Source: Streptantibioticus cattleyicolor NRRL 8057 = DSM 46488 (GTDB lineage Bacteria > Actinomycetota > Actinomycetes > Streptomycetales > Streptomycetaceae). From it: a stretch of 64,000 nt of DNA. How positions within the stretch are numbered: the stretch's first letter is position 1; every line of letters begins with the position of its first letter. The position numbers and the translations under genes were made by a program. Positions 1 to 64,000 of this stretch are shown here, in pieces. The notes under the pieces are model-generated. The model searched no databases. It was given only the letters and a program-made list of their open reading frames with translations, and had not been told where the DNA came from. The stretch is from assembly GCF_000240165.1 (NCBI RefSeq), contig NC_017585.1, forward strand, positions 930,001 to 994,000. The letters are read 5' to 3'.

Positions 1-1
1 C

Positions 2-715
2 GACCGCGACCTCTTCCAGCGGCACGTGGCGACCGTCAACGACCAGAACGCCACCATGGCGGACCAGGGCGCCGCCATCACCGCGATCCACGAGTACGTC
101 CACACCCTGGTCGTCGCCAAGCGGGCCCGGCCCACCGACGACCTGCTCGGCGACCTCACCCGGGAGACCGAGCTGAGCGACGGCGAACTCGCCGGCATCG
201 GCACCTTCCTGCTCGGCGCCGGCCTCGACACCACCGCCAACATGCTCTCCCTGGGCGCCTTCGCGCTGCTGAGCGACCCCGCACAACTCGCGGCGCTGCG
301 GGCCGAACCCGAACTGGCCGACCCGGCCGTCGAGGAACTGATGCGTTACCTCAGCATCGCCCACACCGGCGCCCGCACCGCGCTGGAGGACGTCGAACTG
401 GCCGGACGCCTCATCAAGGCCGGCGACACCGTCACCCTCTCCGTGCAGGCCGCCAACCGAGACCCGGAACGCTTCCCCGACCCCGACACCCTCGACCTGC
501 GCCGCAAGGCCACCGGCCACCTCGGCTTCGGCCACGGCATCCACCAGTGCCTGGGCCAGCAACTCGCCCGCGTCGAGATGCGGGTGGCCATACCCGCCCT
601 CTTCCGCCGCTTCCCCACGCTGCGGCTCGCCGTGCCGGCCGAGGAGGTTCCGCTGCGCACCGACTCCTCCATCTACGGGGTGCACCGGCTTCCGGTCACC
701 TGGGAGCGGGGGTGA
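2..715 (+). CDS. Cytochrome P450, C-terminal portion (5' end outside window)
   Basis: The reading frame is open from the first bases of the window, so only the C-terminal ~237 residues are present. Three P450 hallmarks are visible: the I-helix oxygen-activation motif GAGLDTT, the K-helix ExxR (EELMR), and the heme-binding loop [10 protein letters not shown], whose Cys codon is at 548-550 and supplies the axial thiolate. The C-terminus ([11 protein letters not shown]) resembles actinobacterial CYP105/CYP107-type enzymes. It would hydroxylate a small hydrophobic substrate using electrons from the ferredoxin encoded immediately downstream, with which it overlaps by 4 bases, so the two are translationally coupled. 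The substrate cannot be read from the sequence, and no biosynthetic scaffold gene lies inside the window. Confidence 0.95.
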
Positions 716-921
716 GACCGTTGGAACTCGCCGTCGACCGTGAACGCTGCTGCGGCGCGGGCATGTGCGCGCTGACCGCGCCGGAGATCTTCGACCAGGA
801 CCCGGAGGACGGCCTGGTGGTGCTGGTGACGCCCCGCCCGCCGGCCCGGCTGCGCGGTGCCGCCCGGGAGGCCGCCGCGCTCTGCCCGGCCGGCGCCGTC
901 ACCGTCCGCGAGCCCGGCTGA
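712..921 (+). CDS. Ferredoxin, 3Fe-4S type, P450 partner
   Basis: A 69-residue protein starting at a GTG whose last two bases lie in the P450 stop (GTGA overlap). The cysteines at about positions 13, 19 and 58, in the contexts RCCGAGMC and ALCPAGAV, match the C-x5-C...CP pattern of single-cluster [3Fe-4S] ferredoxins that serve actinobacterial P450s. The acidic segment DQDPEDG is also usual for these proteins. Gene order and overlap indicate that it delivers electrons from a ferredoxin reductase to the preceding P450. No reductase gene is nearby, so a housekeeping reductase presumably serves. It falls below usual ORF-caller size limits and is easily missed. Confidence 0.93.
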
Positions 922-935
922 CCCTCCCGGTGCGC

Positions 936-2108
936 TCAGGACAGCGCGGCCCGCAGCGCGCCGACCCGCTGGACGGCGGCGTCGAAGGCGACGGGGTCGA
1001 GCCGCCCGCCGGTGTACGCGGCGGCGAGCGCGGTCACGGCCGCGTCGCACTGGCCGGTGTCGCGGGCGGAACACAGCAGCAGATCCATCCCCGCGTCGGC
1101 CGCGAGCACGGCACGCCGCCCGGTGTCGTACCCGCCGGGGAGGGCGCCGGCTTCCAGGGCGTCGGTGACGGTGACCCCGGTGAAGCCGAGCCGGCCGCGC
1201 AACTCCCCCTGGACCACGGTGGAGGAGAGCCCGGCCGGCCACCGCGGATCGAGCGCCGGGTAGACCGCCCAGGAGACCATGACCAGCCGGACCTGGGCGC
1301 CGATGGCGGCGGCGTACGGCGCCTCGTCCACCGTACGCAGCTCGGACCGGCTCAGGGTGAGCGTGACCGGTCCGGTGTCGGTGTCCTGGGCGCGGGTGGC
1401 GGCGCCGAGGCCGGGGAAGTGCTTGGCGGTGGCGGCCACCCCGGTGGCCTGCTGCGCCGTGACGAAGGCGGCGGCGCACTCGGCCACCACGGCGGGGTCG
1501 TCGCTGTACGAACGCTGGTACTCGTCGATGAAGTCACCGGGCTCGCGGAAGACGTCGAGCACGGGCGCGAGGTTGACGTTCATGCCGACGCCGGCGAGGT
1601 TGCGCCCGGCACCGGTTCCGGCGTTCGCGGCCTGCCCCGCCGGGTCGGCGGACTGCCCGATCCGCTTCTCGGAGGGCACCGGTGCGCCCGGCAGCCGCCG
1701 GACCTCGCCGCCCTCCTGGTCGGTCATGAGCAACAGCGGTGCTCCGACCGGTCCGGCGGCGTTGGCCTGCCGCAACTGACCGATGACGGAGGCTATTTGG
1801 GCCTCGTCGGAGATGTTCTCGCCGAAGAAGACGACCCCGGCGCACTCGCCCGCCGAGATCGCCCGCAGCAGTGAGGCGGGCGGGGTGGGGCCGGGGTAGG
1901 AGTAGACGACCCGTTGGCCGGCCCGCTGGCGTGGCGACAACACGGCGGTCCCGGTCAATCCCCGTACCGCCGCCCGCGCCCGCCCTCCGCCGGTCACCGC
2001 TCCGGCCGCCAGCGCCCCCGCCGCCGTGAGCACCCCGCGCCGGGGCCACATTCCGTTCCGCGTCGCGTCCACGTCCCACCGCCCCATCGCGTCGGCAATC
2101 GTGTGCAT
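936..2108 (-). CDS. Exported glycoside hydrolase family 3 (NagZ-like beta-N-acetylhexosaminidase)
   Basis: About 390 residues. The N-terminus contains a twin-arginine-like stretch (WPRRGVLTAAGALAAGA) followed by a small-residue segment, so export by Tat or Sec is likely. GH3 signatures follow: MTDQEGGEVRRL, the KHFPG motif characteristic of bacterial beta-N-acetylglucosaminidases, and FTGVTVTDALEAGAL near the proposed Asp nucleophile. The family releases GlcNAc from peptidoglycan fragments or chitooligosaccharides. Start choice is uncertain: in-frame ATGs at 2108, 2087 and 2051 all keep the signal, and none has a strong ribosome site; the longest is given. It is a single gene, tail-to-tail with the ferredoxin and divergent from the acetyltransferase. 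Confidence 0.88.
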   Translation of the reverse strand: MHTIADAMGRWDVDATRNGMWPRRGVLTAAGALAAGAVTGGGRARAAVRGLTGTAVLSPRQRAGQRVVYSYPGPTPPASLLRAISAGECAGVVFFGENISDEAQIASVIGQLRQANAAGPVGAPLLLMTDQEGGEVRRLPGAPVPSEKRIGQSADPAGQAANAGTGAGRNLAGVGMNVNLAPVLDVFREPGDFIDEYQRSYSDDPAVVAECAAAFVTAQQATGVAATAKHFPGLGAATRAQDTDTGPVTLTLSRSELRTVDEAPYAAAIGAQVRLVMVSWAVYPALDPRWPAGLSSTVVQGELRGRLGFTGVTVTDALEAGALPGGYDTGRRAVLAADAGMDLLLCSARDTGQCDAAVTALAAAYTGGRLDPVAFDAAVQRVGALRAALS

Positions 2109-2286
2109 GACAATAACGCGCCGACCGTACGCCTCCGTCCCCCGTACCGGAAGGCCGCGTTCCCACCGCCGTTGGTCCACACCGCCGCCCGGCCGGTCCG
2201 ACCGGCGGCGACGCCCGACGCCGACGGCGACTTTCACCGCGGAAAATCCGGGGCGACGGCGCCGGGGACCGGGCTACCGTGCCGTG

Positions 2287-2853
2287 ATGACACACGTCCG
2301 CGAGATGACCGAGGCCGACGTCGACGCGGTATCGGCGATCCGTGTTGGCGGTTGGCGCCACGCCTACGCCGGGATCGTCCCCGCGTCCTACCTCGCCGCC
2401 ATGTCCGTCGAGGAGGACGCGCTACGCCGCCGCGCGCTGCTCCGCCGCCCCGACCGCCCCGGGACCGACCTCGTCGCGGTAGGCGCCGACGGGACGGTGA
2501 CCGGCTGGGCCTGCGTCGGCTCCTACCGCGGCGGTCCCCCCGGCCCCGACGCCGGCGAGCTCTACGCGCTCTACGTCCGCCCCGACCTCATGGGCACCGG
2601 CATCGGCCGCACCCTTCTCGCCACGGCCGAGTCCCGCGCGGCCGACCAGGGCCACGGCACCCTGCTGCTCTGGGTACTCGCCGACAACACCCGGGCCCGC
2701 CACTTCTACGAAACCGCCGGCTACACGGCGGACGGAGCCGTCCAGCACGACGACTACGGCCCGACAGAACTCCCCGAACTCCGCTACCACCGCCCCCTCC
2801 ACCCCGCGCCCGCCGCGCCGGCCACGGGGGCGGTGAACCCCGGAAACGGGTGA
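2287..2853 (+). CDS. GNAT family N-acetyltransferase
   Basis: 188 residues. It shows the full GNAT layout: motif A, the acetyl-CoA pyrophosphate loop, at about residues 97-111 (RPDLMGTGIGRTLL), and motif B at about 131-146 (NTRARHFYETAGY). The family moves the acetyl group of acetyl-CoA onto an amine of a small molecule, antibiotic or protein N-terminus. The acceptor cannot be inferred here. ATG 2287 was chosen because the conserved N-terminal strand begins directly there; a GTG one codon upstream is possible. The gene stands alone, with the repeat-rich non-coding stretch downstream. Confidence 0.9.
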   Translation: MTHVREMTEADVDAVSAIRVGGWRHAYAGIVPASYLAAMSVEEDALRRRALLRRPDRPGTDLVAVGADGTVTGWACVGSYRGGPPGPDAGELYALYVRPDLMGTGIGRTLLATAESRAADQGHGTLLLWVLADNTRARHFYETAGYTADGAVQHDDYGPTELPELRYHRPLHPAPAAPATGAVNPGNG

Positions 2854-3743
2854 GGCCGAGCGCGGGCGTGGTCGACGCGTGGGACCGCCCTCGCGGCCCG
2901 ACCCTGGGCGCGGCAGCGGATGTGGTGGGGGAGGGGGGATGGTCAGGGCTGCCGGTGGGAGTGCGGGAGTGTGCGTGTTCGGTGGGGCGGGGGTGGTTGG
3001 GGGTGCCTGGGGCGTGCGGCGGGGCCGGGTTGCCGGGGTCGGCGCCGGGGCGGTTGGGGGTGCCCCGGGCTTCGGAGGGCCGCGCTGTGAGGGGCGGGCG
3101 CGCGGGAGGTTGGGGCGTTGGGGGTGCCCCGGGTGTGCGGCAGGCCTCGGGGCGTGAGGTGGAGGTGGAGCGCCGAGGTGCTTGGTCGCCGGGGGCGAGT
3201 GGAGGTCGACGGGTTGCGTTGCCGGGGGCGGATGCGTGGGTGGTCGGGGCGCCTCCGGATGGGTAGTGGCGGGAGGTTGGGGGCGCCCCTCAATGTCGAG
3301 CGGGTCTCGGCAGGCGGCCGGGTGGAGGTGGACGGGGCCGCGCGGTCGGGGTCGGCGCGTCGGGCCGATCCCGCGGTCCGGGCGAACTGCCGTCGGCTCG
3401 AAGCGCGGTAGAGCGAGCGGTTCGGCCGTCGGCGCGGCAGTGCACGTGGTGGGGAGGCGGACGGCCCGGGCTGCGGGTGAGAGCGCCGAGCGATGGTGCA
3501 CGTCTGGTGGGAGCGCGGGTGGTCGGGGGCGTTCCCGGATGCGTGGCGGGCCGCGCTGTCAGGGGCAGCGGCCGGGCGTCGGGGGCTCTCACATGTCCGG
3601 TGGGCCACGCAACACGGCGTGGGCTCCGGCTGCGCGCCCGGGCCGGGCGGCTGGGTTTCCGGGCGCGGCCGCGTCGTTGGCGACGACGCTTCGTCTCCGA
3701 CACGGGCCGTTGCGGTGGCCTCCGTGACCGGGCGCTGGGTGGC
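2854..3743. other. G-rich, repeat-bearing stretch with no convincing gene
   Basis: About 890 bases with strong G-over-C bias on the plus strand. Open frames exist on both strands but translate to Arg/Pro/Ala/Gly-rich, motif-free sequence, so I call no gene. Short imperfect repeats recur. TTGGGGGTGCC occurs at 2997, 3054 and 3118, with a variant at 3277. GGGCCGCGCTGT followed by AGGGGC occurs near 3079 and 3548. GGATGCGTGG occurs near 3229 and 3537. It may be a decayed gene or simple expansion of intergenic sequence. Confidence 0.6.
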
Positions 3744-4487
3744 TCAGGGGGTGTGTGGGGGGTGCGTCGGCTTGGAGGGAGGGTGGAGGGCGGTGATGCC
3801 GGCGAGGACGAGGTCGAGGCCGGCGAGGAATTGTTCGCGGTCGTCGTGGTCGCGTAGTTGGCCGGCGACGGCCCGGGCGAAGGGGTAGTCGTCGGGGTCG
3901 AGTTCTTCCCAGGCCGTCGCGACGTCGTCGAGGAACTCGGCGCGGTCTTTCGGGGGGCCGTCGGCGCGGGAGTTGGCGGCGTTCTGACCGGCCGCGCCGA
4001 GGACGTAGTGGACCAGCGCCGAGGTCGCCGTGAACCAGCCGTCCTCAGGCACGCCGAGCGCGCGGACGCGTCGGCCGATGCTGTCGAAGATCCGCGGGGT
4101 CACCGAGCCCCAGGGGCTGCGGGAGAGTTGCGTGGCGAGTTGGGTGGCGAGCCACGGGTGGTCGTCGATCGCCTCGAACAGGCCGAGGGCGACGGCGCGG
4201 ATCTCGTCAGGCGGGGAGTCCGCGGGCGCGGCGGGCGTCGTAGGCGCGACCGGTTCGACGGCCAGCGCGGCGCCGACCACGGCTTCGGTGGCGGCGCCGA
4301 GCAGCTCGTCCTTGTTGGCCACATGCCAGTAGATCGCCCCGGTCCCGGTGGCGAGCCGCTCGGTCAGTGCCCGGAACGTCAGCCCGCTCTCACCGACCGT
4401 GTCGAGCAGTTCGACGGCGGCCTCGACGATGCGCTCGCGGGAGAGCGCCTCTGTGCGCCGCTGTGATCGGCGCGTCCGCGTTGCCAT
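3744..4487 (-). CDS. TetR family transcriptional repressor (divergent from Tet(X)-like monooxygenase)
   Basis: 247 residues. The N-terminal helix-turn-helix (about residues 20-60, LTFRALTERLATGTGAIYWHVANKDEL) is typical of TetR proteins, and the all-alpha C-terminal ligand domain fits the length. ATG 4487 is preferred over the upstream in-frame ATG, because the upstream extension would be encoded by the operator repeats themselves. The gene is divergent from a flavin monooxygenase, and the intergenic region holds four tandem palindromes that are the obvious operator. The expected role is repression of both genes, relieved by the monooxygenase substrate or a related drug-like ligand. Confidence 0.9.
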   Translation of the reverse strand: MATRTRRSQRRTEALSRERIVEAAVELLDTVGESGLTFRALTERLATGTGAIYWHVANKDELLGAATEAVVGAALAVEPVAPTTPAAPADSPPDEIRAVALGLFEAIDDHPWLATQLATQLSRSPWGSVTPRIFDSIGRRVRALGVPEDGWFTATSALVHYVLGAAGQNAANSRADGPPKDRAEFLDDVATAWEELDPDDYPFARAVAGQLRDHDDREQFLAGLDLVLAGITALHPPSKPTHPPHTP

Positions 4488-4506
4488 GCCGACATCTTGA
4501 CATAAC

Positions 4507-4575
4507 TGGAGCGTCGTTCCAGCATGGAGCGACGTTCCAGAATGGAGCGCCGTTCCAACATGGAACGGCATGCCA
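4507..4575. promoter_or_regulatory. Tandem array of four 15-bp palindromes, 18-bp period (operator)
   Basis: The units lie at 4507-4521, 4525-4539, 4543-4557 and 4561-4575. The first three are TGGAGCG-N-CGTTCCA (centre T, A, C). The fourth is the degenerate TGGAACGGCATGCCA. Each is an inverted repeat, separated from the next by exactly three bases. The array sits between the TetR start (4487, minus) and the monooxygenase start (4629, plus), so it is almost certainly a TetR-type operator cluster controlling both. Confidence 0.85.
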
Positions 4576-4628
4576 GGCAGGCGTGCCGAAGCTCACCGGG
4601 CCGCCTCGATCCCCAAGGAGCCGCAGCG

Positions 4629-5750
4629 ATGCGCACCCCTGTCACGATCATCGGCGCCGGACTCGGCGGCCTCACGCTCGCCCGCGTCCTGCACGTCAAC
4701 GGCATAGCGGCCACCGTCTATGAGGCGGAACCCTCGCCGACGGCGCGTTCGCAGGGCGGGATGCTCGACATCCACGACTACAACGGGCAGATCGCCCTCC
4801 AGGCGGCCGGCCTGAGGGACGAGTTCCGCGACATCATCCTGGAGGGCCGCCAGGCGATGCGGATCCTCGACCCGGCCGGGAACGTCCTGTTCGACAAGGC
4901 CGACGACGGCACGGGGGGACGCCCCGAGGTGCAGCGCGGCGAGCTGCGGGAGATCCTGCTCGGCTCGCTGCCGGCCGGCACCGTCCGGTGGGGGCGCAAG
5001 GTCACCGGTGTCCGCCCGCTCGGCGGGGGCCGCCACGAGGTGGCGTTCGCCGACGGCGCCACCGTCACCACGGCCCTGCTGGTCGGCGCGGACGGCGCCT
5101 GGTCACGGGTGCGCCCGCTGCTTTCCGAGGCCACGCCCGAGTACACCGGCACGTCGTTCGTCGAGACCTACCTGTTCGACGCCGACGCCCAGCACCCGGC
5201 CACCGCCAAGGCGATCGGCGGCGGGTCGATGCTCGCGCTCGCCCCGGGCAAGGGGATCCAGGCCCACCGGGAGAGCGGCGGGACCCTCCACACCTACGTG
5301 GCGCTGCGCAGGTCGCAGGGGTGGTTCGCGGACGTCGACTTCACCGCGCCCGCCGAGGCCGCCGCACGGATCGCGCGGGAATTCGACGGCTGGACGCCGG
5401 AGTTGACCGCGCTGATCACCGACGGCGACACCGCGCCGATCCTGCGCCCGCTGTACGCCCTGCCGACCGGGCACCGCTGGGACCGCGTGCCGGGCGTCAC
5501 CCTGCTCGGCGACGCCGCCCACCTCGCGGCCCCCAACGGCGAGGGCGCCAACCTCGCCATGCTCGACGGGGCCGAACTCGCCACGGCCCTCGCCGCGCAC
5601 CCCGGCGACGCCGAGGCCGCGCTCACCGCGTACGAGCAGGCCATGTTCACCCGCGGCACCGAGGCCGCCGACGCCGACCGCATCCAAGAGCTGATGTTCG
5701 GCGACGACGCACCGCACGGCCTGGTCGCCGAGTTCGCCGGCGACCGGTAG
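4629..5750 (+). CDS. FAD-dependent monooxygenase, Tet(X)-like
   Basis: 373 residues. The Rossmann GAGLGG loop binds FAD at residues 9-14, the GADG motif lies at about 153-156, and GDAAHLAAPNGEGAN at about 294-308 contacts the FAD ribityl chain and NADPH. The stretch GGMLDIHDYNGQIAL (about residues 43-57) is the segment by which Tet(X) tetracycline-inactivating hydroxylases are recognised, so this is a Tet(X)-like class A flavoprotein. Whether it acts on tetracyclines or on another aromatic substrate is not decidable by eye. AAGGAG eight bases before ATG 4629 fixes the start. It is divergent from and presumably controlled by the adjacent TetR. Confidence 0.88.
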   Translation: MRTPVTIIGAGLGGLTLARVLHVNGIAATVYEAEPSPTARSQGGMLDIHDYNGQIALQAAGLRDEFRDIILEGRQAMRILDPAGNVLFDKADDGTGGRPEVQRGELREILLGSLPAGTVRWGRKVTGVRPLGGGRHEVAFADGATVTTALLVGADGAWSRVRPLLSEATPEYTGTSFVETYLFDADAQHPATAKAIGGGSMLALAPGKGIQAHRESGGTLHTYVALRRSQGWFADVDFTAPAEAAARIAREFDGWTPELTALITDGDTAPILRPLYALPTGHRWDRVPGVTLLGDAAHLAAPNGEGANLAMLDGAELATALAAHPGDAEAALTAYEQAMFTRGTEAADADRIQELMFGDDAPHGLVAEFAGDR

Positions 5751-5797
5751 GCGCCGGGGGCCCGTCCCGGCCACCGGCCCGTGGTGCCGATAGAATA

Positions 5798-5812
5798 CGG
5801 ACCGTTGGTCCG
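5798..5812. promoter_or_regulatory. Perfect inverted repeat CGGACC-GTT-GGTCCG (probable TetR operator)
   Basis: A 15-bp dyad about 55 bases upstream of the following TetR gene start and downstream of the monooxygenase stop. TAGAAT, a plausible -10 hexamer, is at 5791-5796. Size and placement suit an autoregulatory TetR operator. Confidence 0.6.
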
Positions 5813-5864
5813 GTTGAGTGGAACGGATCGGCACCCGTTTCCGACCGGAGGGATGCGAAGGGCG

Positions 5865-6452
5865 ATGGCTGAACGCAAGGCGCGCTCCGACGCCGAACGC
5901 AACCGGCAGGCCGTGATCGCCGCCGCCGACGAGCTGTTCGCGCGCGGTGGCGGTCCGCGAGGTGTCTCCATGGACGACGTGGCCGCGGCGGCCGGGGTCG
6001 GCAAGGGCACGCTCTTCCGTGGCTTCGGCGACCGCACCGGACTGATCCTCGCGGTGGTCGAGGCGCGGATCGAGCCGCTGCGGCAAGCCGTGGAGAACGG
6101 CCCGCCGCCACTGGGCCCGGACACCCCGCCCCGGGAACGGGTGCCCGCCGTGCTCGACGCCATCCTCCGCTTCAAGTTCGACAACCGTCAGCTGTCGCTC
6201 GCGCTGGAGGAGGCCGGCCGCGGCAGCCCCTACCAGGCCGGCCACTACGCCTGGTGGCACCGCACGCTCCGGGACGCCCTGCGCCGCCTCCCGGACGCCA
6301 CCGACGCCGACAGCGACTTCACCGCCCACGCGCTGCTCGCCGCCGTCCGCGCCGACCTCGTGGAACACCTCGCCGCCAAGCTGACGCTGAATCAGGTGGC
6401 AGCGCGACTCGCAGAGTTCACCGCCCGCCTGCTGGACGCCCCCCGGCGCTAG
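5865..6452 (+). CDS. TetR family transcriptional regulator
   Basis: 195 residues. The N-terminal helix-turn-helix spans about residues 12-60, with MDDVAAAAGVGKGTLFRGFG as the recognition part; the remainder is a helical ligand-binding domain of unassigned class. Of the in-frame starts, ATG 5865 leaves the purine-rich GGAGGG/GAAGGG at a reasonable distance, and the protein then begins MAERKARSD as TetR proteins commonly do. ATG 5853 is too close to the GGAGGG. A perfect dyad lies just upstream (5798-5812), suggesting autorepression. It sits co-directionally after the Tet(X)-like gene, so a second layer of control on that gene is possible but unproven. Confidence 0.88.
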   Translation: MAERKARSDAERNRQAVIAAADELFARGGGPRGVSMDDVAAAAGVGKGTLFRGFGDRTGLILAVVEARIEPLRQAVENGPPPLGPDTPPRERVPAVLDAILRFKFDNRQLSLALEEAGRGSPYQAGHYAWWHRTLRDALRRLPDATDADSDFTAHALLAAVRADLVEHLAAKLTLNQVAARLAEFTARLLDAPRR

Positions 6453-6579
6453 GTGTGCCGTCCGGCTGCGCCGGGCATCCTGCCGGGCGCGGCTCGACGT
6501 GTGGGAGAGTCGGATGCCGTTGCCCACGTCGGCCGTACGCGGCCGGGCCCTGGTGGTCGAGAGGATCAGGAGTCGTGCC

Positions 6580-7173
6580 GTGCCCGAGGAGATCACGTTG
6601 CGTCCGGTGACCGCCGGGGACCTCGACCTGTTCGAGCGCGAGTTCAGCGGGCCGGAGGGGACCGGCGAGTACCAGTGGTTCGGCTTCGGTTCACCGGCCG
6701 GGCTGCGTCGGCAGTTCGCGGAGAACGGCCTGCTCGGCCCCGACGGCGGCGTGCTCGCCGTCGCGGAGGCGGGCCGGACGGTCGGCAGGGTCGAGTGGTT
6801 CGCCGGCACCTGGGGGCGCCCTGCCACCTCGACCTGCTGGACCCTGGGGATCGGCCTGGTGCCGGCCGTGCGTGGCCGTGGCATAGGCACCCTGGCCCAA
6901 CGCCTGCTGGCGGGGTACCTCTTCGACCACACCCGGGCCGAACGGCTCCAAGCCTGGACGGACTTCGCCAACCTCGCCGAGCAGCGCGCGCTGGAGAAGG
7001 CGGGCTTCGTCAGGGAGGGCGTGCTGCGCTCCGCGCAATGGCGTGGCGGACGGTGGCACGATCAGGTGATCTTCTCCATGCTCCGCGCGGAGCGGCCCGG
7101 CGGCCGACCGGCCCGAGCGCGGGACGGTACGGGCCCGGCACCGCCGATCCGCCGCCCCCGGCATGGGAGTTGA
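6580..7173 (+). CDS. GNAT family N-acetyltransferase (RimJ/RimL-like)
   Basis: 197 residues starting at GTG 6580, chosen because CAGGAG sits seven bases upstream and the conserved first strand (EEITLRPVTAGDLDLFE) begins immediately after. The acetyl-CoA loop LVPAVRGRGIGTLAQRLL and the C-terminal ANLAEQRALEKAGFVREGVLR block are typical of the RimJ/RimL branch, which acetylates ribosomal-protein N-termini or small amines. The last ~25 residues are Pro/Arg/Gly-rich and probably disordered. The gene lies 127 bases after the TetR gene in the same orientation, with no sign of an obligatory operon. Confidence 0.87.
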   Translation: MPEEITLRPVTAGDLDLFEREFSGPEGTGEYQWFGFGSPAGLRRQFAENGLLGPDGGVLAVAEAGRTVGRVEWFAGTWGRPATSTCWTLGIGLVPAVRGRGIGTLAQRLLAGYLFDHTRAERLQAWTDFANLAEQRALEKAGFVREGVLRSAQWRGGRWHDQVIFSMLRAERPGGRPARARDGTGPAPPIRRPRHGS

Positions 7174-7391
7174 GCCGGCGCCCCGCGACCTGCCCCGCCG
7201 GACTCCGCCCGGCCCGGCCCAACAGCCGCATCGGCCAAGGCCTGCCCCGTCACAACGCCCGGCACGGCGCCTTGCGCTGCACCCACACCGGACGGCGCTC
7301 CTCACCGGGCAAGCCCTGGCTGACGCGGCACTAGGATCGGCGCATCGCCGTCCGGCCCTACCGGTGGCCGGGCCGAGCCGGGGAGCACGCC

Positions 7392-8084
7392 ATGCTTGAG
7401 GCATTCGCCGACGTGACCACGCCGCTGCTGGCCGACGCCTGCGTACGGCTGGGGGTGCCACTGCGCGCCGCGCCGCCCGGGATCGCGGCGGTGGTACGCG
7501 GACGCCGCGTCGCCGGACGGGCGCTGCCGGTACGCCACTACGGCAGCGTGGACGTCTTCCTGGAGGCGTTCGGGGCGGCCCGGCCGGGCGACGTCCTGGT
7601 GATCGACAACCGTGGCCGGACGGACGAGGCGTGCATCGGCGACCTGGCGGTGCTGGAGGCCCGCGCTGCCGGGGTGGCCGGGGTCGTGGTCTGGGGGCTG
7701 TACCGCGACACCCCGGAGCTGGTGGAGATCGGGCTGCCGGTGTTCGGGTACGGAAGCTACCCGCCCGGTCCGGCGCGGGTGCTGCCGCGTGAGCCGGAGG
7801 CGCTGGTCTCGGCGCGTTTCGGGGAACACACCGTGACCGGTGACGACGTCGTCTTCGGGGACGACGACGGCGTGCTCTTCGTCCCCGGGGACCGGGCCGG
7901 GGAGGTGCTGGCGACGGCGGAACGCATCGCCCGTACCGAACGCGACCAGGCCGCCAGGATCCGGGCCGGCGAAACCCTGCGCCGGCAGACCGCCTTCGAC
8001 GACTACCTCGCCCGCCGGGCCGCCGACCCGTCCTACACCTTCCGGCAGCACCTGCGGCGGGTCGGCGGCGCCATCGAGGAGTGA
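7392..8084 (+). CDS. RraA-like protein (HMG/CHA aldolase-type fold)
   Basis: 230 residues matching the RraA / 4-hydroxy-4-methyl-2-oxoglutarate aldolase fold. The GD pair at about 83-84 and the R105-D106 pair (WGLYRDTPEL) are where the divalent-metal-dependent aldolases bind their keto-acid substrate. Proteins of this group are either class II pyruvate aldolases or RNase E inhibitors. In an actinomycete the enzymatic role, or a still unassigned one, is likelier. The long charged C-terminal helix (about residues 175-230) exceeds what most aldolases have. Older annotations call such proteins dimethylmenaquinone methyltransferase, which the sequence does not support. Confidence 0.82.
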   Translation: MLEAFADVTTPLLADACVRLGVPLRAAPPGIAAVVRGRRVAGRALPVRHYGSVDVFLEAFGAARPGDVLVIDNRGRTDEACIGDLAVLEARAAGVAGVVVWGLYRDTPELVEIGLPVFGYGSYPPGPARVLPREPEALVSARFGEHTVTGDDVVFGDDDGVLFVPGDRAGEVLATAERIARTERDQAARIRAGETLRRQTAFDDYLARRAADPSYTFRQHLRRVGGAIEE

Positions 8085-8206
8085 CCGGCCCCACCCGCCG
8101 TCGACCCGCCGCGGCAGTACGCCACGCGGCCCCGTGGCGACCGTCGTCAACACCGGGTCGCCGTCGGAACGGTGTTCGGCGCACCATCGGCTCGTCGTGC
8201 GACGAC

Positions 8207-9130
8207 TTACAGCCGCTGGGACGTGGTTCCCGCGCGGGTGGCGTCCTCGCCCCAGCTCGCCAGCAGCCGCAGCGACTCGGCGGAGGGCGAACCCGGCTCG
8301 GCGTGGTAGAGGATCAGGGCCTGGTCGGGGTCGTCCGGGAGCCGGAAGGTCTCGAAGGACAGGGTGAGGTCGCCCACCAGGGGGTGGCGCAGCCGTTTGA
8401 CGCCGTGGCCCTTCTCCTTCACGTCGTGCGTGGCCCACAGCCGCCGGAAGTCCTCGCTCTTCACCGACAGTTCCCCGACGAGCGCGGACAGTTGCGGGTC
8501 GTCGGGGTGGCACCCGGCGTCCATCCGCAGGAAGCTGACGACGTCGTACGCCTTGGTCTCCCACTCCAGGAAGATGTCGCGGAAGCCGGGGCGCAGGAAG
8601 ACCAGCCGCGCCCAGTTGCGGTCCCGGGGCGGCAGCGCGCCCCAGTCGCCGAAGACGGCCGAGGCCATCCGGTTCCAGGCGAGCACGTCCGCGCGGCGGC
8701 CCATCACGTAGGCGGGCACGCCCTCCAGCGAGTCGAGGAGCTGCCGCAGCGCGGGGCGGACCTGCTGCGGCCGGGCCGGTGTCTTCTTGCGGTGCTGAGC
8801 GGGGTTGGTCAGGTGGAACAGATGGGCGCGCTCGGCGCCGCTGAGCCGCAGCGCGCGGGCGATGGCGTCGAGCACCTCGGCGGAGACGTTGCGTCCGTTG
8901 CCCTGTTCCAGCCGGGTGTAGTACGCCACCGAGATCCCGGCCAGTTGTGCCAGCTCCTCGCGGCGCAGCCCCGGCACCCGCCGGTGCCGGGAGGAACCGG
9001 GCAGCCCGACGTCCTCGGGCTTGAGCCGGGCCCGGCGGGTGCGCAGGAACTCGCTCAGCTCGGCCCGCCGGTCCAGCGGCGCACCGGCCTGGCCGAAGGG
9101 TTCGGGCGTGACGTCGGGCTCCACGTTCAT
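8207..9130 (-). CDS. Helix-turn-helix regulator with MmyB-like ligand domain
   Basis: 307 residues. An XRE-type helix-turn-helix spans about residues 50-95 (GLRREELAQLAGISVAYYTRLEQG). It is followed by a MmyB-type PAS-fold domain (about 125-295, with WNRMASAVFGDW and HPLVGDLTLSFETF), a combination very frequent in Streptomyces. GGAGAG precedes ATG 9130 at normal spacing. MmyB-type regulators usually control the divergent redox enzyme next to them, here the zinc alcohol dehydrogenase starting 184 bases away; their domain is thought to bind a fatty-acid-like or other hydrophobic ligand. A dyad lies in the shared intergenic region. Confidence 0.92.
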   Translation of the reverse strand: MNVEPDVTPEPFGQAGAPLDRRAELSEFLRTRRARLKPEDVGLPGSSRHRRVPGLRREELAQLAGISVAYYTRLEQGNGRNVSAEVLDAIARALRLSGAERAHLFHLTNPAQHRKKTPARPQQVRPALRQLLDSLEGVPAYVMGRRADVLAWNRMASAVFGDWGALPPRDRNWARLVFLRPGFRDIFLEWETKAYDVVSFLRMDAGCHPDDPQLSALVGELSVKSEDFRRLWATHDVKEKGHGVKRLRHPLVGDLTLSFETFRLPDDPDQALILYHAEPGSPSAESLRLLASWGEDATRAGTTSQRL

Positions 9131-9184
9131 ACTCTCCAGTATCCCTGGGCGCCGCTGGACGTACGCGGGCCGAGGGTAAGCCTG

Positions 9185-9203
9185 CCAGTGGTAGGCACAC
9201 TGG
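9185..9203. promoter_or_regulatory. Inverted repeat CCAGTG-N7-CACTGG with flanking GTAGGCA direct repeats
   Basis: The dyad CCAGTG/CACTGG is centred in the regulator-dehydrogenase intergenic space. The heptamer GTAGGCA occurs at 9191-9197 (inside the dyad) and again at 9206-9212, 15 bases on. It is a plausible binding site for the adjacent MmyB-type regulator. Confidence 0.5.
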
Positions 9204-9314
9204 TCGTAGGCAAAGCAGTGATCTTGTCGTGCCCGGGGAGTGGAGGCAGGCTGGCACGGTGCCCGGCACAGCAGGAAGCCGGCACGACAGTCCCCTCCGA
9301 GGAGAACCCACCGC

Positions 9315-10355
9315 ATGACCACCGCCGCCGCCTACGCCGCGCCGTCCGCCAAGGCACCGCTGGAGCGCACCACCGTCGAGCGCCGCCCGGTCGGCGAGTA
9401 CGACGTCCGGATCGACATCAAGTACGCGGGCATCTGCCACTCCGACATCCACCAGGCCCACGACGGCTGGGGCGGGAGCCAGTTCCCGATGGTCCCCGGC
9501 CACGAGATCGCCGGCGTGGTCGCCGAGGTCGGCGCCAAGGTCACCAAGTACGCGGTGGGCGACCGGGTCGGCGTCGGCTGCTTCGTCGACTCGTGCCGCG
9601 AGTGCGAGTACTGCCTCCAGGGCCTGGAGCAGTACTGCGTCGAGGGCAACACCCAGACCTACAACGACCGTGACCGCAACGGCGAGCCCACCTACGGCGG
9701 CTACTCCAGCCACATCGTGGTGGACGAGAACTACGTGCTGCGCATCCCGGACGGCCTCTCGCTGGACGTGGCCGCACCGCTGCTGTGCGCCGGCATCACC
9801 ACCTACTCGCCGCTGAAGCACTGGAACGCCGGCCCCGGCAAGAAGGTCGCCGTGATCGGCCTCGGCGGCCTGGGCCACATGGCCGTCAAGATCGCGCACG
9901 CGCTCGGTGCCGAGGTCACCGTGCTCAGCCAGTCGCTGCGCAAGAAGGACGACGGGCTGCGGCTCGGCGCCGACCACTACTACGCCACCAGCGACCCGAA
10001 GACCTTCGAGGAACTGGCCGGCACCTTCGACCTGATCCTCTCCACGGTCTCCGCTCCGCTGGACTTCGGCGGCTACCTCGCGCTGCTGAAGACGGACGGC
10101 GCGCTGGTCAACGTGGGCGCCCCGGAGGAGCCGGTGTCGCTCAACCTCTTCTCCCTCATCGGCGGCCGCAAGACGCTCGCCGGTTCGCTCATCGGCGGCA
10201 TCGCCGAGACCCAGGAGATGCTGGACTTCTGCGCCGAGCACGGCCTCGGCGCCGAGATAGAGCTGATCTCCGCCGACCGGATCAACGAGGCGTACGAGCG
10301 GGTGCTCGCCAGCGACGTCCGCTACCGGTTCGTGATCGACACCTCCACCATCTGA
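9315..10355 (+). CDS. Zinc-dependent NAD(P) alcohol dehydrogenase (cinnamyl-alcohol dehydrogenase branch)
   Basis: 346 residues of the medium-chain dehydrogenase family. The catalytic zinc ligands are readable: Cys41 (GICHSD), His63-Glu64 (GHE) and Cys158 (LLCAG). The structural zinc has Cys94, 97, 100 and 108. The nucleotide loop GLGGLG is at about 182-187. The arrangement and the [15 protein letters not shown]-like insert resemble YahK/cinnamyl-alcohol-type enzymes, which reduce aldehydes with NADPH. GAGGAGAA just ahead of ATG 9315 fixes the start. It is divergent from a MmyB-type regulator that probably induces it. A strong hairpin follows the stop. Confidence 0.94.
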
Positions 10356-10375
10356 CCGGCTCCGGCCAGGACACC

Positions 10376-10423
10376 GCACCGCCCGGTCCGGGACGCCTTC
10401 GCGCGCCCCGGGCCGGGCGGTGC
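10376..10423. terminator. Bidirectional hairpin between convergent genes
   Basis: A 17-bp stem pairs 10376-10392 with 10407-10423 (a single G-U wobble) around a 14-base loop. It lies between the alcohol dehydrogenase stop and the lipase stop, so it can serve both converging transcripts. It has no T-tract, which is usual in Streptomyces. Confidence 0.75.
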
Positions 10424-10428
10424 CGCGT

Positions 10429-11370
10429 TCAGCGGCCCAGGGCGTGCAGCACCGCGTCGGCCATGGCGCGTTCCCCGGTGGCGTCCGGGTGCAGCGGCAG
10501 GGCGGGGGAGGCGGGCAGCAGCCCCTCGATCCACGGATCGGCCGAGCAGGTGTCGTGCCCGGTGGTCGCCGCCATGGTGTCGGCGTAGACGGCTCCGCCG
10601 GCACCGGCGGTCTGCGCGACCATGGTGTCGAGCCGGTCCAGGACGGACCGCAGATATCTCAAGTCGCCCCCGGTGACCGGGAGTTTGCCCAGACACGACG
10701 AGGGCTCCGCGGGGAGCACCGCGGGGTAGCCGGCGACCACCACGGTGGCCCGGGGCGCCTGGAGGTGGATGAGCCGCAGGGCATCGGCGAGTCGCGGGGC
10801 CGCCGCGTCGACACGTCGCGTGAGCGTGTCGCCGTAGGCGTCCTGGCAGGGGGTGCCCAGCGGGTCGGTGACGGCGAGCGCGGAGCAGGCGGCCACCACG
10901 TCGGCGAAGCCCAAGTCGGAGGTGCCGAGGTCGTTGCCGCCGACGGTGAGGGAGACCAAGGTGGCGTCCGGGGCGACGGCGGCCAGTTGCGGCCCGTTGA
11001 CCACCGCGCCGCCGTCGGTCTGCGCCGAGGTCAGCGCGGCCACCTTGGCACCCGCACAGGTCACGTCGGTGTACGCGGGCGACCGCAGGCCGCCCGCCAC
11101 CAGCGTGCCGTAGTCGTGGTCGGAACGCAGGCACATCCCGGCGGTAAGCGCCGGGATGCCGGCGCCGGCCGCGTAGGAGTCACCCAGCGCGACGTACCTG
11201 CCGGTGACGAAGGCGGTCCCGGACGCCTCGGCGGCCTGGGCGGGGGCCGGGACCCCGGTCAGCGCGCCGGCCAGCAGGGCGGCGCCGACGAGTGCGGCGG
11301 CGGCCTTGCGGCGGCGGCCGGTCCGGCCGGTCCGCGCGGTCCTCGTGCTGTCGGCTGCGGCTGTGGGCAC
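10429..11370 (-). CDS. Secreted SGNH/GDSL-family lipase or esterase
   Basis: 313 residues with a long arginine-rich n-region, a hydrophobic core and an AQA-type cleavage site near residue 47, so it is exported. Block I GDSYAAG holds the nucleophile Ser65, GGND at about 144-147 supplies the oxyanion-hole Gly/Asn, and HPDATGERAM at about 294-303 supplies His294. This is the arrangement of the Streptomyces secreted SGNH lipases. Several cysteines (about 80, 105, 162, 175, 226, 275) could pair as disulfides, as those enzymes do. It hydrolyses acyl esters outside the cell; the substrate is unassigned. Transcription converges on the dehydrogenase. Confidence 0.92.
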   Translation of the reverse strand: MPTAAADSTRTARTGRTGRRRKAAAALVGAALLAGALTGVPAPAQAAEASGTAFVTGRYVALGDSYAAGAGIPALTAGMCLRSDHDYGTLVAGGLRSPAYTDVTCAGAKVAALTSAQTDGGAVVNGPQLAAVAPDATLVSLTVGGNDLGTSDLGFADVVAACSALAVTDPLGTPCQDAYGDTLTRRVDAAAPRLADALRLIHLQAPRATVVVAGYPAVLPAEPSSCLGKLPVTGGDLRYLRSVLDRLDTMVAQTAGAGGAVYADTMAATTGHDTCSADPWIEGLLPASPALPLHPDATGERAMADAVLHALGR

Positions 11371-11549
11371 GGTTCCTCCCGAGGGGGATCGAGGGGGAGT
11401 GGACGTCGAAACCGGCCGGTAACGTTCCCGGTATCCTCCCGGGCCCCCGGCGGGCGGACCATGTGCCGGCGCACAGCGGTGGCCGGGTGCGCGTTGTCCT
11501 CCGGCACAACACCGCCACGGGCCGCCAACCCGTCGGTAACCTGCCGGAC

Positions 11550-12755
11550 ATGACCCGTGCCCCCGCCCCTCCGGCCGAGATCGCCCCGGTGGCCGCCGCG
11601 CTGCTGGACCGCGCGGCCGAGCTGGGCTGCCGGATGGCCCGCCGGATCCGCGCCGAGGTGGCCCACTACCGCGGCGAGGAGCGGGTGCCGTTCGGGGAGC
11701 TGACCGCCTCGTGCCGACGCAACACCGAGCTGGTCCTCGGCCGCCTCGCCGACGGCGACGCCCTCGGCGGACTCGGGCAGGCCGAGGAGACCGGACGCCG
11801 ACGGGCCCGGCAGGGCGCGCCGCTGGCCGAACTGCTGCACGCCTACCGGATCGGCTCCGAGTTCCTGTGGTCCGAACTGGCCGCCGCCGCCCGCACCGCC
11901 GAGGGCGTCACCGCCGACACCATCGTCGCGCTGGGTGCCTGGTGGGTGAACGAGGGACTGGCGGCGGCGGCCGGCGACGCATACCGCCAGGCCGCCGTCG
12001 AGCGGCTGCTGCGTCGGGAGACCGAACGCTCGGTGCTGGTCGAGGCGTTGTTCACCGGCATGCTCACCGACCCCACCACGCTGTGGGAGACGGCCGGGGT
12101 GCTCGGGCTGCCCGCCACTGGGCCGTTCGTGGTGGTCGCCGCCGAGGTTCCGGCGCCCGGCCGGGAGGCGCTGCCCGGGGTGGAGTCGCGGCTGCGCGCC
12201 GAAGGGCTGCGGTCCGCCTGGCGGTTGCTGCCCGGCCTGCACGCCGGGGTGGTCGCGCTGGCCGAACCCGACGGCGACCAGGCCGTGTTGGCGGCGCTCG
12301 GCCGGTTCCCCCAGGCGCGCTCCGGGGTCAGCCCGGCCTACCGTTCGCTCACCGGAACGCCCCGGGCGCTGCGGCTGGCCCGGCTGGCGCTGGCCGGGCT
12401 CACCCCGGACCGGGCGCCGGGGGTGGCGCGGTTCGACGACAGCCCGGTGGCGCTGCTGGTGGCGGCGGCGCCGGACGAGGCGCGGCGGATCGCGCGGACC
12501 GTACTGGAACGGGTGACGCGACTGCCGGCCGCCGAACGCGACCGGCTGCTGGAGACGTTGGAGCACTGGTACGCGGCGGCCGGTTCGGTGGCCGAGGCGG
12601 CCCGCTCGCTGTACTGCCACCGCAACACCGTGCGCTACCGGCTGCGCAGGCCGGAGGAGTTGACCGGGCGCTCGCTGCGCGATCCTCGGGCGGTGGCCGA
12701 CCTCGCGGTGGCGCTGCGCGCGCTGCGCCTGCCGTCCGCCGCCCCCGACCGGTGA
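11550..12755 (+). CDS. PucR/CdaR family transcriptional regulator
   Basis: 401 residues. The N-terminal region up to ~140 is helical (RsbRD/'RsbT co-antagonist'-like in appearance), and the middle has the GGDEF-related fold usual in the family. The C-terminus carries the PucR helix-turn-helix (SVAEAARSLYCHRNTVRYRLRR, about 350-372). The family activates genes for purine, sugar-acid or other catabolism, but no obvious target is adjacent: the lipase is divergent and an acetyltransferase converges. ATG 11550 is taken as the start; the frame is open further upstream, but that part overlaps the lipase promoter region and lacks family similarity. Confidence 0.9.
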   Translation: MTRAPAPPAEIAPVAAALLDRAAELGCRMARRIRAEVAHYRGEERVPFGELTASCRRNTELVLGRLADGDALGGLGQAEETGRRRARQGAPLAELLHAYRIGSEFLWSELAAAARTAEGVTADTIVALGAWWVNEGLAAAAGDAYRQAAVERLLRRETERSVLVEALFTGMLTDPTTLWETAGVLGLPATGPFVVVAAEVPAPGREALPGVESRLRAEGLRSAWRLLPGLHAGVVALAEPDGDQAVLAALGRFPQARSGVSPAYRSLTGTPRALRLARLALAGLTPDRAPGVARFDDSPVALLVAAAPDEARRIARTVLERVTRLPAAERDRLLETLEHWYAAAGSVAEAARSLYCHRNTVRYRLRRPEELTGRSLRDPRAVADLAVALRALRLPSAAPDR

Positions 12756-12771
12756 GGACGCCGCGCGCCGG

Positions 12772-13413
12772 CTACCGCGGCAGGAACAACGCCTCGGCGC
12801 CCACCGGACGGTAGCCGGCGGCCTGGAACGACCGGACGCTGCGGGCGTTGCCGGTGGCCTGCTGGGCCCAGACCACGTCGCCCGCGGGTATCAGATGGCG
12901 GGCGGCGGTGGCCAGCGCCCGGCCCAGGCCCCGGTGGCGTTCCGGCTCGTCCACCTCGACGGAGGTCTCCCAGCGGCCGGCCACCCCCCGGCCGAGAACC
13001 ACCACACCGCCGTCGGCCGTCCACACCCGCACCTCGTCACGGCGGGTGAGGGCCCGGGCCACCCGGGGGTGCCCGGGGTCCTCGATCTCCCGCAGCGCCA
13101 GCGGCGGTTCGCCGGGGAGCGCGGAGGCGACGGTGAGCAGATCGACGGTGTCGTTGGCGCGCCCGGTGCGGTCCAGCAGGGCGGTGAGGAAACGCGGGTT
13201 CATGGTGGCCGCCAGCGGATCGCAGTCCAGCGCCGCCACGGTGGCCCGCACCCAGTGCGGATCCTCGTCGGTGAAGACCACGGAGTGCGCGGTGAACGCG
13301 ATCACCCCGGCGTCCCGGGGAGCGGGCTGCGGGACCACGGTGACACCACCGTCCGGCGGCGGGAACTCCCCCCGCGCCGCCGCGTCGAGTATCCGCGCCA
13401 GAGCCCCGTCCAC
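12772..13413 (-). CDS. GNAT family N-acetyltransferase
   Basis: 213 residues starting at GTG 13413 behind GGGGAGG. The C-terminal half has the GNAT core, with motif A written as EPERHRGLGRALATAARHL and the C-terminal AQQATGNARSVRSFQAAGYRPVG block. The N-terminal ~90 residues are unlike the compact GNAT fold and include FTAHSVVFTDEDPHWVRATV, suggesting a divergent first domain of the kind seen in two-lobed actinobacterial GNATs. The substrate is unknown. It is immediately downstream of the ArsR-type fragment on the same strand. Confidence 0.8.
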   Translation of the reverse strand: MDGALARILDAAARGEFPPPDGGVTVVPQPAPRDAGVIAFTAHSVVFTDEDPHWVRATVAALDCDPLAATMNPRFLTALLDRTGRANDTVDLLTVASALPGEPPLALREIEDPGHPRVARALTRRDEVRVWTADGGVVVLGRGVAGRWETSVEVDEPERHRGLGRALATAARHLIPAGDVVWAQQATGNARSVRSFQAAGYRPVGAEALFLPR

Positions 13414-13531
13414 ATCCGCCTCCCCAACTCGCCGTCCGTCGGCCCCACCCTGTCACGGCCCGGCCGACGTCACGGTACCGGGGCCGGAGGGTCGGGCTCC
13501 GCCTTGCTTCGACTGCGGCCGGGCCCGGCCC

Positions 13532-13939
13532 TCATCCCTCGGACCGCTGTGCCCGCAGCAACGGCCGCCAGGCGTCGGCGTCACCCCGGTGCAGATCGCG
13601 CACCCAGGCCGGCGGCGCCGGGCGGCCGGCGTGGACGCGTTCCAGCTCGGCGCGGACCAGCTCCGGACGGGCCGACCGCACCTCGTCCAGCGCCTCCGGC
13701 AGCGAGTCCGCGAACACGTCGAGGAACGCCGGGGCGCGGACACGGCGGACCACCTCCCCCAGCGCCCCGGCGGTCGGCGGCAACGCCCCCAGCACCCGGC
13801 GCCGCCAGCGTGCCAGCAGCACCGCGCCGTCCGGCCGGAAGAGCGTCAGGAACGCCGTGTTGAGTTCCTGCAACGGCGCCGGACGCGGCGCGAACCGCAC
13901 CGACGCGAAGTCGGCCGCCGTGAGCCGGATCCGGAGCAC
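13532..13939 (-). pseudogene. N-terminal fragment of an ArsR-type regulator, lacking the DNA-binding domain
   Basis: 135 residues from GTG 13939 behind GGGGAGGG. The sequence (DFASVRFAPRPAPLQELNTAFL, then RVRAPAFLDVFAD) resembles the N-terminal effector region (DUF5937-like) of Streptomyces ArsR-family proteins that are normally about 320 residues with a C-terminal winged helix. Here the frame stops after ~135 residues. The remaining 118 bases before the next gene hold no winged helix in any frame. It is therefore either a truncated remnant or a stand-alone effector domain. The family assignment is from memory of the pattern and is moderate. Confidence 0.5.
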
Positions 13940-14097
13940 TACCCTCCCCGTGGCGTGTCGTCCATCGTTTCGGGCACCGCCTCAACCATCGCCGCCGCCG
14001 ACGCCCGCGGGCCACCATCGGGCCACGCCCTCCCATTGTCGCCCGGACGCCACCGCTGTTCGCCCCGGGAGGGCCCGACCACCCCGAGGAGCACACC

Positions 14098-15336
14098 ATG
14101 GCCCAGGACACCGAACCGCGCGGGTACCCGGTGGGCAGGCGCACCCTGCTCAAGGGCGCCGCGCTCGCCGCCGCGCCCCCGGCCCTCGCCGCCGCGCCCG
14201 CCCGCGCCCAGTCACCGGCGACCGGACTCGTCCCGCCGCTGCCTGTTCCCACCGGACCCCACCCGGTCGGTGTGACCGCGCTCCACCTGGTCGACCACTC
14301 CCGGCCCGACCCGTGGGAGGCGATCCCGGTCCGCGAGGTGATGGTCACCGTCCACTACCCGGCCCGCGCGGTGGACGGCCGGCCGCTCGCCCGGGTGTTC
14401 TCGCCGGGCGCGGCACGGGTGTTCGGCGAGATCGACGCCTACGTCCACCACCTGCCGGCCTCGGGCGTCGACTGGGCGGCCGTCACCGGCCACGCACACC
14501 TCGGCGCCCCCGCGCTCGGCCACCGCCGGCCGGTGCTGCTCCACAGCCCCGGCGGCCTCGACCCGCGCACCATCGGCACCTCGTTCGCCGAGGAACTCGC
14601 CTCCCACGGCTACGTCGTGGTCACCGTCGACCACCCCGGCGACGCCGGCGAGGTGGAGTTCCCGTACCCGACGGCCTACCGCGGCACGGTCCGCACCACC
14701 GTGTTCCGCGGCGACCCCAGGGCCGACCCGGCGCTCTTCCGCACCGCCATCGACACCCGCCTCGCCGATCTGCGGTTCGTGCTGGGCCGGTTGCGCGCCC
14801 TGGCCGCCGGAGCCGACCCGGACGCGGAACGGCGTCCGCTGCCGGAAGGCCTCGGGCACACGATCGACCCGGCGCGGATCGGGGTCTACGGCCACTCGGC
14901 GGGCGGCACGGTGGCCGCCGAGACGCTCCACCACAACCGGGACGTCCGCGCCGCGGTCAACCTGGAGGGCTACCTGGACCAGCCGGGGTCCGCGCCCGGC
15001 CGGCCCGGTCCGCTCTACCCGGTCGCCGAGCACGGCGTCGACCGGCCGCTGCTGCTCGTCGCCACCGAAGGCTTCGGCCACCGCGCGGAGTTGGAACGCT
15101 CCTGGTCGGCGCTGCTCGCCCGGTCACCCCGCCACGTCACCCGACGGCGCCTGGACCACACCGCGCACTGGATCTTCACCGACTACGCCGCGTACGCCCC
15201 GTGGTTGCGGGCCGCCGGGGTGATGGCCCCCGCCGACCGGGCGGCGCTGGTCGGCACCGCGGACCCGGCGGTGTCGGTGCCGCTGGTGCGCGGTGTGCTG
15301 CGCGCGTTCTTCGCCCGTCACCTGCCGGTGTGTTGA
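14098..15336 (+). CDS. Tat-exported alpha/beta hydrolase (PAF-acetylhydrolase-like)
   Basis: 412 residues with a textbook twin-arginine signal (GRRTLLKGAALAAA) ending in an ARA/AQS cleavage region near residue 38. The nucleophile elbow is GHSAGG with Ser267, and His357 in DHTAHWIF is the likely catalytic base. Overall layout resembles bacterial platelet-activating-factor acetylhydrolase or chlorophyllase-type lipases, which cleave short acyl esters. A folded, exported esterase is implied; the natural substrate is unknown. The gene converges on the ABC transporter operon with only a few bases between the stops. Confidence 0.88.
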   Translation: MAQDTEPRGYPVGRRTLLKGAALAAAPPALAAAPARAQSPATGLVPPLPVPTGPHPVGVTALHLVDHSRPDPWEAIPVREVMVTVHYPARAVDGRPLARVFSPGAARVFGEIDAYVHHLPASGVDWAAVTGHAHLGAPALGHRRPVLLHSPGGLDPRTIGTSFAEELASHGYVVVTVDHPGDAGEVEFPYPTAYRGTVRTTVFRGDPRADPALFRTAIDTRLADLRFVLGRLRALAAGADPDAERRPLPEGLGHTIDPARIGVYGHSAGGTVAAETLHHNRDVRAAVNLEGYLDQPGSAPGRPGPLYPVAEHGVDRPLLLVATEGFGHRAELERSWSALLARSPRHVTRRRLDHTAHWIFTDYAAYAPWLRAAGVMAPADRAALVGTADPAVSVPLVRGVLRAFFARHLPVC

Positions 15337-15343
15337 GCGCGCG

Positions 15344-16156
15344 TCACAGCCGGCCGCCCGCCGGGTCCGCGGAGAGCCGCTGGGCGGCGTACACCGGGAG
15401 CACGGAGAGCACCACCAGGACGGCGGCGACCACGTTGACCACCGGTGCCTGGTTGGGGCGGGCCAGGTTGCCGTAGATCCAGATGGGCAGCGTCTGGGTG
15501 CCGGGGCCGGCGGTGAACGTGGTGACCACGATCTCGTCGAAGGAGAGCGCGAACGCCAGCAGCCCGCCGGCCACCAGCGCCGACGCCAGCGACGGCAGCG
15601 TCACGTACCGGAACGTCCGCCACGGCCGGGCACCGAGGTCCGCCGACGCCTCCGCCAGCGAACCGGGGATCCGGCGCAGCCGCGCGGCCACGTTGTTGAA
15701 GACCACCACCACGCAGAACGTGGCGTGCCCCACCACCACCGTCAGCAGCCCGAACCCCACCCCGAGCGGCCCCAGCACGGTACGGAACGCGGCGTTGAGG
15801 GCGATGCCGGTGACGATCCCGGGCAGCGCGATCGGCAGCACCAGCAGGAACGAGACCGTCCGCCGGCCGAAGAACCGGTACCGGTGCACCGCGAACGCGG
15901 CCAGCGAACCGAGCACCAGCGCCACCCCCGTGGCACCGAGCCCCGCCCGCACCGAGGTCAGCAGCGCCTCCCGGGCCCCCTCGCTGTGCAGCGCCCGCAC
16001 CCACCACCGGCCGGTGAGACCGCTCGGCGGCCAGCCGAACGAACGGTCCGCGTCGAACGAGTCGACCAGCACCAGCAGCAACGGCAGGTAGACGAAGGCC
16101 AGCCCCACCGCCATGACGCAACCGAGGACGATCCGCGCGGTGCGCGACAACTTCAC
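15344..16156 (-). CDS. potC: ABC transporter permease, spermidine/putrescine type (PotC-like)
   Basis: 270 residues with about six membrane spans and the cytoplasmic EAA loop (SLAEASADLGARPWRTF) that docks on the ATPase. It is the second membrane subunit of a polyamine-type importer. The start GTG 16156 is chosen because GGAGGGG stands eight bases before it; the longer frame from GTG 16174 would place that Shine-Dalgarno inside the coding region. It is last in the potA-potD-potB-potC order, about 30 bases after potB. The transported compound might be a polyamine or a related amine; homologues in this family also carry iron, opines or thiamine-like ligands. Confidence 0.92.
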   Translation of the reverse strand: MKLSRTARIVLGCVMAVGLAFVYLPLLLVLVDSFDADRSFGWPPSGLTGRWWVRALHSEGAREALLTSVRAGLGATGVALVLGSLAAFAVHRYRFFGRRTVSFLLVLPIALPGIVTGIALNAAFRTVLGPLGVGFGLLTVVVGHATFCVVVVFNNVAARLRRIPGSLAEASADLGARPWRTFRYVTLPSLASALVAGGLLAFALSFDEIVVTTFTAGPGTQTLPIWIYGNLARPNQAPVVNVVAAVLVVLSVLPVYAAQRLSADPAGGRL

Positions 16157-16186
16157 GGCCGTTCCCCTCCCCACGACACCACGGCG

Positions 16187-17032
16187 TCACAACTCGTCGA
16201 GCGCGCCGGCCCGGCGCACCGCGGCGAGATAGCAGACGACGAGCACCACCGGCACCGCCGACAACGCGGCGGCCATCGGCAGGTCCAAGGTCACCTCGGC
16301 GGCGATGGCGTTGCCGAGCATCTGCGTCCGGCCGCCGACGATCTGCACGGCGATGTAGTCACCCAGGCTCAGCGAGAAGGTGAAGACCGAACCGGCGAGC
16401 ACCGCCGGGCGCACCGCCGGCACCACCACCGACCACAACGTCCGCCACGCCCCCGCCCCCAGATCGGCGGACGCCTCCAACTGCGCCCCGGGCAGCCGCT
16501 CCAGCGCCGCGTACACCGGCAGGATCATGTACGGCAGCCACAGGTACGCCAGCACGACCACCACCGCGGTCACCCCGAACCCCGGCCCGCTCAGCCCCAG
16601 CGGCGCCAGCACCGCGTCCACCACACCGTGCCGGCTCAGCATCAACCGCCACGCGTACGCCTTCACCAGGTAGCTCGCCCACAACGGGGTGAGCACGGCG
16701 ACCACCAGCGCCCGGCGCCGGCCGGGCCGGACCACCTGGGCCATGAAGAACGCCATCGGCAGCGCCAGCAGCGCGTCCACCACCGTCACGGCCAGCGCGA
16801 TCACCACCGTACGCACCACGACGGCCCGGTAGACGCCGGTGGTGAGCAGCCGTACGAAGTTGCCGGTGTTCCACTCGCGCACCACGTCGGAGGTAAAGCT
16901 GTCGGTGGTCCAGAACGCGGAGAGCAGCAGCACCGCCAGCGAACCGAGGTAGGCGACCCCCAGCCACAACAGCGGTGCGGCCAGCAGCGCGGCGAGCCGG
17001 CCCCGGTGCGCCCGGGGCCTGCGGGGCCTCAC
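16187..17032 (-). CDS. potB: ABC transporter permease, spermidine/putrescine type (PotB-like)
   Basis: 281 residues, six predicted spans and an EAA loop (QLEASADLGAGAWRTLWSVV). It forms the membrane channel with the PotC-like subunit. GTG 17032 overlaps the stop of the binding-protein gene (GTGA at 17032-17029), a classic translational coupling, and AAGGG lies just ahead. The open frame extends further upstream, but that part would lie inside the binding-protein gene. Gene order and overlap show it is co-expressed with the binding protein. Confidence 0.93.
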   Translation of the reverse strand: MRPRRPRAHRGRLAALLAAPLLWLGVAYLGSLAVLLLSAFWTTDSFTSDVVREWNTGNFVRLLTTGVYRAVVVRTVVIALAVTVVDALLALPMAFFMAQVVRPGRRRALVVAVLTPLWASYLVKAYAWRLMLSRHGVVDAVLAPLGLSGPGFGVTAVVVVLAYLWLPYMILPVYAALERLPGAQLEASADLGAGAWRTLWSVVVPAVRPAVLAGSVFTFSLSLGDYIAVQIVGGRTQMLGNAIAAEVTLDLPMAAALSAVPVVLVVCYLAAVRRAGALDEL

Positions 17033-18231
17033 CCCTTGATCTGCGTCCACGCCCGCGACCACTGCGCGTAGTCGGTGCACACGGTGTCCTTGCGGCCGTC
17101 GAGGCACTGCTTGACCGGGGTGGTCCAGAAGTGGACACGGCGGTAGTAGGTCTCGTCGGCCGCGTGGTAGGTGGCGCAGAAGTGCGGGTCGGTGGTGAGG
17201 GCGCAGGACTTCGCGTTGGCCGGGGCCTCCCCGAAGAACTCGGCGACCTCGGCGTTGACCTCGGGGGAGACGATCCAGTCGAGCCAGCGGTAGGCGCAGT
17301 TGGGGTGCTTCGCCTTCGCCGAGACCATCCAGGTGTCGGACCAGCCGGTGGCGCCCTCCTTGGGCAGCACGGCCTTCACCGGTGCCTTCTCCCCGGCCGC
17401 GAGGTTGGCGATCACCTGCCAGGTGGTGCCGATGACGCTGTCACCGCTCTTGAAAGCGGTGACCTCCTTCTGGTAGTCGCTCCAGTATTCGCCGATCGCC
17501 TGGTGCTGTTTCCTCAACAGCTCGACGACGACGGCCAGTTGGTGCTCGTCGAGGGCGTAGGGGTTGGTGATGTGCAGCGAGGGCCTGGCCGACATCAGGT
17601 ACAGCGCGGCGTCGGCGATGGAGATGGGCGAGTCGTAGGCGGTGACGTGGCCGCGGTAGCGCGAGGCGCCGTCGAAGACCGCGCTCCAGGAGTCGGGGGC
17701 CGGGCGCACCGTGTCGGTGCGGTACATCAGCAGGTTGGCGCCGCGCCCGTGCGGGATGCCGTACATCTGGCCGCGTACCGAGTTGAACGACTGTTCCTTC
17801 AGCCCGGGGAAGACGTCCCGGTAGTTGGGGACCAGCGCGGTGTTGACCGGGGCGGCGTCCCCGGCGGCGATCAGCCGCAAGGTGGCGTCGCCGGATGCGG
17901 AGACGGTGTCGTACTGGCCGGTCTTCATCAGCGACACCATCTCGTCGGAGGTTCCGGCGATCTTGGTGTGCACGGTGCAGCCGGTGCGCTTCTCGAACGG
18001 GTGGACCCAGTCGGCCTTGGGGTCGTCGGAGCCGTCCTCGGCGTAGCCGGCCCAGGCGATGACGTCCACCTGCCCCTCGCCGGGGCCCAGGGTGCGCTGC
18101 ATCGGCAGTTTCGGCACGGTGAACCCCTGGGGTGCCCGGGTGGTGTCGCCGCCGGAGCCGCAGGCGGCGGCGAGCACCAGGGTGCAGGCGGTGGCGGCGA
18201 TCCGCAGTGCCCTCGTCGTACGCTTCGGCAT
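17029..18231 (-). CDS. potD: Extracellular solute-binding lipoprotein, spermidine/putrescine type (PotD-like)
   Basis: 400 residues with a lipoprotein signal whose lipobox LAAAC places the acylated Cys at position 24, so it is anchored on the outer face of the membrane. The rest is a family-1 (PotD/PotF) periplasmic-type binding fold. WAGYAEDGSDDPKADWVHPFEKRTG is the strand-loop that opens these proteins, and YGIPHGRGANLLMYRTD is the hinge region. Six cysteines remain in the mature domain (one near 85, five in the last ~100 residues), unusual for PotD and suggestive of disulfides. It captures the substrate for the PotB/PotC channel. Confidence 0.92.
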   Translation of the reverse strand: MPKRTTRALRIAATACTLVLAAACGSGGDTTRAPQGFTVPKLPMQRTLGPGEGQVDVIAWAGYAEDGSDDPKADWVHPFEKRTGCTVHTKIAGTSDEMVSLMKTGQYDTVSASGDATLRLIAAGDAAPVNTALVPNYRDVFPGLKEQSFNSVRGQMYGIPHGRGANLLMYRTDTVRPAPDSWSAVFDGASRYRGHVTAYDSPISIADAALYLMSARPSLHITNPYALDEHQLAVVVELLRKQHQAIGEYWSDYQKEVTAFKSGDSVIGTTWQVIANLAAGEKAPVKAVLPKEGATGWSDTWMVSAKAKHPNCAYRWLDWIVSPEVNAEVAEFFGEAPANAKSCALTTDPHFCATYHAADETYYRRVHFWTTPVKQCLDGRKDTVCTDYAQWSRAWTQIKG

Positions 18232-18313
18232 CGTCCGTTCCCCCTGTGGCGAGAGGTTGGTGACGCGGCGTCAGCAGTATGCCGGTGGTTGAGCGGCTGC
18301 CGCCAGGGTGCGA

Positions 18314-19306
18314 TCACGGGATGCGGAAGACGTGGTCCCGGTTCCATAGGACGACGGTGCGCCCGCCGGCCGCCACCGGTGCCGTGCGGCCGTCGTCGGG
18401 GCGGAGCACGGTGAGCCGGCCGCCGTCGTCGAGGGCCACCGTGATCCGGGTGTGCGGCCCGAGCGGGGTGACGGTGTCGATCCGTCCGGCCGCCGCCCGC
18501 TCGTCCGGTCCGGGCGCGGTGCCGGGTGGCGCCAGCCGCAGCCGCTCGGGGCGGATGCCGGTGGTGCCGTCCAGCAGGTTGGCGGTGCCGATGAAGGAGG
18601 CCACGAACGCGGTGGCCGGGCGCCGGTAGACCTCGGCGGGCGGGCCGGTCTGCTCGATGCGGCCGTCACGGACCACCGCGATGCGGTCGCTCATCGTCAT
18701 CGCCTCCTCCTGGTCGTGGGTGACCAGCAGGAAGGTGATGCCGGTGGTGCGCTGCAACGCCTTCAGCTCGGTCTGCATCTCCTGACGGAGTTTCAGGTCG
18801 AGGGCGCCCAGCGGCTCGTCCAGCAGCAGCACCCGGGGGCGGTCCACCAGCGCCCGGGCGAGCGCCACCCGTTGCCGCTGCCCGCCGGACAACTGGCCGG
18901 GCCGCCGCCCCTCGTGCCCGGCGAGGCGCACCATGGCCAGCGCCTCACGCGCCCGGGCCCGCCGTTCCGCGCGCGGCACCCGGCGCACGGTCAGCGCGTA
19001 GGCCACGTTCTCGGCCACCGTCATCTGCGGGAAGAGCGCGTAGTCCTGGAAGACGGTGTGCACGTCACGGCGGTACGGCGGCAGCGCGGTCACCTCGGCG
19101 CCGCCCAGCTCCACCCGCCCCGCCGTGGGGGTCTCGAACCCGGCGATCAGCCGCAGCAGCGTGGTCTTGCCCGACCCGGAGGGGCCGAGCAGCGCGAAGA
19201 ACTCCCCTTCCGGGACCTCCAGATCGACCCCGTCCACGGCGCGCACCCGGCCGTACTCCATGCGGACCCCGGTCAGCCGAACCGCCGGTGTGGCCACCTC
19301 GCCCAT
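18314..19306 (-). CDS. potA: ABC transporter ATPase, polyamine/Fe type (PotA-like)
   Basis: 330 residues. Walker A GPSGSGKTT is at 41-49, a Q-loop is in VFQDYALFPQ, the signature LSGGQRQ is at 139-145, Walker B VLLLDE is at 159-164, and the switch His follows in LLVTHDQEEAMTM. The C-terminal ~90 residues form the TOBE-like regulatory domain (IRPERLRLAPPG). It powers the importer encoded directly downstream. ATG 19306 follows a GAGGGGG-containing leader. It is first in the operon, so the promoter must lie in the 130 bases between it and the dehydrogenase gene. Confidence 0.94.
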   Translation of the reverse strand: MGEVATPAVRLTGVRMEYGRVRAVDGVDLEVPEGEFFALLGPSGSGKTTLLRLIAGFETPTAGRVELGGAEVTALPPYRRDVHTVFQDYALFPQMTVAENVAYALTVRRVPRAERRARAREALAMVRLAGHEGRRPGQLSGGQRQRVALARALVDRPRVLLLDEPLGALDLKLRQEMQTELKALQRTTGITFLLVTHDQEEAMTMSDRIAVVRDGRIEQTGPPAEVYRRPATAFVASFIGTANLLDGTTGIRPERLRLAPPGTAPGPDERAAAGRIDTVTPLGPHTRITVALDDGGRLTVLRPDDGRTAPVAAGGRTVVLWNRDHVFRIP

Positions 19307-19372
19307 GAGCCGCCGCCCCCTCACGACCGTCGATCGCGGGCGGTCACTGTACCGGCCGCGCCGCCCGCGCGT

Positions 19373-19396
19373 CCCCGGTTCCGCGGAACGCCGGGG
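19373..19396 (-). terminator. Hairpin downstream of the short-chain dehydrogenase
   Basis: CCCCGG at 19373-19378 pairs with CCGGGG at 19391-19396, and the enclosed TTCCGCGGAA is itself palindromic, giving one long stem with a two-base bulge. It lies 42 bases past the dehydrogenase stop and ahead of the potA promoter region, insulating the two minus-strand units. Confidence 0.6.
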
Positions 19397-19437
19397 CGCG
19401 GGACGGTGCCGGAGGCGTCTCGACCGTCTCGACCGCC

Positions 19438-20307
19438 TCAGGCGTCGAAGTCGGTGCTCCGGGCCACGCTCTCCCAGGTGCTCAACTCCTCCTGTGCCGA
19501 GCCCAGTTGGGCGGCCACCGCGTCGACGGCGTCGTTGCCGAGCGGCAGGCGCAGCGGCGTCCGCTCGGCGGCGAGCGCGGTGAGGATGGCCGCTGCGGCC
19601 TTGTCGGGGTCGCCGGGCTGCTTGCCGTCGCTGTCCGGCAGGGCCTCGCGGACCGGGCCGACCGTCTCCCGGTACGCGTCGAGGGCCGCCGACCGCACCA
19701 GCGCGTCCCCGCCGGCGAACCCGGTGCGGAACGCCCCCGGCTCCACCACCAGCACCTTGATCCCGAACGGGGCGACCTCCTGGGCCAGCGCCTCGGAGAG
19801 CCCCTCCAACGCGAACTTGGTGGCCGAGTAGGCGCCCACCCCGGGGAAGCTGAACCGGCCGCCCATGCTGCTCATCTGCACCACGGCACCGGAACCGCGC
19901 CGACGCATGTGCGGCAGCACCGCCCGGGTCAGCGCGGCAGGGCCGAAGAAGTGCAGCTCCATCAGGTCGCGCAGCTCCCGGTCGGTGGTCTCCTCCACCG
20001 CCCCGATCAGGCCCCGGCCGGCGTTGTTGACCAGCACGTCGATACGCCCGTACCACAGCAACACCTCGGCCACCACGGCGGTGATCCGGGCGTGGTCGGT
20101 GACGTCCAGGGCGATCGGCACCACCTGGCCGGGGTGGGCGGCCACCAGGTCGTCCAGGACCTCGGGGCGGCGGACCGCGGCCACCACGGTGTCGCCGGCG
20201 GCGACCGCGGCCCGGGTCAGCGACCGCCCGAAGCCGGAGGAGGCCCCGGTGATCAGCCAGACCCGGCCGGTCGCGGTGCGGGTGGGGGTGGAGTCGGTGG
20301 TGGTCAT
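19438..20307 (-). CDS. Short-chain dehydrogenase/reductase
   Basis: 289 residues. The classical SDR pattern is complete: TGASSGFG (20-27) binds the nucleotide, NNAG at about 94-97, a serine at about 146, and Tyr160-x3-Lys164 (YSATK) form the catalytic centre. The C-terminal extension after ~240 is helical and matches the 'SDR family oxidoreductase' proteins often annotated as ketoreductases in Streptomyces; the substrate is unknown. It is divergent from a LysR regulator, with a T-N11-A palindrome between them, and is therefore probably its target. Confidence 0.92.
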   Translation of the reverse strand: MTTTDSTPTRTATGRVWLITGASSGFGRSLTRAAVAAGDTVVAAVRRPEVLDDLVAAHPGQVVPIALDVTDHARITAVVAEVLLWYGRIDVLVNNAGRGLIGAVEETTDRELRDLMELHFFGPAALTRAVLPHMRRRGSGAVVQMSSMGGRFSFPGVGAYSATKFALEGLSEALAQEVAPFGIKVLVVEPGAFRTGFAGGDALVRSAALDAYRETVGPVREALPDSDGKQPGDPDKAAAAILTALAAERTPLRLPLGNDAVDAVAAQLGSAQEELSTWESVARSTDFDA

Positions 20308-20390
20308 CTGCCTCTCCCGTCAGCGTGGTTGACGCCTTCTGTTATGTCAGCCCGCGCCCGGACGCGTCCAAGACAGATCATCTACCGAGC

Positions 20391-20407
20391 CATAAAGAGC
20401 GTTTATG
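20391..20407. promoter_or_regulatory. Palindrome CATAAA-GAGCG-TTTATG (LysR T-N11-A site)
   Basis: A perfect 17-bp dyad in the dehydrogenase/LysR intergenic region, containing T20393-N11-A20405, which is the LysR binding consensus. It ends eight bases before the LysR start, as expected for an autoregulatory recognition site that also governs the divergent gene. Confidence 0.75.
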
Positions 20408-20415
20408 ATCACCGG

Positions 20416-21309
20416 ATGGAGCTGCGTTCCCTGCGCTACCTGGTGACCATCGCCGACGAGGGCAACCTCGGCCGGGCCGCGGCCAAGCTGTACGTCAGCC
20501 AGCCCGCGCTGTCGTACGCCCTCAAGGGGCTGGAGGGCGAACTCGGGGTGCGCCGCTTCGAACGCCACTCCGGCGGGGTCACCCCGACCGCCGCCGGGCG
20601 GGACGTGGTCACCGAGGCACGGCGCACCCTGCTCGCCGCCGACCGGGTCACGGCCGCCGCCGAACGCCACCGGCACGGCCGCACCGGGGTGCTGCGGGTC
20701 GGCTTCGAGGCCAGCGGCGCCGGTGAGCTGACCACCCGGGCCCGCGCCGAGTTCGCCCGCCGCCACCCCGGGGTGCGGGTGGAGCCCAAGCGGTTCGACT
20801 GGGGGCAGGAGGTGGCCGCGCTCCACGACGGCCGCTGCGACGTCGCCTTCGTCTGGCTCCCCGCCGACCTCACCGGGCTCCACGCCGAGGTGGTGCACAC
20901 CGAACCCCGGGTCGTCGGACTCCCGGCCGGCCACCGCCTCGCCGGCCGCCCGGGCGTCTCGGTGCTCGACGTGGCCGACGAACCGCTGATGTGGACCGAA
21001 CGCGCCCCGCGCGCCTGGGTCGACTGGTGGGCCGTCAACCCCCGGCCGGACGGCTCCGCCCCGCGCTGGGGGCCCACCAACGACAACGTCGAGGAGATGC
21101 TGGAACAGGTCGCCGAAGGCACCGCCGTCTGCTTCGCCCCGGCCGCCATGTCCCACTACTACGCCCGCCCCGACCTGGTGTGGGTGCCGCTGACCGACGT
21201 CGAACCGCTGCGGGTCGCCCTCGCCTGGCCCAAGGGCGGCACCGACCCGCTGGTCGACGGGTTCGCCGAGGTGGTACGCGAACTCGCCGCACCGCCCGGC
21301 CCCGGCTGA
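20416..21309 (+). CDS. LysR family transcriptional regulator
   Basis: 297 residues. The N-terminal winged helix-turn-helix is unmistakable (LRYLVTIADEGNLGRAAAKLYVSQPALSYALKGLEGELGVRRFER, residues 4-48), followed by the periplasmic-binding-protein-like effector domain. ATG 20416 is the only sensible start, although the ribosome site is weak because the operator palindrome occupies the upstream bases. It presumably regulates itself and the divergent short-chain dehydrogenase in response to a small-molecule co-inducer that cannot be named from sequence. Confidence 0.94.
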   Translation: MELRSLRYLVTIADEGNLGRAAAKLYVSQPALSYALKGLEGELGVRRFERHSGGVTPTAAGRDVVTEARRTLLAADRVTAAAERHRHGRTGVLRVGFEASGAGELTTRARAEFARRHPGVRVEPKRFDWGQEVAALHDGRCDVAFVWLPADLTGLHAEVVHTEPRVVGLPAGHRLAGRPGVSVLDVADEPLMWTERAPRAWVDWWAVNPRPDGSAPRWGPTNDNVEEMLEQVAEGTAVCFAPAAMSHYYARPDLVWVPLTDVEPLRVALAWPKGGTDPLVDGFAEVVRELAAPPGPG

Positions 21310-21407
21310 CCTCCCGTACCGCGGCCCCGGCCCGCCCGGCGATGTCTTCGACAAGGCCGCCGGGGCGGGCGATCATGAAGAGCGGCAGGCCGGGAAGGGG
21401 CTTAAGC

Positions 21408-22643
21408 GTGCGTGAACTACGTCAGACACCGAGCCGAGCCGTGGCACAGCTGAACCGGCTGCGCAAGGACCCGATCGTCGCGCAGACCGTGCGGGCGACC
21501 GTGGCGGCCACCATCTCCTACGCCGTCGCCGTCCGCCTCAGCAGCGAACCCGCCCCGCTGACCGCCCCCCTCACCGCCCTCCTCGTCGTCCAGGTCACCC
21601 TCTACTCCACGCTCACCACCGGCATCCGACGGGTCAACTCCGTGGTGGTCGGGGTGCTCATCGCCATCGGCTTCAGCTCCTGGGTCGGGCTGACCTGGTG
21701 GAGCCTGGGGCTGATCATCCTGGCCGCGCTGACGGTGGGCCAGTTCGTCAGGGTCGACGAGTTCGTCAACGAGGTGGCGATCAGCGCCATGCTGGTGCTC
21801 GGCGTCACCCGGCTGGCCCACCAGGCATGGGACAGGGTGCTGGAGACACTGATCGGCGCCACCGTGGGCCTGCTGTTCAACTTCCTGTTCGCCCCGCCGG
21901 TGTGGGTCAGCACGGCCGGCGAGTCCATCGAGGACCTCGCCCGCCGCATGCGCCACCTGCTGCTCCGCGTCGCGGAGGAACTGGGCCGCCCCACCACCGT
22001 CGAACGCGCCGCGGCCCGGCTGCACGAGGCACGCCGCCTCGACCACGACGTGGCCGTGGTCGACAGCGCCCTGCGGCAGGCGGAGGACAGCCTGCGGCTC
22101 AACCCCCGGGTCCGCGAAGGGCTGCTCTCCCGGCTGGTGCTGCGCACCGGACTGGACACGCTGGAGATCTGCGTGGTGGTGCTGCGGGTGCTGGCGCGTT
22201 CGCTCACCGACCTCGCCAAGCGCCGCGCGTCCGGCGAACCCCTCTTCCCGCACGAGGTGGCGGTCGCCATGGAGGAGCTGTTCGCGCACGTCGGCGGCGC
22301 GCTGGTGAGCTTCTCGGTGCTGGTGACCACCCAGGTCAGCAGCAACGCCGAGGAGGCCGAGGAACGCCTGACCGCCGAACTGGCCGCGGCTGCCGCCAGC
22401 CGCGACAAGGTGGCCCACATGCTGCTGGAACAGGTACGCGAACACCCGGTGGCCTGGCAGCTGCACGGCTCGATCCTGGCCGAGGTGGACCGCATCATCG
22501 ACGAACTGGCGCTGGAACACCGCTCGCAGCGGCTGATGGAGGAGCTGGACCGGGCCGCTCGTGCCCAGCACGAGAAGTTCGCCTTCCTCGCCCGGCTGCG
22601 GCGGTTCGCCCGGGGCGAGACGGTACGCCGCCGCCGGGCGTGA
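21408..22643 (+). CDS. FUSC-family membrane protein (aromatic acid exporter-like)
   Basis: 411 residues. The N-terminal ~150 residues contain about five hydrophobic spans (VAATISYAVAVRL, LTALLVVQVTLYSTL, VVVGVLIAIGFSSWVGL, LGLIILAALTVG and later ATVGLLFNFLF). The C-terminal ~240 residues are soluble, helical and charged, with coiled-coil character. This is the half-size layout of FUSC/aromatic-acid-exporter proteins that expel weak organic acids. GTG 21408, seven bases after GGGAAGGGG, is preferred to the ATG 33 bases upstream. It is co-directional with the LysR gene, about 100 bases after it. Confidence 0.83.
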   Translation: MRELRQTPSRAVAQLNRLRKDPIVAQTVRATVAATISYAVAVRLSSEPAPLTAPLTALLVVQVTLYSTLTTGIRRVNSVVVGVLIAIGFSSWVGLTWWSLGLIILAALTVGQFVRVDEFVNEVAISAMLVLGVTRLAHQAWDRVLETLIGATVGLLFNFLFAPPVWVSTAGESIEDLARRMRHLLLRVAEELGRPTTVERAAARLHEARRLDHDVAVVDSALRQAEDSLRLNPRVREGLLSRLVLRTGLDTLEICVVVLRVLARSLTDLAKRRASGEPLFPHEVAVAMEELFAHVGGALVSFSVLVTTQVSSNAEEAEERLTAELAAAAASRDKVAHMLLEQVREHPVAWQLHGSILAEVDRIIDELALEHRSQRLMEELDRAARAQHEKFAFLARLRRFARGETVRRRRA

Positions 22644-22680
22644 CGCGCGACGGGCGCCACGCCAGGCGGCGGTCAGCCGG

Positions 22681-24087
22681 TCACCGCTTCGCCGCGGTGG
22701 CGGACGTCGTACGGTAGGGCGCGGCGGCGTGCTGGGCCGCGTACAGCAGCGCGGGCTCGATCTTGGGCCAGAAGTAGCTGTCCTGGCAGGAGAACGGCGG
22801 GGTGAAGCCGTCGCAGCCGCGGTTGTCCACGTCACCGATCTCGATGGTGAAGCTGGCCAGCCCGAGCTTGTCGTAGGTCCAGTCGTCGGTGCCGCCGGCC
22901 GCGTTGTACAGGATCTGACCGGCCTGGCCGTACTGGTAGCCGGTGATGGAGGCCATCTTGGCGGCCAGCGCCCGCAGCGCGGTGTCGTTGCCGGTGTGCA
23001 CCCGGGCGCTGTACTCCCACGGGAAGAGCACCATGGAGGCGTCGCTGTGCAAGGTGATCATCATGCCGTTGGCGGTGACCGGAGCCGGGGCGCTGGTGGA
23101 GGTGCCGGTGCGCACCGCCGGGTAGAGCTCGCGGAAGAGCCCTTCCAACGCGGTGTTCTCCACCTCGGAGTCGGCCGCGGGGCCGCCGTAGACCTCGCTG
23201 CACGGCTGGGTGGAGGTGCCGGAGGCGCCCCAGTGGGTGCCCGCGTTGCGGTTGAGGTCGACGCCGATCTGCTCGCTGCCGTCACCGGTGCCGCACGAGG
23301 GGTCGGCGGAGTCGTCGGCGTTCTTGCGTTGCAGGATCGGGTTGTCGCCACCCTGCGCGACGATGTCGACGCCGTCCGGGTTGGCGTCCGGCACCACCCA
23401 CATCTCGGTGGTGTCCATCAGCTGGGTGATGGCCGGATCCGTGCCGTAGCCGCTGGTGAGGGCGTCGATCCAGCGGTAGGACATCTCACCGGTGGTCAGT
23501 TCCCGGGCGTGGATCTGGCTCATCAGGAAGAACCGGGGTTTGGCCGACGAGGGGTTGAGCCTGCAGTCGCCGGACCGGAGTTTGGTGATGCAGATCGCCT
23601 TGAGGTCGTGGCCGCCCTGGCCCTGCTGCTTGAGCCACGACTGGCCGTAGGTGACCACGGTGGCCAGGTCGGGGTGGGCGGCGGCGACCTGGTCGAGGTG
23701 GGCGTACTGGCCGTCGACGGTGTGGTAGCCGCCGTAGAAGGTGCCGTCGTCGGCGGCGGTGCGGGACCGCTGCGGGGCGGTGGGGTGGGTGATGGTGCGG
23801 ACGACGGCGGGGGCGAGGCCGAGGGTTCTCAGCGCGCTGCCGGTGGCCGCGTCACCGAGCACGAACAGGTCGTCGCCCTGCCGGCGTTCCAGCAGGTCGT
23901 ACCCCTTGCCGAGGAGGTTCTGCGCGTCCTGCTGAGGGTGGGCCGAGTGGAGCCGGTAGACGTACTGCGCTGGTGCCACCTCCTGCTGGTGGCGGGGGGC
24001 GGGGGCGGCGACGGCCTGCGGCAGTAAGGCGGTGCCCAGGGCGACGGCCGCGGCGGCGGCTATGCCCGCCAGGCGTTTGCGTGACAT
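22681..24087 (-). CDS. Secreted zinc carboxypeptidase, family M14
   Basis: 468 residues with a Sec-type signal (hydrophobic core ending near AVA/AP, residue 28), so it is extracellular. The zinc site reads His193-x2-Glu196 (QIHARE) plus His347 (TLHSDA); the substrate-binding Asn-Arg is in DLNRN (about 277-281) and the general base is Glu416 in FTIEIGD. An N-terminal ~100-residue segment before the catalytic domain resembles the propeptide of this family. The mature enzyme trims C-terminal residues from peptides. Four cysteine-containing loops (about 265, 296, 424, 432) suggest disulfides. It is convergent with the FUSC gene. Confidence 0.94.
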   Translation of the reverse strand: MSRKRLAGIAAAAAVALGTALLPQAVAAPAPRHQQEVAPAQYVYRLHSAHPQQDAQNLLGKGYDLLERRQGDDLFVLGDAATGSALRTLGLAPAVVRTITHPTAPQRSRTAADDGTFYGGYHTVDGQYAHLDQVAAAHPDLATVVTYGQSWLKQQGQGGHDLKAICITKLRSGDCRLNPSSAKPRFFLMSQIHARELTTGEMSYRWIDALTSGYGTDPAITQLMDTTEMWVVPDANPDGVDIVAQGGDNPILQRKNADDSADPSCGTGDGSEQIGVDLNRNAGTHWGASGTSTQPCSEVYGGPAADSEVENTALEGLFRELYPAVRTGTSTSAPAPVTANGMMITLHSDASMVLFPWEYSARVHTGNDTALRALAAKMASITGYQYGQAGQILYNAAGGTDDWTYDKLGLASFTIEIGDVDNRGCDGFTPPFSCQDSYFWPKIEPALLYAAQHAAAPYRTTSATAAKR

Positions 24088-24291
24088 GGTCGGCCTTCCG
24101 TGGGGGGATGGATGCCGCCCATCAATATGGCATGTCCATGCTGGCCGAGGAAGACCGTGCGACCTGCGCCGACGCCGCCGGACGCCCGCTGCCTGCGGTC
24201 TCCTTCCGGCACGTCGCGCAGGGAATCCTCGCCGCCGTGGCCGTGTCCTTCGGGCGGCCGTCGCGTTGATCAGATGGCGGGTGACAGGGAG

Positions 24292-24329
24292 GGCCCCGGA
24301 ACGTCGATCCCCTCGGACGTCCCGGGGCC
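24292..24329 (-). terminator. Hairpin after the phosphoesterase-propeller gene
   Basis: A 14-bp stem pairs 24292-24305 with 24316-24329 (one mismatch) around a 10-base loop, starting 16 bases beyond the phosphoesterase stop on the minus strand. The remaining ~250 bases up to the carboxypeptidase start show no gene. Confidence 0.7.
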
Positions 24330-24344
24330 TTCACCCCCGGTGGA

Positions 24345-26828
24345 TCAGGCGACCACCACGCCGCTGGGCTGCGAGGAGATGCCGAGCGGGGCGCGGCCGA
24401 CGACCTTCAGCGTCCGGGCGTCGATCGCCAGCACGGTGCTGGACGCGTTGGCCGAGACCCACACGGTGTGCGCGGTCGCGGTGATCCCGGTGGGCACGTG
24501 GTCCACCGTCACCCGGGCCACCACCCGGTGGTTGGCGGCGTCGATCACCGTCACCGTGTCGTCGTTGGCCCCGGTGACGTAGACCCGCGAGCCGTCCGGG
24601 GCCACCGCCACCTGCCACGGGGTGCGCCCCACCCGCACCCGTGCGGTGACCCGGTGGCGACGGGTGTCGATCACCGAGAGCGTGTCCTGGCCGGTGTCGA
24701 CCACGTACACATGGCGGCCGTCCGGGTGCACCGCGACCCCGCGCGCCCTGGCCTGCCCGGTGAGCCGGTGGCGCACCGCGCCGTGCCCGGTGTCCACCAC
24801 CGCCAGCCCGTCGGCACAGGTGACGTAGAGGGTGCGCCCGTCCGGCGCGGCGGCCAGCGCGTGCGGGGCCGGCCCCACCTGCCAGGTGGCGGTCGTCTTG
24901 TCGGTACGGGTGTCGATCACCGACACGCTGCGGGAGCCGCCGGCGCCGGTGTCGGGGCCGGTGTCGGCGACGTAGACATGGTGACCGCCGGGGGAGACCG
25001 CCACCCCGTGCGGGTAGAGGCCGACCTTGACGCTGCCGGTGATCGTGCCGCGCCTGGTGTCGAAGACCGAGACGTTGCTCGCCCCGGAGTTGGTGATGTA
25101 GAGCTTGTGCCCGTCGGGCGTCCTGGCGATGCCGTACGGGTTGCTCCCCGCCTTGACGCTCGCCACCAGGCGGTGGGTGGAGGTGTCGATCACCGCGATC
25201 GAGTAGCTGGTGATCCCGGCGGCGTAGGCGTGTTCGCCGGTGGTGGGTGCCTTGCGGGGGACGGCGTCCTGGCGGCCGGGGAAGTCGGTGCCGGCGGTGC
25301 CGTGCGGGAAGTCGTCGGCGTGGGTGGTGGCGTTCTCCTCGGCGCGGCTGGTCGAGTAGTGGCGGGCGCCGCGCAGTTCGCTCGCCGTGGCGGTGGAGCC
25401 GGCCAGCGGCTTGAGGTGGTGGTCGCCACCCTGGTGCGGCGGGGTCTGGTGGGCCCCGGGTATCGGCGCCGGCGGCAGCGTGGCCGTCTCGTGCTCGGCG
25501 GCCCACAGCTGCTGCTTGGTGTCGGGCAGCGACGGGAACGGGCGCGGCCGGGGGAAGCCGAGCGCGGAGGTGAGGTCGCCGAACGTGCGCCGCCGCCAGT
25601 CGCTGATGTTGCTCTCCCGCACCCCGGTGATCCGCTCCAGGAACCGCAGCACCGAGGTGTGGTCGAACGGCTCGCTCGCCACGAACCCCCCTTGCGTCCA
25701 CGGCGAGACGATGATGCACGGCACCCGGATCCCCGCCCCGATCGGCAGCCCCTGGACGAACTCGTCGGGGGTGCCGCGCGGCGGGGTGGGGGGTATGACG
25801 TGGTCGAACAGGCCGTCGTTCTCGTCGTAGTTGACGATGAAGACGGTCTTGCGCCACACCTCGGGGTTGGCCGCCACCGCGTCGAGCTGCCGGGCCAGGA
25901 AGTCGGCGCCGGAGGCCGGGGTGTAGTCGGGGTGTTCGCACTGCGCGGCCGTCGGGATGATCCACGACACCGTCGGCAGCCGGCCGGCCAGCGCGTCCCG
26001 GGCGAACTGGTCGGCCGGGCCGATGGTGAGCCCGTGCTCGTAGAGCGGGTCGCCCGGCCGCGCGTCCTGGTACGCCTGGAAGAACTCCAGCGGGTTGCAG
26101 CCGTAGTCGTCCTCCTGCTGGTACACGTGCCAGGAGACGCCCGCCTTGGTGAGGCGCTCGGGGTAGGTGGTCCAGCGGAACGGCTCGGGTATGACGTTGC
26201 TGATCACCGGGCCGCCGTGGGTGCCGGCCGGGTCGATGGTGCCGGTCCAGTGGTAGAGCCGGTTGGGCCAGGTGGGACCGAGCACCGAGCAGTGGTAGGC
26301 GTCGCAGATGGTGAACGACTCGGCCAGCGCGAAGTGGAACGGTATGTCGCGCCGCTTGTAGTACCCCATGGTGTACGGGCCGTGGGCGTCGCCGTCCGCC
26401 TTGCGGTGCGCGGGCAGCCAGTTGTCCATCCGGCCGCCGTTCCACGCGGCGTGCTGCACCGACCAGGCGTGGCTGGTGGACGGTATCGCCTGGGCGCTGC
26501 TGGTGGTGGTGTCGAGGTGGAACGGCAGCAGGTAGCCGTCCGGGTTGCCCGGGTCGGGCTGGTAGAACACCGGGCGCCCGTTGGGCAGTCTGGCCGCGTC
26601 CGGGTCGTCGAACCCGCGCACCCCGGGCAGCGTGCCGAAGTAGTGGTCGAACGACCGGTTCTCCTGCATCAGCACCACGACGTGCTCGATGTCGTCCAGC
26701 GAGCCGGGACGGCGCGGCGGCTCGGCCATCGCCCGCCGCAGGTTGGGCGGGAGCAGGGTCGCCGCCGTGGTGGCCGCGCCCACTCCGAGCGCGGAACGGA
26801 TGAGCCGACGACGGGAAAACTCGGTCAT
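24345..26828 (-). CDS. Tat-exported phospholipase C-like phosphoesterase fused to a YVTN beta-propeller
   Basis: 827 residues. A twin-arginine signal (SRRRLIRSALGVGA) opens the protein. Residues ~45-430 are a phosphoesterase/phospholipase C domain of the PF04185 type: MQENRSFDHYFGTL holds the metal/nucleophile region, and GPTWPNRLYHWTG and NYDENDGLFDHV carry further family motifs. After a Pro/His-rich linker (~430-520) come about seven YVTN/NHL-type repeats (PDGHKLYITNSGASNVSVFDT-like), i.e. a propeller. ATG 26828 with GAGGTG is preferred to the GTG two codons upstream. It would cleave phosphodiesters or phosphomonoesters outside the cell, with the propeller perhaps binding a surface ligand. 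Confidence 0.9.
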   Translation of the reverse strand: MTEFSRRRLIRSALGVGAATTAATLLPPNLRRAMAEPPRRPGSLDDIEHVVVLMQENRSFDHYFGTLPGVRGFDDPDAARLPNGRPVFYQPDPGNPDGYLLPFHLDTTTSSAQAIPSTSHAWSVQHAAWNGGRMDNWLPAHRKADGDAHGPYTMGYYKRRDIPFHFALAESFTICDAYHCSVLGPTWPNRLYHWTGTIDPAGTHGGPVISNVIPEPFRWTTYPERLTKAGVSWHVYQQEDDYGCNPLEFFQAYQDARPGDPLYEHGLTIGPADQFARDALAGRLPTVSWIIPTAAQCEHPDYTPASGADFLARQLDAVAANPEVWRKTVFIVNYDENDGLFDHVIPPTPPRGTPDEFVQGLPIGAGIRVPCIIVSPWTQGGFVASEPFDHTSVLRFLERITGVRESNISDWRRRTFGDLTSALGFPRPRPFPSLPDTKQQLWAAEHETATLPPAPIPGAHQTPPHQGGDHHLKPLAGSTATASELRGARHYSTSRAEENATTHADDFPHGTAGTDFPGRQDAVPRKAPTTGEHAYAAGITSYSIAVIDTSTHRLVASVKAGSNPYGIARTPDGHKLYITNSGASNVSVFDTRRGTITGSVKVGLYPHGVAVSPGGHHVYVADTGPDTGAGGSRSVSVIDTRTDKTTATWQVGPAPHALAAAPDGRTLYVTCADGLAVVDTGHGAVRHRLTGQARARGVAVHPDGRHVYVVDTGQDTLSVIDTRRHRVTARVRVGRTPWQVAVAPDGSRVYVTGANDDTVTVIDAANHRVVARVTVDHVPTGITATAHTVWVSANASSTVLAIDARTLKVVGRAPLGISSQPSGVVVA

Positions 26829-27050
26829 GTTCACCTCACTGCCTTCAGGGGACGCGGCTTACCACATCACCAAGGCAGGGCTCGCACAAGTGGCCGAGTC
26901 CGATCCGTCACCCACACCGTATTGATGGCGATTTTCCGGCCGTCGCCGTTGAGGCGGAATTGGCGTGACGGACACGTCGTGTTGGCGGCGGCGACACCGC
27001 TGTGGTGTCGCCGCCGCCAGGTGACGTTGTGTCAGATCAAGAGTGGCGGG

Positions 27051-27353
27051 TCAGGGCGAGGGGCGCGGGGCGAGCGCCACCAGCTCGCCGGTGGCGGTGT
27101 CGACGTGGAGCACCCCGGGCCGGTCGGGCAGGGGTGCCGTCACGTGCTGGACGCGCAGCCCGCCGACGTCGTGACCGCGCAGCCGGGCGTTCTCCACCGC
27201 CTCGCGTTCGGCCCGGTCCTCCTCGACGCGCCCGCCGCCGCCGAGCACCACGACCTGGTGCAGATGGACGACCCGGCCGTCGGCGGGGTCGTAGAGGGCG
27301 ACGGTATGGGTGAGGGACACCTCCGGCGCGTCACCCCCGCTTCCGTGCGGCAT
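27051..27353 (-). CDS. Small conserved-looking hypothetical protein
   Basis: 100 residues from ATG 27353, with an excellent GGAGGAG leader, which is the main reason for believing the gene. The sequence is soluble with alternating hydrophobic stretches (VSLTHTVALYDPADGRVVHLHQVVVLGG; VLHVDTATGELVAL) suggestive of a small beta-rich domain. I do not recognise a family. It lies upstream of the phosphoesterase gene on the same strand, with 220 bases between, so it has its own transcription unit or a loose operon. Confidence 0.7.
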   Translation of the reverse strand: MPHGSGGDAPEVSLTHTVALYDPADGRVVHLHQVVVLGGGGRVEEDRAEREAVENARLRGHDVGGLRVQHVTAPLPDRPGVLHVDTATGELVALAPRPSP

Positions 27354-27508
27354 TTCGTACTCCTCCGGGATCAGGAGACCGAATCGCGGCAGGAAACCTC
27401 AGTTCCCCTGAAGTAATCGACGCTAGCACCGGAGGCGGGACCGCGCGCGGCGAGCGCACACCGGGACACCCGGCGTGACGGCCCGCCGCACAGCGTGACC
27501 GGGAGGGG

Positions 27509-27937
27509 TTACTCCAGCACGAAGACGGGGATCACCCGATCCGTCTTCTCCTGGTAGTCGGCGTAGTCGGGGTACGCCCGCACCGCGCGCTCCCACCACA
27601 GCTCCCGCTCCGCCCCGTGCACCTCACGGGCCGTCAGCTCCCGCCTGACCGGACCGTCCTGCAACTCGACCCGGGGGTGGGCCACCACGTTGTGGTACCA
27701 CACCGGATGCTTCGGGGCGCCGCCCATCGAGGCGACCACCGCGTAGACGCCCTCGTGCTCCACCCGCATCAGCGGGCTCTTGCGGAGCTTGCCGCTCTTC
27801 GCGCCGCGCGTGGTGAGGACGACCACCGGCAGCCCGCGCAGCGTCGTCCCCTCGGTGCCCCCGGAGCTCTCGTACAGCTCGACCTGGTCGCGTACCCACT
27901 TCTCCGGGCTCGGCTCGCATTCGCCTTCCAGCGGCAT
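27509..27937 (-). CDS. F420-dependent nitroreductase-fold protein (DDN/DUF385 family)
   Basis: 142 residues. The sequence from [41 protein letters not shown] through [20 protein letters not shown] is the hallmark of deazaflavin (F420)-dependent nitroreductase-family proteins related to mycobacterial Ddn. These use reduced F420 for quinone or nitro reduction at the membrane. ATG 27937, giving MPLEGE..., is preferred over the longer starts at 27961 and 28009, which lie in or beyond a palindromic control element. The gene is solitary. F420 is made by Streptomyces, so a redox or quinone-protecting role is plausible. Confidence 0.88.
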
Positions 27938-27960
27938 GCCATCCCGTCCCATCGTCGACA

Positions 27961-27976
27961 TCCGACCGCGGTCGGA
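27961..27976. promoter_or_regulatory. Perfect 16-bp palindrome TCCGACCGCGGTCGGA
   Basis: It lies 23 bases upstream of the chosen start of the nitroreductase-fold gene; a further partial copy (CGCGGTCGG) follows directly. It is probably an operator for an unlinked regulator, since no regulator gene is adjacent. Confidence 0.5.
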
Positions 27977-28071
27977 CGCGGTCGGTAACGGTTGTGTCAC
28001 CCGCCACAACCACCGGGTGGAGGCCGGTATTCCGCCGCCGGGCCGGCGCGGACGCGGGACGGACGCGGGAC

Positions 28072-28102
28072 GGCCCCGCGACCCGGTGACGGGTGCGGGG
28101 CC
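28072..28102 (-). terminator. Hairpin after the secreted hypothetical gene
   Basis: GGCCCCGC (28072-28079) pairs with GCGGGGCC (28095-28102), and ACCCG with CGGGT, around a GTGA tetraloop with a single bulged G. It begins 16 bases past the stop of the minus-strand gene ending at 28119. Confidence 0.75.
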
Positions 28103-28118
28103 GGCCGGCGGGTGGGCG

Positions 28119-28769
28119 TCAGCGGGTGACGCGCACCTTCACCTCGGCGGCGGTGATCGCCGTGCACTTGTTCTTGGCGTCCGCGTAGAAGCCGGCGCCG
28201 AGCACCATGCCCTTGGCGGCCGGAGCTGTCTTCTTGACGTAGACGCGCATCGGCACGTTGAGGTGGGTGTGGCCGGGCAGCCTGCCGGTGCCGAAGAAGC
28301 CCACCGACTCGGCGGCGGTGTCCTTGACGTCCACCCAGCGCTTGATGTTGGGGAAGTACGCCTGGAGCGTCACCTGGTTGGTGCGGAACGCCTTGAACGT
28401 GGTGTCGGTGGAGCTGATCCCGGAGAACAGGCGGACGCCCGCGACCGTCGAACCCGACGGGTTGTCGATGGTCAGGGTGAACTTGTGCCAGCCGCTGCCG
28501 GTGGCGATCCGGGTCGGCAGACCGCTGATCGCGGTGCGCAGCACCGGGCGGTAGCGCGGGTTGCGGGCCAGGCACGTCGGCGTCGTGGCGGCGGCCGTGG
28601 CGGAACGCAGCGCGGTCGGCGCCGAGTGCGCGGCGGCACCGGCCGCGGTGCTCGCGGTGGTGGCCGCGGTGGTGCCGTCGGCGGCGGAGGCCGCGGGGGC
28701 GGCCAGCAGCGGGGCGGCGGCGATGGCGGCGGTCGCGGTGGCCGACGCCAGGACACGGCGGAAGTTCAT
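28119..28769 (-). CDS. Secreted hypothetical protein, possibly cell-surface beta-domain
   Basis: 216 residues with a clear Sec signal (ending near ASA, residue 29), then an Ala/Thr-rich disordered stretch to about residue 65. After it comes a beta-rich domain of ~150 residues ([53 protein letters not shown]) that looks like an immunoglobulin-like sandwich of the type that opens many Streptomyces surface proteins. There is no sorting motif or C-terminal membrane anchor, so it is probably released. Two cysteines (about 67 and 203) could bridge the domain ends. Function unknown. Confidence 0.75.
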
Positions 28770-29005
28770 GCGGACCTCTTGTGGTCGGAAACGGAGCGGT
28801 GAGAGGCCGTCGCGGTGGTGGGGGGAGGCTCGCGGTGCGGCAGGCGATGATCGTAGAGCCAGTTGTGAACGCCGTGTGACGGTGTTTTTTCCGGTACGCC
28901 ACCCGCCGTACCGGGACGGAAGTGATCGGATCGCCTCAATTCCCCCCGGTGTGGGAGCCGTTGGTGAGCAAGGTCACAACGGCCCGCCGTCGTACGCTGA
29001 GGACG

Positions 29006-29596
29006 ATGGACGACGACGAACTGCTGCGCCGGCAGGACCGGCTGTGTACCGAGGCGGACCGTGTCGCCGGCGATCTGGGGCTGGACGCGCTGCTGTCCGG
29101 TGTGGGGCGCCCGGTGCGGGTGGGCAGCGCGGCGCTCGCCCTGATGACCGGCCGCGACCTGGACATCGACGTGGTCTGCGCGCGGCTGACCCCCGCGACG
29201 GCCACCGCGGTGGCCGCGATCGGCGCCCGGCTCGCCGTCCACGAACGGGTACGGGAGGTCACCTTCCGGGACGACACCGGCCACTGGAACACCGATCCCC
29301 GGTACCCCGACGGCCTCTACCTCGGGGTGCGCTGCCGCAGCCGCGAAGGGCACGACTGGACGCTCGACATCTGGTTCGTCGACCGGCCCGACCGCCAGCC
29401 CAGCCACGTCCACCTGCGTACCCTGCCGCCCCGGCTCACCCCGGCGACCCGCCTGGCCGTCCTGCGCCTCAAGCACACCCTGGCCGGCCACCCCGCGCGC
29501 GGCTACGACGTCTACCGGGCGGTGCTCGACCATGGGGTGCGTACCCCCGGGGAGTTCGAGCGCTGGTACCGCGAACGCCCCTCGGCCGACACCTGA
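29006..29596 (+). CDS. Hypothetical protein with nucleotidyltransferase-like signature
   Basis: 196 residues. The stretch VGSAALALMTGRDLDIDVV (about 39-57) has the GS...DxD spacing of minimal nucleotidyltransferases of the DNA polymerase-beta superfamily, with D53 and D55 as candidate metal ligands. A third acidic residue is offered by DWTLDIWFVD further on. The C-terminal half is helical. If the assignment is right it may transfer a nucleotide to a small molecule or act as a resistance-type enzyme. I infer this from motif spacing only. ATG 29006 follows GAGGA. Its stop codon abuts that of the convergent HxlR gene (TGATCA). Confidence 0.6.
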   Translation: MDDDELLRRQDRLCTEADRVAGDLGLDALLSGVGRPVRVGSAALALMTGRDLDIDVVCARLTPATATAVAAIGARLAVHERVREVTFRDDTGHWNTDPRYPDGLYLGVRCRSREGHDWTLDIWFVDRPDRQPSHVHLRTLPPRLTPATRLAVLRLKHTLAGHPARGYDVYRAVLDHGVRTPGEFERWYRERPSADT

Positions 29597-30091
29597 TCAG
29601 CCGCCGGCACCAGGCCCCTCCGGCACCGCGGCCCCGCCGATCCGCACCGGACGCGAACCCCCCGGACGCAACGGCTCCCCGCACGCCCCGCACACCGTAC
29701 GCGGACGCAGCACGGCACCGCACTCGTGCTGCCACACCGTGGGCGGCTCACCCTCGGTGACGTAACGGTCGCCCCAGTCCATCAGGTTGAGCAGCACCGG
29801 CTGGAGCGCCCGGCCGGCGTCGGTGAGGGTGTAGTCGTAACGCGGCGGACGCGCCTGGTACTGCTCCTTGGCGAGGACCCCGCAATCGACCAGCTTTCTC
29901 AGCCGGGTGGCGAGGACGTCACGGCTCGCACCGGTGTTGGCGGCGATCTGGTCGAACCGCCGCACCCCGTGGAAGACCTCACGCAGCGCCAGCAGACTCC
30001 AGCGCTCACCGATGACGGACAGCGCGTTCGCTATCGAACAGGGCCGCGGCCGGGCGGACTTGGCGGACACCCTGCGGATGGTACCGGTCAT
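29597..30091 (-). CDS. HxlR-type regulator with C-terminal zinc-ribbon-like tail
   Basis: 164 residues. The winged helix of the HxlR/MarR-like family is clear (CSIANALSVIGERWSLLALREVF, then VLATRLRKLVDCGVLAKEQYQ and PPRYDYTLTDAGRAL), including the near-N-terminal Cys18 often used for redox sensing. An extra ~45-residue C-terminal tail contains His122, Cys124, Cys134 and Cys137, a plausible zinc-ribbon. Start ATG 30091 is the best initiator, but no Shine-Dalgarno is seen, so the mRNA may be leaderless. It is divergent from the epoxide hydrolase 65 bases away, which is its probable target. Confidence 0.88.
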   Translation of the reverse strand: MTGTIRRVSAKSARPRPCSIANALSVIGERWSLLALREVFHGVRRFDQIAANTGASRDVLATRLRKLVDCGVLAKEQYQARPPRYDYTLTDAGRALQPVLLNLMDWGDRYVTEGEPPTVWQHECGAVLRPRTVCGACGEPLRPGGSRPVRIGGAAVPEGPGAGG

Positions 30092-30155
30092 CCGGAAACG
30101 CGGGGGATCACCGGCCGGTCGCGGCACGGACGACGGTGCGGCCTAGGGTGACACC

Positions 30156-31205
30156 ATGCCGACTGATGAACACCCCGACACCGTCCTCACCGAAGGCACC
30201 GTGACCAGTGGCGGTCACACCACCGCCTACCTCGCCGCCGGGCCCGAGGACGGTCCGCTGATCGTCTTCGTCCACGGCTGGCCGGCCATCGCGCGTACCT
30301 GGAAGCACCAGCTCACCGCGTTCGGCGCGCTCGGCTTCCGGGCCGTCGCGCCGGACATGCGCGGCTACGGCGGATCCACCGTCCACCCCGACCGCGCCGC
30401 CTACGCGCAGCAGCACGTGGTCGCTGACATGGTCGCCCTCCTCGACCACCTCGGGCGCGAGCGGGCCGTGTGGGTCGGACACGACTGGGGCTGCGCCACC
30501 GTGTGGGGGCTCGCCGCCCACCACCCCGAACGCTGCGCCGCCGTCAGCGGGATCTGCGTCCCGTACGGGGTGCTCGAACGCGGCCTGGAGACCCTGGTGC
30601 GCCACGTCGACCGGTCGATCTACCCGGCCGACACCCACCCGTACGCGCAGTTCGACTACATCGACTACTACCGCCGCCAACCCGAGCGCGCCGCGCGGGT
30701 CTTCGAGGCCGAGCCGTACCGCACGGTCAAGGCGCTCTACCGGCGCGGCAACCCGGACGCCTTCGGCAAGCCGGCCGTCACCTCGACGGTGACCCGGGAC
30801 GGCGGCTGGTTCGGCGGCGCCGACGCGGCCCCGGACGTCCCGGCCGACACCGTCGTCCTCGACGCGGAACTCCTGGCCGAACTGGGCGCCTCGTTCGCCC
30901 GCAACGGCTTCTCCGCGCCCACCGCCTACTACCTCAACGACGAGGCCAACCTCGCCTACACCGAGACCTCGGTGGACGGCGGCCGGCTCGCGATGCCGGT
31001 GCTCTTCATCGGCGCCCGGTACGACGCGGTCGCCGACACCTCGTTCACCCGGCTCGCCGAGCCCATGCGCGAGCACTGCGCTGACCTCACCGAGGCCACC
31101 GTGGACACCGGCCACTGGGCGCCCATGGAACGCCCCGCCGAGGTCAACGCCGCCCTGGCCGGCTGGCTCGCACGGAAGGTACCCGGGCAGTGGCCGGGCG
31201 CGTGA
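30156..31205 (+). CDS. Epoxide hydrolase-type alpha/beta hydrolase
   Basis: 349 residues. HGWP at 40-43 provides the oxyanion hole, GHDWG contains the nucleophile Asp110, and His320 in TGHWAPMERP is the base. An aspartate nucleophile marks epoxide hydrolases and haloalkane dehalogenases rather than lipases. The two tyrosines of the cap (YYRRQP and AYYLN regions) that polarise the epoxide ring favour the epoxide hydrolase reading. It is cytosolic, with no signal. It starts 65 bases from the divergent HxlR regulator, suggesting induction by an electrophilic compound. Confidence 0.88.
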   Translation: MPTDEHPDTVLTEGTVTSGGHTTAYLAAGPEDGPLIVFVHGWPAIARTWKHQLTAFGALGFRAVAPDMRGYGGSTVHPDRAAYAQQHVVADMVALLDHLGRERAVWVGHDWGCATVWGLAAHHPERCAAVSGICVPYGVLERGLETLVRHVDRSIYPADTHPYAQFDYIDYYRRQPERAARVFEAEPYRTVKALYRRGNPDAFGKPAVTSTVTRDGGWFGGADAAPDVPADTVVLDAELLAELGASFARNGFSAPTAYYLNDEANLAYTETSVDGGRLAMPVLFIGARYDAVADTSFTRLAEPMREHCADLTEATVDTGHWAPMERPAEVNAALAGWLARKVPGQWPGA

Positions 31206-31276
31206 CCGCGGGTTGACGGCGCCGGTGCTCGCGTCGTCCTCGCCGTGGGCCGCGGTGCGGGTCACCGGGCCAGAGG

Positions 31277-31309
31277 CGTCAGGGACACGTCAGGGTCCGC
31301 TCAGGGGCG
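31277..31309. promoter_or_regulatory. Three 11-bp direct repeats (OmpR/PhoB-type response regulator site)
   Basis: CGTCAGGGACA (31277-31287), CGTCAGGGTCC (31288-31298) and GCTCAGGGGCG (31299-31309) are contiguous 11-bp units sharing TCAGGG, i.e. one helical turn apart, as bound by OmpR/PhoB-family dimers. They end ~98 bases before the following serine hydrolase start, the usual place for an activator. Which regulator binds is unknown. Confidence 0.6.
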
Positions 31310-31407
31310 TTCCGGGGGCTTACCCGATGGCCGCGGGGTGGGGCGAGGGGCCACTCTGGTCCGGAAGTTGATCACGTACCGCAGACCAGCACGCATGGAG
31401 TTGCCTG

Positions 31408-32661
31408 ATGACCCGTCACCCTCGCCGCGCGGCGGCGTTCGGCCTGGTGGCCGCGGCCGTGGTGACCGCCGTGGCGGCGACCGGACCGCAGGCGTCCGCC
31501 GCGGCACGGCACACCGCCACCGCCGTCACCTCGCCGGCCCCGCACGCCGTACCCCCGCTGGACCCGGCCGCGTTGCGGGCGGCCATCGAACCGCGAACCG
31601 GGGACGGGGCTGCCGGGGTGATCGCCCGCGTCGGACGGCCCGGACAACTGTGGACCGGATCGACCACCGACTCCGTGACGGGCCGGCGGATACCGCCGGA
31701 CGCCCACTTCCACATCGGCAGCATCTCCAAGACCTTCGAGTCGGTGATCGCCCTCCAACTCGCCTCCGAAGGCAAGCTCGACCTCGACCGCAGCGTGCAG
31801 CAGTACCTGCCCGGGCTGCTGCCGGACACCTTCCGGCCCATCACCGTACGGCAGTTGCTCGACTTCACCAGCGGCCTGCCCGACGTGGACGAGGGCGCCC
31901 CGGCGCCCACCACCGACGAGATGATCGCCCACCGCTACGACTACCGCACCTTCGACCAGGTCATCGAGGACACCCTGCGCCCCGCCGGCCGCCCCCGGCC
32001 CGGCCCGCACTTCGCCCCCGGCACCGAGCAGGAGTACAACAGCCTCGGCTTCCGCATCGCCGGCAAGCTGATCGAGCACCTCACCGGCCACTCCTTCAAG
32101 GACGAGGTCACCGCGCGCGTCCTGGAGCCCCTGCGCCTGACCCACACCTCGGTGCCCGAGGACGATCCGCGCATGCCCCGCCCCTACCTGCACGGCTACC
32201 TCACCGGCAGCGACGGCCGGCCGGTGGACGTCAGCGAACAGGGCGGCGACCCGTCCAACATGATCTCCACCCCGGCCGACCTCGACCACTTCATCACCGC
32301 GCTCTTCTCCGGACGCCTGCTGCCCGCCGCGTGGCTGGACCAGATGTTCACCCTCCCCGAGGGAGCGGACGGCAAGCCGGTGCCCTACCACGGCACCTCC
32401 AACTGCGTGCGGCCGGACGGCACGGCGGGCCCCGCGTGCTTCGGGGTGGGCCTGATGGCGGTGCCGCTGCCGGGCGGCGGCGTGCTGTGGGGGAAGACCG
32501 GGCACGACTACGGCTACGCGAACGGGATGTTCGCCACCCGGGACCTGTCCGTGCGCGGTGTCTTCTCCGTCTCCACCACCACCCGCAACGACGGCAGGCC
32601 GTCCGCGATCGGCGACCGCCTGCTGATCGCCGCGATCGCCCCGCACCCCGCCCGGCCCTGA
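31408..32661 (+). CDS. Secreted serine hydrolase, class C beta-lactamase / D-Ala-D-Ala carboxypeptidase fold
   Basis: 417 residues with a Sec signal (ASAAA near residue 32). The penicillin-recognising triad is present: SISK with Ser105 and Lys108, YNS with Tyr210, and a KTG-type strand (GKTGHDYGY) near residue 362. The fold covers D-alanyl-D-alanine carboxypeptidases, class C beta-lactamases and esterases. The HDYG after KTG and the absence of a linked resistance regulator favour a peptidoglycan carboxypeptidase or esterase. The 11-bp direct repeats upstream suggest two-component, possibly cell-envelope-stress, control. Confidence 0.9.
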   Translation: MTRHPRRAAAFGLVAAAVVTAVAATGPQASAAARHTATAVTSPAPHAVPPLDPAALRAAIEPRTGDGAAGVIARVGRPGQLWTGSTTDSVTGRRIPPDAHFHIGSISKTFESVIALQLASEGKLDLDRSVQQYLPGLLPDTFRPITVRQLLDFTSGLPDVDEGAPAPTTDEMIAHRYDYRTFDQVIEDTLRPAGRPRPGPHFAPGTEQEYNSLGFRIAGKLIEHLTGHSFKDEVTARVLEPLRLTHTSVPEDDPRMPRPYLHGYLTGSDGRPVDVSEQGGDPSNMISTPADLDHFITALFSGRLLPAAWLDQMFTLPEGADGKPVPYHGTSNCVRPDGTAGPACFGVGLMAVPLPGGGVLWGKTGHDYGYANGMFATRDLSVRGVFSVSTTTRNDGRPSAIGDRLLIAAIAPHPARP

Positions 32662-32822
32662 CCCGGTCGCACCACGCGCGCGGAAACCCGGCGTACCCGG
32701 GGTGGCTCCGGGCGGGCATCGGGGTACGCGGGTGGTGTCGTGCCCCTCGCCCGGCCGGACGGTCCCGGCCGGTCGCGCGGGGTCGCGGCCACCGTCGAAG
32801 CCGCTGACGTCAGGAGGCGCCC

Positions 32823-34016
32823 GTGACCACCGATGCCCGCCCGGAGCACAGCCGCATCGCCACCGAGGTCGCCGCCTCGGCCGACCGGCTGTGGGAGGTG
32901 GCACTCGACCTGCACACCCACCCCGAGCTGGGCTTCGAGGAGCACCGGGCGGCGGCACGGCTCACCGCGGAGCTGGAACGGGAGGGGTTCGCCGTCGAGC
33001 ACGGCGCGGCCGGCCTGCCGACCGCGTTCACCGCGCGGGCCGGGCGGGGCGGCGGGCCGACGGTGGCGTTCCTGCTGGAGTACGACGCGCTGCCCGGGCT
33101 CGGCCACGCCTGCGGCCACAACCTGATCGCGGCGGCCGGACTGGGCGCCGCGGTGGCCCTCCGGCGGGCGCTGGACGAGGTGCCGGGCACGCTGCTGGTC
33201 GTCGGTACGCCCGCCGAGGAGGGCGGGGGCGGCAAGGCGGTGGAGGCGGACGCCGGGGTGTTCGACGGCGTCGACGCGGCGTTGATGTTCCACCCCGGGG
33301 TGGAGAGCTGGTCGTGGGCGCCGCTGACCGCGCAGGTGCAGTACCAGGTCGCCTTCCACGGCCGCTCGGCCCACCCGACCGGCAACCCCACCGAGGGCAT
33401 CGACGCGCTCGGCGCGCTGATCCAGGTCTTCAACACCCTCGGCGTCCTCCAGCGCAGGCTCCCCGCCGCCTCGCACGTCCAGGGCATCGTCACCGACGGC
33501 GGACGGGCCACCAACATCGTGCCGGAGTACGCCGAGGGGCGCTTCGGACTGCGCGCGGCCACCACGGCGGCGCTGGAGGAGCTGATCGCGGAGGTGTCCC
33601 GGTGCGCCGAGGGCGTCGCGCTGGCGACCGGCACCACGGTGGAGATCACCCGGGCCTCGACGCTCTACGAGCACTTCCGCGTCAACGACACCCTCGCCCG
33701 GGTCTTCACCGGCCACCTCGCGCGCGCCGGGATCACCGCCACGGAGCCCGAGCCGGGGGTGTACCTCGGCTCGTCGGACGTGGGCAACGTCAGCACCCGG
33801 GTGCCGACGATCCACCCGTTCGTCGCCATCATGGACCCCGACGGATCCGACCACACCCCGCGGTTCGCGGCGGCGGCGGCCTCCGAACGCGGTCGCCGCA
33901 CCATGCTGGCCGCCGCCGAGGCGCTCGCCGGCACCGCGGCCGACCTCCTGGCCGACCCGGAACTCGGCCGCCGGGCCTGGGCGGAACTGCGCGCCCGGGC
34001 CGCCGCCGAGCGCTGA
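32823..34016 (+). CDS. M20 family amidohydrolase (M20D, aminobenzoyl-glutamate hydrolase-like)
   Basis: 397 residues starting at GTG 32823 behind a strong AGGAGG. LDLHTHPELGFEEH opens the domain, the Cys-Gly-His segment GHACGHN (94-100) and Glu-Glu in TPAEEGGGGK supply metal ligands and the base, and a dimerisation domain lies at about 190-300. Metal-dependent cytosolic enzymes of this branch split amides such as p-aminobenzoyl-glutamate, N-acyl-amino acids or indole-acetyl-amino acids. The substrate here is not assigned. It stands alone after the serine hydrolase. Confidence 0.92.
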   Translation: MTTDARPEHSRIATEVAASADRLWEVALDLHTHPELGFEEHRAAARLTAELEREGFAVEHGAAGLPTAFTARAGRGGGPTVAFLLEYDALPGLGHACGHNLIAAAGLGAAVALRRALDEVPGTLLVVGTPAEEGGGGKAVEADAGVFDGVDAALMFHPGVESWSWAPLTAQVQYQVAFHGRSAHPTGNPTEGIDALGALIQVFNTLGVLQRRLPAASHVQGIVTDGGRATNIVPEYAEGRFGLRAATTAALEELIAEVSRCAEGVALATGTTVEITRASTLYEHFRVNDTLARVFTGHLARAGITATEPEPGVYLGSSDVGNVSTRVPTIHPFVAIMDPDGSDHTPRFAAAAASERGRRTMLAAAEALAGTAADLLADPELGRRAWAELRARAAAER

Positions 34017-34122
34017 CCCCAACGGCGCGCTCCCGCGCGGGAGTTCGGCATCCAACCGCCCCGCGCCGGGCAGAAGATCTGTATGACCGGGGCGGACACC
34101 CCGGCGAACGTGGAGGGGCGAC

Positions 34123-34491
34123 GTGACGCAACAGGATCCGACCGGGCTGGCCGCGCTCACCGACGACGAACTGCGCACCCACGTCCGGATCATGCTGGAG
34201 GGCCGCAGCCGGCGCGGCCCGGCCGAGTGGGCGTTGACCGGTCTGGACGACGAGGTCTACGAGGAGATCGAGCGCCGCGTCCCCGCGTGCGCCGCGCTCC
34301 GGCGCCGGCAGGACGAACTCCTCCACGCCGACCTCGAACGCCGCCGCCGGCACGACCCCACCACCCCCCAGGTCTCCGACTACGCCGACAACGGCCACCC
34401 CTGGGCCGACCCCGACGCGGAACGCGCGTACGTCCGGGCCCGCGACGAGTGGCGCCGGCTGATGGCCGGGTGGCTGGACGCGAGCGGCTGA
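34123..34491 (+). CDS. Small hypothetical protein
   Basis: 122 residues, GTG 34123 with GGAGGGG upstream. Highly charged, almost wholly helical in appearance (LTDDELRTHVRIMLEGR; DEVYEEIERRVPACAALRRRQDELLHADLERRRRHD). I recognise no domain. It sits ~100 bases after the M20 gene in the same direction and converges on the small acidic gene below. Confidence 0.7.
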   Translation: MTQQDPTGLAALTDDELRTHVRIMLEGRSRRGPAEWALTGLDDEVYEEIERRVPACAALRRRQDELLHADLERRRRHDPTTPQVSDYADNGHPWADPDAERAYVRARDEWRRLMAGWLDASG

Positions 34492-34501
34492 CCCGCGTCG
34501 T

Positions 34502-34753
34502 TCAGCGGTCCTTCTCGTCGGTCTCCTCAGGGGTTTCGGAATCCTCCGGGGTGAGTCCGCGCAGGGGGTCGTTGCGGGCGGTGGCGCTGTCGGAGTAGCC
34601 CTCGGCGGCGCTCGCGGTGCCGGGGAGGGAGCGCTCGCGGGCGCGCTGTTCGCGTCCGGAGTGGGCGCCGGGGCCGCGGTCGGCGGGGTCCTCGGCGGTG
34701 TCCGGGGCGTCGTGGCGGCGCTTGTCGTTCCGTCGGGGCATGGTGGTCGCCAT
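34502..34753 (-). CDS. Small, highly charged disordered protein
   Basis: 83 residues, rich in Asp/Glu/Arg and almost devoid of hydrophobics (NDKRRHDAPDTAEDPADR; GLTPEDSETPEETDEKDR). A family of such short charged proteins is common in Streptomyces, but none has a settled role. ATG 34753 is chosen over the in-frame ATG 34741 for its GAG-rich leader; either is possible. Composition and good codon use make a real gene likely, function unknown. Confidence 0.6.
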   Translation of the reverse strand: MATTMPRRNDKRRHDAPDTAEDPADRGPGAHSGREQRARERSLPGTASAAEGYSDSATARNDPLRGLTPEDSETPEETDEKDR

Positions 34754-34890
34754 CCTCGTGCTCGGTGGCCGCGCGTCCTCGGTGCGGCGGTCGCGGCGCC
34801 GGGTACCCGGCGCCGCCCGGGGGAAACGGGCGGCGCCGGTCACCCCTGGTGCCGACGCATAGCACCGGACGCCGCTCACCGGGCAGAACC

Positions 34891-35472
34891 CTAGGTGCCG
34901 AGCAGCGCCGTCAGCAGCCGGTCGACGTGCTCGCGCAGGTGGCCGGGGGAGGGGGCGCGGGACTGCGCGGAGCCGGCCGTGGTGTGGAAGAGGACGCCGT
35001 CGCACCAGGCCATCAGCAGGGCCGCGTGGTGGTCGGGGTCGGCGCTGCCGGCGGCGGTCAGCAAGGCGGCGGCGGTACGCCGGAACCGTTGCGCCAACGT
35101 GTCGTAGCGGGCGCGCAGTTCGGGGCGCCGGTTGGCCTCCAGGGCGAGTTCGAAGCGGGCCAGGGTGAGGGTGCGGCCCCGGGTGAGGGCGGCGTGGAGC
35201 CCGGTGACCACGGTCTCGGTGAGCACCTCGCGGGGCGGCCGGGGGTCGGGGGCGGCCTCGGGCCCGGTGGGGTAGTCGGCCGTCTCGATCTCGGCGAGCC
35301 GGTCGAGCGCCGCCTGGAGGAGGGCGGCCCGGGTGCGGGCGTGGTTGGAGGTCGAACCGGCGGGCAGCCCGGCGGCCTCGTCCACCGCGCGGTGGGTGAG
35401 GCCGCGCATGCCCCGTTCGGCGATCAGGGCGATGGCGGTGTCGGCGATGAGGGCGGCGCGCGGCGAGGTCAT
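34891..35472 (-). CDS. TetR family transcriptional repressor (divergent from FAD monooxygenase)
   Basis: 193 residues. The helix-turn-helix (LTHRAVDEAAGLPAGSTSNHARTRAALLQAALDRL, about 25-60) is TetR-like. The C-terminal half belongs to the TetR_C class seen in regulators of flavin monooxygenases and drug pumps. ATG 35472 starts 28 bases from the first of three operator dyads. The neighbouring divergent gene is a FAD monooxygenase, so the ligand is likely its substrate or product. Confidence 0.9.
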   Translation of the reverse strand: MTSPRAALIADTAIALIAERGMRGLTHRAVDEAAGLPAGSTSNHARTRAALLQAALDRLAEIETADYPTGPEAAPDPRPPREVLTETVVTGLHAALTRGRTLTLARFELALEANRRPELRARYDTLAQRFRRTAAALLTAAGSADPDHHAALLMAWCDGVLFHTTAGSAQSRAPSPGHLREHVDRLLTALLGT

Positions 35473-35499
35473 GCCCCGATGATGCCCGACCCCCGCGTT

Positions 35500-35562
35500 C
35501 ACTACGGGCGTAGTGCCACGCCACTACGTCTGTAGTACCGTGGTCTCACTACAGCCGTAGTG
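35500..35562. promoter_or_regulatory. Three CACTAC-N4-GTAGTR dyads (TetR operator array)
   Basis: Dyads lie at 35500-35515 (centre GGGC), 35522-35537 (centre GTCT, last base A) and 35547-35562 (centre AGCC), with spacings of 22 and 25 bases. They fill the gap between TetR start 35472 and monooxygenase start 35581, so a TetR dimer on each could close both promoters. Confidence 0.85.
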
Positions 35563-35580
35563 CAGGCGAAGGGATGGCCC

Positions 35581-36807
35581 ATGCCCACCGACCCCGTGAC
35601 CTCGTGGAACGCCGCACCCGACGGCGTACCCGGACCTCCACGCGCCGTCGTCCTCGGCGGCGGCATCGGCGGATTGACCGCCGCGCTCGCCCTCGTCCGG
35701 CACGGCTGGCGGGTGCGCCTGTACGAACGCGCCGCCGCCCTCGACCCGGTCGGCGCCGGCCTCGCCGTCGCCCCCAACGCCCTGCGCGCCCTGGACGTCC
35801 TCGGGCTCGGCGACGCCGTCCGGGAACGCGCCGCCGTCCAGGGTGAGGCCGGGCTGCGCCGCCCCTCGGGCCGCTGGCTGGCCCGCACCAGCGGAGCCGA
35901 GCTGGCCCGTGCCTTCGGCGATCCGGTGGCCGTACTCCACCGCGCCGACCTGGTGGCCGTACTCGCCGCCGCGCTGCCGGACGGGGTGGTGCGCACCGGC
36001 ACCCCGGCCGACGTACGCGACCCCGGCTCCGCCGACCGCCCGGCCACCGTCACGGCCGACGGCCACGACCTCACCGCCGACCTCGTCGTCGCCGCCGACG
36101 GCCTGCGCTCGCGCACCCGCGACCGGCTCTTCCCCGGCCACCCCGGACCGCGCTACTCCGGCTTCACCACCTGGCGCACCGTCATCACCGGCGGCCCCCG
36201 CCCGGTGCCCTTCGGCGAGACCTGGGGCCCCGGCGCGCTCGCCGGACTCGCGCCCCTCGTCGACGGCCGGGTCTACCTGTACGCCTCCGTCACGGCACCG
36301 GCCGGCGAACGCGCCCCGGACGGCGACGAACGGGCCGAACTGCTGCGCCGCTTCGGCCACTGGTGCGCACCGCTGCCCCAACTGCTCGCCGCCGCCGAGC
36401 CGGACGCCGTCCTCCGCCACGACGTGTACGAACTCGCCGAACCACTGCCCGCGTTCCACCACGCGAGGGTGGCCCTGCTCGGCGACGCGGCCCACGCCAT
36501 GACCCCGTTCCAGGGCCAGGGCGCCTGCCAGGCCGTGGAGGACGCGGTGGTGCTGGCCCACCTCGTGCGCCCCGGCGAGGACCCGTACCGGGCGCTGCCC
36601 GCCTACACCGCGGCCCGGCTGCCCCGCACCACCGGCGTGGTGGCCCGCTCCCGCAGGGTCGGCCGGGCGGTCGCGGTGACGGCGCCGCCCGCCGTGCTGC
36701 TGCGGGACGCGGCGCTCGCGCTCGCCGGACGGCTGCCGCGCGCCGCCGTGGTACGGGCGACGGCGCCGACGTTCGGCTGGCGTCCGCCGGCCGCCCCCGC
36801 GCCGTGA
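35581..36807 (+). CDS. FAD-dependent aromatic monooxygenase
   Basis: 408 residues. The FAD Rossmann loop GGGIGG lies at 26-31. A DG motif (VVAADGLRSRTR) and the GD motif (LLGDAAHAMTPFQGQGACQAVEDA) complete the class A flavoprotein monooxygenase set. These enzymes hydroxylate phenolic or polycyclic aromatics with NAD(P)H and oxygen. GAAGGG precedes ATG 35581. The gene is controlled by the divergent TetR and is followed, tail-to-tail, by the MFS exporter/dioxygenase operon, which is separately transcribed. Confidence 0.92.
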   Translation: MPTDPVTSWNAAPDGVPGPPRAVVLGGGIGGLTAALALVRHGWRVRLYERAAALDPVGAGLAVAPNALRALDVLGLGDAVRERAAVQGEAGLRRPSGRWLARTSGAELARAFGDPVAVLHRADLVAVLAAALPDGVVRTGTPADVRDPGSADRPATVTADGHDLTADLVVAADGLRSRTRDRLFPGHPGPRYSGFTTWRTVITGGPRPVPFGETWGPGALAGLAPLVDGRVYLYASVTAPAGERAPDGDERAELLRRFGHWCAPLPQLLAAAEPDAVLRHDVYELAEPLPAFHHARVALLGDAAHAMTPFQGQGACQAVEDAVVLAHLVRPGEDPYRALPAYTAARLPRTTGVVARSRRVGRAVAVTAPPAVLLRDAALALAGRLPRAAVVRATAPTFGWRPPAAPAP

Positions 36808-36823
36808 CGCCGGGTGGCGTCCG

Positions 36824-38308
36824 TCACGGCTCCTCGAACCCCGCCGCCGTCCGCCGCGCCGACCGCTGCGCCGCGGCGCTGGAGGCGACCGCCCCGAGGA
36901 CCGTGATCGCCACCCCGATGCCGGTGATCAGCAGCCAGCCGGGCACGCTGGCCCGGGCGAACCCGGCCGCCAGGTCACCGCCGGCACCGGCGGCCACGAT
37001 GGCACCGAAGACCGCCACCCCCAGCGACTGGCCCACCTGCCGGCTGCTGGAGGCGACCGCCCCGGCCACCCCGGCCCGGCTGCGCGGCATCCCGGCCATC
37101 GCGGTGTTGTTCACCGGCGTGTTGGCACCGCCGAAGCCCAGCCCCAGCAGGGCGTACCCGGTCAGCAGCGGCACCGAGGAACGGGTGCCGACCACGGCCA
37201 TGGTCAGCAACGCCGCCCCGCTCACGCACAGCCCCGCCGCCACCAGCGCCACCACCGCGCCCCGCGACCGCACCAGCCGCCCCGACAACTGCGCCCCCAC
37301 CGCCGTACCCACCGCCATCGGCAGGGTGTAGAGCCCGGCGCGCGACGGTGAGTAGCCGCGGACGTCCTGGAGGTAGAGGGTGTTGAGGAAGAGGAAGCCG
37401 CCGATGGCCGCGTAGGTCAGCACCGCGATCACCATCGAGGTGGTGAACGGCACGCTGCGGAAGAACCGGAAGTCGATCAGCGGATCGCGGCGCCGCCGTT
37501 CCACCGGGCCGAGGGCCACCGCCGCGAGCACCGCCGGCACCGCGCCCAGCACGGTCCGCGGCGACCACAACCCCGCCCTGGGCACCTCGATGATGGTGAA
37601 GACCACCCCGGCCAGCAGCACCAGGACGAGCCCCTGCCCGGCCAGATCGGGCCCGCCGCGCGCCGGCGACCTGCTCTCCGGGACGAACAGCCGGGCGCAG
37701 ACGGCCACCGCCAGCGCCACCGGGATACCGGCCCAGAACACCGACCGCCAGCCGCACGCCTGCACCAGCACCCCGCCCAGCACCGGCCCCGAGGCCATCC
37801 CCAGCCCCACCGCCGCCCCCCACACCCCGAACGCGCGGGCCCGCGCCTGCGGTTGGGGGAAGACGTTGCCGATGATGGACATCCCGACCGGGTTGAGCAT
37901 CGAGGCGCCCACCGCCTGCACCACCCGGAACGCCACCAGCCAGCCGGTGCTCGGCGCCAGACTGCTCAGCAGCGAACCCGCCGCGAACGCCACCAGCCCG
38001 GTGCCGAAGACCCGCCGCCTGCCGAACCGGTCGCCCAGCGAACCGCTGAGGATCAGCAGCGAGGCCAGGGTGAGCAGATAGGAGTCGACGATCCACTGCA
38101 ACCCGGCCACACCAGGCCGCAGTTGGGTCCGGATGTCCGGCAGCGCCACGTTGACGATGGTGTTGTCCAGGTTCACCAGGAAGGTGCTCATGCACGCGAT
38201 GGCCAGCACCAGCCGCTTGCGGGCCGGCGACAGGGCCGCGGGCGACGGCACCCGGCCGCCGCCCGCGCCCTGCCCGCCGCCGGCGGTCACCACCGGCTCA
38301 GCGGACAT
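36824..38308 (-). CDS. MFS efflux transporter, DHA2 (14-TMS) family
   Basis: 494 residues with ~14 hydrophobic spans. The DHA2 signature motifs are present: LDNTIVNVALPDI in TM1, SGSLGDRFGRRRVFG in the first cytoplasmic loop, and a motif C-like stretch GMASGPVLGGVL. The family extrudes drugs, antiseptics or secondary metabolites against proton influx. ATG 38308 lies 11 bases inside the end of the upstream dioxygenase gene, so the two are translationally coupled and the exporter probably handles a compound made or altered by that enzyme. Confidence 0.92.
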   Translation of the reverse strand: MSAEPVVTAGGGQGAGGGRVPSPAALSPARKRLVLAIACMSTFLVNLDNTIVNVALPDIRTQLRPGVAGLQWIVDSYLLTLASLLILSGSLGDRFGRRRVFGTGLVAFAAGSLLSSLAPSTGWLVAFRVVQAVGASMLNPVGMSIIGNVFPQPQARARAFGVWGAAVGLGMASGPVLGGVLVQACGWRSVFWAGIPVALAVAVCARLFVPESRSPARGGPDLAGQGLVLVLLAGVVFTIIEVPRAGLWSPRTVLGAVPAVLAAVALGPVERRRRDPLIDFRFFRSVPFTTSMVIAVLTYAAIGGFLFLNTLYLQDVRGYSPSRAGLYTLPMAVGTAVGAQLSGRLVRSRGAVVALVAAGLCVSGAALLTMAVVGTRSSVPLLTGYALLGLGFGGANTPVNNTAMAGMPRSRAGVAGAVASSSRQVGQSLGVAVFGAIVAAGAGGDLAAGFARASVPGWLLITGIGVAITVLGAVASSAAAQRSARRTAAGFEEP

Positions 38309-39266
38309 GCCTGGTGTCGTGGAACCGGATGCGCAGCAGATGGCGTCCGTGGTCCCGGAACGCGGTACGGGCGTGCACCGCGCGGTGGTTGTCCACCAGG
38401 ACGAGGCTGTCGTCCCCGAGCGTGGTGCGGACTTCCTGCGGTGCCTCCCGCAGCGCCGTCTCCAGAATTCCGATGGCCTCCCGCAACGCCGGGTGGTCGT
38501 ACTCCGGACGTTCGGCGAGGCCCTTTTCCACGGTGTCCTTCCGCCACCGCAGGGTGTTGTGTTCACCGAGGATCGGCGCGAAGGTGTAGACGCGTTCCTC
38601 GGCCTTGCCGGAATCGGTGTACACCGAGGGAATGCGGAAGGGGACGTCGAGCGCCTGCAACACCTTCATGGCCCGCCGCCCCTGCGCGGTGGCGCCCATG
38701 AACTCCAGGATGTGGGCATTGGCCCGCAGCAGGCTCTCGCCGCCGCCGCAGCGCGCCGCGCGCACCGCGTAGAGCAGGAAGTACCGTTCCGGATCCGGGT
38801 AGTACTGGGCGTCGGTATGGTAGGCCGCCTCCGAGTCCAGCTCCGAGTAGGTGGCGAAGTAGTCGCCGTTCCTGGCCCGCGCGGTGACCGGCCAGACCAC
38901 CTGGCTGTGCCGGGGATCGGTGCCGGTGGGGTAACCCAGGCCGAGGGCGAGCGAGTAGAGCATCACCCCCCGGTCCTCCACGTCGAGGCCGGCCAGGTGG
39001 GTTCGCGGCACCACCACCACGCTGTCGGTGCGCAGCACCTCGGTCAGGGTCCGGACCACGCCGGACAGTCGCTCGCAGGACGCCAGCAGCGCCGCGCGCA
39101 ACTCGTCGGGGCGGTCGGACGGGGTGAGCCCGCTGCCGTACACCGGTGTGCCGAAATGGCGTTCCAGAACGTCGTGCGCCGCGGGGAGGTCGTCCGCCCA
39201 TTCCGGGTCGACCTCGATTTCCACGATGTGGTCGGCGAGCGGTTTACGGGCGATTGTTTCACTCAT
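38298..39266 (-). CDS. TauD/TfdA-type Fe(II)/2-oxoglutarate dioxygenase (clavaminate synthase-like)
   Basis: 322 residues. The facial triad is readable: His150-x-Asp152 (AYHTDAQY) and His298 (DNHRAVHARTAF), with Arg312 for 2-oxoglutarate. The segment CGGGESLL ahead of the catalytic core is typical of the clavaminate synthase-like branch, which hydroxylates, desaturates or chlorinates amino-acid-like substrates. The coupled exporter suggests the product leaves the cell, or is a toxic substrate that is altered and expelled. A 14-bp palindrome lies in the upstream leader. No amino-acid biosynthetic genes adjoin, so the substrate is unknown. Confidence 0.88.
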   Translation of the reverse strand: MSETIARKPLADHIVEIEVDPEWADDLPAAHDVLERHFGTPVYGSGLTPSDRPDELRAALLASCERLSGVVRTLTEVLRTDSVVVVPRTHLAGLDVEDRGVMLYSLALGLGYPTGTDPRHSQVVWPVTARARNGDYFATYSELDSEAAYHTDAQYYPDPERYFLLYAVRAARCGGGESLLRANAHILEFMGATAQGRRAMKVLQALDVPFRIPSVYTDSGKAEERVYTFAPILGEHNTLRWRKDTVEKGLAERPEYDHPALREAIGILETALREAPQEVRTTLGDDSLVLVDNHRAVHARTAFRDHGRHLLRIRFHDTRHVR

Positions 39267-39633
39267 GGTGCTGCTCCGATTCCGTGGGCTTCACGAACTG
39301 ACGGGGTGCATGAGTGGTGCGTTGCGCCGTGCCGAGGGAATGTGCCGGCGGGAAGTGGGCCGGCCGCGCCCAGTATTCATGGCGTGGAGATCGGGCGAAG
39401 TGACGACCGTCACTCGGCAAGTAAAAGGCACGTTAAAGCGCGCTGGTGAGCGCCCCTTACATCCGCGGGGGCGGACGGGGGCGGCGACGTCCGGTCCCGG
39501 TGGCGGGAGGGCGGGGCGCGGCGGGCGGCGCGGTCCGGCGGGGTTACCGTGTGGTGACCCGTCGGCGGTGACCGGCGGACGGGCGGCCCGCCTCTTCCCG
39601 TGCCGCCCGGGAAACCCCATGAAAGGTGCGGAC
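39267..39633. other. Divergent leader region, no gene seen
   Basis: 367 bases between the dioxygenase start (minus) and the dienelactone hydrolase start (plus). It is lower in GC than its neighbours around 39370-39450 (for example AAGTAAAAGG and GTTAAAGCG), consistent with promoter DNA. No open frame here has convincing coding character. A palindrome at 39400-39413 is listed separately. Confidence 0.6.
39400..39413. promoter_or_regulatory. Palindrome GTGACG-AC-CGTCAC
   Basis: Perfect 14-bp dyad ~134 bases upstream of the dioxygenase start in the lower-GC part of the leader. It is a candidate operator; no regulator gene is adjacent, so it would be bound by an unlinked protein. Confidence 0.45.
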
Positions 39634-40389
39634 ATGACCACCGTGCACGGTACCTCCCTGGACCTCCCCACCCCGGACGGCGCCGCCGACGCCTACCTCG
39701 CCCACCCCGACGACAACGCCCCGCACCCCGGCGTCCTGCTGTTCATGGACGCGTTCGGGCTGCGTCCCTCGCTGGAGGCGATGGCCCGCCGGCTCGCCGG
39801 GCACGGTTACACGGTGCTGGTGCCCAACGTCTTCTACCGGGCGGGGCGCGCCCCGATCGTGGAGCTGCCGGAGTTCATCGACCCCCGCGAGCGGCCGGAG
39901 ATCTTCGAGCACCTCTTCCCGGTGATGCAGTCGCTCACCCCGCAGCTCGCCGTGCGGGACGCCGGTGCCTACCTCGACTGGATGGCCGCCTCCCCGCTGG
40001 TGGCCGACGGCCCGGTGGGTGCCACCGGCTACTGCATGGGCGGTGCGCTCGCGCTCCGCGCCGCGGCGGCCCACCCCGGGCGGATCGCCGCGGTCGGCGC
40101 CTTCCACACCGGCCGCCTGGTCACCGACGCCGAGGACAGCCCGCACCGGCTCCTCGGTGACGTCACCGCCGAGCTGTACTTCGGCCACGCCGACCAGGAC
40201 CCGTCGATGACGGCCGACCAGATCAAGACGCTGGAGCAGACGCTGGACGCGGCGGGCGCGCGCTACCGCAGCGAGCTGTACGCGGGCGCCCACCACGGAT
40301 ACACCCAGAACGACACCGCGGCTTACAACGCCGAGGCGGACGAGCGGCACTGGCGCGACCTGCTGGAGCTGTTCGGGCGCACGCTCTGA
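39634..40389 (+). CDS. Dienelactone hydrolase family protein
   Basis: 251 residues. The cysteine nucleophile is Cys134 (TGYCMGG), the acid is in GHADQDPS (Asp187 or Asp189) and the base is His221 (AHHGYTQ), the triad of carboxymethylenebutenolidase. The family opens lactone rings formed during chloroaromatic catabolism, though many members act on other esters. AAAGG eight bases before ATG 39634 decides the start; the upstream in-frame ATG at 39619 lacks one. No other aromatic-ring degradation genes are nearby, so the physiological role is open. Confidence 0.92.
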   Translation: MTTVHGTSLDLPTPDGAADAYLAHPDDNAPHPGVLLFMDAFGLRPSLEAMARRLAGHGYTVLVPNVFYRAGRAPIVELPEFIDPRERPEIFEHLFPVMQSLTPQLAVRDAGAYLDWMAASPLVADGPVGATGYCMGGALALRAAAAHPGRIAAVGAFHTGRLVTDAEDSPHRLLGDVTAELYFGHADQDPSMTADQIKTLEQTLDAAGARYRSELYAGAHHGYTQNDTAAYNAEADERHWRDLLELFGRTL

Positions 40390-40500
40390 CGTGGCGAAGG
40401 CCCCCGCGGAGCCGTCCGGGGAAACGGAAAACAAGTAAAGTCGGGGTAAATAGCCTGCTATGGTGATGTGTTGGCCTGAATTCTTGACGAAGGACTGCGC

Positions 40501-41313
40501 ATGACCATGCCGCCCCCCGGCACCGACCCCGGACCGTCCCCCTGGGGCCCGCCGCCGCCCTACCCCGGGCCGTTGCTGCCGCTGACCCAGCCGCGCAACG
40601 GCCTGGGGGTCGCCGCGCTGGTGGTCGGCATCGTCGGGGTGTTCATCGGCTTCGTCCCGTTCCTCTTCTGGTTCTCCGGCGTCCTCGGCGTACTCGGCCT
40701 GGTCTTCGGCCTGGTCGGGGTCGGCCGCGCCCGTAACGGCACCGCCACCAACAAGGGCGTCGCCGTGGCCGGCAGCATCCTGGGCGGGGTGGCCGTCGTG
40801 ATGGCGATAGCCGGCGTCGTCCTCTCCGCGATCTTCCTCAAGCACGTCGCCGCCAAGGTCCGCGCGGACGAACACCGCCGCATCGCCTCCGCCGCCCCCG
40901 CCGACCCCTCCGCCGACAAACCCCTCAGCTTCGGCCGCACCCGAAGTTACGAGGACGGGGTGGCCGTCACCGTCTCCCAGCCCCACCGCTACCGCCTCGG
41001 CGACATCGCCGTCGGCCACCACAAGGGCGACCTGGCGGTCCAGGTGGAGATCACCATCGTCAACGGCGGCCACAAGCCCCTCGACATCAACGGCACGCTG
41101 CCCACGATGCGGGACGCGGACGGCGACGAGACCGACGTCGTCTACGACGGCGACGGAGCCACCAAGCCCTTCGCCGGCCGGCTCCGCCCCGGCGAGAAGG
41201 CGGCGACCACCTTCACCTTCTCCGTCTCCCCCGACGCGGCCGACGAGGTACGGGTGGAACTCTCCCCGGACATCGAGCACGACGACGCCACCTGGAGCGG
41301 CCGGATCGGCTAG
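40501..41313 (+). CDS. Membrane protein with DUF4190-type spans and DUF4352-type extracellular domain
   Basis: 270 residues. A Pro/Gly-rich cytoplasmic tail (1-33) leads to two or three membrane spans (about 34-77 and 86-113, GVAALVVGIVGVFIGFVPF and SILGGVAVVMAIAGVVL) of the DUF4190 kind. The remaining ~155 residues form an outside immunoglobulin-like domain like DUF4352 (VSQPHRYRLGDIAV; VQVEITIVNGGHKPLDINGTL). Such proteins are widespread in Streptomyces envelopes, function unknown. It stands alone and converges on the acyl-CoA operon. Confidence 0.82.
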   Translation: MTMPPPGTDPGPSPWGPPPPYPGPLLPLTQPRNGLGVAALVVGIVGVFIGFVPFLFWFSGVLGVLGLVFGLVGVGRARNGTATNKGVAVAGSILGGVAVVMAIAGVVLSAIFLKHVAAKVRADEHRRIASAAPADPSADKPLSFGRTRSYEDGVAVTVSQPHRYRLGDIAVGHHKGDLAVQVEITIVNGGHKPLDINGTLPTMRDADGDETDVVYDGDGATKPFAGRLRPGEKAATTFTFSVSPDAADEVRVELSPDIEHDDATWSGRIG

Positions 41314-41332
41314 GCGCGCGGTGCGCGGAACG

Positions 41333-42118
41333 TCACCGGCCCCGCCACCTCGGCGGACGCTTCTCGGCGAAGGCACGCGGCCCCTCCGCCGCGTCCTCGG
41401 AACGCAGCACCGGGGCGATGATCTCGTCTTGGAGCCGGAAGGCGTCCGCCTCCGCCATGCCCACCGCCTCGTGGAGCACGTGCTTGACGGCGGCGATGGA
41501 CAGCGGTGCGTTGCGGGCCGTCGCCGAGGCCAGCTCCAGCGCCGCCGCGACCGCCCCGCCGGGATCGGTCAGCCGGTTGACCAGCCCCAGTTCCGCGGCG
41601 CGCGGCGCGGTCAACGGGGCGCCGGTGAGCAGGAGTTCGGCCGCGATGTTGCGCGGGATGCGTTGCGGCAGCCGCAGCAGGCCGCCTTCCGGGGCGACGA
41701 TGCCCCGGGTGACCTCCGGCAGCCCGAACCGGGCCTCGGTGGAGGCGGTCACCAGGTCGCAGGCGAGCACCATCTCGGTGCCGCCGCCCAGCGCCCACCC
41801 CTCGACGGCCGCGACCAGCGGCTTGGGCAGCGTCGCGCGGGTCAGTCCGCCGAAGCCACGGCCCGGCAGCACCGGGGTCTCACCGCGCGCGAACGCCTTG
41901 AGGTCCATCCCGGCGCTGAAGTCCCCGCCGGCCCCGGTCAGTACACCGGCGCGCAGCGCGGACTCCTCGGTGAGGCGGTCGAGCGCGGCGGCGAGCGCCT
42001 GCGCCATGGCCCGGTCCACGGCGTTCTTCGCGTGCGGCCGGTTGAGCGTGATCAGCAGGACGCCGTCGCGTTCCTCGGTGAGCACCGGGGCGTCGTCGGC
42101 GGTCGGGGTCTGGGACAT
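41333..42118 (-). CDS. Enoyl-CoA hydratase/isomerase (crotonase family)
   Basis: 261 residues of the crotonase fold. LLITLNRPHAKNAVD opens the domain, the oxyanion-hole Gly-rich turns are FSAGMDLKAF and EGWALGGGTEM, and CDLVTASTEARFGLPEVTRGIVAPEGG carries the catalytic acidic residues. It hydrates a 2-enoyl-CoA or isomerises it. It is last in the five-gene acyl-CoA operon, 20 bases after the CoA transferase. In CaiD-type systems the equivalent hydratase acts on crotonobetainyl-CoA; that parallel is discussed in the findings but not proven. Confidence 0.93.
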   Translation of the reverse strand: MSQTPTADDAPVLTEERDGVLLITLNRPHAKNAVDRAMAQALAAALDRLTEESALRAGVLTGAGGDFSAGMDLKAFARGETPVLPGRGFGGLTRATLPKPLVAAVEGWALGGGTEMVLACDLVTASTEARFGLPEVTRGIVAPEGGLLRLPQRIPRNIAAELLLTGAPLTAPRAAELGLVNRLTDPGGAVAAALELASATARNAPLSIAAVKHVLHEAVGMAEADAFRLQDEIIAPVLRSEDAAEGPRAFAEKRPPRWRGR

Positions 42119-42138
42119 CGGATGCCTCTCGCGTCACA

Positions 42139-43338
42139 TCAGCCGGAACCGGTCACCTCGGCGATCCGGTCCGGCGGGTAGCCGATCTCGGCGAGCACCG
42201 AGGCGGTGTGCTCTCCCAGTTCGGGGCAGTGCCGGCGGACGCCGTCGGAACTCGCCGAGAAACGCACCGGGTTGCCGATCACCCGGTAGTCGCCCTCGTG
42301 CGGATGGTGCTGGACGTCGAGCATGTGACCGGCCGCCCAGTAGTCGTGCTCGCCGGCGTGGTCCAGGTCCATCACCGGGGCGAACGGGATGCTGTGCTCG
42401 CCGCAGAACCGCTGCCACTGCGCGGTGGTGAAGCGCGGGGTGTACTCGGCGACGGCCTCGTACAACTCGCCCAGCTGGTTCTGGAACCGCTCCGGGGTGA
42501 AGCGCTCCATCACCTCGGGGTGGCCGACGAACTCGAAGAAGTCGGCGGCGTTGCGGTGGTTGTACGGCAGGATGCAGGCCCAGCCGTCCTTGGTGGGCAG
42601 CGCCTTGTGGCCGGGGGCCAGCGAGCGGGGGAACCCCACCGGCCCGGCCTGCGGCTCCCAGGCCCGGCCGCCGATGTGTTCCACCAGCGTGAAGGCGAAC
42701 ATCGTGTCGGCCATCGGCACCTCGACATGCTGTCCCCGGCCGGTGCGTTCCCGGGCGACGAGCGCGGCCAGCACCGAGTAGACGATGGTCAGCCCGCACA
42801 CCTTGTCGGCGAGCGCGGTCGGGATGTAGTACGGCTCGCCGGTGACCCGGCGCATCAGGTCGACCATCCCGGAGGTCGCCTGGATCACCTCGTCGTAGGC
42901 GGCGAGGTCGGCGGCGGGGGAGTCGGAGCGGAACCCCTGCGCGTTGCAGTACACCAGCCGCGGGTTGGCCTCGGCCAGGTCGTCGTAGGTCAGGCCCAGC
43001 TTGCGCAGCGCGCGCGGACGCATGTTGGTGACCAGGATGTCGGCGGTGGCGATCAGGTCGAGGGCGGCCTGCTTGCCGGCGGGCTGCTTCAGGTCGAGGA
43101 CGACGCTGCGTTTGTTGCGGGTGAGGTTGAGGGCGAGCGCCCCGGTGCTGTCGGCGTCCCGCCGGTGCAGCAGACGCATCACGTCGCCGCCGGGCGGCTC
43201 GATCTTGATGACGTCGGCGCCGAGGTCACCGAGGATCTGGCAGGCGTACGGTCCCATGATGACGCCGGCCAGGTCGATGACCCGGACGCCGTCGAGGGCG
43301 GGAAGCGCGCCGGTGGACGGGTTGGCTGCGGAAGTCAT
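42139..43338 (-). CDS. CoA transferase family III (CaiB/BaiF)
   Basis: 399 residues. LDGVRVIDLAGVIMGPYACQILGDLGADVIKIEPPGGD is the canonical family III N-terminus, and the catalytic Asp that takes up the acyl group as a mixed anhydride is in AAYDEVIQATSG. The enzyme moves CoA between two acyl groups without a ping-pong thioester. ATG 43338 preceded by GACGAGGA is chosen over the GTG at 43374. It is in the middle of the acyl-CoA operon and would charge the entering acid. Confidence 0.93.
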   Translation of the reverse strand: MTSAANPSTGALPALDGVRVIDLAGVIMGPYACQILGDLGADVIKIEPPGGDVMRLLHRRDADSTGALALNLTRNKRSVVLDLKQPAGKQAALDLIATADILVTNMRPRALRKLGLTYDDLAEANPRLVYCNAQGFRSDSPAADLAAYDEVIQATSGMVDLMRRVTGEPYYIPTALADKVCGLTIVYSVLAALVARERTGRGQHVEVPMADTMFAFTLVEHIGGRAWEPQAGPVGFPRSLAPGHKALPTKDGWACILPYNHRNAADFFEFVGHPEVMERFTPERFQNQLGELYEAVAEYTPRFTTAQWQRFCGEHSIPFAPVMDLDHAGEHDYWAAGHMLDVQHHPHEGDYRVIGNPVRFSASSDGVRRHCPELGEHTASVLAEIGYPPDRIAEVTGSG

Positions 43339-43370
43339 GGAGTCCTCGTCGGTGGTCGGGGGCGGACGGG

Positions 43371-44570
43371 TCACACGAAGGCGCTGAAACCGGTGCAGGC
43401 ACGGCCGACGATCAGCGAGTTCATGTCGCGGGTGCCCTCGTAGGAGTAGAGCGCCTCGGCGTCGGCGAAGAACCGGGCCACGTCGTACTCCAGCAGGATG
43501 CCGTTGCCGCCGAAGACCTCACGGGCCCAGGCGACGGTCTCCCGCATCCGGGTGGTGCAGAACATCTTGGCCAGCGCCGCCTGGGCGTCGTTGAGCTTGT
43601 CCTGGTCGTGCAGTTCGGCCATGCGCATCACCATCGCCTGGCAGGCGGTGATGTTGCCGAGCATGCGGGAGAGCAGGTCCTGGACGAGCTGGAAGCCGCC
43701 GATCGGACGGCCGAACTGCTCGCGTTCGACCGCGTACGCCCGGGCCGCCTCGTAGGCGCCCATCGCGCACCCGGTCGCGCTCCACGCCACCCCGCCGCGG
43801 GTGGTCTTCAGCACCCGTGCGGTGTCCCGGAAGCTGTTGGCGCGTTGCAGCCGGTTCTCCTCCGGCACCCGTACGTCGTCCAGCACGATGTGGGCGTTGT
43901 GCACACCACGCAGCGAGATCTTCTGCCGCAGCCGCTCCGGGGTGAACCCGGGGGTGCCCTGCTCCACCACGAACCCCTTGACCTGGTTGTCCGCCTCGTC
44001 GCGGGCCCAGATGACGACCAGGTCGGCGAAGGTGGCGTTGCCGATCCACTTCTTCTCGCCGTTGAGCACCCAGGTGTCGCCCTCGCGGCGGGCGGTGGTG
44101 GTCAGGCCGCCGGCGGTGCCGGAGCCGACCAGTGGTTCGGTGAGCCCGAAGGCGCCGATCCTCTCCCAGCGCACCATCGACGGCAGCCAGCGTTCCTTCT
44201 GCTCGTCCGAGCCGCACTCCCGGATCGACCCCATGCCCAGGCCGCCGTGGACCCCGAAGAAGGTGGCGAAGGAGGGGTCCACCCGGGCCATCTCCATGCC
44301 GATCATCCCGGTCAGCAGATAGCTGCGCGGGGCCACGCTCGGGTCGTCGGCGTAGGTGCCGGTGATGTTGAGTTCCCGGATCCGGTCGCGCAGGTGCAGC
44401 GGGCTCTCCTCGGCCGCCCACCGCTCGTTGGCCCCCGGACGCACCTCGCGGTCGAGGAAGTCACGTACCCGTTCCAGGGTGGCCCGTTCGTCCGCGGTGA
44501 GGACGTCCCTGATGTGGAAGAAGTCGGCCTCCACGGCGGCCTGGTCGATCCTTTTCTGCCTGACGGACAT
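43371..44570 (-). CDS. Acyl-CoA dehydrogenase (glutaryl-CoA dehydrogenase-like)
   Basis: 399 residues. FAD-binding sequences FGLTEPLVGSGTAGG and WVLNGEKKWIGNA, and the C-terminal YSYEGTRDMNSLIVGRACTGFSAF, mark the glutaryl-CoA dehydrogenase branch, with the catalytic Glu in YEGTRD. It would introduce an alpha,beta double bond into an acyl-CoA and pass electrons to ETF. It lies directly after the frameshifted dehydrogenase gene (31 bases) and ahead of the CoA transferase. In CaiA-type pathways the analogous enzyme acts on gamma-butyrobetainyl/crotonobetainyl-CoA. Confidence 0.94.
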   Translation of the reverse strand: MSVRQKRIDQAAVEADFFHIRDVLTADERATLERVRDFLDREVRPGANERWAAEESPLHLRDRIRELNITGTYADDPSVAPRSYLLTGMIGMEMARVDPSFATFFGVHGGLGMGSIRECGSDEQKERWLPSMVRWERIGAFGLTEPLVGSGTAGGLTTTARREGDTWVLNGEKKWIGNATFADLVVIWARDEADNQVKGFVVEQGTPGFTPERLRQKISLRGVHNAHIVLDDVRVPEENRLQRANSFRDTARVLKTTRGGVAWSATGCAMGAYEAARAYAVEREQFGRPIGGFQLVQDLLSRMLGNITACQAMVMRMAELHDQDKLNDAQAALAKMFCTTRMRETVAWAREVFGGNGILLEYDVARFFADAEALYSYEGTRDMNSLIVGRACTGFSAFV

Positions 44571-44601
44571 GGCGGTCCCTTCGGTTGGGTCGGGGTGGAC
44601 G

Positions 44602-45583
44602 TCAGTGCGCGGAGCCGTGGTCGGCCGGGGTCCGGCCGAGCGCGCGCAGCACGGCGATCTGGCCCCGGTCGCGCTCGGCCTCCAGCTCCTGGTACGGCCG
44701 CCCGCCGAAGTCCCGTTCCGCCTGCCGCGACAGGAGCCGCACGGTGGCCTCGTCGAACCGGGGATGGCCGAGCCCGGCCCACCCCGCCTCCATGTTGCGT
44801 CCGAAGTGCTCCAGGAAGTCGGTCAGTCCGCCGGGGCCGCCGCCGAGGTGGAAGGTGCGGAACGGACCGGCCACCGCCCAGCGCAGCCCGATCGAGGAGG
44901 TCACCACGTCGTCCAGTTCCGCCTCGGTGACCACGCCTTCGGCCACCAGGTGGACCGCCTCGCGGAAGAGCGCCGACTGGAGCCGGTTGGCCACGAAGCC
45001 GGGCACCTCCTTGTGGATCACCTGGGGGCGTTTGCCCAGCGCCCGGTAGAAGGCGACGGCCTCGGTGACCACCGACTCGTCGGTGAGCTGACCGGGCACC
45101 ACCTCCACCAGCGGCACCAGGTGCGGCGGGTTGAACGGGTGGCCGACCAGCAGCCGGCCCGGCCGGCGCATGTCCTGGCAGATGTCGGTGGCCCGCAGCC
45201 CCGAGGTGGAGCTGAGCAGCAGCGCCCCGGCGGGCGCCGCCTCCTCGACGGCGGCGAACAACTGCCGCTTGAAGTCGAGCCGTTCGGGCCCGTTCTCCTG
45301 CACCACGTCGGCGTCGGCGACGGCCCGGGCGAGGTCCGGTTCGAAGGACAGCCGCGCGTCGAGGTCCTCGACGGGCAGCCCGAGCGCGCGCAGCGCCGGC
45401 GCGATCAGCGGCAGCGCCCGGCGTACCCGGGACTCGACGTCGGGCTGCGGGTCGCTGACGGTGACGCGCAGCCCGTGGGCCAGCATCACCGCGGCCCAGG
45501 AGATCCCGATGACCCCCGGCGCCCACCAGGGTGACCCGGGAGCGCCGGGAGAGTACGTCGGCGGCCGGTGGCGGGGTGTTCAT
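44602..45583 (-). pseudogene. 3-hydroxyacyl-CoA / L-carnitine dehydrogenase-like gene with a one-base frameshift
   Basis: The frame starting MNTPPPAADVLSRRS at 45583 reads into RVTLVGAG and then goes out of frame; the correct continuation (GISWAAVMLAHGLRVTV) is in another frame running to 44602. The switch is at a run of five C on the plus strand (45513-45517), which is the Gly-loop GAG-GVIG on the coding strand, and removing one base restores a full ~320-residue protein. The remainder (ENGPERLDFKRQLF; GHPFNPPHLVPLVEV; PGFVANRLQSALFREAVHLV; IGLRWAVAGPF) matches the 3-hydroxyacyl-CoA/L-carnitine dehydrogenase family. A sequencing error in the homopolymer is as likely as a real lesion. Confidence 0.85.
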
Positions 45584-45676
45584 GGTGGCGTGCTCCTTGC
45601 CCCGGTCCCGGGCGGGACCGGTCGTGGGTTGCCGGATTCCGCGGCCGGGTACGGTGCCGCCGGCGGGGAACGCGGG

Positions 45677-46459
45677 TCAGCCGGCCGGGTAGGGGCCGGT
45701 GTCCGCCGCGTGACCCGGGGCGGCACCGGTGAGGTAGTCGTGGACCACCTGGGCTCTGCCCAGCGAGAGGTCGGTGAGGATGTGACAGGCGTCGACCACC
45801 TCACGCACCGGCAGATCGGCCATGGGCGCCAGCGCGTGCGCGAACAACTGCAACCGGGCCGGACCCGACCAGGCGCCCTTGACGGTCAGGTCGGTGATCC
45901 GGGTGCGCACCAACTCGCAGATGCGGGGCCGTCCGTCGTACCCCGGCACCGTCTTGAGCAGGTACGCCGGGGTGCCGATCCGCTCCCGGGCCGCCTCGGG
46001 GTCCACGACCCGGTGCTTGTAGCCCATCGTCGCGGTGGCCACCCGCAGCGAACCGTAGTCGACGGTGCCCACCAGCGTGTCGGAGTCCACCTGGAGCCGG
46101 GGCGCCCCGGTCTTCTTCGGGTAGGCGCCGACCTCCCGGCCACTGGCGATGGCCGGGCCGCTGTCGACGTACATCGCGTGGGCGTACTCGCCGCGTTCGC
46201 CCTCGTACTCGACGGCGATCAGCTGGCCCGCCTCGGTGTAGTCACCGAGCCCGGTCACGTCCGGCATCCGCATCACCTCGAACCGCACCAGCGGCTCGGT
46301 GACGCGCAACGGCTCCGGCACCAGGCGGCGCACCACGTCGATGTCGGTCAGGTAGCTGACGGTGAGGTATTCGCGGTCGGTGAAGCGGTAGGGGGGAGCG
46401 GGAAAAGCCGGGCCTGCCAGCGGTGTGGTGGAGTGCTTGAGCACGTCCTCGGCTCGCAC
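45677..46459 (-). CDS. Acetoacetate decarboxylase-family protein
   Basis: 260 residues starting at GTG 46459 behind AGGAGG seven bases away; the longer frames have no such site. The catalytic dyad of acetoacetate decarboxylase is kept in GAYPKKTGAP, and with this start the lysines fall at positions 115 and 116, the same numbers as in the clostridial enzyme, where K115 forms the Schiff base and K116 tunes its pKa. The family decarboxylates beta-keto acids. It is the first gene of the acyl-CoA operon, so it may release CO2 from a 3-keto product made by the following dehydrogenase. Confidence 0.9.
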   Translation of the reverse strand: MRAEDVLKHSTTPLAGPAFPAPPYRFTDREYLTVSYLTDIDVVRRLVPEPLRVTEPLVRFEVMRMPDVTGLGDYTEAGQLIAVEYEGERGEYAHAMYVDSGPAIASGREVGAYPKKTGAPRLQVDSDTLVGTVDYGSLRVATATMGYKHRVVDPEAARERIGTPAYLLKTVPGYDGRPRICELVRTRITDLTVKGAWSGPARLQLFAHALAPMADLPVREVVDACHILTDLSLGRAQVVHDYLTGAAPGHAADTGPYPAG

Positions 46460-46893
46460 CTGCTTGCCTCCTGACGGCTCGCGGGGTGTTCCGGGCATCC
46501 AAGACGTCTCCTCGCCGAGCGGGTGCCCGCCAGGGGAGGGGCGCAGTACCGCGCCTCGCGTGAGGTGGGTCACTTCATCCTGGCACGCGGGGAGCGCCGG
46601 GAGCGGGAATGCCACCACCGGTCGCCGCCTGCCGCACCGCGCCTCCGGCACGCGTACCGCCGAGGCACCCGGTCGGCCTCACCACCCGGGGTGACGTACG
46701 GCGGCCAGCACGGTGAAGCGCGCCCCCGGCGTGACAACGGCGCGCGGCGGCGGGGAAGGGCGTACGGGGACGGCGTACCGGCGGGCGCCATCGTCCCCGC
46801 CGCGCCGTCCTGGCGCACGGAATCCACCGTGCCGACCGACCGCAAGCCGGTCCACCCCGCGGGGGCGCCGGCTTCTTGGACCCGAGGGTTGAC
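46460..46893. other. Divergent promoter region between the acyl-CoA operon and the DUF1259 gene
   Basis: 434 bases without a credible gene; frames through it encode Arg/Pro-rich, motif-free sequence. A near-perfect palindrome at 46540-46555 lies ~80 bases ahead of the decarboxylase start. No regulator gene is attached to this operon. Confidence 0.55.
46540..46555. promoter_or_regulatory. Near-palindrome GGCGCAGTACCGCGCC upstream of the acyl-CoA operon
   Basis: 14 of 16 bases are self-complementary. The element lies in the leader of the acetoacetate decarboxylase-first operon and could be its operator. High GC makes chance dyads common, so confidence is low. Confidence 0.35.
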
Positions 46894-48318
46894 ATGGCCG
46901 ACAGCCGAGGACGAGCCGACCGCGCCGGTGCCCTGCTGCGTACCGCCATCGCGCTGACCACCTGTGCCGTGACGCTGACCGCCGGCGCCATGGACGCCGC
47001 CGCGTCCGACGGTCCCCACCGGCGACCAGGCCACCACGGCCGCCACCACGCCCACCACGGCCGGCCCGTGACCCACCGGCACCCCGCGGCGCACCACGGC
47101 CACCACTCCGCACCGGTCCACGCCGGCGCCCACGGCCACCGCGGCTGCCCCGCCGTGCAGCAGCCGCGCAGGACCACCGAGGCCGACTGGACGACGGTCT
47201 CCGAGATCCTCGGCCGCAAAGGTGCGGTACGCGACCATGTGACCTTCGGGTTCCTGCTGCCCCGTGACGACCTGCGGGTCACCACGCACGGCGTCACCGT
47301 GGTGCCGCCGCTCGCGCTGGCCGGCAGCGCCGCGTTCGTCCGCTACTGCGACGGCACCATGCTCATGGGCGACCTGGTGCTCACGGCGGACGAGGTCGAC
47401 CCGACCATCGACGCGCTGCGGGCGGCGGGCATCGAGCAGACGGCGTTGCACAAGCACCTGTCCGAGGAGACGCCGCCGCTGTGGTGGGTGCACTTCCACG
47501 CGATGGGCGAACCCGAGTCGTTGGCCCACCGGCTCAAGCGGGTGCTGGAGGTCGGCGGCAGCCCGGCACGCCACCGCCCCGAGAACCAGGACACCACCCA
47601 CGAGCCCGCGAGATCCCCGGAACTCGACACCCTGGCCATCGACCGCGAACTGGGCCGCAAGGGCAACCGGGAAGGCAAGGTCTACCTGGTCTTCGTCTCC
47701 CGGCGCAAACCCGTCACCGTCCACGGGCACGTGCTCCCCGGCTCCATCGGCTGCAACACCGCGATCATGTTCCAGGCGCTGGGCCGGGGCAAGGTCGCGG
47801 CCAACGGAGACCTCATCCTCACCGCGAACGAGGTGCAGCCCGCCATGCGCGCGCTGCGCGAGCACGGCATCCGCCTGGTGGAACTGCACAACCACATGCT
47901 CGACGAGCAACCCCGGGTGTTCTTCCTGCACTTCTGGGCCGTCGGCGACGCCGCCGAGGTGGCCCGCGGCCTGCGCGCCGGACTCGACACCGCCGACATG
48001 GCACCCCCACGCAAGGAACCCACCGGCAACCAGCGGCCGGGCGGGGAAGAGCACGGCAAGGAACAACACGGCAAGGAACAACACAGCGGCGAACAGCACG
48101 GCACCGGAGAACACGGCGGGCGGGAACCGGCGCGTGACGACCACGCACGCGACGACCGGGGCGACCGAGGGGACCGCGACGACCGTGACGACCACGGCGA
48201 GGACCACGCCCGGGACGTCCACGCCCGGCCGGACACCGACCGCTACGACGCGGACGACGAGGCCCCCGACTGCGGCTCGTCCCGCTGTGACGACCAGGAC
48301 TTCCGCGTACGACGCTAG
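46894..48318 (+). CDS. Tandem DUF1259 (LppY/LpqO-like) protein with His-rich linker and charged tail
   Basis: 474 residues. A hydrophobic segment at about 16-34 looks like a signal or anchor. A histidine-rich linker (about 41-83, with HHGRHHAHHGR) follows. Two DUF1259 domains come next (about 95-205 and 230-365): each has the GDLVLTADEV/GDLILTANEV motif, the first with HKH and HFH, the second with HNH and HFW. The tail (370-474) is repetitive and charged (GKEQHGKEQHSGEQHG, then Asp/Arg/His). The family is known from mycobacterial lipoproteins LppY and LpqO, with no assigned function. The His pairs suggest metal binding. ATG 46894 follows GAGGG. Confidence 0.85.
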   Translation: MADSRGRADRAGALLRTAIALTTCAVTLTAGAMDAAASDGPHRRPGHHGRHHAHHGRPVTHRHPAAHHGHHSAPVHAGAHGHRGCPAVQQPRRTTEADWTTVSEILGRKGAVRDHVTFGFLLPRDDLRVTTHGVTVVPPLALAGSAAFVRYCDGTMLMGDLVLTADEVDPTIDALRAAGIEQTALHKHLSEETPPLWWVHFHAMGEPESLAHRLKRVLEVGGSPARHRPENQDTTHEPARSPELDTLAIDRELGRKGNREGKVYLVFVSRRKPVTVHGHVLPGSIGCNTAIMFQALGRGKVAANGDLILTANEVQPAMRALREHGIRLVELHNHMLDEQPRVFFLHFWAVGDAAEVARGLRAGLDTADMAPPRKEPTGNQRPGGEEHGKEQHGKEQHSGEQHGTGEHGGREPARDDHARDDRGDRGDRDDRDDHGEDHARDVHARPDTDRYDADDEAPDCGSSRCDDQDFRVRR

Positions 48319-48439
48319 GCCGACGCGACAACATTCCCCATGAGGGAAGAACCCCGGGGCGCCGGTGGTTGTCGATCAGCGGGCCGAGGGTGCGGGACCC
48401 GCGGCCGACACGCATCGCACACCCATCGAAAGGTTCACG

Positions 48440-49099
48440 ATGAAGATCGGCATCATCGGCGCGGGCAACATCGGCGGCAACCTCACGCGTCGGCTGACCG
48501 CGCTCGGACACCAGGTGTCCGTCGCCAACTCCCGTGGCCCGCACACCCTCACCGCGCTCGCCGAGGAGACCGGGGCCACCCCGGTCACCGTGACGGAGGC
48601 GGCACGCGGGGCGCGGGTCGTGGTGGTGACCGTACCGTTGAAGAACGTGCCCGACCTGCCGTCCGGGATCCTCGACGGCGCCGCCGAGGACGTCGCGGTG
48701 ATCGACACCGGCAACTACTACCCCAAGGAGCGCGACGGCAGGATCGCCGCCATCGAGGAGGGGCTGACCGAGAGCCGCTGGACCGAGCGGCAGATCGGCC
48801 ACCCGGTGGTCAAGGTGTTCAACGGCACCTACGCGCAGGACCTCCTCGACAAGCCGCGGCCCAAGGGCGACCCCGAGCGGATCGCCGTGCCGGTGGCCGG
48901 GGACGACGAGGCGGCCAAGCGGATCGTGCGCGACCTCGTCGACGAACTCGGCTTCGACACCGTGGACGCCGGTGGCATCGACGAGTCCTGGCGCCAGCAG
49001 CCCGGCACCCCCGTCTACGGTCTGCGCGGCGGGGTCGAGGAGGTCACCAAGGCGCTCGCCGCCGCCTCCCCGGAGCGCCCGGAGTCGTTCCGCGCCTGA
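48440..49099 (+). CDS. NADPH-dependent F420 reductase-like oxidoreductase
   Basis: 219 residues opening directly with the dinucleotide fold MKIGIIGAGNIGGNLTRRL (GxGxxG at 7-12) and continuing through VVVVTVPLKNVPDLP and the TGNYYPKERDGRI block typical of F420H2:NADP oxidoreductases and their relatives. These shuttle hydride between F420 and NADP; several homologues have lost F420 binding and reduce other substrates. A GAAAGG leader precedes ATG 48440. It is ~120 bases after the DUF1259 gene, same strand. Confidence 0.85.
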   Translation: MKIGIIGAGNIGGNLTRRLTALGHQVSVANSRGPHTLTALAEETGATPVTVTEAARGARVVVVTVPLKNVPDLPSGILDGAAEDVAVIDTGNYYPKERDGRIAAIEEGLTESRWTERQIGHPVVKVFNGTYAQDLLDKPRPKGDPERIAVPVAGDDEAAKRIVRDLVDELGFDTVDAGGIDESWRQQPGTPVYGLRGGVEEVTKALAAASPERPESFRA

Positions 49100-49150
49100 G
49101 CCGGGACGCCGGCGTACCCCGGCCGGGACGGCCGACGCCCCCCGGCCGGG

Positions 49151-49729
49151 TCACCCGCCGCGCCGGCTCCGCGGCTTGGCGCGCACATGCATGCGTTCCC
49201 CCTGCGGGCCGAAGAGGCTGAGCACCTCCACCGGGGTGCGGTCCGCGGTGCCGAACCAGTGGGGCACCCTGGTGTCGAACTCGGCGACCTCGCCGGCCTT
49301 CATGACGATGTCGTGCTCGCCGAGGACCAGCCGCAGCCGGCCGGCGAGCACGTAGAGCCACTCGTATCCCTCGTGGCTGCGGGGGTCGGGCGACTCGCCG
49401 GAGCGGCCGATGATCATCTTGAACGCCTGAAGGCCGCCGGGATGCTGGCTGAGCGGCACCACGGTGGAGTCGTCGCCGCGCCGTACCGGCTTCAGCCGTA
49501 CCCGCGGGTCACCCACCGGGGGCGCCCCCACCAGTTCGTCCAGCGGCACCTGGTGCGCGTGGGCGATCGGCAGCAGCAGTTCCAGGCTGGGCTTGCGCTG
49601 CCCCGATTCCAGCCGGGAGAGCGTGCTCACCGAGATCCCGGTGGCCTCGGAGAGCGCGGCGAGCGTGCAGTCGCGGTCCTGCCGGATGCGCTTGAGCCGC
49701 GGACCGACCGCGGAGAGGACGTCTTCCAT
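49151..49729 (-). CDS. XRE-type regulator with C-terminal cupin domain
   Basis: 192 residues. The helix-turn-helix spans about 8-62 (LKRIRQDRDCTLAALSEATGISVSTLSRLESGQRKPSLELLLPIA) and the cupin barrel about 105-180 (HEGYEWLYVLAGRLRLVLGEHDIVMKAGEVAEF). Such proteins sense small ligands through the cupin pocket and usually repress a neighbour. It is divergent from the methyltransferase at 49845. A perfect dyad lies eight bases before its start, indicating autoregulation. The ribosome site before ATG 49729 is weak. Confidence 0.93.
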   Translation of the reverse strand: MEDVLSAVGPRLKRIRQDRDCTLAALSEATGISVSTLSRLESGQRKPSLELLLPIAHAHQVPLDELVGAPPVGDPRVRLKPVRRGDDSTVVPLSQHPGGLQAFKMIIGRSGESPDPRSHEGYEWLYVLAGRLRLVLGEHDIVMKAGEVAEFDTRVPHWFGTADRTPVEVLSLFGPQGERMHVRAKPRSRRGG

Positions 49730-49736
49730 GTCTTTA

Positions 49737-49751
49737 TTGCTGAACCAGCAA
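49737..49751. promoter_or_regulatory. Inverted repeat TTGCTG-AAC-CAGCAA
   Basis: Perfect 15-bp dyad starting eight bases upstream of the cupin-regulator start and about 94 bases from the divergent methyltransferase start. It is a likely operator of the regulator on itself and possibly on the methyltransferase. Confidence 0.65.
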
Positions 49752-49844
49752 CAGCATTTGTCAAGTCCTCCCCGCGAGGCGCAAGGTCGCCTCCGGTGGG
49801 CGTGACCCACCGGTCCGTCCGAGGAAGACACTGGAGCGGGTGGG

Positions 49845-50678
49845 ATGAACGACTTCGACTGGGCTGCGATGGCCGACATGCTGGAGCTGGAGGGTGAGGC
49901 GCACGGCCCCTACGTGGCCGCGGCGCTGGAGGAGCTGGCCGGGCTCGCCCCGCGCCGGATCCTGGACATCGGCAGCGGTCCGGGGGTCGCCGCCTGCCGC
50001 CTCGCCGCCACCTTCCCGGACGCCGAGGTGACCGCGGTGGACGGCACCCCGGAACTGCTGGAGCGCGCCGCGCTGCGGGCCGGACGCCTCGGGGTGCGGC
50101 TGCGTACCCGGGTGGCCGAGATCCCGGCCGGGCTCACCGGGCTCGACCCGGCCGACCTGGTGTGGACCGGGCAGGTCGTCCACCACATCGCCGACCAGCA
50201 GGGCGCGCTCGACCGGCTGGCCGCGCTGCTCGCGCCCGGCGGCGTGCTCGCCGTGGTCGAGGGCGGCCTGCCCGCCCGCTTCCTCCCGCGCGACCTGGGC
50301 TTCGGCCGCCCCGCCCTGGAGACACGGCTGGACGTGGCGATGGCCGACCGGTTCGACCGGATGCGCCGCGAACTGCCGGGCACGGTACGGACGGTGGAGG
50401 ACTGGCCGGCGATGCTGCGGGCCGCCGGACTCACCGAGGCCCGCAGCAGGACGTTCGTCGTGGACCACCCGGCCCCGCTGGACGAGCGCTACCGGCGCTC
50501 GCTACGCGGCATGCTGGAACGGCAGCGCGCGATGCTCGCGGACGAACTGTGCGCCGACGACGTCGCCACCCTCGACCGGTTGCTCGACCCCGCCGACCCT
50601 GCGGGCATCGACCGGCGCCCCGACGTGTATCTGCTGCTCGCCAAGACGGTGCACTTCGCCAGGCGTCCGGTGGCCTGA
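49845..50678 (+). CDS. SAM-dependent class I methyltransferase
   Basis: 277 residues. The SAM-binding loop ILDIGSGPGVAA is at about 39-50, the acidic strand VTAVDGTPELLERA follows, and VVHHIADQQGALDRLAALLAPGGVLAVVEGG gives motif IV/post-I. The C-terminal ~100 residues are helical. It methylates a small molecule that cannot be identified by sequence alone. It is divergent from the cupin regulator and separated by a strong hairpin from the convergent secreted gene. Confidence 0.9.
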   Translation: MNDFDWAAMADMLELEGEAHGPYVAAALEELAGLAPRRILDIGSGPGVAACRLAATFPDAEVTAVDGTPELLERAALRAGRLGVRLRTRVAEIPAGLTGLDPADLVWTGQVVHHIADQQGALDRLAALLAPGGVLAVVEGGLPARFLPRDLGFGRPALETRLDVAMADRFDRMRRELPGTVRTVEDWPAMLRAAGLTEARSRTFVVDHPAPLDERYRRSLRGMLERQRAMLADELCADDVATLDRLLDPADPAGIDRRPDVYLLLAKTVHFARRPVA

Positions 50679-50693
50679 GCCCGTCCCGGCGGG

Positions 50694-50741
50694 GCCGGCC
50701 ACCGCGTCGGCGCCGGCAGGGCCGTCCGCGCGGTGGCCGGC
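50694..50741. terminator. Bidirectional hairpin between convergent genes
   Basis: A perfect 13-bp stem pairs 50694-50706 with 50729-50741 around a 22-base loop, between the methyltransferase stop and the secreted small protein stop. Confidence 0.7.
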
Positions 50742-50775
50742 TGTGTGGTGAACGCGCCCCCCGGAGGGGGAACGG

Positions 50776-51204
50776 TCACAGCAGCGCGACGGTCTGCTCC
50801 TGGGCGTAGCTGAAGCCGTCCTCGTCGAAGTACCAGACGTCGACGCGGACGTGCTCGCCGTGGGAGAAGTGCGAACCGGTGGCGGCGCGCAGGTTCACCG
50901 TGGCGTTGTGGTCGTTGTAGTCGCACACGAGCTTGGCGGACTTGATGGTGCCGGCCGCGATGGACCGGTCGGTGTCGGGCTGGTCGACGGCGGTGGCGTT
51001 GGCGACGAGCTGGTGGTGCATGCCCGGGTCGCAGGAGTAGGTGACGTTCACCTGGAGGCCGGGCGAGTGCAGCGCGACCTTCTTGATGGTGATGACGTTG
51101 GCCTTGGCGGCGGCCGGACCGGCGGTGGCCAGCGCGCCGGCGCCGACGAGCAGGGCCACGGCGGCGGTGCCGGCGACACGACGTCCGAGACGGGACGACT
51201 TCAT
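50776..51204 (-). CDS. Small secreted hypothetical protein
   Basis: 142 residues with a Sec signal (RRVAGTAAVALLVGAGALATAGPAAA, cleavage near residue 34). The mature ~105 residues look like a beta-sandwich (VNVTYSCDPGMHHQLVANATAV; LVCDYNDHNATVNLRAATG; VRVDVWYFDEDGFS) with two cysteines placed to form one disulfide. A Streptomyces-type secreted protein of unknown function. ATG 51204 follows AAGGAA; the longer frame is rejected because it precedes this site. Confidence 0.78.
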   Translation of the reverse strand: MKSSRLGRRVAGTAAVALLVGAGALATAGPAAAKANVITIKKVALHSPGLQVNVTYSCDPGMHHQLVANATAVDQPDTDRSIAAGTIKSAKLVCDYNDHNATVNLRAATGSHFSHGEHVRVDVWYFDEDGFSYAQEQTVALL

Positions 51205-51385
51205 GAGGTTCCTTCCCCCCTGCGCCGCCGCCCCTGGTCGGTGAGGCGCGGCGGAGGGCCACGGCTCGGCGGGCGACGACGACAGCAGTTGTGTTCGGTC
51301 GAGCGGCATCCTATGGGCAGGTGGGGGCAGTTGACGCGGCGTGGTGCGTGAGGTGCGCCTCGTCGGTGCGCCGGACCGCGTACGG

Positions 51386-51423
51386 CACCGAGGCCGCCCC
51401 GGAAATCCGGAGCGGCCTCGGTG
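51386..51423 (-). terminator. Hairpin after the large subtilisin-fold protein
   Basis: CACCGAGGCCGC (51386-51397) pairs perfectly with GCGGCCTCGGTG (51412-51423); CCGG on each side of the AAAT loop extends the stem. It begins 18 bases beyond the stop. Confidence 0.8.
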
Positions 51424-51440
51424 TTGTACCTGTTGTCGTG

Positions 51441-54400
51441 TCAGTTCACGGTGTAGCTGTACGGCAGCGCCGCCAGCACCGAACCGGTGATGCCCACCTG
51501 GCTGTTGGCGGTGGCCACCCCGCCCGGGGCGGTCACCAGGTAGAGCACGCCGTGCACGGTGGTCCCCTTGCGGCCGGTCGGGGTGATGGTCACCTCGACA
51601 TCGCCGGTGGCACCCGGCTTGACCTCGACCGGAGCGGTCGCGGGGGCCTGGCCGCGCACCCCGGCGGCGAACGGGTCACCGGTGGCGGAGGTCAGCGCCG
51701 GGTCGAACGCCAGGGTGTGCGCGCTCGCGCTGATGGTGGAGGAGCCCGCGGGCGCCCCGCCGGCCGGGAACGGCCCGATCTGCTGCACGAAGGTGCTCCA
51801 GTACCCGGAGACCACCGGCTGCGCCGCGCTCCCCGCGTCGGTGACCGCCGACACCGTGGAGCCGGCCTGCGCCGACTTCAGGTCGCCGAAGAGGTCCGGC
51901 GAGCTGGTGGTGGCGCTCAGTTCGAGCTGCGCCGGGGTCGTGGAGGCCGCCGCCGCGGTGAGCCGGTCGGTGCCCGGCGGCACCAGGAACGACGGCACCG
52001 TGGAGGTCGGGGTGAGCGGCAGCCCGACGGTGGCCGAGGCGCCCTGCGGCAGCAGCGCCAGCTCCACCCGGGTGTTCAGCCGGCCCTCGGCGTGCACCCG
52101 CTGCACCGCCGCCGTGTTGTTGGTGTACCGCACCCGCACCGTGACCGGCTTGCCCGCGGCCAGCTTGGTACCGGCGCCGTGCGGCAGCGCCGCGGCGCTC
52201 GCCCGGTCCTGGTCGAAGCCGATGGCGCCGGTGAACGGCTGGCTCAGTTCCGCGCCGCTGACCGGGTTGGCCACCACGAGCACGTAACGCCAGCGGCCCG
52301 GCGCCGGGTTGAGCGTGGTCACCGAGACGCCGCGGCCGGTGCCGACCGGGTTGCCGTTGGTGTCCAGCACCGCGTTGGATTCCGCGTCCGCCGGGGTGCC
52401 GTCCGGGGCCACCAGCACGCCCTGCATCAGCAGGTTCGGGTCCTTGGCCACGGTCAGCCCGACCCGCAGGTCACGCTTGCCGCGGGGGACGTCGAAGGCG
52501 TAGGTGAAGGTCTGCGCGGGGGAGTAGCTGCGGGCGTTGCCGCCGGTGATCGTTCCGGTGAAGCGGCCGGTGCCGCCCGCCACCGGGACCAGGCTGCGCA
52601 GGATCACCGGCACACTGGTGGTCCGTCCGCCGGAGCCGGCCACGGTCACCGACTCGCCGGTGTCACCGCCGGCCGCCGGGGTGGTCAGCCGCACCCGCAG
52701 CTTGGTGGTGGCCCCGGGCGCCAGGGTGACCGTGCGCGGGGTGACCGAACCGGCCGCCACCGCCCGCTGCGTCGCGGTGTCCAGCAGCACCGGACCGGTG
52801 TAACCGGCGCTGCCGGCCGGGGTGTAGAGCACCGCCGTCCAGCTGCCCGCCACCGGGTGCGGCACGTCCACGATGCCGAAGTTGGCCGAGACCGCGCCGC
52901 CCTGCGGACGGGTGTTGGTCTCGAAGCGGCCCGACGGGTCGAGCAGCGTCATCCGCACCACGGGGGTCACCGTGTTGTTCCCCGACTTCTGCGGCGCGCC
53001 CTTCCAGGCGATCGACGCGGCCAGCCGGTCGGCGCCGCGCGGCACCGTGAACCTCACCTGACGCGCCACCCACGGCGCCCCGTTGGTGGCGTACGGGAAC
53101 GTGTCGGAGGACGAGGAGTCGAGCGCCACCGTCTGCCGGGAGTCCGCCAGCGGGGCGAACGTACGGGTGGCGGCGGTCACCTTCTGCGCGGTCCGGCCGG
53201 TGTTGGTCACCGGGATGTCGGCGGTGTGCGCCGAGCCGGGGGTACCGGTGATGTCCAGCTGGCCGGAGGAGACCACCAGGCTGCGGCTGTCCTTGGCGCC
53301 GGAACCGCCGGCGTAACCCCGGGCGGCCTCCACCGCGGCGCGCACGTCCAGCAGACCCGCGCCCTGCTCCTGGGCGGGGACGCCCAGGTCGTGCGCGGTG
53401 CCGGTGAGGAACTTCTTGACCAGCGCCGGGGCCGGCGAGGCACCGTGGTGGGTGTCCCGGTACGCCTGGATCACCAGCGCCGCCGCGCCCGCGGTCATCG
53501 GGGCGGCCTGGCTGGTGCCGCCGAACGGCTGGATGGGGCTGGCGCCGCCCGCGTAGTTGGTGCACTCGGTGTACTTGGTCAGGTCCGGGGTGCACAGCGC
53601 CCAGTCGGATTCGCCGGGCGCCACCAGGTCCACGGTGCGACCACCCTGGGTGATGCCGGCCGAGGAGAGCGCGGAGATGTTGTCGTCCGCCCAGGTGCCG
53701 TTGGAGAACCTGGTCGCCGCGTAACCGGTCTGCGCGTACAGCTGGGAGTCGGTCGAGGCGCCGGCCGAGATCACGTTCGGGTCGGTGGACGGCGTGCCGA
53801 TGGTGCCGTTGATCCCCGCGTCACCGCTGGAGACGGCCACCGTCACACCCGCCGCGACCGCCTGGTCGTTGAAGAGCGAGATGGTGTCGTGGGCACCGCT
53901 GTCCGGGGTGACGTTGCTGCCGAACGACTCGTTGAGCACGTCGACGTGGGCCACCGAGACCGCGTAGTCGATGGACTGCAGGATGGCCGAGTTGGGCAGC
54001 AGCTCACCGCCGGCCTTCAGCGCCACCAGCGAGGCGCCCGGGGCGATTCCGCGCACCCGGATGGTGCACCCCTTGGGCAGCGGGTGCGAGGGGTTGACGA
54101 ACTGCGACAGGTCGTACGACTGCCGGCCCTGCGCGATCACCGCGGAGGCGTCGCCGAACGCCTCGGCGGCGCCGGTCGGGGCGGCCGTGCCGTCACCGGA
54201 GAAGTCCTGGTAGTCCACGACCGCGTGGGAGCCGTCGGGGCGGATGAAGTCCGGGTTGTCCGGGTCGAGTCCGTCGGCGATGTAGGCGACCTTGACGCCC
54301 TTGCCGTCGGCCAGGCTCGCCGCGCCGGGGTGGCCGGCGGTGGCCTCCACGTGGGTGGAGTAGAGCGCCTCCGGCTCCAGCAGCGGCTTCGACGGGTCCT

Positions 54401-54914
54401 TGGGGCAGATCGCGTCCGGGGTCCGCGTGCTGTCCGGGCCGCCCTTGACGGCGTGCGCGGACGCCTTGGGGCCGCCCGGCCGCGTCCCGGTGCCGCCGGC
54501 CGCCGAGCCGCCGTCGGGCGGGGTCACCGGCACCTTGGTGTCCGGCACCACCGCGGCCACCGCCGGGTCGGCGGCGAGCGCGGCCCGCAACGCGGGCGGA
54601 ACGGTGGCCGAGAACGCGTTCCCGACCACGAAACTCTTGACGTGGGTACCGCCCTGGGCCCGCACCCTCGCCAGCAGCGGGGCCTGCGCCACCGCCGTGC
54701 GCTCCTTGCGGGCCTTGAGGTGTCCCGGGTCCGCGGGGGCCGCGGGTATCTGGTCCTTGAGCACCACGATCACCGGGGTCGCCGCCCCACCGCTCGCCGG
54801 ATCCGGCGGGGTGGGTACGGTTGCGGCGCCCGCGCCGGCCCCCGAGGTGAGGACCAACGCCGCCGCGGCGACCGCGACGGCGGCGGTCAACGGTGGTTTT
54901 CGCCAGCCGGTCAT
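51441..54914 (-). CDS. Very large exported subtilisin-fold (S8-like) protein with altered catalytic residues
   Basis: 1157 residues. A Sec signal (LTAAVAVAAAALVLTSG) is followed by an I9-like inhibitor/propeptide region, a subtilisin-type domain (about 200-510) and ~640 residues of beta-rich extracellular domains (at least three, including a fibronectin/Ig-like repeat). The serine is clear (GGTSQAAPMTAG, Ser468). The usual Asp and His motifs are not: the IDTG-like position reads YIADGLD (Asp214, shifted by one), and the HGTH region reads EAFGDASAV (Glu251, Asp255). SSGDAG (Asp365) replaces the Asn oxyanion motif. ATG 54914 follows GAGGGAAG. Confidence 0.9.
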   Translation of the reverse strand: MTGWRKPPLTAAVAVAAAALVLTSGAGAGAATVPTPPDPASGGAATPVIVVLKDQIPAAPADPGHLKARKERTAVAQAPLLARVRAQGGTHVKSFVVGNAFSATVPPALRAALAADPAVAAVVPDTKVPVTPPDGGSAAGGTGTRPGGPKASAHAVKGGPDSTRTPDAICPKDPSKPLLEPEALYSTHVEATAGHPGAASLADGKGVKVAYIADGLDPDNPDFIRPDGSHAVVDYQDFSGDGTAAPTGAAEAFGDASAVIAQGRQSYDLSQFVNPSHPLPKGCTIRVRGIAPGASLVALKAGGELLPNSAILQSIDYAVSVAHVDVLNESFGSNVTPDSGAHDTISLFNDQAVAAGVTVAVSSGDAGINGTIGTPSTDPNVISAGASTDSQLYAQTGYAATRFSNGTWADDNISALSSAGITQGGRTVDLVAPGESDWALCTPDLTKYTECTNYAGGASPIQPFGGTSQAAPMTAGAAALVIQAYRDTHHGASPAPALVKKFLTGTAHDLGVPAQEQGAGLLDVRAAVEAARGYAGGSGAKDSRSLVVSSGQLDITGTPGSAHTADIPVTNTGRTAQKVTAATRTFAPLADSRQTVALDSSSSDTFPYATNGAPWVARQVRFTVPRGADRLAASIAWKGAPQKSGNNTVTPVVRMTLLDPSGRFETNTRPQGGAVSANFGIVDVPHPVAGSWTAVLYTPAGSAGYTGPVLLDTATQRAVAAGSVTPRTVTLAPGATTKLRVRLTTPAAGGDTGESVTVAGSGGRTTSVPVILRSLVPVAGGTGRFTGTITGGNARSYSPAQTFTYAFDVPRGKRDLRVGLTVAKDPNLLMQGVLVAPDGTPADAESNAVLDTNGNPVGTGRGVSVTTLNPAPGRWRYVLVVANPVSGAELSQPFTGAIGFDQDRASAAALPHGAGTKLAAGKPVTVRVRYTNNTAAVQRVHAEGRLNTRVELALLPQGASATVGLPLTPTSTVPSFLVPPGTDRLTAAAASTTPAQLELSATTSSPDLFGDLKSAQAGSTVSAVTDAGSAAQPVVSGYWSTFVQQIGPFPAGGAPAGSSTISASAHTLAFDPALTSATGDPFAAGVRGQAPATAPVEVKPGATGDVEVTITPTGRKGTTVHGVLYLVTAPGGVATANSQVGITGSVLAALPYSYTVN

Positions 54915-55087
54915 GCACTTCCCTCTCGTCTGACACGACATCAGGAAGGCGTCCCGCATCAGGGGTCCCGGGTCGGACGCATGCCTGCTTCTGGAACGCC
55001 CGTCCCGACAAGCTCACGCATTCCAACGCATGAACCGTGTCCACGACAAGAGGAAACAGGCCCTGGTTCGGCCTGTTGTCGGTAAAG

Positions 55088-55116
55088 AGCCGCCGGAACG
55101 ACGCGTTCCGGCGGCT
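55088..55116 (-). terminator. Strong hairpin after the sigma factor gene
   Basis: AGCCGCCGGAACG (55088-55100) pairs perfectly with CGTTCCGGCGGCT (55104-55116) around a 3-base loop, followed on the minus strand by CTTTACC. It begins ~65 bases past the sigma factor stop and isolates it from the large protease promoter. Confidence 0.85.
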
Positions 55117-55180
55117 GATCCCGGTATCGGGGGGTGCCGACGGGCCGGGAAGGCCCGCTCCGGCCCCGGTCCGGGCCGGC

Positions 55181-56080
55181 TCAGCTCTCCGCGAGCAGAC
55201 CCTCCCGCAGCTTGCCCAACGTCCGCGACAGCAGCCGCGAGATGTGCATCTGCGAGATGCCCAGCCGCTCGCCGATCTGCTTCTGCGTCATGTCGGCGCT
55301 GAACCGCATGGCCAGGATGGCGCGTTCACGCTCCGGCAACTCGGCGACGAGCGGGGCGAGCGCGGTGAGGTTCTCCACGCCCTCCAGCGCCGGGTCCTCG
55401 GCGCCGAGGCGGTCGGCCCACGCGGTGCCGTCGTCCTCGTCGTCGCCCGCCTGCGCGTCGATCGAGGAGGCGGTGTAGGCGTTGGCGGCGACCTGCGCCT
55501 CGACCACCTCTTCCTCGCCGATGTCCAGCCGCGCCGCCAGCTCCGCGGTGGTCGGGGCGCGGTCGAGCTCGGCGGCGAGCGCGTCGGTCGCCTTGGCCAG
55601 GTCGATCCGCAGCTCCTGCAGGCGCCGCGGCACCCGCACCGACCAACTGGTGTCCCGGAAGAACCTCTTCATCTCCCCGATGATCGTCGGCAGCGCGAAG
55701 GTGACGAACTCCACACCGTAGTCGGGGTCGAACCGGTCCACCGCCTTGATCAGACCGATCGTGCCCACCTGGAGGATGTCCTCCATCTGCTCGGCCCGGT
55801 TGCCGAAGCGCTTGGCGGCGAAACGCACCAGAGCCATGTTGAGTTCGATGAGCGTGTTGCGTACGTACTGGTACTCCTCGGTGCCCTCCTCCAGCACCGC
55901 CAGCCGCGCGAACATCACCTTGGAGATCTGGCGCACCTCGGCCGCGCTCGCGGCGCCGTCCAGCAGCGCGGCGTCCAGCCGTTCGTCGAACCCCTGCTTC
56001 CCGGCTGCCTCCAGCCCCGCGTCATCCGCCTCGTCCCCGCCGACCGGCGTGGTGACCTCTTCCGTGAGCTGGACCGACAT
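55181..56080 (-). CDS. RNA polymerase sigma factor, SigB/SigF/SigG family
   Basis: 299 residues. Region 2 (EDILQVGTIGLIKAVDRFDPDYGVEFVTFALPTIIGEMKRFFRD) and region 4 (MTQKQIGERLGISQMHISRLLSRTLGKLREG) are typical of the stress/sporulation sigma group of Streptomyces. These direct RNA polymerase to osmotic-stress or developmental promoters and are held in check by an anti-sigma factor with a HATPase fold. Directly upstream, on the same strand, lies a sensor phosphatase with such a domain, so the pair may form a partner-switching module. Which of the several paralogues this is cannot be decided from one window. Confidence 0.94.
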   Translation of the reverse strand: MSVQLTEEVTTPVGGDEADDAGLEAAGKQGFDERLDAALLDGAASAAEVRQISKVMFARLAVLEEGTEEYQYVRNTLIELNMALVRFAAKRFGNRAEQMEDILQVGTIGLIKAVDRFDPDYGVEFVTFALPTIIGEMKRFFRDTSWSVRVPRRLQELRIDLAKATDALAAELDRAPTTAELAARLDIGEEEVVEAQVAANAYTASSIDAQAGDDEDDGTAWADRLGAEDPALEGVENLTALAPLVAELPERERAILAMRFSADMTQKQIGERLGISQMHISRLLSRTLGKLREGLLAES

Positions 56081-56216
56081 TCCTGCCCTCCCGATTTCCC
56101 GTTGGGGTCGCGGTAAGTGGTGAGTGCATCGTTGCGTCTACCCGCTCCCAGAGGTTCAAACATGACGGATATCCGCCAACCTCGTCATGCGATGCGGAGG
56201 TTGGGACGGGACGCGC

Positions 56217-58982
56217 TCAGGGCAGCGCCTGCTCGGTCCAGATCACCTTGCCGTCCGGGGTGTAACGGGTGCCCCAGCGCTCGGTGAGCTGGGCGACGAG
56301 GAAGAGCCCGCGCCCGCCCTCGTCCTCCGCGGCGGCGTACCGCAGATGCGGGGAGGTGCTGCTGCTGTCGGAGACCTCGCAGATCAACGCGCGGTCCAGC
56401 AACAGCCGTACCCGGACCGGCGCGGAGGCGTAGCGGATCGCGTTGGTGATCAGCTCGCTGAGCACCAGCTCGGTGGTGAACACCATCTCGTCCAGCCCCC
56501 ACCGGGCGAGCTGGTCGGCGACGTCGGCCCGGGCCTGCGCCACCGCGGACGGCTCGAACGGCAACTCCCACTCGGCCACCCGGTCACGGCCGAGCAGCCG
56601 GGTACGGGCCACCAGCAGCGCCACGTCGTCGGTCTGCCCGGCCGGTGGCAGCACGTCGAGCACGGCGTCGCAGATCTCCGCCGGGGTGCGGCCGGGACGG
56701 GCCAGCGCCCGGGCGAGGATCCGGACACCGTCGTCGGCGCCCCCCTGGCGGTCCACCACCAGGCCGTCGGTGTAGAGCACCAGGCTGCTGCCCTCGGCCG
56801 GCCGCACCCGGGCGGCCTCGTACGGCAGCCCGCTGATGCTGCCCAGCCCCAGCGGCGGCCCCACCGGCACGGCCGGGAAGTCCACCGTGCCGTCGGGTGC
56901 CACCACCGCCGGCGGCGGATGGCCGGCCCGGGCCACGTCGCACGTCCCGGACACCGGGTCGTAGATGGCGTACAGACAGGTGGCGCCGGTGACGTCCTCC
57001 TCCCCGTCCGGGGTGGCCGCCTCCTGGTCGATGTGGCTGACCAGCTCGTCGAGGTGGCCCAGGACCTCCTCCGGCGGCAGGTCGAGCGCGGAGAAGTTCT
57101 GCACCGCGGTACGCAGCCGGCCCATCGTGGCCGCCGCGTGCAGTCCGTGGCCCACCACGTCCCCCACCACCAGCGCCACCCGGGCCCCGGACAGCGGGAT
57201 CAGGTCGTACCAGTCGCCGCCCACCCCGGCCTGGGCGGGCAGGTAGCGGTGGTCGATGTCGAGCGCGCTCTGCTCGGGCAGCCCGCGCGGCAGCAGGCTG
57301 TGCTGGAGCGCCACCGCCATCGCGTGCTCGCGGGTGAAACGGCGGGCGTTGTCGACGCAGACCGCGGCCCGCGCCGCCAACTCCTCGGCCAGCGACAGGT
57401 CGTCGCCCTCGAACGGGCCGCCCTCCGGACCGCGCCAGAAGTTGACGATCCCCAACAGCAGCCCGCGGGCCTTCAACGGCACGGTGATCAGCGACCGCAG
57501 CCCGTAGTCCAGCACCTCCTGGGTGCGTTCCAGATCCTGGCTGCGCCACCCGGCCGCCTCGCGCAGATCCGGTACGAGCACGGCGCGTCCGCTGACGAAG
57601 CCGGTGGCCTGCGGGGTCGGCGCGGCGAAGGTGACCACCTCGCCCGCCCGGTACAGCGGGTGGTCGTCGCCGGATCCGCCGACCGCCACCCGGCGCAGCC
57701 GGGCCGAGCCGGTGTTCGCCAGCACGCTCGGCTCGTCACCGCCGAGCACCGCCTCGGCCAGGTCCACGGTGGCGAACCGGGCGAACCTGCGGGTGGCCAC
57801 CTCGGCCAGCTCCTCGGCGGTGCGCCGGACGTCGAGGGTGGTGCCGATGGCGATGCTCGCGTCGTAGAGCTGCTTGAGCCGGCTGCGGGCGCCCTCCGCC
57901 TTGCCGGCGAGCTGGCGCAGCTCGGTGGAGTCGCGCAGGGTGGCGACGCTGCCGGGCGGGCCGCCGCCGCGGTCGGTGGGCCGGTTGTTCACCGCCAGCA
58001 ACCGGTCGCCGACGGCCACCACCGCGTCGCTGACCACCCGGTGGGCCGCCAGCAGCTCGGCCATCTGCGCGTCCAGGCCCAGGTCGGTGACGTGGCGCCC
58101 CTCGGCGTCCTCGGGCAGCGAGAGCAGCCGGCGCGCCTCGTCGTTGGCGAGCAGCACCCGGTCGTCGCCGGAGACGATCAGGACGCCCTCGCGGACCGCG
58201 TGGAGCACGGCGTCGTGGTGTTCGTACATCCGGGTCATCTCGGCCGGGCCCAGCCCGTGCGTCTGCCGCCGCAGCCGGCGGCTGACCAGCGCCGTGCTGC
58301 CCATCGCCAACGCCAGGGCGCCGGCGCCGGCCCCCAGGATCACCGGGAGCTGCCGGTTGAAGGCGCTGCTCACCCGGCTCACCTTGAGCCCGGCCGCCAC
58401 CATGCCGACCACCGCGCCGTGGCTGTCCTCCACCGGTACGACCGCCTGGGTCTCCTCGCCGAGCGGGCCGTGGACGACCTCGATGGTGACGGCACCGTGC
58501 AGTGACGGGCCGATGGTGCCGACGAAGTGCTTGCCGATCTCGGACGGGAGCGGGTGGGTGTAGCGGATGCCCTGCCGGTTCATCACCACGATGAAGTCGA
58601 GCCCGCCCTGGCGGCGGGCGGCCTCGGTACGCGGCTGGAGCACCGCCGGCGGGTCCGGACCGCGCATCGCGGCCACCAGTCCGGGCGCGTGCGCGAACGA
58701 CTCGGCCGCCGCCAGCGACCGGCCGCGCGCCCCGTCGAACCGGTCGTTGCGCGCCTGGACCAGCAAGGTGACCACCGCCGCCACCACCAGCAGCAGCACG
58801 ATCAGCACCTGGAGCAGGAACATCTGCCCGGCGACGCTGCGGGCACTCGTCATCGGCCGCGGGCGCCGCCCCGGCACCGCCCACGACCCGCCTCGCCCTG
58901 GCCGCCGCCCGTCACCACCGTGTGGCGCCCCGGCGGCCGGGCGGTCCGTGTGCCAGGGGAAGCGGCCCCGGAACCAGGCCAT
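56217..58982 (-). CDS. Multidomain sensor SpoIIE-type phosphatase with PAS, GAF and HATPase domains
   Basis: 921 residues. Two membrane spans (about 53-75 and 213-232) frame an extracytoplasmic sensor of the single-Cache/PDC type. A PAS domain (about 255-350) and a GAF domain (about 365-535) follow. The PP2C/SpoIIE phosphatase (about 580-780) has GGDWYDLI, VGDVVGHG and TDGLV metal ligands. A C-terminal HATPase anti-sigma-like domain (about 790-921) has the N-box ELITNAIRYA. The layout matches the OsaC/RsbU-like regulators that control SigB-type factors. It is upstream of, and in line with, the sigma factor gene. The start is ATG 58982; ATG 58853 is an alternative. Confidence 0.9.
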   Translation of the reverse strand: MAWFRGRFPWHTDRPAAGAPHGGDGRRPGRGGSWAVPGRRPRPMTSARSVAGQMFLLQVLIVLLLVVAAVVTLLVQARNDRFDGARGRSLAAAESFAHAPGLVAAMRGPDPPAVLQPRTEAARRQGGLDFIVVMNRQGIRYTHPLPSEIGKHFVGTIGPSLHGAVTIEVVHGPLGEETQAVVPVEDSHGAVVGMVAAGLKVSRVSSAFNRQLPVILGAGAGALALAMGSTALVSRRLRRQTHGLGPAEMTRMYEHHDAVLHAVREGVLIVSGDDRVLLANDEARRLLSLPEDAEGRHVTDLGLDAQMAELLAAHRVVSDAVVAVGDRLLAVNNRPTDRGGGPPGSVATLRDSTELRQLAGKAEGARSRLKQLYDASIAIGTTLDVRRTAEELAEVATRRFARFATVDLAEAVLGGDEPSVLANTGSARLRRVAVGGSGDDHPLYRAGEVVTFAAPTPQATGFVSGRAVLVPDLREAAGWRSQDLERTQEVLDYGLRSLITVPLKARGLLLGIVNFWRGPEGGPFEGDDLSLAEELAARAAVCVDNARRFTREHAMAVALQHSLLPRGLPEQSALDIDHRYLPAQAGVGGDWYDLIPLSGARVALVVGDVVGHGLHAAATMGRLRTAVQNFSALDLPPEEVLGHLDELVSHIDQEAATPDGEEDVTGATCLYAIYDPVSGTCDVARAGHPPPAVVAPDGTVDFPAVPVGPPLGLGSISGLPYEAARVRPAEGSSLVLYTDGLVVDRQGGADDGVRILARALARPGRTPAEICDAVLDVLPPAGQTDDVALLVARTRLLGRDRVAEWELPFEPSAVAQARADVADQLARWGLDEMVFTTELVLSELITNAIRYASAPVRVRLLLDRALICEVSDSSSTSPHLRYAAAEDEGGRGLFLVAQLTERWGTRYTPDGKVIWTEQALP

Positions 58983-59246
58983 GCTCCATGTCTACATCCA
59001 TCCCGCCCCGCCATCCATCCCAGCCGGTCCGCCGGGACGTGATGCGGTGCGCGTGGCCGCGTGCCGTACGGTCGGGCGGCGGCACCCCGTGCGGCTCCGC
59101 GCGGGGTGACGGGGGCGGGGGCCGGGGCGCGGCGTCACGGGGAGGCCGCCCGTCACCGGGTCCCCGCCACCGGGCTACGCGGGACGAGTGCGGGGGCCAC
59201 CGCGCCGACCGGGCCCGGCCCGCTGCCGTGCGGCGGGGAACCCCCG

Positions 59247-60158
59247 TCAGCCGGAGCCGGACGGGTGGCGCCGCCGGTACGCGCGCTGGCGGCACGCTTG
59301 TGAGCAGTAGCGCTGCGGGCGGCCCCGGGTGGCCGGGGGGAGCGGGTCGCCGCACAGGGCGCAGGAGTGGGCCACGGGTGGCGTCGTTTTTACGTCACGC
59401 TTTCCGTAACGGATTCCGTCGCCGGCGGACTCCTCGCGGTGCCGGAGGACGAGGAGTTCGACGCCGTCCAGGGTGCGGGCGAGGCCGAAGTCGAAGGGGT
59501 CCTCGGGGGCGTCGAAGCCGCCGGAGCGCCAGTGGCGGCCGATCGCCGGGAAGGACTCCATGCGCGCGAAGAGGTCACCCTGGCCACGCCACCACTGCTC
59601 GTAGGAGACCCCGGACTCGCGCTCCAGCCGCACGACCTCCTCCACCTGGCGGGCGGCGCCCCCGACGAACCCGGCGACCAGCCCGACCACGGCCACCACC
59701 GCGGCCGACGGCAGCCCGGTGCGTTCGGCGAAGGCCAGCGCGCGGTCGAAGTCGGCGACGATGTTGGGGCCCGGCACGCGTCTGCTGCCGTCGCTGTGCA
59801 CCAGCCACGGATGCCTGAGGTGGAGCGCCCAGTGCGCCCGGGCCCACGCCTCCAGCGCGCCGCGCCAGCCGCCGTCGGCCGGCTCGGCGAGGTCCAGCTC
59901 CCCGACGACCGCGTCCCGCATCAGGTCGATCAGCTCCGCCTTCCCCGGCACGTGCCGGTAGAGCGACATCGCGGTGAACCCCAGCCGCTCGGCGATCCGG
60001 CGCATCGACAGCGCCCCGAGCCCCTCGGCGTCGGCCAGCGCGACGGCGGCCGACACGATCGCCGCCGTGCTCAGCCCCGGCCGCTCCCGGTCCGCCCCCG
60101 GACCCCACAACAGCTCGACGGTGCGCGCGGTCTGCCTGGCCGGCTCCGTCGCCTCCAC
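59247..60158 (-). CDS. TetR-type regulator with C-terminal zinc-knuckle
   Basis: 303 residues. The TetR helix-turn-helix is at about 30-75 (STAAIVSAAVALADAEGLGALSMRRIAERLGFTAMSLYRHVPGKAEL), followed by the TetR_C ligand domain to about 240. An unusual C-terminal module at 266-297 has Cys266, Cys269, Cys285 and Cys289 (CALCG...YCSQACRQRAYRRR), a CxxC-x15-CxxxC zinc-binding knuckle with a basic tail. It is divergent from the parallel beta-helix protein. An imperfect 29-bp dyad in the 110-base gap is its likely operator. Confidence 0.88.
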   Translation of the reverse strand: MEATEPARQTARTVELLWGPGADRERPGLSTAAIVSAAVALADAEGLGALSMRRIAERLGFTAMSLYRHVPGKAELIDLMRDAVVGELDLAEPADGGWRGALEAWARAHWALHLRHPWLVHSDGSRRVPGPNIVADFDRALAFAERTGLPSAAVVAVVGLVAGFVGGAARQVEEVVRLERESGVSYEQWWRGQGDLFARMESFPAIGRHWRSGGFDAPEDPFDFGLARTLDGVELLVLRHREESAGDGIRYGKRDVKTTPPVAHSCALCGDPLPPATRGRPQRYCSQACRQRAYRRRHPSGSG

Positions 60159-60199
60159 GTCCGACTCCTCGCTCTTGACAGGCGCTCGGCCCGCTCGTC

Positions 60200-60228
60200 T
60201 ACGGTGTACGCGCTCAGCTTACGCCGTA
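60200..60228. promoter_or_regulatory. Imperfect dyad between the zinc-knuckle TetR and the beta-helix gene
   Basis: TACGGTGTACGC (60200-60211) and GCTTACGCCGTA (60217-60228) pair at 10 of 12 positions across a 5-base centre. TTGACA at 60175-60180 is a candidate -35 for the plus-strand gene, 19 bases before TACGGT. The position fits an operator of the adjacent TetR. Confidence 0.6.
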
Positions 60229-60268
60229 TGCGTCACCCACCACACCCGCGCCCCCGAAAGGCGGAGCC

Positions 60269-62134
60269 ATGGACGATACCGAGCCCCAGGCCGCTTCACC
60301 CACCACCGAGCTGCCTCGCGGCAACCGGCTCCACGTCGCCCCCTGGGGCGACGACACCTGGCCCGGCACCCTCGACCGGCCCCTGGCCACCCCGGGCGGC
60401 GCCCTGCGCGTGGTCCGCTCCCGCACCCCCGCACCCGACGGCGGCGACGTGGTGGTCTCCTTCCGCGCCGGCACCTACCGGCTGGACGAGCCCTGGGTGC
60501 TCGGCGCCCACCCCGGCGACAGCGGCGCCGACGGCCACCGGGTGATCTACCAGGCGTACGGCTACGGCACCGACCACGCCGAGGAGGCCGTACTCAGCGG
60601 CGGACGCCCGGTCACCGGATGGATTCCGGACCCCGGCGGTGTGTGGCGCGCGGAGATCGGGCCACTGGAACCACGGCAGCTCTACGTCGACGGCCGCCGC
60701 GCCGAACGCGCCTCGCTCCGCCCCGGCATCCCCGGCAACGTGACGACAACCGAGACGGGTTACGTCACGGACAGCGTGCTCCCGCAGTCCTGGCACGACC
60801 CGGCGAGCATCGAGTTCGTCCACACCGGTGTCAACCCGTGGTCCGAGGCACGCTGCCCGGTCGCGGAGATCACCGGCGACGCCGCGTCCACCACCATCAC
60901 CATGGCGCAGCCCGCCTTCCGGCACGCCCGCGACCTGTACGCGGCACGGTTCCACGGCGAACTCGCCGCAGCCAACGGTGAGCGCGGCTCCCTCGGCGTA
61001 CCCGCCTCCGCCGAGAACAGCGCGAGCTTCCTCACCGAACCCGGCACCTTCGCCCTGGACCGCTCCACCCCCGGCCACCACGTCCTGCACTACCTGCCCC
61101 GCCCCGGCGAGGACCCGGAACACACCGAGTTCGTCGTGCCCGTCCTCGACGAACTCCTGGTCGGCGCCGGCACCGAGGACCGTCCACTGCACGACGTCGT
61201 CCTGCGCGGACTGACCTTCCGGCACGCCGGGTGGACCGCGCCGGGCGGCCCCGGCGGCTTCGCCCACTACCACGGCAACACCTACCACGACGGCGGGCCG
61301 CTGGAGCGGGTCACGGTCGCCGACGGCATGGCCGAACTGGCGGTCCCGGGGCGCCCGGCGCTGGTGCCCTCGGCCGTCCGCTTCACCTCGGCCACCCGGA
61401 TCACCCTGCACGGCAACCGCTTCACCGGACTCGGCGCCGGGGCGATCGGCTTCAGCGGCCCCGGCGGTGACAACACGGTCACCGGCAACCTCGTCGAGGA
61501 CGTCTCCGGCGCCGCCGTGTCCCTGGACCGCACCGCCGGCGTCCGCGTCGAGGACAACCTGATCCACCACACCGGCCGCGAATACCACGGCACCCCCGCC
61601 GTCTGGATCGCCGACTGCCACCACGTCACCGTGGCCCGCAACGAGATCCACCACGTCCCCTACAGCGGCATCGTCGTCATCGGCGGCGACCGCACGGCCC
61701 GGGTGCGCATCGAGGACAACCTCGTCCACCACACCATGACCGTCCTCGCCGACGGCGGCGGCATCTACCTCGCCGGCCCCCAGGGCACCTGCTACGCCGA
61801 CGGCACCCTGGTCCGCGGCAACGTGGTACGGGACACCCTCACCCCCTACAACTTCGGCCTCTACACCGACTACGGCGCCGCCTGGGTGACCGTACTGGGC
61901 AACGTCGTCCACCGCGCCGACGCCCCGATCGTGCTGCGGGTCACCCCGCCGCTGGAGAACGTCGCCTTCGTCGGCAACTTCTGGGACGACCACCCGGCCG
62001 GCGACGACGACCCGCCCGCCGGTGTGCTCCACGCGGCCAACACCGTGCTGCCCGCCGGTGACTTCGACCAGGCACTGGCCGCCCACCCCGCGGGCGCCGC
62101 CATCCTGTCCGCCGCGGGCCGCCGGGGAGGTTAG
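60269..62134 (+). CDS. Right-handed parallel beta-helix protein (polysaccharide lyase/hydrolase-like), leaderless
   Basis: 621 residues. The opening (RLHVAPWGDDTWPGTLDRPLATPGGALRVVR) and the C-terminal half with repeated beta-helix coils (for example VRVEDNLIHHTGREYHGT, ITVARNEIHHVPYSG, VRIEDNLVHHTM) are typical of the right-handed parallel beta-helix carbohydrate enzymes. The repeated NLI/NEI-HH steps give a stack of His and Asn. There is no N-terminal signal, which is unusual for a polysaccharide-acting enzyme, so it may act on an imported oligosaccharide. AAAGGCGGAG precedes ATG 60269. It is divergent from the zinc-knuckle TetR, its presumed regulator. Confidence 0.85.
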   Translation: MDDTEPQAASPTTELPRGNRLHVAPWGDDTWPGTLDRPLATPGGALRVVRSRTPAPDGGDVVVSFRAGTYRLDEPWVLGAHPGDSGADGHRVIYQAYGYGTDHAEEAVLSGGRPVTGWIPDPGGVWRAEIGPLEPRQLYVDGRRAERASLRPGIPGNVTTTETGYVTDSVLPQSWHDPASIEFVHTGVNPWSEARCPVAEITGDAASTTITMAQPAFRHARDLYAARFHGELAAANGERGSLGVPASAENSASFLTEPGTFALDRSTPGHHVLHYLPRPGEDPEHTEFVVPVLDELLVGAGTEDRPLHDVVLRGLTFRHAGWTAPGGPGGFAHYHGNTYHDGGPLERVTVADGMAELAVPGRPALVPSAVRFTSATRITLHGNRFTGLGAGAIGFSGPGGDNTVTGNLVEDVSGAAVSLDRTAGVRVEDNLIHHTGREYHGTPAVWIADCHHVTVARNEIHHVPYSGIVVIGGDRTARVRIEDNLVHHTMTVLADGGGIYLAGPQGTCYADGTLVRGNVVRDTLTPYNFGLYTDYGAAWVTVLGNVVHRADAPIVLRVTPPLENVAFVGNFWDDHPAGDDDPPAGVLHAANTVLPAGDFDQALAAHPAGAAILSAAGRRGG

Positions 62135-62143
62135 CGGGCGTCC

Positions 62144-62617
62144 TCAGAAACCGAGGTCGCTGAGGCCCGGGTGGTCGTCGGGACGGCGGCCCAGCGGCCA
62201 GAGGTAGGCGCGCTCGGACTCGGCGATCGGGAGGGTGTTGATGGAGGCGTGACGGGTGCGCATCAGGCCGTGCTCGTCGAACTCCCAGTTCTCGTTGCCG
62301 TAGGAGCGGTACCAGTTCCCGGCGTCGTCGCGGTGCTCGTAGGCGAAGCGCACGGCGATGCGGTTGCCGCCGTGCGCCCACAGCTCCTTGATCAGCCGGT
62401 AGTCGAGTTCGGTGTTCCACTTGCGGGTCAGCAACGCGACGATCTCGTCCCGGCCCGTGGCGAATTCCGCGCGGTTGCGCCACCGGGAGTCCACCGTGTA
62501 GCCCAGCGACACCTTCCGCGGATCACGGGTGTTCCACGCGTCCTCGGCGAGCCGGACCTTCTCGATGGCGGTCTCCCGGGTGAACGGGGGTACCGGTGGG
62601 CGGGTGCTGTCGGCCAT
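62144..62617 (-). CDS. NTF2-like protein, DUF1348 family
   Basis: 157 residues. The motif set [81 protein letters not shown] and [12 protein letters not shown] defines DUF1348, a small SnoaL/NTF2-like barrel of unknown activity common in bacteria. ATG 62617 follows AAGGAG with an 11-base gap. It is divergent from a TetR regulator and separated from it by two palindromic operators, so it is probably that regulator's target. Confidence 0.9.
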
Positions 62618-62679
62618 GTCGGCTTCAACTCCTTCGAAGTCCGGGGCGCCCGCACGCCGGCGGGCCTCGGAAACCATCG

Positions 62680-62729
62680 GAGAACGATCGTTCTCACGGT
62701 GCTTGCTAGAGTAGAGAACGTCCGTTCTC
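62680..62729. promoter_or_regulatory. Two GAGAACG-type palindromes (TetR operators)
   Basis: GAGAACGATCGTTCTC (62680-62695) is a perfect 16-bp palindrome. GAGAACGTCCGTTCTC (62714-62729) differs only at the centre. They are 34 bases apart centre to centre, between the DUF1348 start (62617, minus) and the TetR start (62747, plus), and should bind that TetR. Confidence 0.88.
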
Positions 62730-62746
62730 CGCGCAAGGGGGCATAG

Positions 62747-63334
62747 ATGCTGGACCACGAAACGGCACGGACGCGCGTGCTGGAGGCGGCCGAGGAGCTG
62801 TTCTACGGCCGGGGCGTCCAGGCCGTCGGGATGGACGCGGTACGCCACGCCTCCGGGGTGTCGCTCAAACGCCTCTACCAGCTGTTCCCCTCCAAGGAAG
62901 AACTGGTGCTGGAATTCCTCCGGCAGCGGGACGCGCGGTGGCAGCGGGCCCTCGCCGACCACGTCGACGCGCGGCCGACGCCCGAGGAGCGGATCACCGC
63001 GGTCTTCGACTGGCTGCACACGTGGTTCTCCGACCCCGGCTACCGCGGATGCGCCTTCATCAACTCCTTCGGCGAGCTGGGCGCGGTCTCACCCGAGGTC
63101 GCCGAAGAAGCCCGGCACCACAAGAAGACCTTCCACGACTACCTCGCCGGCCTCGTCGCGGCGGCCGGACGCCCCGCCGGACTCGCCGGCCAGCTCGCGC
63201 TCCTCGCCGAAGGAGCGATCACCACCGCGGCGATCTTCGGCACACCCGAACCCGCGCACCAGGCACGGGACGCCGCGCTCCTCCTGCTGCGCACGCCCGC
63301 CTCCACACGCAACGCAACCCCGTCGAGCGCCTGA
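62747..63334 (+). CDS. TetR family transcriptional regulator (divergent from DUF1348 gene)
   Basis: 195 residues. The helix-turn-helix is [47 protein letters not shown] (about 8-55). The C-terminal part ([25 protein letters not shown]) belongs to the TetR_C subgroup seen next to flavin- or NTF2-type oxidative enzymes. It starts at ATG 62747 with AAGGGGGC ahead, just beyond two palindromes that it very likely binds. Confidence 0.93.
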
Positions 63335-63423
63335 CCAACCGGCCGGGGGACCGCTCCGAGCCCCGGAGGTCTTTCACAGGCGGCCGTTTGATCGCGACAT
63401 CCCGCAGGACCTAGCGTCGCGGT

Positions 63424-63822
63424 ATGAACGACAACGTGTACGTGGGCAACGCGGGCGTGGACGCGCCACTGGACCGGGGCTGGCTGCTGGGTCACTTCAA
63501 GGAGGGCGGCGACCCCCGGCACAGCGACGCCGTGGAGATCAAATGGGGCGTCCACCCGCGCGGCGACGAGCGCGCCCAGTGGGTACGCGGTGAGGAACGC
63601 ACCGCCCTGCTCGTCCTCATCAGCGGTCGCTTCCGCGTCGAACTCCCCGGCCGCAGCGTCCTGTTGAGCGAGCAGGGCGACTACGTCGTGTGGGGCAAGG
63701 GCGTGGACCACTCCTGGGTCGCCGAGGAGGAATCCGTCGTGCTCACCGTGCGCTGGCCCTCGGTCCCCGGCTACGCGGTGCCCCGTTCCCCCGCCGAGGA
63801 GACCGCCACCACCTCCGGCTGA
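63424..63822 (+). CDS. Small cupin-domain protein
   Basis: 132 residues. WGVHPRGDERAQWVRGEERTALLVLISGRFRVELPGRSVLLSEQGDYVVWGKGVDHSWVAEEESVVLTVRW is a single cupin barrel (about 35-110) with the usual Gly-rich turns. The His/Glu metal set is incomplete, so it may bind a ligand rather than catalyse. Related proteins are sometimes mislabelled signal peptidase I, which the sequence does not support. ATG 63424 starts the gene; it lies ~90 bases after the TetR gene on the same strand. Confidence 0.85.
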   Translation: MNDNVYVGNAGVDAPLDRGWLLGHFKEGGDPRHSDAVEIKWGVHPRGDERAQWVRGEERTALLVLISGRFRVELPGRSVLLSEQGDYVVWGKGVDHSWVAEEESVVLTVRWPSVPGYAVPRSPAEETATTSG

Positions 63823-63951
63823 CACCCCCGGCCACCCCCGCGCCCGGCACCACCACCGGCTGCGGGGACAATGGCCGCGGTCCCCCCGGAACGACACCGC
63901 GCCGGGGCGGAACGGACGTACACAGGCGCGGTGACCTCAACAGGGGGGCCG

Positions 63952-64000
63952 ATGGGCACGCCACTACTGCGACTGAGGCACGTCAGCCGCAGCTACCACC
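63952..64000 (+). CDS. Start of a probable ABC transporter ATPase (truncated at window end)
   Basis: Only 16 codons are visible, reading MGTPLLRLRHVSRSYH. An opening of this type (LLRLRHVSRSYH) is common at the first strand of MacB/LolD-type ABC ATPases, whose Walker A would lie ~25 residues further on, outside the window. The purine run AGGGGGG lies just before ATG 63952; a GTG at 63931 is in frame. The call rests only on this short similarity. Confidence 0.5.
   Translation, partial: MGTPLLRLRHVSRSYH

Follow-up and report, generated by a model that had tools for sequence, protein, structure and literature searches.

A subtilisin-fold protein family from Streptantibioticus cattleyicolor and its relatives with a putative sedolisin-type active site

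Within the analyzed window, a stretch of 64,000 nucleotides from Streptantibioticus cattleyicolor, a large minus-strand gene encodes what is probably a secreted, propeptide-activated peptidase combining the S8 fold and an I9 propeptide with a serine-carboxyl (sedolisin) mechanism. An active acid peptidase is proposed because four invariant residues stand in the sedolisin order and the propeptide has been kept. The protein resembles the S8 subtilases (subtilisin BPN', Vpr, Tk-SP, site-1 protease) in its whole-domain match, its fold, its I9 propeptide and a QGAGLLD-type C-terminal signature, but the catalytic Asp, the catalytic His and the oxyanion Asn of these enzymes are all replaced in the family, with Asp at position 380 in 34 of 34 members. 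With the sedolisins (MEROPS S53; sedolisin 1GA6, kumamolisin 1GT9) it shares a Glu-x3-Asp pair on one helix, the oxyanion Asp of SSGD and the Ser in GTS.

Gene, product layout and surroundings

The minus-strand frame at 51441-54959 is open, and its product P0001 comprises 1172 residues if the upstream ATG (54959) is taken as the first codon, all of which (1172/1172, a 100% match) are identical to a product of the S. cattleyicolor megaplasmid pSCAT (NC_016113.1). Residue numbers given here follow this count and exceed those of an earlier sequence-only reading by 15, so that its Glu251, Asp255, Asp365 and Ser468 correspond to Glu266, Asp270, Asp380 and Ser483. The ATG at 54914 is the better supported and likely start: GAGAGGGA stands just before it, and in the nearest relatives conservation of the N-terminus sets in at this point. 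From this codon the product has 1157 residues, the length given in the earlier reading for an exported multidomain polypeptide. The start codon, placed by the sequence and the N-terminus of near relatives, and a Sec-type signal peptide judged by eye (residues 16-46, 54822-54914) are followed on the same minus strand by an S8-type propeptide of the inhibitor I9 fold (residues 63-144, 54528-54773), a catalytic domain of the subtilisin fold (residues 195-560, 53280-54377) and a C-terminal region of 612 residues (51441-53279). The last, which is covered in most of the long relatives, perhaps consists of Ig/Fn3-like repeats, the corresponding Pfam matches of the window protein all lying below cut-off, and it may serve to bind substrate.

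No neighbor gene was conserved at the ten relatives' loci compared (E 1e-8; at least three loci with short flanks). Directly downstream on the same strand, a small, apparently secreted protein is encoded (50776-51309, minus strand), which was absent beside the ten relatives' loci checked. The upstream genes, named by eye, encode a SigB/SigF-like sigma factor (55181-56080, minus strand) and a large SpoIIE-like phosphatase (56217-58982, minus strand).

Active-site residues and their conservation

All residues named in the sequence-only reading were found in place, namely the Ser in GTSQAAP, an Ala for the S8 Asp, EAFGD without a His, and the Asp of SSGDAG. On the minus strand, Ala228 (54276-54278) occupies the position of the S8 catalytic Asp and is Ala in 32 and Gly in 2 of the 34 family members. 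The proposed general base Glu266 (54162-54164; Glu80 in sedolisin, Glu78 in kumamolisin) and its proposed partner acid Asp270, one helical turn on (54150-54152; Asp84 and Asp82), form the Glu-x3-Asp pair of EAFGD, a segment that reads EWYGD in the relative L044. Asp380 in SSGD (53820-53822; Asp170 and Asp164) is the proposed oxyanion-hole acid, and Ser483, in the TS of GGTSQAAP (53511-53513), the proposed nucleophile. In a 2024 structural survey, the matching segments are EWDLD (80-84), SSGD (167-170) and TS (286-287) for sedolisin and EVELD (78-82), AAGD (161-164) and TS (277-278) for kumamolisin (PMC11593635). According to this survey, serine-carboxyl peptidases are set apart from subtilases mainly by the helix with Glu-x3-Asp and further by the change from Asn to Asp (PMC11593635).

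Relatives were found at eight loci on GTDB contigs (L015 is titled Candidatus Melainabacteria and stems from a metagenome bin, the titles of the other seven name Actinomycetota), in 15 of 41 relatives' genomes, in 10 of 118 genomes of the class, four of these being only weak S8 matches, and in 7 of 119 genomes of the phylum, with long matches only in the window's own genome and one other. Thirty stretches of viral contigs matched two peptide patterns, and no family relative was among them. The counts given below refer to 34 sequences, leaving out the window's own gene (L005 and L017), a disrupted frame (L011), two fragments (L037 and L039), ordinary S8 proteins with His (L045-L048) and the later found L189. 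The disrupted frame, from Streptacidiphilus sp. 4-A2, is affected in its catalytic domain and represents a pseudogene or a sequencing error.

Glu266, Asp270, Asp380 and Ser483 are invariant in all 34 catalytic domains at pairwise identities of 34-98%. The catalytic domain holds 38 acidic residues, and exactly three of them, Glu266, Asp270 and Asp380, are invariant; the chance of one named triple among 38 is 1 in 8436. For comparison, in S8 domains from viral contigs position 228 is Asp and position 380 is Asn in 58 of 58 cases; His is likewise present in 58 of 58, which is a product of selection, as this set was found and filtered by HGT motifs. Asn also occupies position 380 in 36 of 36 S8 rows of a mixed alignment. 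For the S8 rows, motifs around His and Ser served as the criterion, with Asp as an additional one for the first 11, which came from 31 loci tried. The S53 rows were chosen by Glu-x3-Asp, SxG[DE] and Ser motifs, which 32 of 33 loci passed; these 32 rows contain two proteins twice (L006/L050 and L008/L051). Owing to this motif-based choice, the only unselected counts are those of the S8 Asn and of the Asp in viral S8 domains. Like S53 proteins, the family mostly has Gly before GTS: Gly480 occurs in 12 of 13 family rows and 12 of 15 S53 rows, while the 36 S8 rows hold Ser in 26 cases and Gly in none.

CspC-type pseudoproteases have an S8 fold without the S8 triad, and the protein may be compared to them as a catalytically dead subtilase homologue whose former active site would serve to bind a ligand or a partner. 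Both the Asp and the His of the classical S8 triad have indeed been lost, and seven of the 34 members weakly resemble the NCBIfam model CspC_non_triad (best E 0.00027), to which the window protein scores 14.8 bits at a cut-off of 675. In contrast to these pseudoproteases, the family carries a complete alternative catalytic set that is invariant: the Ser and three S53 acids are fixed, whereas each of the remaining 35 acidic residues is variable, which is unexpected for a dead site. The propeptide has been kept as well, though pseudoproteases may keep theirs. The selective invariance of these catalytic residues speaks against the dead binding protein that the sequence-only reading had offered as an alternative, which we regard as unlikely.

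A differently rearranged triad in an S8 enzyme, relying for instance on an acid at residue 229 (in the segment A-D/E-G, beside the old Asp) or on a His elsewhere, is considerably less probable still. An acid occupies position 229 in 26 of 34 members, but the other eight have Ala, Gly, Val or Met there. A search for a His that might complete an ordinary triad found none: no His stands on the catalytic helix of the window protein, none is conserved there in the 34 sequences, and the sole invariant one, His504, follows Ser483 by 21 residues. Its invariance would speak for such a triad, but this His is located shortly beyond the distal end of the serine helix, some 30 Å off by an estimate from the helix rise.

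A subgroup of six members (L030, L033, L034, L035, L036 and L038) has NEEAG for NESFG and PSYDAG for SSGDAG and keeps all four proposed catalytic residues. With Glu for Ser345 in the NxS tripeptide and Tyr for Gly379 next to the proposed oxyanion Asp, these 6 of 34 members may be altered in activity or inactive. Five of the six are extra copies in genomes that also carry a standard copy.

Fold, propeptide and proposed mechanism

The catalytic domain of the window protein matched PF00082 over positions 1-287 of 288, and all 34 members matched this profile. An AlphaFold model of the domain reached a pLDDT of 84.2 and a pTM of 0.90 from a 65-sequence alignment, which comprised 8 family members and 57 of the 58 non-redundant viral-contig S8 domains (L143 omitted) and from which S53 sequences were excluded on purpose; with this composition, the S8-like fold of the model was partly fed in. 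The model superimposed on subtilisins with a Z of about 37 and an rmsd of 1.7-1.8 over about 264 residues, again with a mostly S8 alignment behind it. The best 50 structural neighbors were S8 by name with no S53 chain among them, while lower ranks may hold S53, and the best 60 of 192 PDB profile matches were S8 by name as well. The subtilisin fold assigned in the sequence-only reading agrees with the model and its subtilisin matches, to the extent that a mostly S8 alignment allows.

In the model, the catalytic helix (model residues 72-81, i.e., 266-275) opens at Glu266, the serine helix (model residues 288-309) opens at Thr482-Ser483 with Ser483 as its second residue, and the strand ahead of Asp380 stops three residues before it. 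From the subtilisin helix limits, we take the positions of Glu266, Ser483 and Asp380 to be the places of subtilisin His64, Ser221 and Asn155. In the input alignment, 57 of 57 S8 rows have their catalytic His aligned with Gly269, which follows Glu266 by three residues. The helix start at Glu266 was therefore not simply copied from the input, and for the same reason the equivalence of Glu266 and His rests on the modeled helix start together with the S53 motif. Taken with the conservation and the published sedolisin and kumamolisin segments, the secondary structure of the model strongly supports the sedolisin-like reading of the residues, and we infer that the catalytic side chains would converge in the folded domain.

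Catalysis would be carried out by the set of Ser483, Glu266, Asp270 and Asp380. Ser483 would attack the substrate as the nucleophile, Glu266 would act as general base and be oriented by Asp270 from the same helix, and a protonated Asp380 would stabilize the oxyanion. With a serine-carboxyl mechanism that depends on protonated Asp380, activity should peak at acidic pH. The presumed role of the enzyme is extracellular protein breakdown.

The propeptide belongs to the S8 type. At E<=0.01, PF05922 (I9) was detected in 28 of 34 members and the S53 propeptide Pro-kuma_activ in 0 of 34; the window protein scored 18.9 bits to I9, under the cut-off of 21.2. An earlier model of propeptide plus catalytic domain from 8 sequences (pLDDT 39.7, pTM 0.26) was usable for the propeptide part alone, which matched POIA1 with a Z of 9.1 and subtilisin propeptides with a Z of about 7-8; unrelated ferredoxin-like folds were also among the structural matches, one of them at rank 2. 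At its C-terminus, the catalytic domain of the window protein is of the S8 type with a QGAGLLD-type signature. A GYDxxTGxGxP-type motif, presumably the calcium-site signature of the S53 C-terminus, was absent by eye from P0001 and present in the S53 rows printed. The family thus differs from S53 proteins in lacking the Pro-kuma_activ propeptide and in being closer to S8 by profile, and the window protein in lacking this C-terminal motif. The same genome encodes three S53-type proteins, two of them with Pro-kuma_activ, so that both types coexist there with the window protein. The locus L007 of this genome (C2:371950-372630) is S53-type by motif (GETALD, SSGD, GGTSEASP) and gave no Pro-kuma_activ match.

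Relation to S8 and S53 peptidases

S8 and S53 peptidases share a common fold and differ in triad, propeptide and calcium site. In hhalign comparisons, the family scored 220 to S8 over 261 columns and 101 to S53 over 207 columns, and S8 scored 56 to S53 (S8 set of 11 rows). With HMMER, the S53 profile gave median scores of 24.2 bits for the family (n=34), 12.1 for S8 proteins of the relatives (n=11) and 14.4 for viral-contig S8 domains (n=80). On the S53 rows, the family profile reached a median of 15.0 bits vs 6.8 for the S8 profile and outscored it on 24 of 32 rows at the same settings, while the top single score came from the S8 profile (37.0 vs 31.5). Judged by sequence profile, the family is nearer to S8 than to S53 (hhalign, with HMMER in agreement), and on most measures it appears nearer to S53 than the sampled S8 proteins are. 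Both sets of scores thus assign it an intermediate position, with the shared active-site residues contributing to its closeness to S53. An ordinary S53 member, called S8 only because PF00082 spans both families, is the least probable explanation: the S53 catalytic residues are present and S53 catalytic domains match PF00082 too, but the three S53 domains of the genome match positions 70-257 alone compared with 1-287 for the window protein, hhalign gives 220 to S8 against 101 to S53, the S53 propeptide is absent and the C-terminus is S8-type.

In trees without active-site columns (234-244 columns), S53 was split from the rest (100) and the family stood at the base of the S8 side. The first of these placed it between S53 and all 31 S8 rows (SH-aLRT 96). 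A second tree took in 16 further S8 rows and did without 11 of the 20 viral ones; here the split disappeared when the active-site columns were left out and came back (95) when they were included. AU tests rejected none of three topologies: all S8 on one side (p 0.72, the best likelihood of the three), the family with its 13 nearest S8 rows (0.60), and the family with L046 and L191 (0.68). Of the bridge between S8 and S53 suggested in the sequence-only reading, the mixture of features stands and the profile scores partly agree, while the trees are compatible with a shared origin and with an independent switch alike. It is conceivable, as a tentative reading, that clan SB has a third lineage in this family, which would descend from the stem between S8 and S53 and carry an intact S53 active site on an S8 chassis. 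The Glu-Asp-Ser site would then have arisen once, with propeptide and calcium site changing afterwards. In the companion reading, Glu-x3-Asp and the oxyanion Asp would have been invented twice on one fold.

None of the literature matches listed (titles and abstract openings) described an enzyme that combines an S8 propeptide with this active site. The 2007 survey by Siezen, Renckens and Boekhorst (Proteins 67:681) reportedly describes subtilase subsets with other catalytic residues, one of which resembles sedolisins. That subset is said to carry its Asp on a strand and not on the helix that holds the Glu, and it would then differ from the present family; the survey might nevertheless already count such proteins. 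A literature search for the name 'Peptidases_S53_like', which we take to be that of an existing CDD entry, found nothing. NCBIfam matches of the window protein were far under cut-offs; other members matched a mycosin model (14 of 34, best E 1.7e-18), SGO_0316, CspBA and others. As far as their names tell, none of the matched models describes such an active site.

The family separates features, with propeptide and body of the S8 type and an active site of the S53 type, and it provides a naturally occurring case in which to test what the acid mechanism requires of them. It is also a candidate source of acid-active secreted peptidases. A Pfam S8 match by itself hides such proteins and should be read with caution. 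Finally, the family may reveal how one enzyme type became the other.
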